From positions 1 through 46,094 of the forward strand of contig JBDRVQ010000013.1 of NCBI GenBank assembly GCA_039801905.1: 46,094 bases of DNA, read 5' to 3'. Numbering within the stretch: the first letter of the stretch is position 1; every line of letters begins with the position of its first letter. Positions 1 to 46,094 of the stretch are shown one piece after another. Made by a program: the position numbers and the translations under genes. Under the pieces are notes generated by a model, which was not told the origin of the DNA, made no database searches, and saw only the letters and a list, made by a program, of their open reading frames with translations. Origin of the DNA: a candidate division WOR-3 bacterium (GTDB lineage Bacteria; Hydrothermota; Tepidihabitantia; Tepidihabitantales; JBDRVQ01).

Positions 1-331
1 TTCTTACTGTCCATTCGTTTAAATTAAGTCGCAAAGCAATCCTTTTTCTTCCCCAATTAGTTTTCTTGTATAATTCCAGTATTTTCTCTTGGATTTCTTT
101 AGGAGTTCTGTTAGGAGAATTATGTGGTTTTCTTGAGAGTTCTTTAAGTTCCTCTTCTCCTTTTTCTTTGTATCTTTTTATCCATTTTCTTAAGGTATTT
201 CGGGAAACTCCGTATTCTCTACTGATTTGGCTTATGTTTTTGCCTTTGTTGTATTCTTCTATCATTTTCACTCTTAAATTAAATCTTGCTTCTTTATTCA
301 TTTTGTTGTATAATTTTTTGTATAGAAACAT
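1..331 (-). CDS. Transposase N-terminal part (IS481/IS3-like), cut by the window edge
   Basis: Reading the minus strand from ATG at 331 gives an open frame of 110 codons to the left edge. It starts MFLYKKLYNKMNKEARF and continues with a helix-turn-helix (ISQISREYGVSRNTLRKW), then a basic linker (LSRKPHNSPNRTPKEIQ) and WGRKRIALRLNLNEWTV. This is the usual N-terminal DNA-binding half of transposases that carry a DDE/rve core; the core itself lies outside the window. ATG 331 is chosen because AAAGGGGG sits about 6 nt upstream; an internal ATG at 301 has no such site. A promoter (386-414) precedes it. The plus-strand open frame over the same bases is hydrophobic and is a shadow. Whether the element is intact cannot be judged here. 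Confidence 0.8.
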   Translation of the reverse strand, partial: MFLYKKLYNKMNKEARFNLRVKMIEEYNKGKNISQISREYGVSRNTLRKWIKRYKEKGEEELKELSRKPHNSPNRTPKEIQEKILELYKKTNWGRKRIALRLNLNEWTVR

Positions 332-385
332 AGGCGCCCCCTTTTTAATTCTCTTACTCTTTTAATTCTTTTTTGAACGCCTATT

Positions 386-414
386 ATTTTAAGAAACTTA
401 TTAAATAATTTCAA
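386..414 (-). promoter_or_regulatory. Promoter of the transposase gene
   Basis: On the minus strand, TTGAAA (414-409) is followed after 17 bp by TAAAAT (391-386). The predicted start near 379 leaves a leader of about 48 nt with a GGGGG ribosome binding site before ATG 331. Confidence 0.5.
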
Positions 415-443
415 CACATCTACTACCTTAATACCCTTATTAA

Positions 444-465
444 CCTGGTAACCATGTCTTAACAC
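444..465. repeat. Possible terminal inverted repeat of the left-edge insertion sequence
   Basis: Read on the minus strand, this stretch begins TGTGTTAAGACATGG. It lies upstream of the transposase promoter, where one element end must be, and the leading TGT is common for IS481/IS3-type ends. The other end is outside the window, so the pairing cannot be tested and the boundary is a guess. Confidence 0.25.
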
Positions 466-486
466 ATTTACTATATATATTTGTGC

Positions 487-514
487 TTGACATTTGACCT
501 TTTTTTATTATACT
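487..514 (+). promoter_or_regulatory. Sigma-70-type promoter for the envelope cluster
   Basis: TTGACA (487-492), 16 bp, TATACT (509-514). Transcription would start near 521, about 49 nt before the lipoprotein ATG at 570, which has a strong GAGGGGGG ribosome binding site. Confidence 0.75.
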
Positions 515-569
515 TTTTAGTTATGTCTATTTTATTAAAAGTCTTGGGAAAAGATTTGAGGGGGGATTT

Positions 570-1121
570 ATGAAGAGACTTTTCCTTCTATTTTTTATCC
601 CGACTCTCTTTTTTATCGGTTGTAAGAAAATTGGCGGGCTCTCCGTCGTCTCGGTAAATAACAATAAGCCCCTAATCGCCGATGTGATTAAAATCGTTCG
701 GGTAGGAGAGGAAGAAGAAGAAGTGATTATGGAATATACGGTACCAGTGGAATTTGTCTATACCTATGCTGGTTATGGCTTACCGACCAATAACCCATAT
801 ACCGCCCAACTTACTGAATATAAGATAGAATACTTCCAATACGATGAGAAGGGAAAGAAGAAAAAGTTCGGAGAAACCGGTGAGGTGATCAAAGGGGAAT
901 GTCAGGTTGAAATCCCAGCGGATATTGAAGGGAAGAATACGGTAGTTGCTCATTTTAAGGTCAATCCCTCCTGGTGGACTGATAAGTATTTAGGCGATTT
1001 GATAGAGGGGATTCAATTAGTTGCCTATTTTACCTTTACGGGAAAAGAGAAATTGACCGGGGAAGAAGTAAGCTGCGAGGCGAAACTGACGATTAATTTT
1101 GCCGACTATTATCCTGATTAA
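570..1121 (+). CDS. Lipoprotein of unknown function
   Basis: A 183-residue protein. The N-terminus is a lipoprotein signal (MKRLFLLFFIPTLFFIGC), with the lipobox FIGC predicting lipidation at Cys18. The mature part is rich in Lys, Glu and Tyr and looks beta-stranded; no domain is recognised. The start is secure: GAGGGGGG lies just upstream and a consensus promoter sits 49 nt before. It is the first gene of the envelope cluster and is followed 50 nt later by the OmpA-like gene, so a role at the outer membrane is likely by context only. Confidence 0.85.
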   Translation: MKRLFLLFFIPTLFFIGCKKIGGLSVVSVNNNKPLIADVIKIVRVGEEEEEVIMEYTVPVEFVYTYAGYGLPTNNPYTAQLTEYKIEYFQYDEKGKKKKFGETGEVIKGECQVEIPADIEGKNTVVAHFKVNPSWWTDKYLGDLIEGIQLVAYFTFTGKEKLTGEEVSCEAKLTINFADYYPD

Positions 1122-1125
1122 TTAG

Positions 1126-1144
1126 AAGAGAAATTCTTTCTCTT
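1126..1144 (+). other. Perfect 8-bp hairpin between lipoprotein and ompA-like gene
   Basis: AAGAGAAA, loop TTC, TTTCTCTT. It lacks a U-run, so it is more likely an mRNA processing or stability element, or a weak attenuator, than a terminator. Function is inferred from position only. Confidence 0.35.
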
Positions 1145-1171
1145 AGGCCTTAAAAGTCCGTTGGGGGAGAT

Positions 1172-3037
1172 ATGAAGAAGTTATTAACTCTTTTATTTAT
1201 ATTTGCTCCTCTCTTTCTTTTTAGTTATACGGGTATGGGCGGCGGTCGGGGACATTTTTTCGTTCAGGATGCTTTAACTCAAGGACCGGGTTTCTTGACT
1301 TTAAGTCTTCATACCCTTTCCCGACGCCAAAAGCCTGAGACAAGCTTCTTCTATACCGATATGCTTTTAGCCCTCACCTATTCGCCGATTGACTATTTTG
1401 AAGCATCCCTATCTGGCGGTGGTATCTTTTTAGACTACCCCTTTGAAAATTTTGCTTCTTCTTGGCACGATTTGACCCTTAAAGGGAAATTGACCTTCCC
1501 CTTGATAAAAGTCTTTAAGCCCGGCTTCATTCTCGGTTACAATTTCCCCCGGGATACAGTTTATGACACGCTTGGCTTAGCAGTAAAAAAGGGTTTGGAA
1601 TATACCGGGGCGGTAAACTTAAAATTTTCTGATTTATTTCCACCCTTACCTTCTTTACTCTTCAACTTCGGAAGGTATAAAGATGAATTAGACTCTGGAC
1701 ATACCTATTTCGGCGCCAGTTTGGAATTGGCAGCAAGAAGTCTCCTCTTCTTTGGGGAGTATCATAAGGTAGGCGAACTAACTCGTTTGACACCCGGAAT
1801 AAAAATCTTCTCTCCCAGTCTTTCCTTTGATTTCGGTTGGAGTTTTCTCTTTTTGCCGAATAAGGAGAGAAGGAATCAACTCTCAATCGGTTTCACCTAC
1901 CTCACACCGTTCCTGCGGGTGACCACACCCACCGGAAGGATTGTCGGAAAGGTTTTCTCCGCTACAACCCATCAACCAATCCCAGCCACTATCTCCTTTC
2001 CGGAAAATCCCAAATTGAAGCCAATCGCTAATGACCCAACTACGGGTCTCTATGAGGCGACAAAAATTCCAGAAGGAACAATCGTGGTGGAAGTTTTTAG
2101 TGAAGGTTACTTTAAGGAGTATTTACCAGTAACCGTAAAGAAGGATATGACAATCACTCAGGATTTCTACTTAAAACCGGTGAAGGTATTCGGTCAATTG
2201 GCAGGTAGGGTCTATGAAGCAAATACTGGTAAGCCCTTAGCCGCGCGGCTCTCCTTCCCCAATACCGATCTCCCTCCTATCTTCTCCGACTCGCTCACGG
2301 GTAGCTTCCGTTTATCAGAGGTCCCAACCGGGGTTTTAGTTGTGGAAGCGGAAAAGGAAGGATATTTTAAGCATTCGGTGAGCGCAACCATCAGAGAGAA
2401 TGAATTAACCTCTCTGGAAATCCCCCTCTCGCCATCTCTTTTTGTGAGTGTGGTTACGGGTAAGGTCTCAGACAAAAAGACCGGAGAAGGGATTGCCGCG
2501 GAGATTATATTTGAAGGAGCGGCAATTCCTCCGGTAAGGACTGACCCCAAGACGGGAATTTATCGGGCAGAATTGCCGGTTGGTACCTACACCGCGGTGG
2601 TGAAGGCGGAAAATTATATAACCCAAACCCTGCCGGTAATTGTGGAGAAAGATAAAGTAACCGAGAAGAATTTCTCTCTGGTGAGTGTGGGTATGACTAT
2701 TACCTTAAAGGTCCTCTTTGACTTCAATAAGGCGACAATCAGACCGGAATCCTACCGGCTCTTAGATGAGGCGGCGCAGATTCTAAAAGATAATCCGAAG
2801 ATCAAGGTTGAAATTCAGGGGCATACCGACAATATCGGTTCGGACGCCTACAATCAAAAACTTTCGGAAAGGCGGGCACAGGCGGTGGCTAACTATTTTA
2901 TCAGCCAACACGGAATTGATGAAAAAAGACTCCGGGTTGTTGGCTACGGAGAGACAAAGCCGATTGCCTCTAACGAGACCGAAGAAGGAAGGGCATTAAA
3001 TAGAAGAGTGGAATTTGTGGTCCTCAGCGAAGAGTGA
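1172..3037 (+). CDS. OmpA-family outer-membrane protein with three carboxypeptidase-regulatory-like repeats
   Basis: 621 residues. In order: signal peptide (about 1-18); a beta-strand-rich segment with many alternating aromatic residues (about 25-250), probably an outer-membrane barrel; three carboxypeptidase-regulatory-like beta-sandwich repeats (about 256-338, 345-425, 429-508), each containing a GxVxxxxTGxPI-like start and a VVEVxxEGY-like core; and a C-terminal OmpA peptidoglycan-binding domain (about 510-621). The last domain shows VLFDFNKATIRPES, IQGHTDN and the NRRVEF ending typical of the family. It probably anchors the outer membrane to peptidoglycan, which fits the peptidoglycan-active genes immediately downstream. 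The start has a GGGGGAG ribosome binding site. The stop overlaps the next gene (TGATG). Confidence 0.9.
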   Translation: MKKLLTLLFIFAPLFLFSYTGMGGGRGHFFVQDALTQGPGFLTLSLHTLSRRQKPETSFFYTDMLLALTYSPIDYFEASLSGGGIFLDYPFENFASSWHDLTLKGKLTFPLIKVFKPGFILGYNFPRDTVYDTLGLAVKKGLEYTGAVNLKFSDLFPPLPSLLFNFGRYKDELDSGHTYFGASLELAARSLLFFGEYHKVGELTRLTPGIKIFSPSLSFDFGWSFLFLPNKERRNQLSIGFTYLTPFLRVTTPTGRIVGKVFSATTHQPIPATISFPENPKLKPIANDPTTGLYEATKIPEGTIVVEVFSEGYFKEYLPVTVKKDMTITQDFYLKPVKVFGQLAGRVYEANTGKPLAARLSFPNTDLPPIFSDSLTGSFRLSEVPTGVLVVEAEKEGYFKHSVSATIRENELTSLEIPLSPSLFVSVVTGKVSDKKTGEGIAAEIIFEGAAIPPVRTDPKTGIYRAELPVGTYTAVVKAENYITQTLPVIVEKDKVTEKNFSLVSVGMTITLKVLFDFNKATIRPESYRLLDEAAQILKDNPKIKVEIQGHTDNIGSDAYNQKLSERRAQAVANYFISQHGIDEKRLRVVGYGETKPIASNETEEGRALNRRVEFVVLSEE

Positions 3038-3891
3038 TGGGAATTGGCTTAACTCTCTTTCTCTTCTCCTTTCGCCTCCTCATTGGTGGTTTGGAATACG
3101 AATGGGGGGTTATTGGCCGTTTCCTTCTCCCCGAAGAGAAGATGGCGATAAAGATTCTCGCTGATGAGGAAAATTGCCATTTCGGTTGGATAATGTCGGA
3201 TGGTGAATTGGCGGATGTCTCCCCTACGGAAAAAGTATACATCGCCCCTTCTCAGCCCGGTTTTTATACGATAGTGGTTTCTGATGGTAAAGAGAGGAAG
3301 CGAATTAATATCTTTGTTATGCATCCCTTCTCCTGCCTCAAAAATCGGAAACTGAACGGATTTCTGATTGGTCGTTATCCAAGTTTTTCCCCCCACCCTA
3401 ACTTACAAGGGGTGAAGGGTTTTATAGAACTGAAAAAAGAGTGGGAGGATATCTTCGTCTCCCCTCACTATCAGATAAAAGAGTTTACCCATACTCCCTA
3501 CCTCACCCTGCGGGAGGAGTTGGTTTATAAGTTAGAACTCTTAAACGAGAAGGTCGCCTCTCGCTACGGAGTTGAGAAATTAAAGATTGTCTCCGGCTTC
3601 CGGACGCCAGCCAAGAATTACAATGCTGGGGGCGGTAGAAATAGTGCCCATATCTACGGAGGCGCCGCGGATGTGACTCTTGATGCCGATGGGGATGGCG
3701 ATATTGATGACTTAAACCGGGATGGCCGGCGAAATAGCCGGGATTCTAAACTTATTTGCTCCTTGGTGGAAGAATTGGATAACGAGTTGGCGAATAAATA
3801 TCCCCAACTGGTGGGCGGTTTGGGCTGGTATCGCCGGCGGGATTTTATCCACATTGATGTGAGGGGGAAAAAGGATCGCTGGCGAAGATAG
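3037..3891 (+). CDS. M15-family (VanY/DacA-like) D,D-peptidase, exported
   Basis: 284 residues with a hydrophobic N-terminus (GIGLTLFLFSFRLLIGG). A middle segment (about 30-95) looks like an Ig-like beta domain. The C-terminal half carries the M15 zinc signature: SGFRTPAKNYNAGG, NSAHIYGGAADV (His and Asp ligands) and DFIHIDVRG (the last His). The insertion DADGDGDIDDLNRDGRRNSR between them looks like a calcium-binding loop. Family members cleave D-Ala-D-Ala or other peptide-stem bonds of peptidoglycan. ATG at 3037 overlaps the OmpA stop (TGATG) and has GAAGAG upstream; a GTG at 3034 is possible. The two L,D-transpeptidase-like genes follow at once, making a wall-remodelling group. Confidence 0.87.
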   Translation: MGIGLTLFLFSFRLLIGGLEYEWGVIGRFLLPEEKMAIKILADEENCHFGWIMSDGELADVSPTEKVYIAPSQPGFYTIVVSDGKERKRINIFVMHPFSCLKNRKLNGFLIGRYPSFSPHPNLQGVKGFIELKKEWEDIFVSPHYQIKEFTHTPYLTLREELVYKLELLNEKVASRYGVEKLKIVSGFRTPAKNYNAGGGRNSAHIYGGAADVTLDADGDGDIDDLNRDGRRNSRDSKLICSLVEELDNELANKYPQLVGGLGWYRRRDFIHIDVRGKKDRWRR

Positions 3892-3895
3892 AAGA

Positions 3896-4570
3896 GTGCC
3901 CGTCCATCTCACATCCTTCCTTCTCCTCCTCTTCTCCTTCTTCCTTTTTTTCTTAGGGGAATTAATCTTCCCCTTAGAAAGGAGCATCCGTTTTAATATC
4001 ATCGCCCGGGGAAAGGCGATTATCAATTACCGAAAAGGGATTAAGGAATTGAAAGAAGAGTTGAAAAGAAGTAAAGAGAGGCTTTCGCTTTTGGAAAGCG
4101 AAGCCGAGAGTCTAAAAGTTATCCCAGAGGAGGACTATTTGGTTATTGACCTTCTAAGGAATCGCCTCTTTTGGAAAAAAGGGGAAAAGACCTTACGCGA
4201 GATTTTAATCTCCACCGGCCGGGGAGATTCTTTAATTTCCGGGAAGAAAAAGTGGGTCTTTAAGACACCGACCGGAATTCTCCGCATCTTATGGAAGATA
4301 AAAAATCCAATTTGGTATAAACCGGATTGGGCTTTCCTGGAGGAGAAGAAACCAATTCCCCCTCCCAATTCTAAAGAGAGGTTGGTTCGGGGAATGCTTG
4401 GAGATTATGCCTTGGACTTGGGAGGAGGGATTCTAATCCACGGTACGCCTTATGAACATCTCTTAGGAAGAAGCGTCAGTCACGGTTGCATCCGGGTGGG
4501 TAAGGAAGATATTAAATTTCTATATGAGAACTGCCCGGTGGGAATGAAGGTTTATATTTATGGGAGATAG
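3896..4570 (+). CDS. L,D-transpeptidase (YkuD domain), membrane-anchored
   Basis: 224 residues from GTG 3896, 4 nt after the M15 gene. A membrane segment (about 5-22, LTSFLLLLFSFFLFFLGEL) is followed by a short charged coiled coil (about 47-72) and a YkuD domain. The active-site signature is intact: IHGTPYEHLLGRSVSHGCIR, with the two His residues and the catalytic Cys. These enzymes make 3-3 cross-links in peptidoglycan or attach proteins to it, acting in the periplasm. The end overlaps the next gene by 11 nt, and that gene is a diverged copy of this one. Confidence 0.88.
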   Translation: MPVHLTSFLLLLFSFFLFFLGELIFPLERSIRFNIIARGKAIINYRKGIKELKEELKRSKERLSLLESEAESLKVIPEEDYLVIDLLRNRLFWKKGEKTLREILISTGRGDSLISGKKKWVFKTPTGILRILWKIKNPIWYKPDWAFLEEKKPIPPPNSKERLVRGMLGDYALDLGGGILIHGTPYEHLLGRSVSHGCIRVGKEDIKFLYENCPVGMKVYIYGR

Positions 4571-5207
4571 GAGAAGTTTCTTCTTCATCATTGCCGCCTT
4601 TTTATTTAGTCTCTCACTCATTCGGCTCTTTGAGGGGATAATCAAAAGAGAATTGAGAAGCGAATGGGAAGACCTGAAGGAGGAATATGCCCTTCTTCTT
4701 AAAGAGAAGGAGCAATTGGAAGAGGAGATAAAAAGGAGAGAAGGAGAGAAGATACTTTTGTCTTTGCAGAAGGAGACGGCAGCAAAGAAAGAGCCTTACT
4801 TACGAATCAACCGGAAAGATAAAATTGCCCAACTAAAAATGGAGGATAAAACCCTAAGAGAGATGCGTTTTTCCGTAAAGGGAAGGAGAGCGATTGCCGG
4901 AGAGGTGCTTTTGCCGAGTGGTATCTTACAGGTGAAAGAAAAGATGGCTGGGGTTTCTTTTTATATCCCCGATTGGATTTATGAATTATTGGGCAAGGAG
5001 ATACCTCAGGATACTTTAACTCGGAAGGTAAAAGATGCCTTTGGCAAATACTGCCTCTCTTTGGGTGGCGATATCTGCCTTTCGGGAAAGATAAGGGAGG
5101 AAGTACCGGATGGCGCCTTAGACTTAATTTATTTAGAGTTTGAGGATGGAGACATTGAGGCGATTTATAATACACTAAAAGATGGTGCTTCGGTCTTTTT
5201 CTATTGA
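4560..5207 (+). CDS. Catalytically dead L,D-transpeptidase paralogue, membrane-anchored
   Basis: 215 residues with the same plan as the preceding gene: membrane segment (about 6-24), charged coiled coil (about 30-75), then a YkuD-like fold. The copies can be aligned by eye: DKTLREMRFS matches EKTLREILIS, LPSGILQV matches TPTGILRI, FYIPDWIYELL matches IWYKPDWAFLE, and YCLSLGGDICLSG matches YALDLGGGILIHG. The catalytic His (IHG to LSG) and the SHGCIR motif (LDLIYLEF at that place) are gone. It is therefore predicted to be a pseudoenzyme, perhaps a partner or regulator of its active neighbour. The reading frame is intact and codon use is normal, so it is not a decaying gene. The stop TGA lies inside the -35 box of the next promoter. 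Confidence 0.75.
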   Translation: MGDRRSFFFIIAAFLFSLSLIRLFEGIIKRELRSEWEDLKEEYALLLKEKEQLEEEIKRREGEKILLSLQKETAAKKEPYLRINRKDKIAQLKMEDKTLREMRFSVKGRRAIAGEVLLPSGILQVKEKMAGVSFYIPDWIYELLGKEIPQDTLTRKVKDAFGKYCLSLGGDICLSGKIREEVPDGALDLIYLEFEDGDIEAIYNTLKDGASVFFY

Positions 5208-5231
5208 CAAAAGGAAAAAATTTTTTATAAT
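5204..5231 (+). promoter_or_regulatory. Consensus sigma-70-type promoter
   Basis: TTGACA (5204-5209), 16 bp, TATAAT (5226-5231), both hexamers perfect. The -35 box contains the TGA stop of the upstream gene. It drives the secreted protein at 5256, which has a GGAGGG ribosome binding site. Confidence 0.85.
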
Positions 5232-5255
5232 TCATAACTAAATGATGGAGGGCAT

Positions 5256-6971
5256 ATGCTAAACATCTTTTTACTTTTTTTAATAAGTATTTCAAATCCG
5301 GTCACTACTCCTTCCCCGCCAGTTTTTGGGGTTGGAGGACCTGATGCCTACGGATATCGCTGGATTGATTCCGATACCACCGCTCCCGGGGCTCCGGTTT
5401 ATAATTGGATTGATATCACCGGAATTGGCGATACGATAAGGGGATTAGCAGACGATAATGTCGTCGGTCCTTTTCCGATTGGCTTTGATTTCCCCTATTA
5501 CTGGTATACCGTAAATAGTTTTTTCGTCGGTTCTAATGGCTATATCGCCTTTGGGGATAATTTCCTCTCCGCCCATCCGTTCCAGAATTTCCCCAACGCC
5601 GCCCGTCCCAATAATACCCTCGCTCCTTTGATGTGTGACTTAGATTTTTCCGCTGGTTCTCCCTTATGTATGTATTGGACCAATAATCGTGATACCTGCA
5701 TCATCTCCTATATCAATGTCCCCTTCTGGAATACCGGCGGTTCAAATACCTTCCAGATAATTTTGACCAAGGCTGATTCCAGTATCTATTTCCAATATCA
5801 AACCCAGAATGGTGCTCCTTATAATGGATGGCAATCAACAGGTTCTTCCACCATTGGCATTGAAAATATCACCGGTCGGGTTGGCCTCTCCTATATGCAT
5901 GCCGGGCAACCAACTTACAATATGCCGCACGCCTCTTTGGCGATAAAGTTCTATCCCCCGCCAACAACTGGTTATCAAGTTCGGGATATTGCGGCCTGGG
6001 CGGTGATGAATGATAATAGCGAAGGGGTCTTTGTCCACTTGGGTGATACGGTTTTCCCTCGCGGCAAGGTGAAGAATGCGGGAAATGTCCCAACCGGTAG
6101 TTTTCCGGTCTATTGCCGGATAAGAAGTGGCGCAAATGTGGTCTTTGCGGAAACAATTCAAGTAGCGAGTAGTAATCCGGGTGAGGTGATAAATATCAAC
6201 TGCACCCGCCGCTATGTTCCTACTGCGACCGGACTTTACACGATGGTCATTCGCTCTGCTCTATCCGGTGATTCGGTTCCGAGTAATGATTCCTTTGTCT
6301 TGGAGATGAGGGTGGTTCAATATCCTGGGGAATTACGCTGGGAAGATTTATCAACACCACGGGCGATGTATTACTGGAACGGTCCGGGTGGTTATGGCAA
6401 TAAGTTCTATCCTCCGAGATATCCAGCGAGTGTCACCCAGGCAAAGGTCTATGCCTCTGGCTCTAACACTCCAGTTAGTGTTTTGGTCTTAGACGATAAC
6501 GGTCCGAACGGAGCACCTGGCGATACCCTGTTTATCACTACAATCAATATCTCAACTCAGCAGTGGTATACCGTGAATGTCTCACCAGCGGTGAATATCG
6601 CCAGTGGTGCCTTTTATGTTGGTTGTATCTCAGCGGTTTCTATGGCTCCATCCTTTGGGATGGATACCTTACCACCGGTCTCCCGCCTCGGCTGGGAATA
6701 TACTAACTCCTGGGCACCAAGCCGGCATGCGGCTCAACACGATATTATGATCAGGGCGGTTTGTGATGTGGGAAGTGGTATAAAGGAGATAGTGGGAGAG
6801 AAGGAAATTTCCCTACCACCAACGGTGATGCGGATTAAAGAATTTATCTTAAAGCCTAAATCCCAAATTTATAATGCCTGCGGTCTACCGATGAAAAATG
6901 AGAAATTGACTACTGGCATCTACTTCTTAAAAGAAGAAGGCAAAATCCGGAAGTTAATCTTAGTGGAATAA
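5256..6971 (+). CDS. Secreted protein with a short T9SS-like C-terminal tail
   Basis: 571 residues. A weak signal peptide (MLNIFLLFLISISNP) leads into a large beta-rich, Gly/Asn/Tyr/Trp-rich exported region. It contains the pattern GSNGYIAFGDNF and a later segment (about 240-350) like the CARDB/APHP-type Ig domains found in surface proteins. The last 45 residues (LTTGIYFLKEEGKIRKLILV) match the end of T9SS type A sorting domains, where GxYF[LV] precedes a basic beta strand. No enzyme signature was seen. It is transcribed alone from a perfect promoter and ends at a strong terminator. Likely a surface or extracellular structural protein; the function is unknown. Confidence 0.8.
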   Translation: MLNIFLLFLISISNPVTTPSPPVFGVGGPDAYGYRWIDSDTTAPGAPVYNWIDITGIGDTIRGLADDNVVGPFPIGFDFPYYWYTVNSFFVGSNGYIAFGDNFLSAHPFQNFPNAARPNNTLAPLMCDLDFSAGSPLCMYWTNNRDTCIISYINVPFWNTGGSNTFQIILTKADSSIYFQYQTQNGAPYNGWQSTGSSTIGIENITGRVGLSYMHAGQPTYNMPHASLAIKFYPPPTTGYQVRDIAAWAVMNDNSEGVFVHLGDTVFPRGKVKNAGNVPTGSFPVYCRIRSGANVVFAETIQVASSNPGEVININCTRRYVPTATGLYTMVIRSALSGDSVPSNDSFVLEMRVVQYPGELRWEDLSTPRAMYYWNGPGGYGNKFYPPRYPASVTQAKVYASGSNTPVSVLVLDDNGPNGAPGDTLFITTINISTQQWYTVNVSPAVNIASGAFYVGCISAVSMAPSFGMDTLPPVSRLGWEYTNSWAPSRHAAQHDIMIRAVCDVGSGIKEIVGEKEISLPPTVMRIKEFILKPKSQIYNACGLPMKNEKLTTGIYFLKEEGKIRKLILVE

Positions 6972-6984
6972 ATCCAGCAAAAAT

Positions 6985-7022
6985 AAAAGAGGCGGGAGGA
7001 TTTTCCTCCCGCCTTTATTTTT
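6985..7022. terminator. Bidirectional rho-independent terminator
   Basis: A 10-bp perfect stem (GGCGGGAGGA / TCCTCCCGCC, 6991-7000 with 7004-7013) closes a TTT loop. A T-rich run follows on the plus strand and a matching A-rich run precedes it. It lies between the convergent genes ending at 6971 and 7030, so it can serve both. Confidence 0.92.
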
Positions 7023-7029
7023 AAGAGGC

Positions 7030-8214
7030 TTACTTTTCGCAGATCACCTTCCAGGTTCTATTCGTCTCATTTCCTTTGAGATGGAGGAAGTAGACCCCAC
7101 TCGGATAGTTCTTATTAAGTTTTCCTGTATAATATTTCCCCTTGCCGGAGTATAGATTTTCCACCAACTTGCCACTCACATCATAGAGTGATAAGGAGAA
7201 AAACTCTTCCTTCGGTAAGGAAAGACTAATTTGGGCATCACTCCGGAAAGGATTGGGGAAGACGGTTAAAGTTGGGATATTTTTATTTATTGGTTCGCCA
7301 GCAATTCCGAGATACTGGTTGTAGAAAGATTGCAAGGAGTCGCAATTCTCATAAAAGAGGGCAAGGCTTGTGCCCCCGAGAATGGCAAAGGCGCATTTAT
7401 AACTCTGATCTGGGGCTAAGTCAAAAGGACCGACCGAGGCGCAGACCGACCAGTCGTAGTTTCGGTTTGAGGCATATTTCCGATAGAGTCCTGCCATAAT
7501 CTTATATTTCACTGTGTCATGCATCCCTTGGACTGGATAGACAAAGGTATCGTGATCGGTGCAGTAAAGGTTTGCCCAGGAATTGGGGTAAAGGATTTTT
7601 ATGCCAACGGTTGGGTTATCCGAGGTTGACTGGCGCATCCAGACAACCCTCCTCGCCGTATCAGTCCCCGCTTGGTTGGTATTAGCGGCTCCCATATCAA
7701 AGTCAATGAAGATTCCTGCGTATAAACCATTGACAGGTTCGGTCCCAACATTAGTGTAGGTATATTCAATTATCACACCGTCATCGTATCTGGGGTCAGC
7801 GGTGGCAACACTGTATTGCTCAACCCGGATATTCTTGGGTGTCGGATGGGCACCATCTCTCATCACCCCGCGGTATTCTTCTAAGCCGAGGCGGTTGTAA
7901 TAGTCAAGACTCTCAACGATGGTGAAGTCTCGGGAATCAACCTGGTTTAAGCCGAAGAAGGCATCCGCCACATAGGTTCGGGAGTTCCCTAATGCCATTC
8001 CCCCGAAGAAGAGCCAATTGACACCGGCTCGGGGATACTTAAAGCCAACACCTTGGGTCTGTTGGGAAGAGAGGAAGCCAATGTGACCATAGGCGGTAAC
8101 CGTTAATTGGCAATTACCGGTATCGTGGGTGAGGAAGAGATAGGCCGGGTTTAATGGGGCCGGCTCAATATTTGGTAAAACCTGTAATAAACTAATAATT
8201 AGTAATATAGCCAT
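7030..8214 (-). CDS. Secreted protein with T9SS type A sorting domain
   Basis: 394 residues. An N-terminal signal (MAILLIISLLQVLPN) is followed by a beta-rich region (about 20-300) of unknown fold. The last 80 residues form a textbook T9SS C-terminal sorting domain: TVFPNPFRSDAQISLSLP, then LSLYDVSGKLV and YPSGVYFLHLKGN. In Bacteroidota this domain is recognised after Sec export, and the protein is moved across the outer membrane and often attached to the surface. The start has GGAGG 5 nt upstream and a consensus promoter (8245-8272). The function of the main body is not recognised. Confidence 0.87.
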   Translation of the reverse strand: MAILLIISLLQVLPNIEPAPLNPAYLFLTHDTGNCQLTVTAYGHIGFLSSQQTQGVGFKYPRAGVNWLFFGGMALGNSRTYVADAFFGLNQVDSRDFTIVESLDYYNRLGLEEYRGVMRDGAHPTPKNIRVEQYSVATADPRYDDGVIIEYTYTNVGTEPVNGLYAGIFIDFDMGAANTNQAGTDTARRVVWMRQSTSDNPTVGIKILYPNSWANLYCTDHDTFVYPVQGMHDTVKYKIMAGLYRKYASNRNYDWSVCASVGPFDLAPDQSYKCAFAILGGTSLALFYENCDSLQSFYNQYLGIAGEPINKNIPTLTVFPNPFRSDAQISLSLPKEEFFSLSLYDVSGKLVENLYSGKGKYYTGKLNKNYPSGVYFLHLKGNETNRTWKVICEK

Positions 8215-8244
8215 AACTCCTCCCTCTTACTTTTTCTAATATGT

Positions 8245-8272
8245 ATTTTAAGGGAGAAAATTTTTTTGTCAA
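8245..8272 (-). promoter_or_regulatory. Promoter for the T9SS protein at 7030-8214
   Basis: On the minus strand TTGACA (8272-8267), 16 bp, TAAAAT (8250-8245). The leader of about 24 nt carries GGGAGGAG before ATG 8214. Confidence 0.8.
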
Positions 8273-8350
8273 TAGGAGGTTTTTAGCAAAAATATTTTAT
8301 CCACCTCGGGTAGGAAAACCGGAAATACCAGCGCCCAGTGAAAGATATAT

Positions 8351-8379
8351 TTGACAGATAAAGAATAAACTTTTATAAT
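8351..8379 (+). promoter_or_regulatory. Consensus promoter for the lipoprotein-activator-kinase operon, leaderless
   Basis: TTGACA (8351-8356), 17 bp, TATAAT (8374-8379). Only 7 nt separate the -10 box from ATG 8387, and there is no ribosome binding site, so the mRNA is predicted to begin at or next to the start codon. Confidence 0.85.
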
Positions 8380-8386
8380 AACTCTT

Positions 8387-9352
8387 ATGAAAAGAATCTT
8401 TCTCCTGGTGTTCTTCCTCTCCTGCCTTCCGGAGCGAGATAACCCCTATGACCCCAATTCGGATTTTTTCAAGAAAAAGACGACCCTCTCCGGCCTCTGT
8501 CAAAATCGGATTGGTGTGCCAATTCCGGATTGTTGGATAAAGGTTTTACCCCTTCGGGGCAACACCGTCTATTTGACAAAAACGGACCAAAGGGGAAGAT
8601 ACGAACTAAAGGATTGCCCCGCGGAAAGTGTCTTAATAATTGGGGAAAAGGAAGGTTTTGTGCCGGAATCGGTTTTCACTTATTTAGAGGTCTATAAAGG
8701 AGAGACCATAAATTTTATCTTGGAGGGTTTACCAAAATTTGTCAACCATTCCCTCTTCTCTTTCTTTGTCTCCCGCCATATCCCCCGTGACTCTTCTGTT
8801 TTAAGTTTAAAGTGCGAATTAGAAGATCCAGAAGGAATAGGGGATATCAAAAAGGTATTTGCGACAATTGAAGGACTTTCCGACACCTTGCCTTTGGCTT
8901 TTAAGTTCGGCTCTACTTATGAAAATTTCTTCTTAGAAGAGAGCCTTTCTCAAAACTTGGAGGAGATTAGTGGTCGGGAGTTTTATCTTATCGCCAGTGA
9001 CCTCTTTGGGCATTATGTCCAATCTTCACCCCTTCGGCTCATTCGGGTGATTAGAAATCCTCCGGAACCAATTTCCCCTGCTGGCGGCGATAGTGTCTCT
9101 TGCCATCCATTACTTGTTTGGCAACTCCCCCGCTATCTCTTCTCCTATTCCCAATTTATTGAAATCTATCTCATTCGGCCCAATTTAGAGCCGATCCTTT
9201 ATCTGCGCTCCGAAAACATTCCTCCCGGGGATACCTCTTTCTTTGTGGCGGAATCCTTAATCGACGGTTATTACTATTGGCAAGTTGGGATTAAAGATTC
9301 TTATAACAATTGGGCAAAATCGGCGGAGGCGGTATTTAGGGTGGGGGGATAA
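8387..9352 (+). CDS. Lipoprotein with a carboxypeptidase-regulatory-like domain
   Basis: 321 residues. The lipobox is FFLSC (Cys13), followed by LPERDNPYDPNSDF, a start motif I associate with lipoproteins of WOR-3-like and related candidate phyla. Residues about 33-115 form a carboxypeptidase-regulatory-like beta-sandwich (GLCQNRIGVPIPDCWI, DQRGRYELKDCP). The C-terminal part (about 235-321) resembles a fibronectin/Ig-like domain (PISPAGGDSVSCHPLLVWQL, GYYYWQVGIKDSYNNWAKS). It is the first gene of an operon with a sigma-54 activator (1 nt downstream) and a PEGA kinase, so an envelope-sensing role is a reasonable inference. Translation is predicted to be leaderless. Confidence 0.85.
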   Translation: MKRIFLLVFFLSCLPERDNPYDPNSDFFKKKTTLSGLCQNRIGVPIPDCWIKVLPLRGNTVYLTKTDQRGRYELKDCPAESVLIIGEKEGFVPESVFTYLEVYKGETINFILEGLPKFVNHSLFSFFVSRHIPRDSSVLSLKCELEDPEGIGDIKKVFATIEGLSDTLPLAFKFGSTYENFFLEESLSQNLEEISGREFYLIASDLFGHYVQSSPLRLIRVIRNPPEPISPAGGDSVSCHPLLVWQLPRYLFSYSQFIEIYLIRPNLEPILYLRSENIPPGDTSFFVAESLIDGYYYWQVGIKDSYNNWAKSAEAVFRVGG

Positions 9353-9353
9353 A

Positions 9354-10844
9354 ATGGATAAGACCTTTGAACTAACTCGGGAAAGGCTCTCCGTCCTCCA
9401 CCAAATTGCCACCACCATTAATTCAATTTTGGACTATGGGGAACTATTAGAAAAAATAATGGATCTCTGCCTTGAGACCTTAAATGCCGAAAGGGGGGTG
9501 ATTGTCTTAAAGGAAAAAGATACCTTTCTACCGGTGACCGCTCGGGATAAAAGGGAAGGGAATTTGGACGATATAAAACGAGTCTCTCGGAGTATCATTG
9601 AAGAGGTGATTAAAACGGGAAGACCAATCCTTTTACACAGTGCCTTAGAGAGTGAGTTTCAAGCAAAGGAGAGTGTGATCTTATCTAAGATCCAGTCGGT
9701 TATGGCTTGTCCCTTAAAGAAGCGGGAGGAGATAATTGGGGCAATCTATTGTGATTCCCTTTCCCGAAAGGGCCTCTTCACCCAGGAGGATTTAGAATTC
9801 TTACTTGCCTTTTCTAACCTCTGCGCTATTGCCATTGAAAATGCTCGGTTTCGGGAGATGCTTCTGGATGAAAATATCTATCTCCGAAGGGAAATTGCCT
9901 CCTTCTATGCTTTTGAGAATATCATCGGCGAGAGTAAGAAGATGCAAGAAATCTTCTCTCTCTTGAAGAAGATAAGTGGCACCGATGTTAATGTCTTAAT
10001 CTACGGCGAATCGGGAACGGGGAAGGAGTTAGTCGCCAAAGCGATTCATTATTCCAGCCCCCGGCGGACAAAGAAGTTTGTACCTCTATATTGTGGCTCC
10101 CTTCCGGAGACCTTATTAGAATCCGAACTTTTCGGTTATAAAAAGGGAAGTTTCACCGGTGCCTTAACCGATAAAAAGGGACTAATGGAAGAAGCAGATG
10201 GTGGAACCCTCTTTCTGGATGAAGTGGCGGACATCCCTTTACCGATTCAAGCAAAACTCCTTCGTTTCTTACAGGAAGGGGAAATCCGAAGGATTGGTGA
10301 GACCGAATCCCGAAAGGTTGATTGTCGGATAATTGCTGCCACCAATCGGGACTTAAAAGAAGAGATAAAAAAGAAAAACTTCCGAGAGGATTTATTTTAT
10401 CGTCTCAATGTCCTAACAATTACTTTACCACCTCTCCGGGAGAGAGGGGAAGATATTATTCTCCTCACCAAATATTTTATTAAGCGATTTGCGGAGAAGT
10501 ACAATAAGAAAATTAGTGGCATTAGCCCTGATGCCTTAAAATTGATTCGGGCCTATCCCTGGCCGGGAAATGTCCGGGAATTAGAAAATACCATTGCCCG
10601 GGCGGTCTCCTTGGCTGATGGAGAGATAATTAGACCTGAGGATTTGAAATTAGAAATCTCGGAGGAAGAGAAAAAGGTGGTAGAAAGTCTAAAGGAGACC
10701 TTGCGCTTGACCGAAAAGGAGAAAATTATTTCCGCCCTTCGCCAATGCGGGGGCAATAAAACGGAGGCGGCAAAACTCTTAGGAATTTCTCGAAGGACTT
10801 TATACTATAAGATGGATGAGTTGGGGATTAAAGATGAAAAATAA
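9354..10844 (+). CDS. Sigma-54-dependent transcriptional activator (GAF, AAA+, Fis-type HTH)
   Basis: 496 residues from ATG 9354 (GGGGGG upstream). A GAF sensor domain (about 1-170) replaces the usual phospho-receiver. The AAA+ domain (about 188-420) shows Walker A YGESGTGKE, the sigma-54 contact loop as GSFTGA (GAFTGA variant), Walker B GGTLFLDEV and FREDLFYRLNVL. A Fis-type helix-turn-helix ends the protein (GGNKTEAAKLLGISRRTLYY). Such proteins bind upstream DNA and use ATP to open sigma-54 promoters. Two near-consensus sigma-54 promoters occur within 3.5 kb downstream, and rpoN is at 38.6-40.0 kb, so local regulation is a strong inference. The GAF ligand is unknown; the adjacent kinase may feed into it. 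Confidence 0.93.
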   Translation: MDKTFELTRERLSVLHQIATTINSILDYGELLEKIMDLCLETLNAERGVIVLKEKDTFLPVTARDKREGNLDDIKRVSRSIIEEVIKTGRPILLHSALESEFQAKESVILSKIQSVMACPLKKREEIIGAIYCDSLSRKGLFTQEDLEFLLAFSNLCAIAIENARFREMLLDENIYLRREIASFYAFENIIGESKKMQEIFSLLKKISGTDVNVLIYGESGTGKELVAKAIHYSSPRRTKKFVPLYCGSLPETLLESELFGYKKGSFTGALTDKKGLMEEADGGTLFLDEVADIPLPIQAKLLRFLQEGEIRRIGETESRKVDCRIIAATNRDLKEEIKKKNFREDLFYRLNVLTITLPPLRERGEDIILLTKYFIKRFAEKYNKKISGISPDALKLIRAYPWPGNVRELENTIARAVSLADGEIIRPEDLKLEISEEEKKVVESLKETLRLTEKEKIISALRQCGGNKTEAAKLLGISRRTLYYKMDELGIKDEK

Positions 10845-12356
10845 CTTCCTACCCGAAAGTGTGATGAAGAAATACGAGGTGGAGAAGATCTTATCTCAAT
10901 CCCACTTCGCCACCGTCTATTTGGCGCTCCATAAACCTTTGCAGCGGCGGGTAATTATTAAGGTAATTTCTCCCCAAATCGCTCAGGATGAGACCGCCCT
11001 GAAACGTTTCGTTAGGGAGGCAAAGATTCTTTCCGAATTGGATGATCCGGGGTGACAAAGATTTATGACTTTGGTGAGGAGGAAGGAATAGCATTTATCA
11101 TTTCCGAATATGTGCCCGGGGAGACCTTAGAGGAAATTATTAAAAAGAAGAAAACTCTCCCTTTAGAGGAGGTTTTGCGCCTGGGAAAAGAAATTAGCGA
11201 TATTTTAGCCCGCATCCATAATAAAGGAATCTTACATCGGGACATTAAACCATCAAATATCATTCTTAGAGAAGATGGGCAATTGAAACTTACCGATTTC
11301 GGTCTTGCCCAATCCTTCCGGATTGAAAAATTGACCATAGAAGGGGAAATCATCGGAACGCCGGCTTATATGTCACCCGAACAGATCTCGGGAAAAGCAA
11401 TTGATTTCCGTTCCGATATCTTCTCCTTAGGGGTTGTCTTGTTTGAATTACTAACTGGAGAAAACCCCTTCCTCGCTCCTACCTTCACCGGGGTCTTACA
11501 TAAGATTCTTTACGAAAAGACCGACCTCAGTGGTGTACCGAAAGAGGTGAGATCTCTCCTATCTCAGATGTTGGCTAAAGACCCAAATCACCGTTTCTCT
11601 TCGGCCGAAGAGGTAAATCGAGAGATTAGGTTAATCCTAAAAGAACCAGTTAGTATCTCCTTGCCCCAAAAGACTCTTTACCTTCCTTGGCGCAACATCA
11701 TTTTCCTTCTCTTAATCCTCATCTTTTTCTTAATTTCCCTCCATTCCTTCCTCGTTCGGAGAAGAAACGCCCTCCCCCAAATCAAAGTGGGAAATAGCAT
11801 CCCCTTAGAAGTAATTGAACAAGAAAAGGAAGAAAAATCATCACCCCAATTATCTCTTCTTCCCCAGGAAGAGAAGAAAGGAGATAAGAAGAGAGAAAAA
11901 AAGGAAGAGCCTCCGATTCCTTCTTCCCCAAGAGCCAAGCCGGATTATGGCTATTTGAAAATCCAGGTAGAACCTTGGGCAGATATCTATTGGGAGAATA
12001 GTTATCTCGGTCAGACCCCTTTTCCCTTTCCCATAAAATTACCGATAGGAAAGAGAAAGATAAAATTTAGCCATCCGGAATTTGGGGTCGTTGAGAAGGA
12101 AGTAGAAATCCTACCCGAAGAGACCACTCATATCTTATTTGACTTTAAGACCGTCCTTGGTGGTTTAAAGGTAATCGTCGAGCCCTGGGCGAGGATTTAT
12201 CTTGATGGCAATGACAAAGGGGAAACACCAATGAGCATAATCTACCTTCCTCCGGGCCGGCACGAATTAAAGGTATTAAACCCCAATTTCCCCCCCTATG
12301 TTGAGACCTTAGAGATAAAATCCGGGGAAATAATAGAAAGAAGGATAAAATGGTAG
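10834..12356 (+). CDS. PEGA-domain Ser/Thr protein kinase, interrupted by a -1 frameshift
   Basis: Two reading frames together encode one Hanks-type kinase. The first (10834-11055, 73 residues) holds the start of the N-lobe with the VIIK lysine and REAKILSEL. The second (open from 11052) continues with VTKIYDFGEEEG, catalytic loop LHRDIKPSNII, LTDFGLAQ and GTPAYMSPEQ, then a membrane segment (NIIFLLLILIFFLISLHSFL), a Lys/Glu/Pro linker, and two PEGA domains (VEPWADIYWENSYLG; VEPWARIYLDGNDKG). The join falls at CCGGGGTGACA, where one extra base restores the frame. The glycine-rich loop is degenerate (ILSQSHFATVYLA lacks the GxGxxG glycines). Cytoplasmic kinase and outward-facing PEGA domains are expected. 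It overlaps the sigma-54 activator by 11 nt. Sequencing error, mutation, programmed slippage and a translationally coupled split gene (GTGA overlap) are all possible. Confidence 0.82.
11047..11056 (+). other. Frameshift site in the kinase gene
   Basis: The run CCGGGGTGAC ends the first frame at TGA (11053-11055), while the homologous kinase sequence continues in the -1 frame as GTG ACA AAG ATT TAT. A GGGG run at the site suits either a base-count error or ribosomal slippage. GTG at 11052 overlaps the TGA as GTGA. Confidence 0.75.
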
Positions 12357-12358
12357 TT

Positions 12359-12373
12359 TGGCACGATTTTTGC
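12359..12373 (+). promoter_or_regulatory. Sigma-54 (-24/-12) promoter for the kelch gene
   Basis: TGGCAC (12359-12364), N5, TTGC (12370-12373), followed by TT. This matches the consensus TGGCAC-N5-TTGCW exactly. It starts 2 nt after the kinase stop codon. Transcription would start near 12385, close to the kelch-gene ATG codons at 12389 and 12398. Confidence 0.88.
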
Positions 12374-12388
12374 TTAAATATTAAAGAA

Positions 12389-13501
12389 ATGAGAGATATG
12401 ATTATTACCGCCTTAATTCTCCTCCTCTCCCTTTTCGGATTTTCCCAAGAATGGCATTACCGGAGGCAATTGAATTTTCCCCGCACCGGCCTTTCCTGTC
12501 AAGTAGTCAACGGTCGGATTTATGCCATTGGTGGTAAAACCGAAAGGCAGGTTTTGGGAATTTGTGAGGAATATGACCCGGTAAGGGATACTTGGGTGGT
12601 TAAGAGACCAATGCCCACCCCTCGTTATGGAGCGGTTTCTGGGGTCTGGGAGAATAAAATTTATGTGATTGGCGGCGATACCTCTCCGTTTTTTTCTTCC
12701 CCCACCAATGTCATTGAAGTTTATGACCCAGAAAGGGATACTTGGGAGAAGATAAATTCTTTCCTCCCTACTCCCCGTTCTGGAATTGGTGGTTGTGCCC
12801 TTGGTCCTTATATCTTTATCATGGGTGGATCAAAAAGAGGGGAGCATGTAACCGATACGGTTGAAGTTTATGATATCTTAGGAAATTCCTGGTTAATAAA
12901 GAAATCAATGATTACCCCCCGGATGCATTTTGCGGCGGTGGCAGAAAGAAGGATTTATGCCCTCGGGGGCTTATATCAAGGCCCAATTAGTTTGTGTGAA
13001 GGTTATAATGAGAGCCTTGATTTTTGGTATCCGATCAGAAGGCTTCCCTGCGCTCGCTTCTTAACAGCAGGGTGCGCCTATGAAGGAAAGATTTTTTTAA
13101 TCGGTGGGATTACCGGTCAGGGAAAACCTTCAAATAAGGTTAAGTTTTATATCCCAGAGATGGACACTTGGGTTGAATATCCCCCAATCAATCGGGCAAG
13201 AGCGGGATTGGGTGCCTGCACCCTAAATGGTGAAATCTATGCCATTGGTGGTGATAGTATGGGTGTGCCATTAGGAATAACGGAAATGACCCAACCATCG
13301 GGGATAGGAGAGGAGATAAAAATGGTGAAGGGGAAAAGGTTAATTACCTTCTGGAAAGGGGAGAAGAAATTCCCCTTAGAGAAGGGAGAAGAAATGCTTA
13401 ACATTTTAGGCAAGAAGATTTTTGGGGAAAGATTGAAAAGAGGGGTCTATTTTCTTTATCGGAAAGGGGAAAGGTTTAAAAGAAAAATTGTCATTTATTA
13501 G
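12389..13501 (+). CDS. Exported kelch-repeat protein with T9SS-like tail
   Basis: 370 residues from ATG 12389; ATG 12398 is equally possible, and the sigma-54 promoter excludes the longer open frame that begins at 12350. A signal peptide (IITALILLLSLFGFSQ) is followed by about six kelch repeats (GRIYAIGGKTE, NKIYVIGGDTS, RRIYALGGLY, GKIFLIGGITG, GEIYAIGGDS, each with a Y/F-DP-x-xDTW partner), enough for one beta propeller. The tail (GEEMLNILGKKIFG, KRGVYFLYRKGERFKRKIVI) resembles a short T9SS sorting signal. It is likely surface-exposed and sigma-54 dependent. A carbohydrate- or protein-binding role is usual for such propellers but is not shown here. Confidence 0.88.
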   Translation: MRDMIITALILLLSLFGFSQEWHYRRQLNFPRTGLSCQVVNGRIYAIGGKTERQVLGICEEYDPVRDTWVVKRPMPTPRYGAVSGVWENKIYVIGGDTSPFFSSPTNVIEVYDPERDTWEKINSFLPTPRSGIGGCALGPYIFIMGGSKRGEHVTDTVEVYDILGNSWLIKKSMITPRMHFAAVAERRIYALGGLYQGPISLCEGYNESLDFWYPIRRLPCARFLTAGCAYEGKIFLIGGITGQGKPSNKVKFYIPEMDTWVEYPPINRARAGLGACTLNGEIYAIGGDSMGVPLGITEMTQPSGIGEEIKMVKGKRLITFWKGEKKFPLEKGEEMLNILGKKIFGERLKRGVYFLYRKGERFKRKIVIY

Positions 13502-13507
13502 AGAACG

Positions 13508-14128
13508 GTGATTACTTTCCTTCTCCTTTTTTTTCTTTTTGAAAATATATCGTTTTTGGATTCTCTTTATCAGATTGGTGATTACGAACGGGTGCTCAAA
13601 GAAGGAGAAGTAATTCTAACCCAAGAATTAAAAAAAGGAGAAAGGGTTGAGGTATTGAAGACTATGGCATTCGCCGCGGTTGCCCTGGGTGACGAAGAGA
13701 AGGGGAAGGATTATTTTCTCTCCCTCCTCCAAATTTCTCCAAATTTCTTTTTAGACCCGATAAAAACCTCACCTAAGATTCTTCGGGTATTTCAAATCGC
13801 CCGGGAGGAGTTTAAAAAGAAGAAGAGAGAGATAATTAAGTATTCCTCCTTAGTATATTTTTATCCCGGTCTTTTCCAATTGAAAGAGGGGAAAAAATTT
13901 CGGGGATATTTCCTTACGTCTTTGACTACAGTCTCGGCGGTAGGACTTTTCGCCAGTGTCGTCTTAACTCCAATCTTCCATCGCTCCTATTTAGAAAAGA
14001 GGATCCCTTCGGAAATTGAATCCGCTTATCACCTCTATAAATTTGCTTATCTCGCCCAGCAGGTCTTTGGTATCACCATCGGTCTCTCTTATACCTACCA
14101 CCTCTTAGACCTAAAACTTTCTGAGTAG
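13508..14128 (+). CDS. Membrane protein with an N-terminal TPR-like region, unknown function
   Basis: 206 residues from GTG 13508, 6 nt after the kelch gene. A short hydrophobic N-terminus (ITFLLLFFLFENI) is followed by helices that look like one or two TPR units (YQIGDYERVLKEGEVIL, MAFAAVALGDEEKGKDYFLSLLQ, then a proline-containing SPNFFLDP). Two membrane segments follow (about 138-158, SLTTVSAVGLFASVVLTPIF; about 180-198). This plan (TPR, then YxPGLFQLKEGKKFRGY, then membrane helices) resembles small envelope proteins of FCB-like phyla (DUF5683-like), but the match is from memory. Co-transcription with the kelch gene from the sigma-54 promoter is expected. Confidence 0.72.
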   Translation: MITFLLLFFLFENISFLDSLYQIGDYERVLKEGEVILTQELKKGERVEVLKTMAFAAVALGDEEKGKDYFLSLLQISPNFFLDPIKTSPKILRVFQIAREEFKKKKREIIKYSSLVYFYPGLFQLKEGKKFRGYFLTSLTTVSAVGLFASVVLTPIFHRSYLEKRIPSEIESAYHLYKFAYLAQQVFGITIGLSYTYHLLDLKLSE

Positions 14129-14170
14129 TTTTTTACTCATTTAGCAAAGATTTGCACATTTTCCTCTTGC

Positions 14171-14201
14171 CAATTAAGAAAAACCCTCTCTTAATCAATT
14201 G
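14171..14201. promoter_or_regulatory. Inverted repeat upstream of the second sigma-54 promoter (candidate activator site)
   Basis: CAATTAAGA, 9-nt spacer, TCTTAATCAATTG: a 9-bp inverted repeat with one bulged base. It ends 8 nt before the -24 box, and a second short palindrome CAATTGaaaCAATTG overlaps its right end. It could be a binding site for the Fis-type HTH of the activator or for a repressor. It is closer to the promoter than most sigma-54 enhancers, so the role is uncertain. Confidence 0.4.
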
Positions 14202-14208
14202 AAACAAT

Positions 14209-14223
14209 TGGCACAATTTTTGC
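14209..14223 (+). promoter_or_regulatory. Sigma-54 (-24/-12) promoter for the triple-repeat exported protein
   Basis: TGGCAC (14209-14214), N5, TTGC (14220-14223), then TT; identical in geometry and almost in sequence to the promoter at 12359. A start near 14235 gives a leader of about 25 nt with GGGAGG before ATG 14260. Confidence 0.9.
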
Positions 14224-14259
14224 TTGTAATGAGTAGTGATGAAAGAAACGGGAGGAAAT

Positions 14260-15237
14260 ATGAAAAAGCTTCTTACGAGCTTTTTAATCTTAGGATTAAG
14301 TTTTGCTTGGGCTAATGGTCTGGGAGCAATTTCCGGTATTGTTACCGACTCTCTGACGGGTGCACCAATTGCCGGAGCGACAGTTCGGGCAATGATGCAA
14401 CATGGTAGTGGCGGGATGGCGGTGACGAATCAAAATGGTGAATATACCATTCAAAATCTAAGACCTGGCTTTTACCGCGTCACCGCCTCCGCAGTCAATT
14501 ACCTCTGTAAACATTATCCGGAATTGGTTGAGGTGGTTTCGGGTCAAACTACACCCAACATTAACTTTGCCTTAGTCCCTTATTCCCCTCCCCCAAGAAA
14601 TGGTGGGATTTCTGGCTTAGTGACCGATTCAATTACTGGTGAGCCAATTCCTAATGCTTTAGTTCGCGCTTGCGGACCAACCTGTGGTCAAGGAAGAACT
14701 AATGAGAATGGAGAATACCTCATTGAAAACTTGGCACCCGGTGATTATCGGGTCACCGCTTCCGCTTATGGCTATAAAGCAAGTCGGTATCCGGATTTGG
14801 TTCGGGTGGAAGAAAATAGAATAACCCCAAACATTAACTTCCTTCTTGTCCCCTACCAACAGCCACCACCAGTAAGGGGTTCAATCTCCGGGAGGGTAAT
14901 TGATAAACAAACTGGTGAGCCGATTGAAGGAGCATTCGTCACCGCCATGGGTAGTAGAAGAATGAGAGGAATGGGAAGAGCACTTACCGGACCAGACGGC
15001 ACTTACCGCATCGATAACCTTCTGCCCGGAGAATATCGGGTGATGGCTAATGCCCGAGGCTACGAACCGGAGGTCTATCCAGAATTGGTAGTGGTTTACG
15101 GAGGACAAAATACTCCGGATATTAACTTTGCCCTTATGCCCCGTGCGGAAAGGAATCAAGAGAGAAATCGGGGAAAGAGTGTGAACCGAGAAAAGAATCG
15201 GGAGAAGAATGTCTATCGGGTGAAAGGAATTCACTAA
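14260..15237 (+). CDS. Exported protein with three tandem carboxypeptidase-regulatory-like repeats
   Basis: 325 residues from ATG 14260 (GGGAGGAAAT upstream). A signal peptide (MKKLLTSFLILGLSFAWA) is followed by three homologous repeats of about 90 residues (about 24-112, 117-206, 211-302). Each opens with GxISGxVTDSxTGxPI, continues with a Gly-rich loop and NGEYxIxNLxPGxYRVTAxA, and ends TPxINFxLxPY. Proline-rich joints separate them. The last 30 residues are a highly charged Arg/Asn/Lys/Glu tail (RNQERNRGKSVNREKNREKN). The fold is a prealbumin-like beta sandwich often found in surface or secreted proteins. It is a single-gene unit with its own sigma-54 promoter and terminator, so probably a major output of the adjacent activator. 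Confidence 0.87.
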   Translation: MKKLLTSFLILGLSFAWANGLGAISGIVTDSLTGAPIAGATVRAMMQHGSGGMAVTNQNGEYTIQNLRPGFYRVTASAVNYLCKHYPELVEVVSGQTTPNINFALVPYSPPPRNGGISGLVTDSITGEPIPNALVRACGPTCGQGRTNENGEYLIENLAPGDYRVTASAYGYKASRYPDLVRVEENRITPNINFLLVPYQQPPPVRGSISGRVIDKQTGEPIEGAFVTAMGSRRMRGMGRALTGPDGTYRIDNLLPGEYRVMANARGYEPEVYPELVVVYGGQNTPDINFALMPRAERNQERNRGKSVNREKNREKNVYRVKGIH

Positions 15238-15253
15238 TCCGCCGCAGCACCAG

Positions 15254-15300
15254 GAGAAGAGGGGTCCTGAATTCTTCGGGACCCCCTCTCTTTTTTATTT
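15254..15300 (+). terminator. Rho-independent terminator
   Basis: The stem AGAGGGGTCC / GGACCCC(C)TCT (15258-15267 with 15279-15289, one bulge) is followed by TCTTTTTT. It ends the triple-repeat gene and insulates the cysS promoter 30 nt on. Confidence 0.9.
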
Positions 15301-15327
15301 GCCGGGGTAAAATAAATCCCTCCTGAT

Positions 15328-15355
15328 TTGACATCTCTTTTTTTCTTAATAGAAT
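15328..15355 (+). promoter_or_regulatory. Promoter for the cysS operon, leaderless
   Basis: TTGACA (15328-15333), 16 bp, TAGAAT (15350-15355). Exactly 7 nt separate the -10 box from ATG 15363 and no ribosome binding site is present. Confidence 0.8.
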
Positions 15356-15362
15356 AAACTCT

Positions 15363-16901
15363 ATGCTAAAATTGACTAATACCCTCACCAATAAAAAGGA
15401 ACTGTTTCTGCCGATTGAAGAGAAAAGGGTTAAAATTTATACCTGTGGCATGACGGTTCAAGATTCTCCTCACTTAGGTCACCTCCGCACTTTTGTCTTT
15501 GCCGATGTCCTTAGGAGGTTTTTAGAATTTCTTGGTAAAGAAGTCATTTTTGTTATGAATTTTACGGATATTGATGATAAAATCCTCCAAAAGGCAAAAG
15601 AAGAAAAGAAAGACTACCGAATAATCGCCCAGAGGTATATTGATGAGTTTTTAAAAGTTGCAGAAGCGATGAACATCAGGAAAGAAAACGATATCTATCC
15701 GCGCGCCACGCAACATATCCCAGAGATGATTGAACTGGTGGAGAAACTTTTAGCCAAAGGTTTGGGTTATAAGGTAGATGAGGGTGATGTCTATTTTGAT
15801 ATTAGTAAATTTCCCAATTATGGCAAACTTGCCAAAAAAAAGTTAGAGCACCTAATCGCTGGGGCAAGGGTGGAGGTTGGGGAGAAAAAGAGAAATCCCG
15901 GGGATTTTGTTCTTTGGAAGGGTTATAAAGAGGGTGAGCCCTATTGGTATACCCCTTTTGGTAAAGGGCGGCCCGGTTGGCACTTAGAATGTTCTGCGAT
16001 GTCTATGCACTATCTGGGTGAGACATTTGATATTCACATCGGTGGTGAAGATTTAATCTTTCCCCATCACGAGAACGAAATTGCCCAATCCGAAGGGGCA
16101 ACCGGCAAACCTTTTGTCAACTATTGGCTTCATAATGCCCTCTTACTTTTAAGAGGGGAGAAGATGGCAAAATCAACCAGGAATTACTTTTTAGCAACTG
16201 AAGCCTTAAAACGCTACCATCCCAATGTGATAAGACTTTTTCTCTTAAAGGCACACTACAAAAGCCCTTATGAGTTCACAATAGATAGGTTAGAAGAGGC
16301 AAAGAGGCAATGGTTAAGATTGGAAGAATTCTTTCACCTCTGCGAAAAGGGAAATCCGAGATTAAATTTTAGCCCCCCGGAGAGTTTCATCTCGGCAATG
16401 CTTGATGATGTAAATACGCCCCAGGCATTGGGTGAAATTTTCAAGTTGGTGGAAGAGAGGTTTAAGAAAGGTGATATCTCTAAGGAAGAGAATGAAAGTA
16501 TTTATTCTTCTGTCCGTTCTGCCCTTGACCTCTTAGGTTTTAGAACGGAAAAGAAGGATAGAAGTGTGAGCAGCACAGAAATGGAGTTCAAAACTATATT
16601 GGGCCTTTCGGAAGAGGAGATTGCTTTATTGACTCAGGCAAGGGAACTTGCCCGCAAGAATAAGCGATATGATATTGCGGACCAAATCCGCTCCGCTTTG
16701 GAAGAGGCGGGCTATGAATTAAGGGATACAAAAGAGGGACCGGATACCATTTTCCGAGGCGAAGCAGATTTTGAAACCTTTTGGCAATTAATTAAAGAAT
16801 TAAGAGAAAAACTCTGGCGCGAGAAAGAATTGGATAAAAGGGGAGAAAAGCCTTACCTCTCGGAAATAATTGATTTACTGGAGAAAGTAAAAGAAAAGTG
16901 A
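15363..16901 (+). CDS. cysS: Cysteinyl-tRNA synthetase
   Basis: 512 residues, a little longer than the usual 460-480. It charges tRNA-Cys in the cytoplasm. The class I signatures are present: YTCGMTVQDSPHLGHLRTF (zinc-ligand Cys and the HIGH-type motif HLGH), WHLECSAMS (a second zinc Cys), FPHHENEIAQSE (His/Glu ligands) and KMAKSTRN (KMSKS-type loop). The C-terminal helical region carries the DALR-like segment. The start ATG sits 7 nt after a -10 box. The stop overlaps deoC as GTGA. Confidence 0.97.
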   Translation: MLKLTNTLTNKKELFLPIEEKRVKIYTCGMTVQDSPHLGHLRTFVFADVLRRFLEFLGKEVIFVMNFTDIDDKILQKAKEEKKDYRIIAQRYIDEFLKVAEAMNIRKENDIYPRATQHIPEMIELVEKLLAKGLGYKVDEGDVYFDISKFPNYGKLAKKKLEHLIAGARVEVGEKKRNPGDFVLWKGYKEGEPYWYTPFGKGRPGWHLECSAMSMHYLGETFDIHIGGEDLIFPHHENEIAQSEGATGKPFVNYWLHNALLLLRGEKMAKSTRNYFLATEALKRYHPNVIRLFLLKAHYKSPYEFTIDRLEEAKRQWLRLEEFFHLCEKGNPRLNFSPPESFISAMLDDVNTPQALGEIFKLVEERFKKGDISKEENESIYSSVRSALDLLGFRTEKKDRSVSSTEMEFKTILGLSEEEIALLTQARELARKNKRYDIADQIRSALEEAGYELRDTKEGPDTIFRGEADFETFWQLIKELREKLWREKELDKRGEKPYLSEIIDLLEKVKEK

Positions 16902-17581
16902 GAATCATTGAAAATCTTTCCAAATTTATTGACCATACCTACTTAAAACCGGAGGCGACCGAAGGAGATATAAGAAGGGTTGTCAAGGAGGCGATAGAAT
17001 ATAATTTTGCTACAGTGTTCGTTGCCCCCTCCTGGACGAAATTGGCAAAGGAATTATTAAAAGGAAGTGGGGTGAAACTTGGTTGTCCAATTGGCTTTCC
17101 CTTCGGGGCAAGTGCCACCGAGACGAAAATCTTTGAGGCAAAGAAAGCACTTGCAGATGGGGCAGAAGAGTTGGATATGGTGATCAATATCGGCCGCCTA
17201 AAATCCGGTGATTACCAATATGTGGAAAGGGAAATTAAAGAAGTCGTTAAAGCGGTAAAACCAATTTTAATAAAAATAATCATTGAGACCGGTTATCTGA
17301 CTGATGAAGAAAAGATAAAAGTAAGTCTTATTGCCAAGGAAGCGGGTGCCGATTTTGTTAAGACCTCCACCGGGATTTTAACCACTGGTGCAAAGGTTGA
17401 AGATATAAGATTATTAAAGAAGGTTCTGGGCGATTACCCAAAAATAAAAGCCTCCGGCGGTATTCGGGATTATAAAACCTGTCTGGAGCTGATTGAAGCC
17501 GGAGCAGAAAGAATTGGCACCAGTTCCGGAGTGAAGATTATGGAAGAGTATTTTTCACTAAAAGATAAGGAGGATTTATGA
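16898..17581 (+). CDS. deoC: Deoxyribose-phosphate aldolase
   Basis: 227 residues, normal length. The enzyme cleaves 2-deoxyribose 5-phosphate to acetaldehyde and glyceraldehyde 3-phosphate, the last step in deoxynucleoside salvage. Visible motifs: IDHTYLKPEAT at the N-terminus, ELDMVINIG, the Schiff-base lysine in FVKTSTG, and IKASGGIRD with GAERIGTSSG near the phosphate site. GTG 16898 overlaps the cysS stop, and the end overlaps the dehydrogenase start as ATGA. The joining of deoC with cysS looks like operon packing rather than pathway logic. Confidence 0.96.
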   Translation: MRIIENLSKFIDHTYLKPEATEGDIRRVVKEAIEYNFATVFVAPSWTKLAKELLKGSGVKLGCPIGFPFGASATETKIFEAKKALADGAEELDMVINIGRLKSGDYQYVEREIKEVVKAVKPILIKIIIETGYLTDEEKIKVSLIAKEAGADFVKTSTGILTTGAKVEDIRLLKKVLGDYPKIKASGGIRDYKTCLELIEAGAERIGTSSGVKIMEEYFSLKDKEDL

Positions 17582-18687
17582 AAGCAGTAAGGAAGATAAA
17601 GCCCGAACCGGGCGCAGAATTAGTTGATATACCAATCCCAAAAATTCCGGAGGATTGGGTATTGGTTAAGGTCTTAGCCACTTCCATCTGCGGAACCGAT
17701 GTCCATATCTATAAATGGGACGATTGGTCGCAAAAACGCATCGGCGAAAAGAGGCTACCCCAGACCTTAGGTCATGAGGTTGCCGGAGAAGTGGTGGAAG
17801 TTGGTAAGGCGGTAAAAAGGATTAAGGTTGGTGACTATGTCTCCGCAGAGACCCATATCTATGACCCAAGTGATTTGACCGCCCTTTTAGGTCAATTCCA
17901 TGTGGGAGAACATATGAAGATTTTGGGCGTTGACTGTGATGGCGCCTTTGCGGAATACTTCGCGATTCCGGAATCGGTCGCCTGGATTAACGATAAGTCA
18001 ATCCCGCCGGAATTGGCGACCGTCCAAGAACCTCTTGGTAATGCCACTTATGCGGTCTTGGGTGAAGATAACGATGTGGCGGGTAAGACGATGGTCATTA
18101 CGGGTGACGGTCCAATCTCTCTATTTGCCATTGGGATTGCCCGGGCCTGTGGCGTGGCGAAAATTATCCATTTGGGAAAATATGACTTCAATATGGCGAT
18201 TGGGAAAAAGATGGGCGCGGACTATCAAATCTGGACCAATAAGACAAAACCAGAAGAAAGGTTAAAAATTGTTAAAGAGTTGACCGATGGCAACGGCGTG
18301 GATATCGCCTTAGAGATGACCGGGAGTGAGGAGTCAATTCTTGACTGTTTTAAGATGGTGCGAAGGGCAGGAAGGGTAACCGCCTTCGGTATTCCTGAGA
18401 AATCGCCCTTGCCCTTTGGTTTTGACTATTCCGGGGGGATTGTCTTTAAGGGTTGCCAAATCCACGGGATCAACGGCAGAAAGATATTTGATACCTGGTA
18501 CCGGGTGAGAAACCTCTTGGCGGGAAAGAGAATAGATATCAGGCCGGTAATTACCCACCTCTTCCTCCTTGATGATTTTGCCGAGGGCTTTAAGAAGATG
18601 ACCGAAAGACCGAGGACAAGCGCCAAAGTCGTTTTATTCCCGGATGAGGAGGAATTAAAGAAGGCAAAGGAAAGGATGGGAATTTAA
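17578..18687 (+). CDS. Zinc-type alcohol dehydrogenase, L-threonine 3-dehydrogenase-like
   Basis: 369 residues of the medium-chain dehydrogenase family. The catalytic zinc site matches threonine dehydrogenases: TSICGTDVHIYKWDDWSQ (Cys, Thr and His) and LPQTLGHEVAGEV. The nucleotide-binding part shows VITGDGPISLFAIGIARA. Tdh oxidises threonine to 2-amino-3-ketobutyrate with NAD+. The structural zinc loop is unusual: where Tdh has four cysteines, this protein reads ETHIYDPSDLTALLGQFHVG, with no CxxCxxC. It therefore may lack the structural zinc and could use a different polyol or amino alcohol. No 2-amino-3-ketobutyrate ligase gene is adjacent. It overlaps deoC by 4 nt. Confidence 0.85.
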   Translation: MKAVRKIKPEPGAELVDIPIPKIPEDWVLVKVLATSICGTDVHIYKWDDWSQKRIGEKRLPQTLGHEVAGEVVEVGKAVKRIKVGDYVSAETHIYDPSDLTALLGQFHVGEHMKILGVDCDGAFAEYFAIPESVAWINDKSIPPELATVQEPLGNATYAVLGEDNDVAGKTMVITGDGPISLFAIGIARACGVAKIIHLGKYDFNMAIGKKMGADYQIWTNKTKPEERLKIVKELTDGNGVDIALEMTGSEESILDCFKMVRRAGRVTAFGIPEKSPLPFGFDYSGGIVFKGCQIHGINGRKIFDTWYRVRNLLAGKRIDIRPVITHLFLLDDFAEGFKKMTERPRTSAKVVLFPDEEELKKAKERMGI

Positions 18688-18695
18688 AAATTAAA

Positions 18696-20507
18696 TTGAA
18701 AAGAAAATTAGGACAAAAGTTATCCCTCCTTCCTTTTATCTTTCTTCCCCTTTTCGCTAAGTCTTACTTCTATCCCAAAATTAAAACTGATATCTATCTT
18801 CTCCCCAACGGTGATGTCCGGATTTGCCAAGAGAGAACCTATTCCTTTACCGGTTCTTTCTCCTGGGCGTTTATTGAATTAAAGAAGAAAGGAGCGAAGG
18901 ATATCATCTTCAATCGGCTGGCGGAATTGACCGAAAAAGGTTGGCAAGATTTAGAAGCGATAGAAGTCCAAAATCACGAAAACTCCCTTTACCTCCGCTG
19001 GCACTATAAGGCAGAAGATGAAGAAAAGACCTTCCTTCTTGATTACACAATCCTTGGGGCAGTAAAGAGATATTTAGATGTGGCGGAATTCTATTGGAAG
19101 ATAATTGAAGAGGTACACGAGAAAATTTCTGAGATTGAGATAAATCTTTTCTTGCCCGAACCTGCACCCGAACTTTTTAAGGTTTATATCCATTCCCGAG
19201 CCAAACCCGGGATTCTTACCTTTAATGAAAATAGAGACCGGGCATTTATTAGGCAAAAGAATATTCCCAAGGATGCTTTCGTGGAAATCCGAGTTCTCAC
19301 CTCTCCCAAAATCTTCTCCCTCCTTCCCCAAGAAAACGAAGAAAGATACCAAAAGATTCTTGCTGCGGAAAGGAAAAATTTCTTTTTTTCTTTTCTCCGT
19401 TCCTTTGTTCTTTTGCCCCTTGGCTTATTTTTGATGGTCATCTTACCAATATTTTTCTTAATCTTTTTTTATACTCGCTACGGCCGGGAACCAAAAATTG
19501 TTTATGAGGGGATTTACGAACACGAGCCACCAAGATTAGCCCCACCCGTGACCCTACCTTTAATTCTAAACCAAAATCCGAGCAAAGAGAAGATAAACCA
19601 AGAAATCTGGCAGGGGATGTTTGCCAGCCTCTTAGATTTGGCCACCAAAGGTTATATCACAATAAGAGAAGTAAGGGAAGGGGAAAAGAGATATTACCTA
19701 TGGCAAAAAGAAAAAGAGGGAGAGATTGAACCTTTTAGCCGAGAGATTTTTAAATTCTTCTTCGCTAATTTGAGTGAGGATAAAAAGACCTTTACCGAAG
19801 AAAGAGTGAAAGACTATCTCAAGAACCACTCTCCGGAAGTCTTACCCTTTTTGAGCCATCTCGCTTCGCGGGCAAAAAGTTGGTGGGAGTTAGAGTTAAA
19901 ATCTCATCTCCTTGACCCAAGAAGTGCCACCGCTTATAGAATCTATCTTAGTCTTAATATCCCTTTAATCATTTTGGGAGCAATTTCCTTCGGGACTGGT
20001 TTATACGCCATTCCCATTTTCTCTGGGTCAGCGTTCCCTTTTATTCTTATTCCCGCGGTTGTTATGATTATCCTTTTTACTTTCTGGGGCAAAGTGATAA
20101 ACCGCTGGAGTGAGCCTGCTTATTTAGAACATAAGCGTTGGTTAAACTTCAAAAGGTTCCTTACCGATTTTTCTGCTCTGAGTCAGGCACCAATTACTTT
20201 ATTAGCAATCTGGGAAAAGTATTTCGTCTACGCGGTCGCTCTTGGTATAGCCAAAGAATTTTTGAAAAACTTAGGGAAACTATCCGAAGAGAAAGGTTAT
20301 CCCATTACCCTTCCCCTCTGGTATAAAACCGAAACCCCTGCCCCAACTAACCTTGTCTCTTTGAGCGAAACCCTTACTCACTTTAATAACTTTGCCCAGA
20401 ACTTCACCAGTATGCTTAATTCTTTTTCTTCTTCTGCTTCTTCGGGTGGTGGATTTTCTGGAGGCGGGGGCGGTGGTGGCGGTGGTGGTTCTTCGGGTGC
20501 CGGATAA
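18696..20507 (+). CDS. DUF2207-family membrane protein with glycine-rich tail
   Basis: 603 residues from TTG 18696. A signal peptide (LSLLPFIFLPLFAKS) leads to an extracytoplasmic beta-rich domain (about 25-215) with the DUF2207 start pattern (IKTDIYLLPNGDVRICQERTYSF). A membrane segment follows (about 232-258), then a cytoplasmic winged-helix-like region (about 305-420, LLDLATKGYITIRE), two more membrane segments (about 425-475), and an end of SASSGGGFSGGGGGGGGGG. The Gly-rich tail is typical of this family. Its function is not established. It closes the cysS operon and converges with the deoxyhypusine-synthase-like gene 10 nt away. Confidence 0.85.
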   Translation: MKRKLGQKLSLLPFIFLPLFAKSYFYPKIKTDIYLLPNGDVRICQERTYSFTGSFSWAFIELKKKGAKDIIFNRLAELTEKGWQDLEAIEVQNHENSLYLRWHYKAEDEEKTFLLDYTILGAVKRYLDVAEFYWKIIEEVHEKISEIEINLFLPEPAPELFKVYIHSRAKPGILTFNENRDRAFIRQKNIPKDAFVEIRVLTSPKIFSLLPQENEERYQKILAAERKNFFFSFLRSFVLLPLGLFLMVILPIFFLIFFYTRYGREPKIVYEGIYEHEPPRLAPPVTLPLILNQNPSKEKINQEIWQGMFASLLDLATKGYITIREVREGEKRYYLWQKEKEGEIEPFSREIFKFFFANLSEDKKTFTEERVKDYLKNHSPEVLPFLSHLASRAKSWWELELKSHLLDPRSATAYRIYLSLNIPLIILGAISFGTGLYAIPIFSGSAFPFILIPAVVMIILFTFWGKVINRWSEPAYLEHKRWLNFKRFLTDFSALSQAPITLLAIWEKYFVYAVALGIAKEFLKNLGKLSEEKGYPITLPLWYKTETPAPTNLVSLSETLTHFNNFAQNFTSMLNSFSSSASSGGGFSGGGGGGGGGGSSGAG

Positions 20508-20520
20508 ATTTTTAGATTTA
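20503..20520. other. Small AT-rich inverted repeat between convergent genes
   Basis: ATAAAT, loop, ATTTAT spans the two convergent stop codons. It is a possible weak bidirectional terminator without a clear U-run. Confidence 0.25.
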
Positions 20521-21537
20521 TTCTTTAACGACGGAAATTTCTTCTCCCAAGGAAAACTTTATAATATTTTTCCGTTTTATCTTCTTTTGGGCTAGGGCGG
20601 TAACAATTAAAGGAAGGGCGATGGTGGCATCACAATACAATGTCACCATATCCGCATCTAAGGCAATTTTTCCCCAGGATTGTGCTTCCTTAAAGGTGCA
20701 ACCAGAAAGACCGCCCCAGAATGGTTTATCTTCGGTGATCTGTAAGGCGAACTTATGGCCTGAGACCTTATAACCAATATAAGGGGCAGTCACTTCCGTC
20801 TGTTGAATAAAATTCTTGGGCACCCCTCCCCCAATATAAATCACTCCGGTCTTTTTCAAACTGGCTAAATAGGCAGTCTCCGCCACATCCTTAATGATAT
20901 CAAATTCAATTTTTATTCCCTTATTTTTGTATAATTCCGTGAGGGCAATACCGATTGAAGAGTCACCAATCGCTGGGCAATAGACTGGAACCTGCATCGC
21001 GGCCGCCATTTTTAAGATGCCGGTGTTTCTATATTTCTGTAACTTCTTGCCAATCCGGTATAAAAATTCTCTCGTGGTCCAGACCTTTTGCGGGAATTTT
21101 TCCGCCCATTTTGCGATGAGGTTATCGGTAGCGATGAATTCCTCCTCGCTGGCGAAGGTGTCATAAATCCGATCAACCCTGGCTGCCCGTAGGTGAATAT
21201 CAGAAACTTCCTCGGAACCGAGATAGTGGTAGCGGCCAACCGTCTCGTGAATATCGTGGAAGAGGTTGGCACCCGTAGAAACCAGACAATCAATATATCT
21301 TTCCTTAATGAGATAGGCGATAACCTTCCTCATTCCGGCGGGAACCATCGCCCCGGCGAGACCGAGGAAAATAAAAATATCTTCCTTTAACATCTTCTCC
21401 CAAACCTTAAACGCCAGACTCAAGTTCCGGCCCTGAAAGGAACATTTTCCTAAATCTTCTAAAAGTTCATAAACCTTTACATCCTCTTTTATTTCCAAAG
21501 GGACCGTTGGGTATTTAAGAAAATCTTCCTTCCTCAT
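20518..21537 (-). CDS. Deoxyhypusine-synthase-like protein (probable polyamine enzyme)
   Basis: 339 residues from ATG 21537, 1 nt after the arginine decarboxylase stop (an upstream TTG at 21564 lacks support). The family fold is clear: FLGLAGAMVPAGMRKVI, LVSTGANLFHDIHE, PVYCPAIGDSSIGIAL, YIGGGVPKNFIQQTEV and EAQSWGKIALDADMV. In true deoxyhypusine synthase the catalytic lysine lies in a VKVYADAS motif; here the aligned sequence is VTLYCDAT, so the lysine is Thr. The histidine after GGGVxK is Asn. Modification of an eIF5A-type protein is thus unlikely. As the neighbour makes agmatine, aminobutyl or guanidino transfer in polyamine synthesis is a good inference. Confidence 0.85.
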   Translation of the reverse strand: MRKEDFLKYPTVPLEIKEDVKVYELLEDLGKCSFQGRNLSLAFKVWEKMLKEDIFIFLGLAGAMVPAGMRKVIAYLIKERYIDCLVSTGANLFHDIHETVGRYHYLGSEEVSDIHLRAARVDRIYDTFASEEEFIATDNLIAKWAEKFPQKVWTTREFLYRIGKKLQKYRNTGILKMAAAMQVPVYCPAIGDSSIGIALTELYKNKGIKIEFDIIKDVAETAYLASLKKTGVIYIGGGVPKNFIQQTEVTAPYIGYKVSGHKFALQITEDKPFWGGLSGCTFKEAQSWGKIALDADMVTLYCDATIALPLIVTALAQKKIKRKNIIKFSLGEEISVVKE

Positions 21538-21538
21538 A

Positions 21539-22081
21539 TTAGGGTAAAAGGACCGCGCAGGCAATCACTGTTGTCCAGAGCCCCCTCTTATCACCGATGG
21601 CGGTCTGGGTGATATTCATCGTCCGGAAAATCTTCCCCGAAATTTTCCAGAGTTCTTTCCTTTCGTCATAACTCGTATCCGGATCAAACTCCACGCCCAA
21701 GGTGGTCGCTAACATCTGGGCCGCCAAATCCTCAGCGTAGTCTCCGGCTTTCGCCTCGGTCTCACCAAAGGAATGGTATTCGGAAAGATAACCATATTGA
21801 TTTTTATCCTTGGGGATGGCACAACCCACCGAAGCGGCAATTAGTCGGTGTGGTTCGTTAGAAGAGTTGGTGCTCATCACACAAAAAATTATCTCCCCGG
21901 GCACAAGATATTCCAAACCTTTGGCGCGGGAGATGATTTTACAACCTGGCGGTAAAATAGAAGAGACCTGAACGATATTAAATTGCGCGATACCGCAGTC
22001 GCGCAGTGCAGCTTCAAAAGAGGAGAGACGGTCGCGATGTTTACCTACCCCTTTGGTGAAGAATACCCTTTTGGGAACCAT
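21539..22081 (-). CDS. Pyruvoyl-dependent arginine decarboxylase
   Basis: 180 residues. The proenzyme cleaves itself at a Ser-Ser bond, seen here as [13 protein letters not shown] (Ser40-Ser41), giving a beta chain of about 40 residues and an alpha chain of about 140 with an N-terminal pyruvoyl group. Other family features are [23 protein letters not shown] and [12 protein letters not shown]. It decarboxylates arginine to agmatine, the entry to polyamines, in the cytoplasm. ATG 22081 lies only 7 nt beyond the 3' end of tRNA-Ala and has no ribosome binding site. The DHS-like gene follows directly. Members occur in archaea and in scattered bacteria, so an old transfer is possible. Confidence 0.94.
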
Positions 22082-22088
22082 TTTTGAT

Positions 22089-22161
22089 TGGAGCAGAGCG
22101 GATTCGAACCGCCGACCTCCTGAGTGCGATTCAGGTGCTCTCCCAACTGAGCTACTGCCCC
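22089..22161 (-). tRNA. tRNA-Ala, anticodon CGC
   Basis: 73 nt without encoded CCA. The acceptor stem is GGGGCAG with CTGCTCC, containing the G3:U70 wobble that identifies alanine tRNAs. The D arm is GCTC...GAGC, the anticodon arm CCTGA-ATCGCAC-TCAGG, and the T arm starts GGCGG with TTCGAAT. The discriminator is A. CGC reads GCG codons. It lies about 60 nt after a consensus promoter and directly before the arginine decarboxylase gene on the same strand, so it is likely processed from a tRNA-mRNA transcript. Confidence 0.97.
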
Positions 22162-22228
22162 ATTAAATCTTAGAAGAAATCTTTTCAAAAAAATTCTCCA
22201 ACTTCTCCCGTGAACAAACATTTCCTTT

Positions 22229-22256
22229 ATCTTAAGAAAGATTTTTTCTTTGTCAA
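22229..22256 (-). promoter_or_regulatory. Promoter of the tRNA-Ala / arginine decarboxylase operon
   Basis: On the minus strand TTGACA (22256-22251), 16 bp, TAAGAT (22234-22229). The -35 contains the TGA stop (22255-22253) of the upstream PorV-like gene. Predicted start near 22222. Confidence 0.75.
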
Positions 22257-23149
22257 TAGTTAGTTTGGAAGCCAAGAGCAAAATAGTGACCGGGATTAGG
22301 AAACTCTCTTGGGATGAGGACCGTGTAATCAATCTGGAGCACCCCTCTTTTTATCCCACAGCCAAAGGTGGGAGCATTTCCGGCATAACCAAAACGAAAA
22401 GAGATAATCTCCTTAAAGTTAACTTCACCGCCCGAAAAGACCTGCCACCTCCTTTCGTAAGGAGAGTAAGTGAGGTCAAAGGTGGGTAAAAAAGAAAAAT
22501 TCTTAAAACTCCAGGGGCGAGAGATACCAAATCGAAAAACTGCTGGCAGATAGAATTCTCTTCTTTTCAATTTTAAGACATCGGCCCAGTTTAAGTAGGA
22601 AAGACCAATCTGCCAACTCTTCAATTTGTAAAAAAGACCAAGGTCTAATCCCCATCCTTTGGCCTCTTCGTTATAGAATCTTTCGTAAAAATAACGAGTG
22701 GAGAAACCAACCGCTAAATTCTTATTTAGAAAACGGGCAAGATTAAAATAAAAAGTGAAATCCTTGGGCGAATACTCACCAAGCGCCGCTTCTGGTTTAT
22801 CCGGCCTCAGTTCTACCTGCCCGTAATCAAAAAGGGTAACCCCGAAGCCAAAACTTGCGATTTTGGTCGGCTGAAGAAAAAATAGGGCATTCTGATGAGT
22901 GTCCAAAAGCCAATCGGTATAAGCAAAATGGAGAAAGATTTTATTTCCCTTGGCCGAAAGCGCCGGATTGAAGAAAAAGGAAAAACCACCTTCCGCGGAA
23001 CTCCCTCCGCTCCCTCCCATTCCCATCTCCCTGGCCGCCAGACCAATTTTGAGGGACTTAAAACCGACCAATCTCTCTTCTCCCCCCAGATACCCGATTA
23101 AAGGGAAAAGGGCAAAGATTAAAAACTTAGGTTTCAAAAATTTCCACAT
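22253..23149 (-). CDS. PorV/PorQ-like outer-membrane beta-barrel protein
   Basis: 298 residues from ATG 23149 (MWKFLKPKFLIFALFPLIGY is a signal peptide). After it comes the FadL/PorV-type start KIGLAAREMGMGGSGGSSAE with FFFNPAL about 10 residues later, then alternating amphipathic strands rich in Tyr/Phe that end in an aromatic-rich last strand (HYFALGFQTNY). In T9SS organisms PorV and PorQ are barrels that receive cargo after outer-membrane translocation. Four proteins in this window carry T9SS-type tails, which supports that role, but the exact subfamily cannot be fixed by eye. It overlaps the preceding gene by 23 nt. Confidence 0.75.
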   Translation of the reverse strand: MWKFLKPKFLIFALFPLIGYLGGEERLVGFKSLKIGLAAREMGMGGSGGSSAEGGFSFFFNPALSAKGNKIFLHFAYTDWLLDTHQNALFFLQPTKIASFGFGVTLFDYGQVELRPDKPEAALGEYSPKDFTFYFNLARFLNKNLAVGFSTRYFYERFYNEEAKGWGLDLGLFYKLKSWQIGLSYLNWADVLKLKRREFYLPAVFRFGISRPWSFKNFSFLPTFDLTYSPYERRWQVFSGGEVNFKEIISFRFGYAGNAPTFGCGIKRGVLQIDYTVLIPREFPNPGHYFALGFQTNY

Positions 23150-24248
23150 TGGCTCGGGGAAGCGTGATTCGCCTCCCATCCTCAAGTTCCACCTCTAAAA
23201 TTCTCACCTTTGACTCGGTCTCAATCTCCTGCAACTCCGCTGGTAAACTCACCACCTTCCCTAAAAGTCCGAAATAAGGTTCTCTAATGATCCGCACCGT
23301 CATTCCCACTTCTAAGCCGGTCTCATAAACCTTATCCGAAGTTAAAACACCCCCGCCATCTTGAGCCACAATCACCTCGGGCCGCATCACTCCTGCCCGA
23401 ATCTGGGTCGCCCCGTTAATGGAAGCAACTTTTCCGACAAGGGAACTTAATAGGTCAAAGGTCTTTTTTGCCATCCGCATCCTACCAAATCCTTCGGTGA
23501 CGATCAAAGTGATACCGCAATTTTCGTGACCGGTTATCGCCACGCCAATATCATAACCTAAAAATTCTTTAATCGTCTCATCCTCAATTCCACCCACCAC
23601 AACCCCTTTCACCCCTAACTCCTTCGCTTTTCTCATCCCGGTGAGGGTAATTAAGGAACCGCCAATCACCACCTTTCCTCTCATCCTCTCTTCAAAAGAT
23701 TTTTCATCTAAAACCTCGTCAGGAGAAGAAGCGACCGGCATAATCTCGCCCCGCGCCTCTCCACCAATCCCAAATATCCCCTGGATCAAAGTGGCATAGG
23801 TTTCAATCCGCACACCCTGATTGGGAATTATCTCCTCCACCACCCCATCAATGTAGGCAGTAACCTGAACCGGCTGTGGTTCTTCTCTGATTATCACCTG
23901 GCCGGTAATCTCGGAAATGCTTTCAATCGTTCCTTTAATCGGTGATTTGACCACAGATTTAAAAAGACCAAAAAAACCTTTCGTCTGAGCAATTATCTCA
24001 TTCTCTTCTACTCTATCCCCCTCCTTCTTTAACATCACCTCCCTTATATCCTCCGGCGGCACTCCTAAAAGACCGCAGACATTTACCGGCTTCACATTTC
24101 CGGGCAGATTGGTTCGCGCCACAATATCTTCACCCTTAACCCTTACTCCCTTTTCTACGAGGATCTCCCCCGGAATTGGGAGCCTTCTCTCCTTCACTAT
24201 CTTAGTTCTCTCTGCAACTTTTAGCCCCGGCGTATAAGCATGCGCCAT
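23127..24248 (-). CDS. Uncharacterised protein with hybrid-barrel and KOW-like segments
   Basis: 373 residues, no signal peptide. The N-terminal part (about 1-150) alternates short beta strands with Gly/Pro turns (RLPIPGEILVEKGVRVKGED, VKSPIKGTIESISEITGQVI), like the barrel-sandwich hybrid folds of biotinyl/lipoyl carriers and RnfC, but with no carrier-lysine motif. The middle (about 190-275) looks like a Rossmann-type unit (KVVIGGSLITLTGMRKAKEL, GVKGVVVGGIEDE). The end is KOW-like (GMTVRIIREPYFGLLGKVVS). I do not recognise a characterised family. The start is fixed by a promoter whose -10 lies 7 nt before ATG 24248. It is co-transcribed with the PorV/PorQ-like gene. Confidence 0.7.
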   Translation of the reverse strand: MAHAYTPGLKVAERTKIVKERRLPIPGEILVEKGVRVKGEDIVARTNLPGNVKPVNVCGLLGVPPEDIREVMLKKEGDRVEENEIIAQTKGFFGLFKSVVKSPIKGTIESISEITGQVIIREEPQPVQVTAYIDGVVEEIIPNQGVRIETYATLIQGIFGIGGEARGEIMPVASSPDEVLDEKSFEERMRGKVVIGGSLITLTGMRKAKELGVKGVVVGGIEDETIKEFLGYDIGVAITGHENCGITLIVTEGFGRMRMAKKTFDLLSSLVGKVASINGATQIRAGVMRPEVIVAQDGGGVLTSDKVYETGLEVGMTVRIIREPYFGLLGKVVSLPAELQEIETESKVRILEVELEDGRRITLPRANVEIFET

Positions 24249-24255
24249 AAAGGAA

Positions 24256-24283
24256 ATCTTATAAGAAAATTATTAAAAGTCAA
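24256..24283 (-). promoter_or_regulatory. Promoter of the unknown gene / PorV-like operon, leaderless
   Basis: On the minus strand TTGACT (24283-24278), 16 bp, TAAGAT (24261-24256), with 7 nt to ATG 24248. The same TAAGAT -10 occurs before tRNA-Ala. No ribosome binding site. Confidence 0.65.
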
Positions 24284-24359
24284 CTGAGATTTTACCTCTT
24301 ATGCGATAGGTTTTTCTTTTAGGTTCCCATTTTCGCTTCCGATCAAACCCCCGATCCGG

Positions 24360-24545
24360 TTTAAGATTATGCCCTTTATTAACCTATCATTTAGGCTCTT
24401 CATTAAACTTCCAATTATCCCCTTTATTAAACCATCTTCTATCCTCTCCATTAAACCCTTTATTAAATCCCAAATTATCCCCTCTTTTGAAACTTCCATT
24501 ATCCCTTCTGTTAGATCTGGGATACCATCCCCTGTATGCTCCACC
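24360..24545. repeat. Degenerate AT-rich repeats of about 24-33 nt
   Basis: Variants of CCTTTATTAAAC and AATTATCCC alternate about every 24-33 nt (for example near 24370, 24410, 24422, 24452, 24476, 24499). On the minus strand an 81-codon open frame from GTG 24544 encodes a periodic Leu/Ile/Gly/Lys sequence (LIKGLMERIEDGLIKGIIGS); on the plus strand an open frame from 24369 encodes repeated IIPFIKPS-like units. Neither has a convincing start, so this may be a minisatellite or a decayed repeat gene. Confidence 0.4.
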
Positions 24546-24916
24546 CAATTTTATAAAGATAAACCCCTCCTTTCTTACAAAAGTGTTACAAGTTAACTCT
24601 GTTTTCCGTTAAGATTACTTATCCGATAGCGCCTCCCTAATCTCTAAGTAGTATTCCCTTAAAATCGCCTTCCTCATATTTCTCTTTCGGGGTTGGGATT
24701 AGAACCCAATACCCCTCTATAATAAAAACGGAAACACCCCCCAATTTCTGACACTAAATCTTCTCTTTATATCTAACCCCTTCTCTTTCAAGAATTTAAT
24801 TTACCGAAACAGGAGACCCTCCCAGCAAAAAGAAGCCTCCCCCTATTCCCATCCAGAGAACATCTAAAGCCCGTATTCCCGATGGTTTTGAATGAAGTTT
24901 GATGGAAACCGAGTAT
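24546..24916. other. Gene-poor stretch, one hairpin
   Basis: No convincing coding sequence is seen. GGGGTTGGG, a 7-nt loop, CCCAATACCCC (24689-24715) can fold with an internal bulge and is followed by a T/A-rich stretch. It could be part of a small RNA or a terminator remnant; nothing else stands out. Confidence 0.4.
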
Positions 24917-24945
24917 TTGACAAATAGAAGATTTTATCTTAAAAT
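24917..24945 (+). promoter_or_regulatory. Promoter for the propeller lipoprotein
   Basis: TTGACA (24917-24922), 17 bp, TAAAAT (24940-24945). A leader of about 40 nt ends in GAGGAGGG before ATG 24994. Confidence 0.75.
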
Positions 24946-24993
24946 ACATAGTTATATAAAATATGAATCCCGAATTTGAACGAGGAGGGTGGA

Positions 24994-26778
24994 ATGTTTA
25001 GTAAAAATAAAAGAATAGGTATTTTATTAATTTTTGGACTTATTCTCCTCTCTCTTCCTAATTGCGGAAAGAATAAACCTCCGACCGTTCCCTACCTTAC
25101 GGGACCGACAACTTTGGGTTTGAATGCGGAAGGTGAATTTAAGGCACAAAGTACCGATCCCAATAATGATGAAATTCGCTACCTCTTTGACTGGGTAGAC
25201 AAACTGGAAACGACCGATTACTATCCAAGTGGTGATACTGCGAAAAAACTTCATTCTTGGTCAACTCCGGGCACTTACCAAGTAAAAGTTCAAGCCCAAG
25301 ATAAAAAGGGGAATCTCTCTGGTTGGTCGTCGCCGCTTACTGTTTCGGTCGTCACTAATAATAAACCGAATAAACCAACCGTTAGCGGACCGAATTCCGG
25401 CCTAAAGGATACTACCTATAACTTTTCTGTAACCCCAACTGACCCCGATGGGGACAGCGTTCGGGTCCTTTTCCTCTGGGGTGACGGAAAAGTTGATACC
25501 TCCTCTTGGGTAGCCTCTGGCACCTCCGTAGAAAGAGGTCACGCCTATTCTGATACCGGCATTTTTACCATTAGGGCACTGGTCCAAGATATAAAGTTTG
25601 CCCTCTCGGACACTTCCGACCCCAAAACCTTCACCGTTCTTTTCGGGTATCCACCCGGAGAAATCCTTTGGACGTTTATCGGTGGAGACGAGTTTGTCTC
25701 TTCCCCCGCCTTAGTTATTGAAGGCGGCATTCCGGTAATCTACATCGGTTGTAAAGATGGGAAGGTTTATAAACTAAATGGCAAAACTGGTGCTAAGATG
25801 GCAGAATTCTCCTCACCCATCGCCGGAGATGAGTTTAATTCCTCCCCGGCGATCGCTACCGATGGGACAGTTTATATCGCGAGCGAAGAAGGCTATCTCT
25901 TTGCCTTAACTTCCAATCTCACTTTGAAATGGCAATGGCCGACCGGAAGTCGGGGGATGCCCTTCACCTCTCCGGCTTTAACCGGAGACGGGAAGATTAT
26001 CATCGGCAATGAAAACGGCAATCTCTACTGTGTGAAGGATAATGGGAGTAGTGCGGAATCTTTATGGACCTTTTCCGCCAGGGGACCGATCTTCTCTTCC
26101 CCAGCGATTGACGCTCAGGGAAATATCTATTTTGCGGAGTTAACCGATTCCGGTTATATTTATAAGTTAAATTCATCCGGTCAACTCCTTTGGGAGAAGA
26201 TGACCGGTGGGGAGGTCTATGCTTCACCCACCCTTGATGCCCAGGGCAATGTCTTCCTCTCTTCTACTTCGGGTAAGGTCTTTGCCTTTGATGGCAATGG
26301 TAATGACCTAACCGGTTGGCCGGTGGTGATCCCGGATACCGCGGAGGTTCATTCTTCCGTAGTTTTTGAGCCTTCCGCCAATTTAGTTATTTTGGGTCAC
26401 GAACGGGGGATCTTACTCTACCGACCCAATGGTACTCTCCAAGATCACATCTTAGTGATTCCCGAAGAAGTTTCTTCCACCCCGACTGTGGCTCAAGACA
26501 GCATCGTCTATTATCTCACCAGTGAAGGTTGGTTTGTGGGTTATAACTATCTCGGCCGCACTTCTCTCTTTACCAAAAATCTCGGCTCTCGTTTTTCTAA
26601 GAAACTCCAGGAAGATATATATTCCTCCCCAACGATTGCTCCCGACGGCACAATCTATGTTGCTTTTGAAGAAAGGGTTTATGCCCTCTATGGTAAAAAA
26701 CCGCTGGCAAATTCCCCCTGGCCCAAGTTCCGACAGGGACTGAAGAATACGGGTAGAGCGGGTGGTGGTAAGATATAA
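24994..26778 (+). CDS. Lipoprotein with two PKD-like domains and a PQQ-type beta propeller
   Basis: 594 residues from ATG 24994; the frame is open from a TTG at 24976, but GAGGAGGG falls inside that extension and sets the start. The lipobox is LPNC (Cys near 25). Two Ig/PKD-like domains follow (about 27-115 and 120-212), each with DPNxD-type turns and W(S/G)DG cores. The rest (about 215-590) is a propeller with repeated SSPAI-xxDGTIYxxxxxGxLYAL blades, as in BamB/PQQ proteins. It ends with ANSPWPKFRQGLKNTGRA, a phrase common at the end of such propellers. Likely an outer-membrane surface protein; no PQQ enzyme residues can be claimed. Confidence 0.88.
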   Translation: MFSKNKRIGILLIFGLILLSLPNCGKNKPPTVPYLTGPTTLGLNAEGEFKAQSTDPNNDEIRYLFDWVDKLETTDYYPSGDTAKKLHSWSTPGTYQVKVQAQDKKGNLSGWSSPLTVSVVTNNKPNKPTVSGPNSGLKDTTYNFSVTPTDPDGDSVRVLFLWGDGKVDTSSWVASGTSVERGHAYSDTGIFTIRALVQDIKFALSDTSDPKTFTVLFGYPPGEILWTFIGGDEFVSSPALVIEGGIPVIYIGCKDGKVYKLNGKTGAKMAEFSSPIAGDEFNSSPAIATDGTVYIASEEGYLFALTSNLTLKWQWPTGSRGMPFTSPALTGDGKIIIGNENGNLYCVKDNGSSAESLWTFSARGPIFSSPAIDAQGNIYFAELTDSGYIYKLNSSGQLLWEKMTGGEVYASPTLDAQGNVFLSSTSGKVFAFDGNGNDLTGWPVVIPDTAEVHSSVVFEPSANLVILGHERGILLYRPNGTLQDHILVIPEEVSSTPTVAQDSIVYYLTSEGWFVGYNYLGRTSLFTKNLGSRFSKKLQEDIYSSPTIAPDGTIYVAFEERVYALYGKKPLANSPWPKFRQGLKNTGRAGGGKI

Positions 26779-26799
26779 AGAATAGAAACCCAATTATTT

Positions 26800-26838
26800 A
26801 GGTCCCGACCGTTCAAGCCGGTTGGGACCTTTTTTCTT
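26800..26838 (+). terminator. Rho-independent terminator
   Basis: AGGTCCCGACCG, loop TTCAAGC, CGGTTGGGACCT (one G:T pair) followed by TTTTTTCTT. It ends the propeller gene. Confidence 0.92.
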
Positions 26839-26842
26839 AAAG

Positions 26843-27535
26843 TTGAGTATTAAGGAAAATATCAAAATCCTTAAGGAGCGAATCGGGGAGATTTGTGCCA
26901 AAAAAGGGAGGAGGGAGGAGATTACAATTGTTGCGGTTACGAAGGGAATCTCAGTAGAAAAGATAAGGGAGGCGATTGCCTCCGGTATTAAAATTATCGG
27001 GGAAAATCGGGTGCAAGAGGCATTTAGTAAATATCAAATAATCGGCGAAGAGGTAGCCTGGCATATGGTTGGTCATCTCCAAACGAACAAAGTGAAAAAG
27101 GCACTCCAATTTTTTCAAATGATTCAGAGTGTTGACTCCCTCCATCTCGCCTTAGAGATTGATAAGCACGCCCGGGAGAAAAATAAAGTGGTACCGGTTC
27201 TGATTGAAGTTAACACCTCCGGTGAGGCAACAAAATTCGGCGTCCCTCCCGATAAACTTTTTTCCCTTCTGGAAAAGATCCTTCCCTTAAAACAGATAAA
27301 GGTCTTAGGTCTTATGACCTTAGGTCCCGGTTTGGCAGTTGTTGATCCGGAAAAGTCAAGAAAACCATTCCGCCAATTATGGGAATTGCGGGAGAAAATT
27401 AGAGAAAAGTTCCAACTACCGCCTTCTCAATTTTCTATTCTCTCCATGGGGATGTCTTCGGATTACGAGGTGGCAATTGAAGAAGGTGCCAATATGATAA
27501 GGATCGGCACTGCCATTTTCGGAAAACGAGATTAA
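26843..27535 (+). CDS. PLP homeostasis protein (YggS/PROSC family)
   Basis: 230 residues. It binds pyridoxal phosphate in the cytoplasm and buffers its level; no catalytic activity is established. The PLP lysine is in VAVTKGIS. Other conserved parts are IIGENRVQEA, WHMVGHLQTNKVK, EVNTSGEATKFG, LGLMTLGPG and SMGMSSDYEVAIEEGANMIR. TTG 26843 is chosen because it gives SIKENIKILKERI, the normal family N-terminus; an earlier in-frame TTG at 26822 lies inside the terminator stem. No separate promoter was found, so it may depend on read-through from the propeller gene. Confidence 0.94.
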   Translation: MSIKENIKILKERIGEICAKKGRREEITIVAVTKGISVEKIREAIASGIKIIGENRVQEAFSKYQIIGEEVAWHMVGHLQTNKVKKALQFFQMIQSVDSLHLALEIDKHAREKNKVVPVLIEVNTSGEATKFGVPPDKLFSLLEKILPLKQIKVLGLMTLGPGLAVVDPEKSRKPFRQLWELREKIREKFQLPPSQFSILSMGMSSDYEVAIEEGANMIRIGTAIFGKRD

Positions 27536-27542
27536 AAGAGTT

Positions 27543-29135
27543 CTACCGACCGAATTTCCTCTCTAAATCCCTAATATCAAATCTGATAATTGTTGGTCGG
27601 CCGTGGGGGCAGAAGTAAGGGGTGTTGCAAGCAAAGAGTTTATTGATTAGACGCTCTATCTCCTCCTGAGAAAGTCTTTGTCCTGCTTTGATTGCTCCCT
27701 TACAAGCGATAACCTTTGCCAATTCCTCCTTGCGCTGGGAGAGGGCTTTCTCCATCTTTGCCAATTCTAAAAAAAGTTCTTTCAAATCACCTTCTCCAAA
27801 ATTGGAGTGAGCCGGAATTGCCTCCACCACAATCGTCTTCGGTCCAAAAGGTTTCGTCTCAATCCCCAAAAAAGAAAGTTCATCCTTTATCTCCTCGTAG
27901 AGGAGAAACTGTTCGGGCGCTAGTTCTAAGATGATCGGGAAGAGGAGGGGCTGCCGGGCTTCTTCTTTTTCCGATTTTAGAACTTCTTCATAGATTATCC
28001 TTTCCGATGCCGCATGTTGGTCAATAACACAATATCCGCCCTTCACTTGGGCGAAGATATAGGAGTTGTGCAACTGCCAGAAGGTGAAAGGACGCTCTTC
28101 GGGACCGATCTCCCCCTGATAGAGGAAACTGTCAAAACTTATCTCTTCTCGTTTCTGAATACCCAATCGCTTCCGAATCGCCTCGGCAATGAAATCAAAG
28201 AGGAATTTCTCATCAATAAAGCGCACCTCCAATTTTGTCGGATGGATATTGCAATCTAAGTTTTCCGGCGCGGTGGTAAAAAAGAGGATATAATTGGGAT
28301 TCATCCCCCTCAAACTACCACCGTAGCCTTCCATTACCGCCTTACTCACAGTTCGGCTCTTTACCGGCCTCCGATTGAAATAGACCACCTGGACCTCATA
28401 AGCCGCCTTTGCCGCCTCCGGGTGGGAGAGAAAACCAAAAAAATTGAGGAGGGGATTTTCAAAATGGATTTCCATTAGACTATCCAACACCCTTTTATCT
28501 AAAAGGGAGACTAACCTCTCTTTCACTCCGTTCACCGCGGGTAAGGTGAAGAGCAACTTATCATCATTCTTTAAGGAGAAGAAGACTTCGGGAAAGGCGA
28601 GGGCATAATTTTTAATTACCTCAACGATGAGACGGAGTTCGTAGTTTTCTGATTTTAAGAAAGCCTTCCGCACCGGTAGGTTAAAGAAGAGTTCGGAGAC
28701 CGAGATGGTCGTCCCCACCTTTCTTGCTATCGCCTTCACCTCTTTTATCTCGCCCCCTTCGGCAAAAAGAAGTGTGCCCAGGGAATTGACTTGGTCGTTG
28801 GTCTCAATCTTTAATTTAGCAACCGCGGCGATTGCCGCTAAGGCTTCCCCCCGAAAGCCGAAGGTTTTAAGAGCGTTCAGGTCGGAAATATCCCTAATCT
28901 TACTAGTGGTGTAGCGGGCGAGGCAAAGGAGACAATCATCCCTTGACATTCCAATCCCATCATCCATCACCTTGATTAAATTTTTCCCGCCGGCGCGCAG
29001 TTCAACCTCAACCCTTTTTGCCTGGGCATCAAGGGAATTCTCAATGAGTTCTTTAACAACGGAAGCCGGCCTTAAAATTACCTCCCCGGCGGCGATCTTT
29101 TTTATCGTATCGGGGGGGAGGGGTTTAATCTTCAT
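27543..29135 (-). CDS. mutL: DNA mismatch repair protein MutL (endonuclease type)
   Basis: 530 residues. The GHKL ATPase motifs are present: ELIENSLDA, DDGIGM, RGEALAA and VGTTISV. The C-terminal dimerisation domain keeps the metal-dependent nickase motif VIDQHAASERIIYEE (DQHAx2Ex4E), together with ACKGAIKAGQ and CPHGRPT, so this is the nicking type, as in organisms without MutH. The linker between the domains is short. It is the last gene of the long sucC operon and overlaps the MBL-fold gene by 4 nt. No mutS is in the window. Confidence 0.97.
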   Translation of the reverse strand: MKIKPLPPDTIKKIAAGEVILRPASVVKELIENSLDAQAKRVEVELRAGGKNLIKVMDDGIGMSRDDCLLCLARYTTSKIRDISDLNALKTFGFRGEALAAIAAVAKLKIETNDQVNSLGTLLFAEGGEIKEVKAIARKVGTTISVSELFFNLPVRKAFLKSENYELRLIVEVIKNYALAFPEVFFSLKNDDKLLFTLPAVNGVKERLVSLLDKRVLDSLMEIHFENPLLNFFGFLSHPEAAKAAYEVQVVYFNRRPVKSRTVSKAVMEGYGGSLRGMNPNYILFFTTAPENLDCNIHPTKLEVRFIDEKFLFDFIAEAIRKRLGIQKREEISFDSFLYQGEIGPEERPFTFWQLHNSYIFAQVKGGYCVIDQHAASERIIYEEVLKSEKEEARQPLLFPIILELAPEQFLLYEEIKDELSFLGIETKPFGPKTIVVEAIPAHSNFGEGDLKELFLELAKMEKALSQRKEELAKVIACKGAIKAGQRLSQEEIERLINKLFACNTPYFCPHGRPTIIRFDIRDLERKFGR

Positions 29136-29890
29136 AATTCATACTTCATCCCATCCGAAGCGGCAATCACCTCAATTCCCGTCTCCTTTGTCAGTTCCTC
29201 AGCTAAGATCCAGGGTTTATTTTTAATCATCGTCATACCGAAATGGGTTAAAAAAGCGACCTTCGGTCTTATCCCCAAGATGAGATTTTTGGCGTCCGTT
29301 AGGGAAAGGTGGTCCAGTTCGGAAGGTTTTTCGCGCACCACATTCATAATTAAAATGTCCGCCTGATAAGCCGGGATTAATTCTGGGAAATATTTCGTAT
29401 CCGCAATATAAGAGATCTTCGCCCGCTCGGTTTCAAACTTAAATCCGTAAGTCTCACCGCGATGGCGGTGTCTTATCGGACAGGAGAACTTCACTCCCTT
29501 AATTTCATATTCTCCTTTCTCCTGCAAAATAACAATCTTTTCTAAATAAGAGCGGAGATACTTAAAGACTACCGGGTCTTCCCCTTCAATCGCCTCCCTA
29601 GGGCAAAAAAGAACTCCTCTTTTTTTTGTCCCACCCGTCGTTAGCGCCTCAATCATAATATTCACATCACCGGAATGGTCAAGATGGCTATGGGATAAGA
29701 GAATGCCATCCAATTGGGTGGGGTCTAATTTGTGTTTACTAGAAATTATTCTTACCAGAGAACCCGGACCGGGATCAACCAAAAGGTTGGTTCCTTGCAA
29801 GGAAAACCAAATTCCACCTGATGCCCGAATCTGCTTAAAAACAACAATTCGGGCACCCCCACTACCCAAAAAGATTATGGCGTCAGCCAT
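29132..29890 (-). CDS. MBL-fold metallohydrolase (RNase Z / PhnP-like)
   Basis: 252 residues. The metal-binding signature is SHSHLDHSGD (HxHxDH) with further ligands in ISYIADTKYF (Asp) and LTHFGM (His). The N-terminus FLGSGGARIVV and LLVDPGPGSL fits the beta-lactamase fold. The layout is closest to phosphodiesterase-type members, but the substrate cannot be told. It overlaps korC by 8 nt and mutL by 4 nt, so it is translationally coupled to both. Confidence 0.88.
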   Translation of the reverse strand: MADAIIFLGSGGARIVVFKQIRASGGIWFSLQGTNLLVDPGPGSLVRIISSKHKLDPTQLDGILLSHSHLDHSGDVNIMIEALTTGGTKKRGVLFCPREAIEGEDPVVFKYLRSYLEKIVILQEKGEYEIKGVKFSCPIRHRHRGETYGFKFETERAKISYIADTKYFPELIPAYQADILIMNVVREKPSELDHLSLTDAKNLILGIRPKVAFLTHFGMTMIKNKPWILAEELTKETGIEVIAASDGMKYEL

Positions 29891-30434
29891 CAGTTAATTC
29901 TTTTTGAAGGTGATAACCAAGTTCTAAGGCGGAAAGATTTTCACTTAAATAATCCTTCGGTACTCTTTTCGCCAAAGCCTTCTTTAGAGAATCAAGATGA
30001 CAAAAGCCATATCTTCTTTCTAAGATTTTAGCGATTGTTCCCAAGAGGATAATATTGGCAAAAAGCTCCCGACCTAACTTTTCCCTCGCTAACCGAGAAA
30101 AGGGTAGAAAAAAGGCGGAAGGAGAATTACTTTCCCGAACGTAAAAATCATCTAAAAGCAAAATCCCCTCTTCCTTTAAGGAAGAGAGATAATCACAATA
30201 AGCCGCTTGGGAAAGGCAGGCTAAGAGATCGACCCGCCGCGCCTTCGGAAAGAGAATCTCCCGGTCACTGATAATGACATCGGAACGGGAAGAACCGCCT
30301 CTCGCCTCCGGTCCGTAACTTTGCGTTTGGACTACATACTTTTTTTCGTAGACCCCACAACCCTCCGCTAAGATAATCCCGGCCAAAATTAAACCCTGCC
30401 CCCCACTTCCCGCTAATCTAACCTCTACCTTCAT
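29883..30434 (-). CDS. korC: 2-oxoacid:ferredoxin oxidoreductase, gamma subunit
   Basis: 183 residues from ATG 30434 (AAGGGG 4 nt upstream), overlapping the beta subunit by 17 nt. Family features: RLAGSGGQGLILAGIILAE at the N-terminus, TQSYGPEARGGSSRSDVI, and NIILLGTIA. The subunit completes the four-part enzyme that turns a 2-oxoacid and CoA into acyl-CoA, CO2 and reduced ferredoxin. The presence of sucCD in the same operon makes 2-oxoglutarate the likely substrate. Confidence 0.92.
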   Translation of the reverse strand: MKVEVRLAGSGGQGLILAGIILAEGCGVYEKKYVVQTQSYGPEARGGSSRSDVIISDREILFPKARRVDLLACLSQAAYCDYLSSLKEEGILLLDDFYVRESNSPSAFFLPFSRLAREKLGRELFANIILLGTIAKILERRYGFCHLDSLKKALAKRVPKDYLSENLSALELGYHLQKELTDG

Positions 30435-31257
30435 ATTCCCCTTGCACATTCTTCTGATAACTTTCTAAAAACTCCTCCGCACTCGTTTCGTAAAGAACGC
30501 CAATTACAATTTTCCCTTCGGGAAATTTTTCTTCCTTCTCGCCTCGGGAAGCCACGGGTAAGGTCTTTACCTCCACACTCTTTTCCTTAAAGTATTCTAA
30601 CATCTTAACCCCATCCCCAATCCGGTTCACCCGGCCGAAAAAGGTTGGACACTGGGAGATAACCTCCACCACACTAAACCCCTTCTTCTCTATCGCCTTC
30701 TTTATCATCTCTTTTAAGTGTTGGGCATGATAAGTGGTGCTTCGAGCAAAAAATACCGCTCCTGCTGCCTTACTAATCTCTAAGATATTAAATTCCCTCT
30801 CCGGATTTTTATAAGGAGTGGTGAGGGTTAAACTTCCCTGGGGGGTGGTGGGAGAAACCTGCCCCCCGGTCATTCCGTAGTTAAAATTATTAACGATGAT
30901 ACAAGTCAAATCAATGTTGCGGCGGGCGGCGTGGATAAAATGGGAAAGCCCGATCGCCAAGATATCACCATCCCCACCCATCACAATCACCTTCATCTCC
31001 GGTTGAGCCAACTTCACCCCAATCGCGCAGGGAATGGCCCGCCCGTGCAAGGTATGAAAGGTATCGCAGTCCAAATAACCAGGAACCCTTGAGGAGCAAC
31101 CGATACCGGAAACAACGCAGATCCTCTCATTCGGCAGGTTTAAATCGGAAAAGGCGTAAACCATTGCCTTCATTATTGTGCCAATCCCACAACCAGCGCA
31201 GAGGATATGAGGAAAACGTCCATCCAGTCTTAAATAATTAAAGACCGCTTCTTTCAT
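30418..31257 (-). CDS. korB: 2-oxoacid:ferredoxin oxidoreductase, beta subunit (TPP-binding)
   Basis: 279 residues. CAGCGIG near the N-terminus supplies cluster cysteines, and the thiamine diphosphate motif reads GGDGDILAIGLSHF to IIVNNFNYGMTGGQ. SGIGCSSRVPGY and HTLHGRAIPCAIG match KorB-type sequences. It overlaps korA by 4 nt. An extra C-terminal stretch (about 245-279) after the TPP domain is normal for this group. Confidence 0.93.
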   Translation of the reverse strand: MKEAVFNYLRLDGRFPHILCAGCGIGTIMKAMVYAFSDLNLPNERICVVSGIGCSSRVPGYLDCDTFHTLHGRAIPCAIGVKLAQPEMKVIVMGGDGDILAIGLSHFIHAARRNIDLTCIIVNNFNYGMTGGQVSPTTPQGSLTLTTPYKNPEREFNILEISKAAGAVFFARSTTYHAQHLKEMIKKAIEKKGFSVVEVISQCPTFFGRVNRIGDGVKMLEYFKEKSVEVKTLPVASRGEKEEKFPEGKIVIGVLYETSAEEFLESYQKNVQGEYEGRG

Positions 31258-32372
31258 AAAACATCAAGAATCTCTTCTGGGGTAATCATCTCACCGTCAA
31301 CCCGATTTACCGAAATCACTGGAATATCCGGATTCACTGCCCTTTCCACCTCTCCCCCTAACTGCCCCTGATTCATCTCCACTACCACAATCTTTAAGGC
31401 ACTTCTTAAAAGAAGGGAAACCCTTTTCGCCGGAAAGGGCCATATAACCCGGAAGCGTAAAAAACCGATTGGCTTTTTCCTCTCTTTCTCATAAATCACC
31501 TTCGCCTCCCGCGCCGCTCGGGCGGCTGCTCCGTAGGCAACCAAACAGACCTCAGAACCCAAATCAAGATATTCCATATCCCAACCCCAGAATAAAGATA
31601 AATTATCTTCCACCTTCCTCTTTAACCTCTCCATCTTCCAGGCGATAATCTCCGGATTGTTAGTGGGAAAACCGTCCGGACGATGAGTAAGACCCGAGAT
31701 GTGTATTTTGTAGCCTTCTCCGAAATGGGCAAATTCTGCATCGTAATTGTTATCTTCATCGTAGTGGAGATATTCCTCCTTCGGCTTCTTCTTTTTCTTT
31801 GGGGAATAGATCTCTACCTCCTCTGAGATCTCCACCACTTCCCGCATATGACCAACAATCTCGTCCATTAAGAGAATCACCGGCATTCGGAGATATTCCG
31901 AAAGATTTAGCGCTTTAACTGTCAGGAAGAAAGATTCGGCGACGCTATCCGGATAAAGGACAACGGAAGGGTGGTCGCCATGAGTCCCCCAACGTGCCTG
32001 CATCACATCACCCTGAGCGGGTTTTGTTGGTAAACCGGTGGCTGGTCCCCCTCTTTGCACATTCACGATTAGACAAGGAACTTCAGCCATACAAGCATAC
32101 CCAATCCCTTCTTGCATTAAAGAAAAGCCCGGTCCGGAAGTGGCGGTCATCGCCTTCAAGCCACCGGCGCGGGCACCAATCACCGCGTTGATGGAGGCAA
32201 TCTCATCTTCCATCTGGAGAAAAAAACCACCGACTTTTGGCAACTCCCGCGCCATAAATTCCGCAATCTCCGTAGAAGGGGTGATTGGATAGCCGGCAAA
32301 AAATCTTACTCCGGCTTTCAACGCCCCTAAGGCACAGGCTTCGTTACCGGAAAGAAGTTGCCTTTCAGCCAT
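31254..32372 (-). CDS. korA: 2-oxoacid:ferredoxin oxidoreductase, alpha subunit
   Basis: 372 residues from ATG 32372, which overlaps the korD stop by 8 nt and has AGAGGGAAG upstream; an earlier in-frame start at 32405 would lie deep in korD. Hallmarks are SGNEACALGALKAG, FAGYPITPSTEIAE, TATSGPGFSLM and QRGGPATGLPTKPAQGD. The protein forms the substrate-binding core with korB. KorA-type rather than PorA-type organisation (separate small ferredoxin subunit, sucCD neighbours) suggests 2-oxoglutarate. Confidence 0.93.
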   Translation of the reverse strand: MAERQLLSGNEACALGALKAGVRFFAGYPITPSTEIAEFMARELPKVGGFFLQMEDEIASINAVIGARAGGLKAMTATSGPGFSLMQEGIGYACMAEVPCLIVNVQRGGPATGLPTKPAQGDVMQARWGTHGDHPSVVLYPDSVAESFFLTVKALNLSEYLRMPVILLMDEIVGHMREVVEISEEVEIYSPKKKKKPKEEYLHYDEDNNYDAEFAHFGEGYKIHISGLTHRPDGFPTNNPEIIAWKMERLKRKVEDNLSLFWGWDMEYLDLGSEVCLVAYGAAARAAREAKVIYEKERKKPIGFLRFRVIWPFPAKRVSLLLRSALKIVVVEMNQGQLGGEVERAVNPDIPVISVNRVDGEMITPEEILDVL

Positions 32373-32613
32373 CTTCCCTCTTTTTCCTCTCCACCGCGAT
32401 AGCAAAGTCCGGACACAAAATCTCGCATAATTGACAACCGATACATTTATCGGGGTTGATTACCTCCACCTTCAAATCTTCTCCCAAGCCCAAAGTCTGG
32501 GTAGGACAGAATCTCACGCAAATGCGACAACTCTTACAAAAGTCCTTAATGATAAAAATCTTATGCCCCTTCTTCGTCTCAATTTTCTTTTCTTCGGGTA
32601 AGACCTTTTTCAC
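32365..32613 (-). CDS. korD: 2-oxoacid:ferredoxin oxidoreductase, delta (2[4Fe-4S] ferredoxin) subunit
   Basis: 82 residues from GTG 32613, 1 nt after the sucD stop; the frame is open further upstream but that part lies within sucD. Two clusters are predicted from CKSCRICVRFC and CIGCQLCEILC, each with its partner proline and cysteine (CP). It carries electrons from the TPP subunit to external ferredoxin. The start is the least certain of the operon because ribosome-binding sequence is weak. Confidence 0.85.
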   Translation of the reverse strand: MKKVLPEEKKIETKKGHKIFIIKDFCKSCRICVRFCPTQTLGLGEDLKVEVINPDKCIGCQLCEILCPDFAIAVERKKREDG

Positions 32614-32614
32614 T

Positions 32615-33493
32615 TCACGATTTACTCCCAAACCTCTCTGTGAGTAAGTTTTTAATCTCTGACGGTTCAGAAAAGACTTCAATCCCCGCCAGTTGAAAGG
32701 CGGCGATCTTCTCCTGGGCGGTCCCTTTCCCCTGCATAATGATTGCCCCGGCGTGACCCATCCTCTTTTCTGGAGGTGCGGTCTGCCCAGCGATAAAACC
32801 GAAGACCGGCTTTTTTATCTTCTTTGCCACATATTTTGCCGCAATCTCCTCATCATCCCCCCCAATCTCGCCGACAATCACAATCGCCTTTGTCTCTTCA
32901 TCCTGGGCGAATAATTTTAGGCAGTCAACAAAATCCATCCCCTTCACCATATCACCACCAATCCCCACCACACTGGAACAGCCAAAGCCACCTTCGGAGA
33001 TATGATAGGCAATCTCATAAGTTAAAGTGCCAGAACGGGAGACGATCCCGCAAAAGCCTTTCTTAAAGAAGGTACTGGGCATAATTCCAACCTTTGCTTC
33101 TCCCGGATTGATTATGCCGGGACAATTTGGTCCTAAAAGGCGAGTTTTTTTCTTTTCCAAGTAAGTCTTAATCTTCATCATCTCCTGTACCGGAATCCCT
33201 TCGGTGATGACAACGATTAAAGAAATTTGGGCATCAATCGCCTCATAGATAGCGTCCGGGGCAAAAGGAGCTGGAACAAAAATGATTGAAGTATCGCATC
33301 CCTCCTTTCTCTTCGCCTCAAAGACGGTATTAAAGACAGGAATTCCGTCTAAGAAGGTGCCGCCCTTTTTGGGGCTTACTCCCGCAACCACTTTCGTTCC
33401 GTATTTCACCATCTCCCGGGTATGGAAACTGCCATCCCGACCGGTGATCCCTTGCACCAAAACTCTCGATTCTCTACTAATTAAAATCCCCAT
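32615..33493 (-). CDS. sucD: Succinyl-CoA synthetase, alpha subunit
   Basis: 292 residues, normal length. The CoA-binding Rossmann start is VLVQGITGRDGSFHTREM. The phosphohistidine is in RMGHAGAII near the end, and GPNCPGIINPGE and SRSGTLTYEIA match the family. With sucC it makes succinate and ATP (or GTP) from succinyl-CoA, or the reverse. The start is 1 nt after the sucC stop. Confidence 0.96.
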   Translation of the reverse strand: MGILISRESRVLVQGITGRDGSFHTREMVKYGTKVVAGVSPKKGGTFLDGIPVFNTVFEAKRKEGCDTSIIFVPAPFAPDAIYEAIDAQISLIVVITEGIPVQEMMKIKTYLEKKKTRLLGPNCPGIINPGEAKVGIMPSTFFKKGFCGIVSRSGTLTYEIAYHISEGGFGCSSVVGIGGDMVKGMDFVDCLKLFAQDEETKAIVIVGEIGGDDEEIAAKYVAKKIKKPVFGFIAGQTAPPEKRMGHAGAIIMQGKGTAQEKIAAFQLAGIEVFSEPSEIKNLLTERFGSKS

Positions 33494-33494
33494 C

Positions 33495-34628
33495 TCACAT
33501 ACTTTTAGCTATTTCACTCGCCTTTTTTACCGCCTCTTTCATTGTTGGGACAAAGATTACAGGAGCATCTTTGAGGAGTGATTGGGCAATTTCGTAATTT
33601 GTGCCGACGAGCCGGACAATAATCGGTAAATTAACTCTCTTTTCCTCTAAGAAAGAGAGAATCCCCTTCGCCACATCATCACAGCGGGTAATTCCCCCAA
33701 AGATATTTAAGAGGATAACGCGAACCTTTTTATCCTTTGTGATAATCTCTAACGCCTTTTTTGTCTTCTCCGGTGAGGAAGAACCACCGATATCTAAAAA
33801 GTTAGCTGCTTGCGCTCCGTAGCGATTGATTAAATCCAAGGTGGCCATTGCCAAACCCGCACCGTTAACGATTGAGCCGATCTCTCCGGAGAGTTTCACA
33901 TAGGAAAGACCTTCCTGCTTCGCCTCCGCCTCGCTCTCCTCCTCAAAAGATTTATATTCGGCCCATTCTGGATGGCGGAAAAAGGCGTTATCGTCCAAAA
34001 TCATTTTGGCATCTAAGGCAAAAAATTCTCCATTTTTACTAATCACCAATGGGTTAATCTCCACTAGCTGGGCATCATAAGAGAAAAAGATCTTAGCCAA
34101 AGCCATAAGGAGAGAAGAAAATTTATTTAATAGGGCCTCTTCTTCCGAAAAGAGTTGGAAACCAACTCTTCGGCACTGATAAGGGAGAAGCCCTAAGAGG
34201 GGGTCAATAACCTCCTTTATGATGCTTTTCGGTTTCTCTTTAGCAATCTCTTCAATATCCATCCCCCCAAAGGGAGAGGCGAGGATTATCGGTTTGGCAA
34301 GCCTTCGGTCTATGATGATGCTTAAATACAACTCCCGCTCAATTTCCACCTTCTCCGAAATTAAGACCTTCTCTACGGGTAGATCCTTAATTCGTAAGGA
34401 AAAGATACTTTCTAAGGCGGTAGAAAAATCTTCCTCTTTCTCCACAATTTTTATCCCACCGGCTTTTCCTCTACCGCCCACTAAAACTTGTGCCTTCAAG
34501 ACACAGGGAAAACCAATCTCTGAAACAGCACTCTTCCCTTCTTCCAAAGAAGAGACCAACCTCCCCTTGGGACAAGGAATCTTCTCTTTCCGGAAGATTT
34601 CTTTTGCCTGAAACTCGTATAACTTCAT
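33495..34628 (-). CDS. sucC: Succinyl-CoA synthetase, beta subunit
   Basis: 377 residues from ATG 34628 (KLYEFQAKEIFRKEKIPCP); the frame is open from a TTG at 34634 but the promoter lies only 7 nt before the ATG. ATP-grasp features include VLKAQVLVGGRGKAGGIK, VEINPLVIS, and the C-terminal ligase domain with NFLDIGGSSSPEKT and LLNIFGGITRCDDVA. First gene of the operon that also carries sucD, korDABC, an MBL-fold gene and mutL. Confidence 0.96.
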   Translation of the reverse strand: MKLYEFQAKEIFRKEKIPCPKGRLVSSLEEGKSAVSEIGFPCVLKAQVLVGGRGKAGGIKIVEKEEDFSTALESIFSLRIKDLPVEKVLISEKVEIERELYLSIIIDRRLAKPIILASPFGGMDIEEIAKEKPKSIIKEVIDPLLGLLPYQCRRVGFQLFSEEEALLNKFSSLLMALAKIFFSYDAQLVEINPLVISKNGEFFALDAKMILDDNAFFRHPEWAEYKSFEEESEAEAKQEGLSYVKLSGEIGSIVNGAGLAMATLDLINRYGAQAANFLDIGGSSSPEKTKKALEIITKDKKVRVILLNIFGGITRCDDVAKGILSFLEEKRVNLPIIVRLVGTNYEIAQSLLKDAPVIFVPTMKEAVKKASEIAKSM

Positions 34629-34635
34629 AACCAAT

Positions 34636-34663
34636 AATTTAGGGAAAATCCGCTAAAAGTCAA
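34636..34663 (-). promoter_or_regulatory. Promoter for the sucC-kor-mutL operon, leaderless
   Basis: On the minus strand TTGACT (34663-34658), 16 bp, TAAATT (34641-34636). Exactly 7 nt to ATG 34628, and no ribosome binding site. Confidence 0.72.
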
Positions 34664-34817
34664 CATAGATTTCTAAGGGAGACGCTAAACCCTTTCCTCA
34701 CCAAACAGGAATTGGTCAATTTCTTTTAAGTCCCTAATTTTCAATAACTTAATTTATTTCAAATGAATTAGTGTTAATACACCATTCTTTTACCTATTTT
34801 TTCTTCTTTTGAGTAAA

Positions 34818-36380
34818 TTAGGGAAGGAGAATAAATCTCTTCTCTCTCCTTTTACCCTCCCTCTCTAATAATAAGAGATAAACACCGGAAGGGAGATTTT
34901 TCATAGGTAATCTCTGGGGGCGAAATGGTTCGTTGAGGAGAGTTTGGTCATAGAGAACTTTCCCTAAGATATTGACAACCTTTAAGGTATATATCCCCTC
35001 TTCGGGCAGTTGGCAGGTGATAGCGGAATTTTTCTTTGCCGGATTGGGAAAGATTTTAATTTCCCTATTCTTTTCCTCTTCTATTCCTTCTTCTATCTCA
35101 GAGGAGGGATTGACAGAAATCAAACCGATTTGGCAATCATTTCCGGGAGCAAAGTCATTAAAATAGGCGGTAGTGCATCTCCGCTGGTAGGTTCCCGGAG
35201 GACAATTTACCACCCATTCGGGAAAATTGACTAAGCTTGTAGCATAAGGATAGATGGGGTCAACAAGTACCATCGCCCGGTAAAAATTGCCAATTTGGTA
35301 ATAAACCGGGCTGCCGGCAATCGCCGGCGAGTTATTGCCGATTTCTGCCTGCACCGAAACAACACTCCCGGAATCAACCGCAGCTGGGGGTTGAGTAATT
35401 GCCACGGTCCAGATATCAATCCGGGGGGTGGAGATACCGTAAAGAATGACATCGTCAAGATATACTCCGTCATAGGTTATCGTATCGTTACTTTTGAAGT
35501 GGAAGCGAATCCCATCCGCTTCCCGGGGTAAGATAAAAGAGTAGGCTGCCCATTGCTGATAGCGACCGGTGCGAGTCATAAGAATGCGCCAGGTATCTCG
35601 GAGGCGATATTTCACATAAATTGAATCCCGGCCCTGCTCTAAGTGGCGATAAAAGGAGAAACGCAAGAGTCCGTAATCGTAGTTACTAAGGTTGAAGAAG
35701 CGGTCAATCCCATTGTTTTGGTTATTATAATAACCATAACCATTAATTGGGGCACATTTGGCGCTGTAAGGCGCGCTACTATAACGATTATTTACCCTCG
35801 TCCATTGGTAATTTCCCCAAAGGGTCCAGTTGGCAGGGAAATCGTCCATCCCATCATAGAATAGGACATTTAAGGTGCGCCTTATCCCATAGGCAACCAA
35901 ATCGTCAATATAAACCCCTTCCCTCTCACCGGTGCTGTCGCTACTAAAACGGAAACGAATCCGGTTAACCGAATTGGGTATCTCGGAGATTGATATGAAC
36001 TGCCAGAAAGGGTAAGAACCATCCCTTTCCCAAGCAATGGTCCAAGTGGTACCATTGTCCGTAGAATAGAGGAACTCCAAAAAATCTCCCTCCTCAGTCT
36101 CCTGCCAAAGCCAAAAGGTTACGCACCCGATATCATAGTCACTAAAATTAACCCTTCTCTCCATCCACACGGAGACATTATTGTGATATTGAAGATGAGG
36201 AGTACTCTTTACAGAAAAGGAATGGGAATACCAACGACTTTCCTTTTTTGTCCAATATTCATTAGAAGTTCCGCCCAAGTTCCAAGAATCGGGAAAGGTG
36301 GAAAAGTCGTCTCCGAGGATTATCCTTTGGCTGAATAAGAGACTAAAAGAGAAAAAAAAGAAGAAAAGAAATTTATCCAC
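34818..36380 (-). CDS. Secreted protein with T9SS type A sorting domain
   Basis: 520 residues from GTG 36380, which has GGAGGT 4 nt upstream; ATG 36404 (8 nt after the -10 box) is an alternative. The signal peptide is KFLFFFFFSFSLLFSQR. The body contains two similar MAM/jelly-roll-like units of about 150 residues, each with DDFxxFPxxWxLxG, RFRF/RFHFxSxDT and YIDDLVxYG or YLDDVILYG. These look like the carbohydrate-binding beta-sandwiches common in extracellular proteins. A CARDB-like segment follows, then the sorting domain (IKIFPNPAKKNSAITCQLP, LKVVNILGKVLY, LPSGVYLLLLEREG). Transcribed alone. Substrate unknown. Confidence 0.87.
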   Translation of the reverse strand: MDKFLFFFFFSFSLLFSQRIILGDDFSTFPDSWNLGGTSNEYWTKKESRWYSHSFSVKSTPHLQYHNNVSVWMERRVNFSDYDIGCVTFWLWQETEEGDFLEFLYSTDNGTTWTIAWERDGSYPFWQFISISEIPNSVNRIRFRFSSDSTGEREGVYIDDLVAYGIRRTLNVLFYDGMDDFPANWTLWGNYQWTRVNNRYSSAPYSAKCAPINGYGYYNNQNNGIDRFFNLSNYDYGLLRFSFYRHLEQGRDSIYVKYRLRDTWRILMTRTGRYQQWAAYSFILPREADGIRFHFKSNDTITYDGVYLDDVILYGISTPRIDIWTVAITQPPAAVDSGSVVSVQAEIGNNSPAIAGSPVYYQIGNFYRAMVLVDPIYPYATSLVNFPEWVVNCPPGTYQRRCTTAYFNDFAPGNDCQIGLISVNPSSEIEEGIEEEKNREIKIFPNPAKKNSAITCQLPEEGIYTLKVVNILGKVLYDQTLLNEPFRPQRLPMKNLPSGVYLLLLEREGKRREKRFILLP

Positions 36381-36412
36381 TTTACCTCCACTCAATTTAT
36401 CCATTACCGCCA

Positions 36413-36440
36413 ATTATAAGGAAGAAAAGGGAAAAGTCAA
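36413..36440 (-). promoter_or_regulatory. Promoter for the T9SS protein at 34818-36380
   Basis: On the minus strand TTGACT (36440-36435), 16 bp, TATAAT (36418-36413). Confidence 0.82.
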
Positions 36441-36491
36441 AAGTGCGAAACTAATTTCCGAAGACTTTATAGCGCTGGAAAGTTTTCAGTA

Positions 36492-36761
36492 TCAGTAGAT
36501 GATCCGGAAATCAGAAAATTCACCCGTTGGCTCTTCGTATTCAATCTCTAAACCGGTAACCTTCGCACCTGGTGGACCTTCCCTTAATCTCTTGAGCCAT
36601 TCCTTTATCTTTTCTTCCTCCCCCTCACCCACCGCCTCCACTCGACCATCCCAGAGGTTTCTCACCCAACCCTTAATTTTCAATGCCTGGGCTTGTCTCC
36701 GGGTGAAGTCACGAAAGAAGACACCTTGGACAATACCGGAGATATAAAGATGGACCCTCAT
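36492..36761 (-). CDS. acyP: Acylphosphatase
   Basis: 89 residues, the normal size. Catalytic Arg lies in GIVQGVFFRDFTRRQA and catalytic Asn in GWVRNLWDGRVEAV. It hydrolyses acyl phosphates in the cytoplasm. The start overlaps selB by 4 nt and it closes the pyrG operon. Confidence 0.95.
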   Translation of the reverse strand: MRVHLYISGIVQGVFFRDFTRRQAQALKIKGWVRNLWDGRVEAVGEGEEEKIKEWLKRLREGPPGAKVTGLEIEYEEPTGEFSDFRIIY

Positions 36762-38626
36762 TTTCTCAATTGCCGAAAGATCCCACGCCGTATGGTCACC
36801 CCTTGGGAATCAAAGTAGTTTAATAAGGGGAGCGCATACCGGCGGGTAGTATTTAGTTTCTCCCGATATTCCGAGACGGTAATTTCCCCTTTTTCCCTTA
36901 AGAGGTTAAGTAAAATCTCCTTTGCCCTTTCAATCGTTTCTCTGGGGAAGAGGCAATTTTCCACCTCCACCAATTCCCCCTTCTCCTTTAAGACCTCAAG
37001 CACCTTCTCTAATCTCTTCTCTTGCCAAAACTCTCTTTTTAATTCCTCCCGACTTGGCGGAGAGAATCCAGTTTTATTTAAGAAATTGATCACTTTTGCC
37101 ATCAGCTCCCTTTCCTCTTTGGATAAGGAAATCTCAAAACCCCTGATTTTTACAAAATCCTCCTCTTGGGAGATGCGATTTTCGGAGATTAAGTCAGCTA
37201 ATGCCTTCTCCAGAACCTCTTCCGCCATCTCCTTTGCCAACCGACTTTTCAGTTCAGCAATTCTCATCCCTTTCCGGAAAGGATTTTCCTGATGAAAGAT
37301 GTGTAAAATCTTTTCCATCTTTTCCTTAGCCTCTCGGTAGCAATCAGTAGCGATGTAACCTTCCACCTGGAGGATTTTCCCTTCCTTCTGTAATTCGTTC
37401 AATTTCTCGGATAAAAAAAAGAGACCGACTCTTCTTCCCAATTCCTTCTCACTTATTGGATAAAGCCCGCGACCGCGTATCATCTCCGCTATCTGCACTT
37501 TTTTCTCTTCGGAATTTAAGAGCAAGAGATGTCTAAGGAGAGAAGGATCGTTTCTTTTCCCTCTCCTCTCAGTCAATTCTAAGACCTTGCCGCCACCAAT
37601 GGTTAAAGGGGGGCTAAAACTCCGAATGACAAACCGGTCACCGACCTCCGCCACCACTAACTCTTCTGTAAAGATTTGGGCATAACCACTTTCTCCGGGT
37701 AAAAGTTCTTCTTTATCTAAGAGAATAACTCGGGCTAAGGCTTCCTTCGTTCCGATATGGAGTTTCACCGCCATCCGGTTTTTTACCGGAAAAGGGTTAT
37801 CCTTTATCGTAATGAGGAAGGCATTAAGAAAATGGGTAGGATTTAGCGCGGATGGTTCAACTAAGACATCTCCTCTTAATATCTCCTCTTTCTCACCCAC
37901 CAAAAGGCTGAGAGCTGCCCGTTCCCCAAGTTCCGCCTTCTCCACCGGTTTTTTGTGGATCTCAATCCTCCGCACCCGAACCGAGAAGCCTTTTGGTACC
38001 ACTTCCAAGGTCTCTTCTAAGTGGCAGGAGCCGGAAAGAACTGTCCCCGCCACCACTTGACCAAAACCTTTAATCTTAAAACTCCGGTCGATCGGCATCC
38101 GAAAATACCCCCGGTCCTCTTTCGCGGGGGTCCCTTTAATCATTTGGTCAAGTGTCCTTTTCAATTCCCAAATCCCTTCTCCTGTAACTACGGAGGTGGG
38201 AATGATGGGGGCATCTTGAAAAACAGTCCCTTTCAATAGATCTCTTATCTCTTCCTTTACCATTTCTTGAATCTCTTCCTCTACGGTGTCACTTTTTGTT
38301 AAAGCGACCAACCCTCTTTTGATCCCTAAAATCTTTATTATCTCCAGATGTTCAATCGTCTGGGGCCTTATCCCTTCGTTGGCGGCAATAACCAGAAGGA
38401 CTAAATCAATAGTGGAGGCACCCGCAATCATATGGCGGATAAATTTCTCGTGCCCGGGAACATCAATGATTGTGGCATTTTCACCGTAGAAGGCAAAACC
38501 CAAATCGGTTGTCATCCCCCTCTCTTTCTCTTCCTTTAAGCGGTCGGGGTCATAACCCGTGAGAGCCTTAATGAGAGCGGTTTTGCCGTGGTCAATATGA
38601 CCGGCGGTCCCAATTACACAATGCAT
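36758..38626 (-). CDS. selB: Selenocysteine-specific elongation factor SelB
   Basis: 622 residues. GTPase motifs: GTAGHIDHGKTALIKALTG (P-loop), DVPGHEKFIRHM and LTKSD. Two beta-barrel domains follow and then four winged-helix units (about 375-622), which bind the SECIS hairpin in bacterial selenoprotein mRNAs; SelB is longer than EF-Tu because of them. GYDPDRLKEEKERGMTTDLG is the switch region in SelB form. It brings Sec-tRNA to in-frame UGA. It sits between rpoN and acyP; selA, selD and a selenoprotein gene were not found in the window, so they should lie elsewhere. Confidence 0.95.
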   Translation of the reverse strand: MHCVIGTAGHIDHGKTALIKALTGYDPDRLKEEKERGMTTDLGFAFYGENATIIDVPGHEKFIRHMIAGASTIDLVLLVIAANEGIRPQTIEHLEIIKILGIKRGLVALTKSDTVEEEIQEMVKEEIRDLLKGTVFQDAPIIPTSVVTGEGIWELKRTLDQMIKGTPAKEDRGYFRMPIDRSFKIKGFGQVVAGTVLSGSCHLEETLEVVPKGFSVRVRRIEIHKKPVEKAELGERAALSLLVGEKEEILRGDVLVEPSALNPTHFLNAFLITIKDNPFPVKNRMAVKLHIGTKEALARVILLDKEELLPGESGYAQIFTEELVVAEVGDRFVIRSFSPPLTIGGGKVLELTERRGKRNDPSLLRHLLLLNSEEKKVQIAEMIRGRGLYPISEKELGRRVGLFFLSEKLNELQKEGKILQVEGYIATDCYREAKEKMEKILHIFHQENPFRKGMRIAELKSRLAKEMAEEVLEKALADLISENRISQEEDFVKIRGFEISLSKEERELMAKVINFLNKTGFSPPSREELKREFWQEKRLEKVLEVLKEKGELVEVENCLFPRETIERAKEILLNLLREKGEITVSEYREKLNTTRRYALPLLNYFDSQGVTIRRGIFRQLRK

Positions 38627-38632
38627 CCCTCT

Positions 38633-40009
38633 CTATCCAGCGCTCTTTTCTCCCCTCGGCTTATTACCAATCTCTCTTTTCCTTTTCCGACAGGAAGGGA
38701 TATTTAACTCCTCCCGATATTTAACCACTGTCCTTCGGGCGCACTTCACCCCTTCTTCTTGTAGTTTGCGGACAATCTGGGCATCAGTGAGGGGAGAAGA
38801 TGGGTCTTCCTTCTCAATTAACTCCTTCACCCGCATCTTCACATCCGCTTTTGATTTTTCCCCCATCCCGGGTGATAAGAAGTGCCGAAGGGGGAAGATG
38901 CCCATTGGGGTGGAGAGATACTTCCGGGTGACGGCACGGGAGATGATTGAGGGGTGGAGGTTTAATTCTTTGGCACAATCCCGAACTGTTAGAGGAGAAA
39001 GTTGGCCGGTCCGAAAGAAAAGGCTCTGCCTCTCTACGATATAACTGACAACTTTATAGAGAAGGACTCTTCGCTCCTCAATTGCCCTAATCAGGTTTAA
39101 GGCATGACGGACCTTCTCCTTCGCAAAATCAACCTCTTCCTTGGTATGAGCCCTTGGGTTATTCAAAATTTCCCGGTAGTGGGGGGCGATGCGGAGATTG
39201 GGGAGATATTCCTCTCGGAAGAAAACACTTATCTTTTCTCCTTCCATCTTCACCTCAAAGTCCGGTTCAATATAGGTAAGGGGAGAAGAATAGTATTGGC
39301 GGAGGGGTCTCGGCTCTAAAATTTTTAGGTTTTCTAACGCCTTATTCACCTCGGCCAAATCTCTCTTCGTCTCCTTGGCGATTTTCTTATGGTCCATCTT
39401 AAGCCAACTCTCGTAAAAGTTTTTGACAATCTCGTATTCTAAGGAAGTGGGGGAAAATCCTCTCTTTTGCAATTGGATGAGAAAAGCCTCCTGACGATTA
39501 GCCGCACCAATCCCTCCCGGCTCCATCGATTTAATCACCTCCAAAATCTTCTCCAATTTCTCCTCCGTAATACCGAGAGATTGGCAAAACTCTTCTTTAC
39601 TCATCGTCAAAAAGCCGTCTTCGTCCAAGGTATGGAGGATATACTCAGCATAGGGATAATCTTCTTTTGGTAGTTTGGCGCGGACGAGGGTGGCGATTGC
39701 CTCCAACGGATTTTCCGGTGCCGGGAGAGAAAATTCGGAAGCCTCTTCCTTCTCCGTAGGGAGAGAATAGCCCTCCTGGGGTAAGAGGTCAGCGTAGTCA
39801 AACTCCTCATCCCTGCCCTCTTCCCTCTCCACCGTCTCCTCTTCGGGAACCATCTCACCCTCTGTCACCTCTTCCAGGCAGGGATTTTTCTCAATCTCCT
39901 CTCTTAAAACCTGCTCCAACTCCATCACGGGGAGGGCGAGTAGTTTAAGATTAAGTAGCAACTGGGGGGTAAGGATTAATTTCTGTTGGAGGCTTAGTTC
40001 CTGCTTCAT
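38633..40009 (-). CDS. rpoN: RNA polymerase sigma-54 factor
   Basis: 458 residues. The N-terminal activator-contact region is Gln/Leu rich (MKQELSLQQKLILTPQLLLN), followed by an acidic stretch, the core-binding domain, an HTH region (LTVRDCAKELNLHPSIISRA) and the RpoN box ARRTVVKYREELNIPSCRK, which reads the -24 element. It overlaps lptB by 4 nt, the same neighbour as in many Proteobacteria. Its predicted targets in this window are the promoters at 12359 and 14209. Confidence 0.97.
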   Translation of the reverse strand: MKQELSLQQKLILTPQLLLNLKLLALPVMELEQVLREEIEKNPCLEEVTEGEMVPEEETVEREEGRDEEFDYADLLPQEGYSLPTEKEEASEFSLPAPENPLEAIATLVRAKLPKEDYPYAEYILHTLDEDGFLTMSKEEFCQSLGITEEKLEKILEVIKSMEPGGIGAANRQEAFLIQLQKRGFSPTSLEYEIVKNFYESWLKMDHKKIAKETKRDLAEVNKALENLKILEPRPLRQYYSSPLTYIEPDFEVKMEGEKISVFFREEYLPNLRIAPHYREILNNPRAHTKEEVDFAKEKVRHALNLIRAIEERRVLLYKVVSYIVERQSLFFRTGQLSPLTVRDCAKELNLHPSIISRAVTRKYLSTPMGIFPLRHFLSPGMGEKSKADVKMRVKELIEKEDPSSPLTDAQIVRKLQEEGVKCARRTVVKYREELNIPSCRKRKREIGNKPRGEKSAG

Positions 40010-40740
40010 ATCCGAAAACGGGCACCGAGATAAAACTTGCGTGCCGATTCGTTGGCGATTAATTCGTGAGCACTCCCCGCGAATAAAATCCGGGAATCGT
40101 AGATGAGATAGGCCCGGTCAGTTATCTCTAAGGTCTCCCGGACATTATGGTCGGTCACTAAAATTCCCAAGTTCTCCTTAGCTAAATTTCTAATGATATT
40201 CTGAATCTCCTCCCGGGCGATTGGGTCAATGCCGGTGAAAGGTTCGTCTAATAAAAGGAAACTGGGTTTGAGCGCCAGTGCCCGCGCCAATTCCGCCCGG
40301 CGCCTCTCCCCTCCGGAGAGGGTCTCCCCCCGGCGGTCCTTTAAGTGGCTAATTCCCAACTTATCTAAAATTTCGGATAAGGTTTCTTCTTTTCCCTGGT
40401 GGGAGTTCTCGGTCAATTCCAAAACGGCACGGATATTTTCTACCACGGTCAATTTGCGAAAGATGGAAGCCTCCTGGGGGAGATAACCGATACCAAGACG
40501 CGCCCTCTGATAAACCGGTAAATTGGTGATATCTCTGCCATCCAAAATGATTTTTCCCCCTTTTGGTCGCAAGAAGCCGATAATCATTTGAAAGGTTGTC
40601 GTTTTTCCCGCACCGTTCGGTCCTAAAAGTCCCACCACCTCTCCCCTCTGCACCTCAATTGTCACATTACTTACCACATATTTTGCTCCGTAGGCTTTTG
40701 AGATGTTTAAGGCATAAAGGCCAGAATTTTCCTTTTTCAT
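40006..40740 (-). CDS. lptB: LPS export ABC transporter ATP-binding protein
   Basis: 244 residues. Walker A GLLGPNGAGKTTTFQMI, Q-loop YLPQEASIFRKL, signature LSGGERRRAELARAL, Walker B FLLLDEPFTGID, and a switch His in LVTDHNV. LptB powers the extraction of LPS from the inner membrane with LptF/G (not in the window). ATGA overlaps with lptA on one side and rpoN on the other mark tight coupling. Confidence 0.96.
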   Translation of the reverse strand: MKKENSGLYALNISKAYGAKYVVSNVTIEVQRGEVVGLLGPNGAGKTTTFQMIIGFLRPKGGKIILDGRDITNLPVYQRARLGIGYLPQEASIFRKLTVVENIRAVLELTENSHQGKEETLSEILDKLGISHLKDRRGETLSGGERRRAELARALALKPSFLLLDEPFTGIDPIAREEIQNIIRNLAKENLGILVTDHNVRETLEITDRAYLIYDSRILFAGSAHELIANESARKFYLGARFRI

Positions 40741-41630
40741 TTCATCACCACCCGACCGTAGGCGATATTTTCTATTGTCATCTCAGAAATTTCGCCGTTG
40801 GCAATTTGGGCGGAAAAAGTTTCCCCCCCAATTTCTACCCTTTCGCCTTTTGTCTCGTAAACCAAAGAAACTTCCCCAAAGGCTTTAACCAGTTTCAAGG
40901 CACCTCCTTCCACAAAGAAGCGAAACTCCTTCCCCCGGACCTCCTCATTTTCGCCGATTAAATGAGAGTGACCTAAGGCGATACCCGAATCGCCCGTCAC
41001 AAAATAGATAAGGGTGTCAGTGAAGAAGGTGCTATTTTTTTGCCGCACCGCCACATCGGGAGTGAAAATTACCTTCTCCCTTTCCCCATCGTAGATGAGT
41101 TCTTGGGCAACCACCTCAGTTGTCTCCTTCCCTTTTAGGAAGAGGATGGGCCTTTTGCTGGAACCCTTTTTTGAAGGTGAGTGGTAAACCGCATCGTATC
41201 CCTTAATCTCCACTTCTTTCTCTTTTAGGATTAAAAAGACCTCGCCACTTTTCGCCTCACGCTTTTCGCCATCCCAATAGAGGTGTTCGGTTAAAATTTT
41301 CAAGGAGGGGAAATCCAACCGGACATTCTTTTTCACCTCCGCCATTTTGGTATTAAGAGAATAAAAGATAGATTCACCCCTCAATTCCCCCTCTTCGCTT
41401 TTTATCGTAACCGAATCTAAGAGCAGGAAAAGGTTTTGGTGCGGGTGATAGAACCCAGTTTGGGCAGAGATTACTGTCTTTCCATCCCGAATGGTAACCC
41501 CTTCTGAGAAATGGGTAACCCTCCCTTCTTTACCCTGGATGATTGCCATCTTTCCCGCTTTAATCTCCGCCCCAGATAAAAGGGAGAAGAAGAGGCAAAG
41601 AAGGGGTAATTTTCTTCTATTTAAATTCAT
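40737..41630 (-). CDS. lptA: LptA-like LPS transport protein (OstA domains)
   Basis: 297 residues from ATG 41630, overlapping lptC by 14 nt; an upstream start at 41690 would give an N-terminus with no signal peptide. The signal peptide is RRKLPLLCLFFSLLSGAEIK. The mature part is a long beta-jellyroll of OstA type (MAIIQGKEGRVTHFSEGVTI, FLLLDSVTIKSEEGELRG, VVAQELIYDGEREKVIF), longer than the 185 residues of E. coli LptA, so it probably holds an extended or double OstA unit. It would bridge the periplasm between LptC and LptD. Confidence 0.85.
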   Translation of the reverse strand: MNLNRRKLPLLCLFFSLLSGAEIKAGKMAIIQGKEGRVTHFSEGVTIRDGKTVISAQTGFYHPHQNLFLLLDSVTIKSEEGELRGESIFYSLNTKMAEVKKNVRLDFPSLKILTEHLYWDGEKREAKSGEVFLILKEKEVEIKGYDAVYHSPSKKGSSKRPILFLKGKETTEVVAQELIYDGEREKVIFTPDVAVRQKNSTFFTDTLIYFVTGDSGIALGHSHLIGENEEVRGKEFRFFVEGGALKLVKAFGEVSLVYETKGERVEIGGETFSAQIANGEISEMTIENIAYGRVVMK

Positions 41631-42129
41631 AGTCCGATTTCCCTTCAATTGGACTCTTAATGGTAATCTGAGAGAGATTGGCGTCAGCAATTAAGCCTTC
41701 ACCTTCAAGAACGCTTGACCGATTTTTAATTTTAACTCGGGCATCGGTCTCAATCCTCTGCTCAGAATTATTCCAGATTAAAGAGTCAGTAAAGAGATAG
41801 GTGGAATCTTCCGTCGCCACCACCACCTCACCTTTGGCGAGGAGGTTGGAACTTTTAAGCCAAACCCGACCCTCGCGGGCGGTGAGCCGAGAGGTGACCC
41901 GACCATCAGTGAAAAAATAGACCCTTGGTTCTATCACCGCAATCTCCCCTTTCTCTTCGTAGAGGAGAGACTTTTCCGCATAAATCCGATAGAGCCTCTC
42001 CCCGGAAATTGATTCTTCCATTTCTAAGGAGAAGGTGATCTGGCTCGGTGGTGTTTTCTCTTCTTTGGGGGCAGAAGATTTTTGGCAGAAGAGGAAAAGG
42101 ATAGGGAGCAAAAGGGAAAATCTTCTCAT
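41617..42129 (-). CDS. lptC: LptC-like LPS export protein
   Basis: 170 residues from ATG 42129, overlapping the acyltransferase stop (TGATG). A hydrophobic N-terminal segment (RRFSLLLPILFLFCQKS) may be a membrane anchor; the Cys could be lipidated but Phe precedes it, which is poor for a lipobox. The rest has the LptC pattern (LYRIYAEKSLLYEEKGEIAV, VTSRLTAREGRVW, LIWNNSEQRIET). It links the LptBFG extractor to LptA. Confidence 0.85.
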   Translation of the reverse strand: MRRFSLLLPILFLFCQKSSAPKEEKTPPSQITFSLEMEESISGERLYRIYAEKSLLYEEKGEIAVIEPRVYFFTDGRVTSRLTAREGRVWLKSSNLLAKGEVVVATEDSTYLFTDSLIWNNSEQRIETDARVKIKNRSSVLEGEGLIADANLSQITIKSPIEGKSDYEFK

Positions 42130-42821
42130 CACTTCCCCCAGAAGATCCATTCTTCGGGATAGGTTCTAATATACTCTCGGGCGACTTGAGCAAACTCGGA
42201 AGGAGAATTTACCATTCGGAGATGGATGATAATCTCCCTTTTACTCTCTCGGGCAAAAAGAGAATAAAGCTTCGCCTTAGTCCTCTCCTTTAAGACAAAA
42301 GGCGTTTTAATGATGCCAAAACCCTCCCAAAATCCCGGCAGGGAGATTATTTTTGCCTGGTGGGTATTATCGCCGGCAAAGCCTAAGAGGAAGCCTCTCT
42401 TTAAGAGGTCAATCATCTCCGAAATCCGATAAACCATCTTCACCCCTCCTCCTTGGCGCCACCTTTTTAGGATCTTATCAAAGAAAGGATTTCTCTGTTT
42501 GGAGACGGCAATCGCCACCCGATAGCCCAAAGAAGAAAAGATTTTGGGTAGGATTTCCCAAACACCAAAATGGAGGGTTAAAAATATCATACCTTCTCCC
42601 TTTTTTATATTATCACCAAGAAGGTGGATTCTGTCAAGTCGCCAATTCCTTTGCCACATCCGGGCAAAATTCTCTCCCAACCGCCAAGCATTTTTCAACC
42701 AGAAGTGAGGGTCATCCCTTCCCAAAAGGGAGGAGAAATTCTTTCTGATCTCTTGCCGGACCTCTTTCTGGATGAGGAGATAAGAGAGGAGGAGGAGGCG
42801 GAAGGGAAGGACGTTTGTCAT
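42129..42821 (-). CDS. LPLAT-family acyltransferase, lipid A acyltransferase-like (LpxL/HtrB)
   Basis: 230 residues, shorter than the roughly 300 of LpxL. The HxxxxD/E-type catalytic motif is TLHFGVWEILP. GFAGDNTHQ and the closing YPEEWIFWGK fit the family, whose members add secondary acyl chains to lipid A on the inner membrane. An N-terminal hydrophobic patch (LLLLSYLLIQ) may anchor it. Location between pyrG and lptCAB supports the LPS role. ATG overlaps the pyrG stop by 4 nt. Confidence 0.85.
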   Translation of the reverse strand: MTNVLPFRLLLLSYLLIQKEVRQEIRKNFSSLLGRDDPHFWLKNAWRLGENFARMWQRNWRLDRIHLLGDNIKKGEGMIFLTLHFGVWEILPKIFSSLGYRVAIAVSKQRNPFFDKILKRWRQGGGVKMVYRISEMIDLLKRGFLLGFAGDNTHQAKIISLPGFWEGFGIIKTPFVLKERTKAKLYSLFARESKREIIIHLRMVNSPSEFAQVAREYIRTYPEEWIFWGK

Positions 42822-44440
42822 CTTTTCCTTTCTCGGTAAGCCCGGGCGGCTTCTAAAAAGGCAACGAAGAGGGGATGGGGTCTTAGTGGCCTTGACTTAA
42901 ATTCGGGATGGAACTGGGTAGCGATGAAGAAAGGTGAGGACTTCAACTCAATCACCTCCACCAATCTCCCATCCGGGGAGAGACCAGAGGCGAAAAGGCC
43001 GTGCTTCTCCGCCAGAGGTAAAAAATCTTTATTTACCTCGTAGCGATGGCGGTGGCGTTCGTAAATCAAAGAGGCGGCATAGACCTTCTGGGCGAGAGAA
43101 TTCTCTTTTAAGACACAGGGATAAGCACCGCGCCGTAATGTCCCTCCCATTCCCTTAACTGTGGCATGCTCTGCCATCTGGTAAATGACAGGATAAGGGG
43201 TTTGGGGGTCAAATTCGGTAGAATTGGCTTCTTTCAATCCGCAGACATTGCGGGCAAATTCAATCACCGCGCACTGCAAACCGACACAGAGCCCCAAATA
43301 GGGAATCTCTTTCTCTCGGGCATAGGTGATCGCCTTAATCTTCCCCATCATCCCCCTTTGTCCAAAACCTCCGGGCACTAAAATACCATCCACGCCGGAA
43401 AGTAATTCTAACGCTTCTTCTTCTAAATCTTCGGAATCTACCCAGCGGATTTTGGCACGGATACCGGTTTGGGCGGTGGCGTGATTTAAGGCTTCAATCA
43501 CACTCTTATAGGCATCCTTAACATTGAGATACTTACCGCAAAAACCAATCTCCACCTCTTCCTTTGGGTTATCTAGCCTCCGCACAAACTCCTCCCATCT
43601 TTTCAATAAGTTCAAATCCCCTCCAGAAGAGGTGGGTAATCCCAAATACTGAAAGATTAACCAATCTAACTTTTCTCCGTGAAAGATTAGGGGGAGGCGG
43701 TAGATATTATCAGTATCAACCGCTTCAATTACCGCCTCCTTGGCAACATTACAAAAAAGGGCGATCTTCTTCTTCAGTTCGGTTTGTAATGGTTTTTCCG
43801 TCCGGTAGACAATGATATCAGGTTGGATCCCTATCTCCCGCAGTTCTTTAACGGAATGCTGGGTGGGCTTCGTCTTAAACTCTTCCACCGAACGTAAGAA
43901 AGGGACGAAGGTGAGATGGATAAAGAGGGTAGAATCTTTACCCTCTTCTAAGGCTAACTGGCGGGCGGCCTCTAAGAAAGGTAAGCCTTCAATATCCCCA
44001 ACCGTCCCTCCAATCTCAACAATGACGCAGTCCACATCCCCATTTGCTAAGAGTCTAATCCTCTCTTTAATTTCGCCGGTGATGTGAGGCACCACTTGGA
44101 TTGTCCCACCCAAAAAGGTACCCGCCCTTTCCTTTTCAATCACGGAAAGGTAAACTTGTCCGGCGGTGAGATTGTTCTCTCGGGTTAAGTTTTCGTCTAA
44201 GAAGCGTTCGTAATGACCAAGGTCTAAGTCGGTCTCCGCACCATCTTCGGTAACAAAAACTTCGCCGTGTTGAAAGGGACTCATCGTTCCGGGATCAACA
44301 TTGATATAGGGGTCAAGTTTCAGGAGATTAACTTTAAGACCCTGGGACTTCAAGAGGAGACCGATAGAGGCGGTGACGATTCCTTTGCCCAAGGAGGAAA
44401 CAACCCCACCAGTGACAAAGATGAATTTCGCCCGTTTCAT
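42818..44440 (-). CDS. pyrG: CTP synthase
   Basis: 540 residues, full length. Synthetase domain: FVTGGVVSSLGKGIVTASIG, KLDPYINVDPGTMSPFQHGE, and EIGGTVGDIEG. Glutaminase domain: GVDGILVPGGFGQRG, catalytic Cys in GLCVGLQCAVIEFAR, and His/Glu in FHPEFKSRPLRPHP. It aminates UTP to CTP with glutamine. CTP is needed to activate Kdo for LPS, which fits the genes that follow. The -10 box lies 5 nt before the ATG, so translation is probably leaderless. Confidence 0.98.
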   Translation of the reverse strand: MKRAKFIFVTGGVVSSLGKGIVTASIGLLLKSQGLKVNLLKLDPYINVDPGTMSPFQHGEVFVTEDGAETDLDLGHYERFLDENLTRENNLTAGQVYLSVIEKERAGTFLGGTIQVVPHITGEIKERIRLLANGDVDCVIVEIGGTVGDIEGLPFLEAARQLALEEGKDSTLFIHLTFVPFLRSVEEFKTKPTQHSVKELREIGIQPDIIVYRTEKPLQTELKKKIALFCNVAKEAVIEAVDTDNIYRLPLIFHGEKLDWLIFQYLGLPTSSGGDLNLLKRWEEFVRRLDNPKEEVEIGFCGKYLNVKDAYKSVIEALNHATAQTGIRAKIRWVDSEDLEEEALELLSGVDGILVPGGFGQRGMMGKIKAITYAREKEIPYLGLCVGLQCAVIEFARNVCGLKEANSTEFDPQTPYPVIYQMAEHATVKGMGGTLRRGAYPCVLKENSLAQKVYAASLIYERHRHRYEVNKDFLPLAEKHGLFASGLSPDGRLVEVIELKSSPFFIATQFHPEFKSRPLRPHPLFVAFLEAARAYRERKR

Positions 44441-44445
44441 AAGTT

Positions 44446-44473
44446 ATTATACCAAATTAAGAGAGCAATGCAA
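44446..44473 (-). promoter_or_regulatory. Promoter for the pyrG-lpt-rpoN-selB operon, leaderless
   Basis: On the minus strand TTGCAT (44473-44468), 16 bp, TATAAT (44451-44446), then 5 nt to ATG 44440. Confidence 0.75.
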
Positions 44474-44487
44474 GGGAAAGAGACCCC

Positions 44488-44515
44488 TTGCCTTTTCTTT
44501 TCTTTTCCTTATTAT
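44488..44515 (+). promoter_or_regulatory. Promoter for the gate-domain gene pair, leaderless or nearly so
   Basis: TTGCCT (44488-44493), 16 bp, TATTAT (44510-44515), 8 nt to ATG 44524, no ribosome binding site. Divergent from the pyrG promoter, with only 14 bp between the two -35 boxes. Confidence 0.65.
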
Positions 44516-44523
44516 CAAAGACA

Positions 44524-44937
44524 ATGCTTGCCAAATTTTTCCTTTCGGTCCTAAAAAGGACCATATCTTCTTTTCTTGAATTGGCAAAAATTGTCATTCC
44601 GGTCTATACCATTATGTTCTTCCTTTCTGCTACCCCGCTCTTAAAAATCTTTGCTCATTTTCTCTCCCCGGTGATGGCATTTTTTCATCTCCCCGGGGAA
44701 ACTGCCTTAACCTTAATCTTGGGTAATTTTATCAACCTCTATGCCGGGATTGGCACCATTCCCCTATTAAATCTCTCTCCGAAACAGACGAACACCCTGG
44801 CATTAATCTTATTAACCTCCCATAGCCAAATTTTTGAGACCGCGGTCTTTATCAAACTAAAAACCCGCTTCCTCTTCCTCTTATTTTTAAGAATTTTTAC
44901 TGCCATAATAATTGGTTATTTAGTCTCCCGGCTATGA
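44524..44937 (+). CDS. Membrane protein, nucleoside-recognition (Gate) domain, first of a pair
   Basis: 137 residues from ATG 44524; the frame is open upstream to 44488 but the promoter lies there. Four hydrophobic helices (about 17-37, 42-58, 63-85, 112-136). ILGNFINLYAGIGTIPLLNL and LLTSHSQIFETAVFIK fit the gate domain found in SpmA/SpmB and nucleoside transport proteins, where two short halves often form one unit. It overlaps the second half by 4 nt. Substrate unknown. Confidence 0.75.
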   Translation: MLAKFFLSVLKRTISSFLELAKIVIPVYTIMFFLSATPLLKIFAHFLSPVMAFFHLPGETALTLILGNFINLYAGIGTIPLLNLSPKQTNTLALILLTSHSQIFETAVFIKLKTRFLFLLFLRIFTAIIIGYLVSRL

Positions 44938-45359
44938 CCTTTCTCTCTTACCTAAAAGGACTAATCAATCTTAATGTGAAGATATTCGTTATCCTCTTTT
45001 TGATCTTCCTCTTCTTAGAACTGATAGAAAGGACCGGCTTTCTCACCAAGGGCTATAAGAAAATCGCGGGTTCTTTTAAGTTCTTAGGGTTTTCTGAGAA
45101 GGCGACCGCACCCCTTTTGGCTGGTATTTTCTTTGGTATAATTTATGGTGCCGGGGTGATTGCCGACCTAATCAATAAAGAGAAGATAGAGAAAAAGCAA
45201 GTTTTATTGGTTTCGGTCTTTTTGGCGATTTGCCATGCCATCTTTGAAGATACCGGAATATTTCTCGCCTTAGGGGCAAACATCTTCTTTTTAACTATCC
45301 CCAGAATAATCTTCGCCTCACTCATCACCTTTCTTATCGCCCGGAGTGGGTTAAAATAA
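44934..45359 (+). CDS. Membrane protein, nucleoside-recognition (Gate) domain, second of a pair
   Basis: 141 residues, with membrane segments at about 14-32, 57-78, 89-104 and 113-137. LLAGIFFGIIYGAGVIADLI and FLAICHAIFEDTGIFLAL correspond to the paired Gate repeat, in inverted style with respect to the first protein. Likely forms a heterodimeric inner-membrane transporter or gate with it. Confidence 0.75.
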   Translation: MTFLSYLKGLINLNVKIFVILFLIFLFLELIERTGFLTKGYKKIAGSFKFLGFSEKATAPLLAGIFFGIIYGAGVIADLINKEKIEKKQVLLVSVFLAICHAIFEDTGIFLALGANIFFLTIPRIIFASLITFLIARSGLK

Positions 45360-45373
45360 AGGGTCTATTTTAA
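45351..45373. terminator. AT-rich hairpin between convergent genes
   Basis: TTAAAATA, loop AAGGGTC, TATTTTAA. A perfect 8-bp stem spans both stop codons and has a short T-rich arm in each direction. A weak bidirectional terminator is likely. Confidence 0.45.
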
Positions 45374-46090
45374 TATCCCGAGAGTTTGAAAAATTTTAAT
45401 TAAGGAAGGTAAAAGAGTGAAGAAAGCGAAAATGGTGGCAACAACTGTTAACCAGAAAAGAAGTTTATTGGTCTTCATCTGTAATCTTTGGGCAAGACAG
45501 TTAGAAGATATATCTATCCAAGTAGAAAGAGTTATGATATTCTCTTCCTTCACTTCCCGCAAAAGGTGATGGAATAAGCCCGAGATATTACCTTCCCGAT
45601 TTACCATCTCTTCTTTTATCACCGCCAATCTTCTCTCCAATTCTTTCAGAAGTGGGAGATAGAACCGATTCTTATCCATAAGTTTCCTTAAACTCTTTTC
45701 GCTCCCTTCGGCAAAAATTTCTTTATAATCTTTAATCACTTTATCAAATTTAGCGGCACACAATCCGATTTCAATCAACTCGTAGCATCTCCTCTCTATG
45801 TATTCTAAAAGACCTTCATCCTTACCCGAGAAGATAAATATATCTTTCCCCTTTATCTTCCCGATCGCTATTTCCCCTAACTTTGTTCCCTTTTCTATAT
45901 CTTCTATTTTACTAATATCTAACTCTTCTTCAATAAAGATTGAAGCATAATCAAAGGGTGTAGAAGATAAGGCTTCTATCTCTTTATTCAATTCTGTTTC
46001 TTCAATAGATTTTTCCTCTCTTTTCTCTCCTCTAATAGTTACAAAATCCCCTTCTTCTTTCTTCTCATATCTATAAATAGAAATTTTCAT
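45365..46090 (-). CDS. C-terminally membrane-anchored protein, unknown function
   Basis: 241 residues. The N-terminal half is charged with many Lys/Glu and shows a beta-type segment (FDYASIFIEEELDISK, IKGKDIFIFSG). A helical region follows (about 95-200; ERRCYELIEIGLCAAKFDKV, LPLLKELERRLAVIKEEM) that could be a coiled coil. One membrane segment lies near the C-terminus (LLFWLTVVATIFAFFTLLPS). The overall plan, helix bundle then membrane stretch, recalls CorA-like proteins, but the GMN signature is absent and only one clear membrane helix is seen. The ATG is 4 nt from the window edge, so the start could lie further upstream. Confidence 0.6.
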   Translation of the reverse strand: MKISIYRYEKKEEGDFVTIRGEKREEKSIEETELNKEIEALSSTPFDYASIFIEEELDISKIEDIEKGTKLGEIAIGKIKGKDIFIFSGKDEGLLEYIERRCYELIEIGLCAAKFDKVIKDYKEIFAEGSEKSLRKLMDKNRFYLPLLKELERRLAVIKEEMVNREGNISGLFHHLLREVKEENIITLSTWIDISSNCLAQRLQMKTNKLLFWLTVVATIFAFFTLLPSLIKIFQTLGILK

Positions 46091-46094
46091 TGTC

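Follow-up and report, generated by a model that had tools for sequence, protein, structure and literature searches.

Genes at the locus

The window, by which we mean the whole 46,094-nucleotide stretch of DNA analysed here, carries the genes for an OmpA-like protein, an M15 peptidase, a YkuD-type L,D-transpeptidase (LDT) and a pseudo-L,D-transpeptidase (PSE). These are listed in Table 1 together with the residues and segments discussed below. LDT–PSE pairs were found in 15 genomes spanning four families (f1 to f4), and comparisons were made within the same order or phylum.

Table 1. Coordinates of the genes and protein features in the window
Feature	Position	Strand	Remarks
OmpA-like outer-membrane protein	1172..3037	+	Overlaps M15 gene; OmpA domain E=2e-29
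M15 (MepK-like) zinc peptidase	3034..3891	+	4 nt upstream of LDT; Peptidase_M15_3 E=7.6e-11
LDT, YkuD L,D-transpeptidase	3896..4570	+	224 aa, GTG start; identified by Pfam YkuD and motif residues
LDT Glu22, end of membrane anchor	3959..3961	+	Invariant, 15/15
LDT His182 of IHG motif	4439..4441	+	Invariant, 15/15 orthologues
LDT Ser195-His196-Gly197-Cys198, catalytic motif	4478..4489	+	Invariant in 15 orthologues except at 195, which is S or T
PSE, pseudo-L,D-transpeptidase	4560..5207	+	215 aa; LDT paralogue, predicted YkuD fold, in 15 genomes
PSE membrane-proximal helix, R-x-x-D/E-x-x-x-K	4617..4658	+	Arg22 and Lys29 invariant; residue 25 acidic
PSE capping-loop region, P137-D-W-I-Y141-x-L143-x-G145	4968..4994	+	Top-conserved 14-residue windows start at 132-138
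PSE Ser175, at IHG-His position	5082..5084	+	His in f2/f3, Cys in f4, Ser in window
PSE Asp188-Leu189-Ile190-Tyr191, at SHGC position	5121..5132	+	Tyr where catalytic Cys stood

The sequence-only reading had taken LDT and PSE to be two real, overlapping and related frames, and this was confirmed. The two frames share 11 nt in the window (ATGGGAGATAG), the window proteins align with 30% identity over 144 aa (E=1e-12), and alignment of the LDT family profile with the PSE family profile covers 181 columns with E=1.1e-24.

LDT matches the Pfam YkuD model with E=1.9e-24 (87.3 bits against a cut-off of 23.4), and is the only match to PF03734 in the 1.7-Mb genome to which the window belongs. Its architecture appears to be an N-terminal membrane anchor followed by a helical linker and then the YkuD domain. 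The window protein has H182 and then S195-H196-G197-C198-I199-R200 (HG...SHGCIR), so sharing the HG...[ST]HGC[IV]R motif of known YkuD-type LDTs, and the catalytic His and the [ST]HGC motif are present in 15/15 orthologues. Judged by this intact catalytic motif, LDT would be an L,D-transpeptidase of the active type. In its membrane-proximal part E22, P26 and R46 are invariant in the 15 orthologues, while the membrane-proximal window as a whole ranks only 147 of 211 in conservation.

Fold, residue losses and constraint in PSE

PSE falls below the Pfam YkuD cut-off, with one of the 15 members matching at E=0.037 and the rest not at all, and searches of the sequences of solved structures with PSE gave no credible match. 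An AlphaFold2 model, for which the input was an alignment of PSE sequences alone with no LDT rows, has a mean pLDDT of 86.4. The top-ranked PDB matches of this model in Foldseek are L,D-transpeptidases (5uwv, E=4e-6, probability 1.00), and B. subtilis YkuD (1y7m) is matched with E=2e-5. PSE is thus predicted to have a YkuD fold, and since the best-ranked PDB matches of its model are L,D-transpeptidases, a non-YkuD fold is rejected. The fold had been set as a test of the original proposal, and the second protein passed it. The fold of LDT, and that predicted for PSE, is the one found in B. subtilis YkuD, mycobacterial Ldt2 and the Klebsiella LDT 4lzh. Unlike known YkuD-type LDTs, however, PSE has no catalytic Cys, lies under the Pfam cut-off and is a fixed neighbour of an LDT.

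At the motif sites the window PSE has S175-G176 and D188-L189-I190-Y191-L192-E193. Across the families the Cys position holds Tyr (f1 and f3), Ala (f4) or Gly (f2), and Cys itself is found in none of the 14 readable copies. At the site of the SHGC His, f2 and f3 still have His, the window has Leu and f4 has Phe. The claim that the second copy had lost both the catalytic Cys and His therefore held for Cys in 14/14 copies, but not for His, of which f2 and f3 retain both. Because these two families still have both His, loss of the nucleophile is the defining change in PSE, and the two His were lost later, in the PSE of f1 and f4. In f3 the former active-site residues H, G, D, H and Y are all invariant in a domain where only 43 of 140 positions (31%) are so, suggesting that the pocket remains important in this family.

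The window PSE is 30-41% identical to the other PSE copies. Within the family the strongest constraint falls on the capping loop and the membrane-proximal helix. The 14-residue windows starting at residues 17-19 are in the top ten of 202, and that starting at 20 ranks 15. P137, Y141, L143, G145 and R155 are invariant in all 15 copies and D138 is nearly so, the label 'capping loop' being given by alignment position and not from a solved complex.

In LDT and PSE alike, conservation is lowest in the linker. PSE is predicted to have a long helix (H3-75), and by a crude test heptad repeats beyond those of shuffled sequences were found in the PSE linkers of 3/15 homologues at p<0.05; by the same crude test, the LDT linkers beat their shuffles in 13/15 at p<0.02. 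The earlier suggestion of a heterodimer formed through coiled coils is accordingly weak, given a PSE linker which is poorly conserved and without consistent heptads. The membrane-proximal segment seems the better candidate for a contact.

The pair and the M15 peptidase across genomes

Relatives of PSE are present in 15 of the 28 genomes of the WOR-3 order, and LDT orthologues in those same 15; the other 13 have neither. In every one of the 15 the two genes are adjacent on the same strand in the order LDT then PSE. Thirteen genomes show an overlap, of 1, 4 or 11 nt; in the other two the genes are spaced by 7 and 145 nt. These counts are of genomes and not of independent gain or loss events on a species tree, and the co-occurrence could stem from inheritance of a shared operon in related genomes. 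The PSE profile gave no matches in 119 other genomes of the phylum, many of which encode other YkuD proteins. One pattern scan of GTDB r220, non-exhaustive outside the phylum, gave nine PSE loci, eight titled WOR-3 and one titled 'uncultured bacterium' (L105); no relatives were found in viral contigs, with the same limit on the scan.

The sequence-only reading had argued that PSE is a kept pseudoenzyme, and had named frame decay in relatives as what would tell against it. No decay was seen: none of the 15 copies has an internal stop, and that of G024 is truncated where its contig ends. For pairs within a genus that gave a finite dS, the Nei-Gojobori dN/dS of PSE lies in the range 0.09-0.29, compared with 0.09-0.20 for LDT and 0.15-0.24 for M15. 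The constraint on PSE is slightly below that on the enzyme, yet far from neutral. In a maximum likelihood tree with the phylum's other YkuD proteins as outgroup, the PSE copies group as one clade with support 100/100, its stem measuring 1.68 changes per column. This clade splits into f1/f2/f4 and f3, matching the split in LDT, the LDT rows themselves not being resolved as one clade. As the PSE copies are a single clade, the duplication is older than the sampled families. The simplest reading of the tree would be one duplication before these families diverged, rapid divergence when catalysis was lost, and constraint thereafter. Co-occurrence, open frames, dN/dS, the single clade and the predicted fold together strongly support retention of PSE.

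Recurrence of the pair beside an M15 peptidase, which had also been proposed as a check, was seen in part. The M15 family was found in 14 of the 15 pair-bearing genomes and directly precedes the pair in 11, these being from f1 and f3. In f4, however, the M15 gene lies elsewhere in the genome, unlinked to the pair, and the profile gave no M15 match in the single f2 genome, which is 82% complete. Among the 13 pair-less genomes, the M15 profile is matched in just two: weakly (E=3.6e-5) in G010, and in G021 by a fragment where the contig stops. The HxxGxAxD motif is invariant in 11 homologues and the His of the final HxD is present in 10 of them. The exception is the M15 of G017 (L064 1389-2333), where the last zinc-ligand His of FIHxD is Gln, and this copy may therefore be inactive or altered.

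Aligned with E. coli MepK by hhalign, the M15 family profile gives E=1.2e-4 and a probability of 54.6% over 68 columns, which cover SGYR, HxxGxAxD and the final HxD. MepK is an LD-specific endopeptidase (PMC12729407). The MepK-like profile, the adjacency to an LDT and the LD specificity of MepK support a putative role for M15 in turnover of 3-3 cross-links.

Two genomes of the same class but outside the order have the same M15 family adjoining an LdtD/YcbB-like LDT of ∼583 aa. In these WOR-3 proteins (G057 and G048; L157 1070-3823 and L158 1001-3732), SSGCI replaces SHGC. An Asp-rich insert (DADGDGDIDDLNRDGRRNSRD in the window), resembling the calcium-binding loop of an EF-hand or dockerin, lies between the M15 zinc motifs. 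It is conserved in the 11 linked homologues and in the two class-level relatives, and is shortened in f4.

The arrangement is comparable to ldtD-mepK of E. coli, where an LDT gene likewise adjoins an M15 peptidase gene. It differs in that the LDT here is small, membrane-anchored and not LdtD-like, in the addition of a pseudo-LDT, and in the Asp-rich insert that most of the M15 homologues have.

A putative non-catalytic partner for LDT

We consider it fairly probable that PSE is a dedicated pseudoenzyme partner of LDT in a module for remodelling 3-3 cross-links, a reading drawn from sequence comparison and the predicted fold. An ancestral YkuD LDT gene was duplicated before the sampled families of the order split; one copy lost its nucleophilic Cys while keeping the predicted fold, and the PSE gene has since stayed directly behind LDT under purifying selection. 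Both proteins are probably signal-anchored in the inner membrane, and would be made together through translational coupling at the overlapping stop and start. PSE may then contact LDT, most likely by the membrane-proximal helices (Glu22 and Pro26 of LDT; Arg22, Asp/Glu25 and Lys29 of PSE). The presence of opposite invariant charges at a similar membrane depth suggests such a helix contact, although the invariant charges could serve a different membrane protein. The conserved capping-loop face of PSE may also touch LDT. As a non-catalytic subunit, PSE would position or activate LDT, and its residual cleft perhaps holds the acceptor peptide stem. If M15 cuts 3-3 cross-links, as its likeness to MepK would suggest, then LDT, PSE and M15 would form a module which makes, controls and cuts LD cross-links. 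The more specific form of this proposal, that LDT is a two-subunit enzyme, an obligate heterodimer of an active and a dead subunit that is joined by the membrane-proximal helices and has its acceptor stem held by the dead one, is put forward only tentatively.

PSE could instead be an inhibitor or brake, a competitor or heterodimer partner that restrains LD cross-linking until a signal is received, and the same data on pairing, coupling and selection can be cited for this. A pure brake would, however, be expected to be lost occasionally with the enzyme retained, and this was seen in none of the 15 genomes, which is a small sample. Because no genome keeps LDT without PSE we prefer activation to inhibition, and regard a brake as decidedly improbable. 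It is also unlikely, if somewhat easier to entertain, that PSE makes no contact with LDT at all and is instead an inner-membrane-anchored binder of peptidoglycan stems, which it would read or tether by means of what remains of the YkuD cleft, being co-expressed with LDT only since both act on the same stems. The invariant capping-loop residues, and the invariant pseudo-active-site of f3, are as expected if ligand binding was retained. Against this, the His and adjacent pocket residues are changed in f1 and f4 (to S/L and C/F), so that the pocket is not kept everywhere, and stem binding does not specifically predict either the strict pairing with one LDT or the membrane-proximal charges.

Two further explanations concern the loss of Cys itself. 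PSE might catalyse an altered reaction with another nucleophile, for which the Tyr at the Cys site in f1 and f3 and the two His retained in f2 and f3 could be cited; with Ala at this site in f4 and Gly in f2, no replacement nucleophile is common to all families, and we think this very unlikely. That PSE is a functionless, decaying duplicate, a reading to which the lost Cys and the long stem branch (1.68 changes per column) might lend themselves, can be given almost no weight: it is refuted by 15 open frames in four families, by dN/dS of 0.09-0.29 and by the invariant motifs.

L,D-transpeptidases underlie resistance to many beta-lactams, and they also anchor the outer membrane to the cell wall. 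To our knowledge, how they are activated at the correct site is largely an open question. A natural pair of one active and one dead copy such as LDT and PSE makes it possible to test directly if the enzyme can be positioned or activated by a second YkuD domain. There are partial parallels in other cell-wall enzymes. The degenerate LytM proteins EnvC, NlpD and ActS, which activate amidases (PMC8360153), are likewise cell-wall enzyme domains that have lost their catalytic residues and become dedicated regulators. They differ from PSE in fold and in target enzyme, and in that regulator and regulated enzyme are not tandem paralogues there. DpaA (LdtF) resembles PSE as a YkuD protein that has departed from transpeptidation, but it is a hydrolase in which the catalytic Cys143 is retained (PMC10653827). 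Among the open-access papers searched we found no paired YkuD pseudoenzyme, and a term search in a 2025 LDT review gave no inactive LDT partner. The pairing thus suggests that LDT has a dedicated non-catalytic partner, such as has not been described for LDTs in the open-access papers searched. Should the two-subunit arrangement be true, no YkuD-family pseudoenzyme with a regulatory or structural role would have been described before PSE. Other bacteria may have similar partners that are missed because the Pfam YkuD model does not see them.

The sequence-only reading had further suggested that the pair regulates cross-linking or tethering of the OmpA-like protein encoded upstream, and for tethering we found no support. 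OmpA relatives are present in 28/28 genomes of the order, the pair-less ones included, and within the order none lies near an LDT–PSE pair outside the window. The OmpA-like gene is a local neighbour, outside the conserved pair. As the family occurs in all 28 genomes and is near the pair only in the window, the OmpA-like protein is unlikely to be a specific target. An OmpA-like gene adjoins M15 in f1 and f4 only. In f4 (L155, L156 and G003:C26 36866-39605) the OmpA-like and M15 genes form a separate conserved pair, and it is only in the window's family that an OmpA–M15 pair is joined to LDT–PSE. Elsewhere in the window, the ORF at 9285-10844 resembles a GAF-domain, sigma-54-type transcriptional activator, as judged from its translation by eye only.
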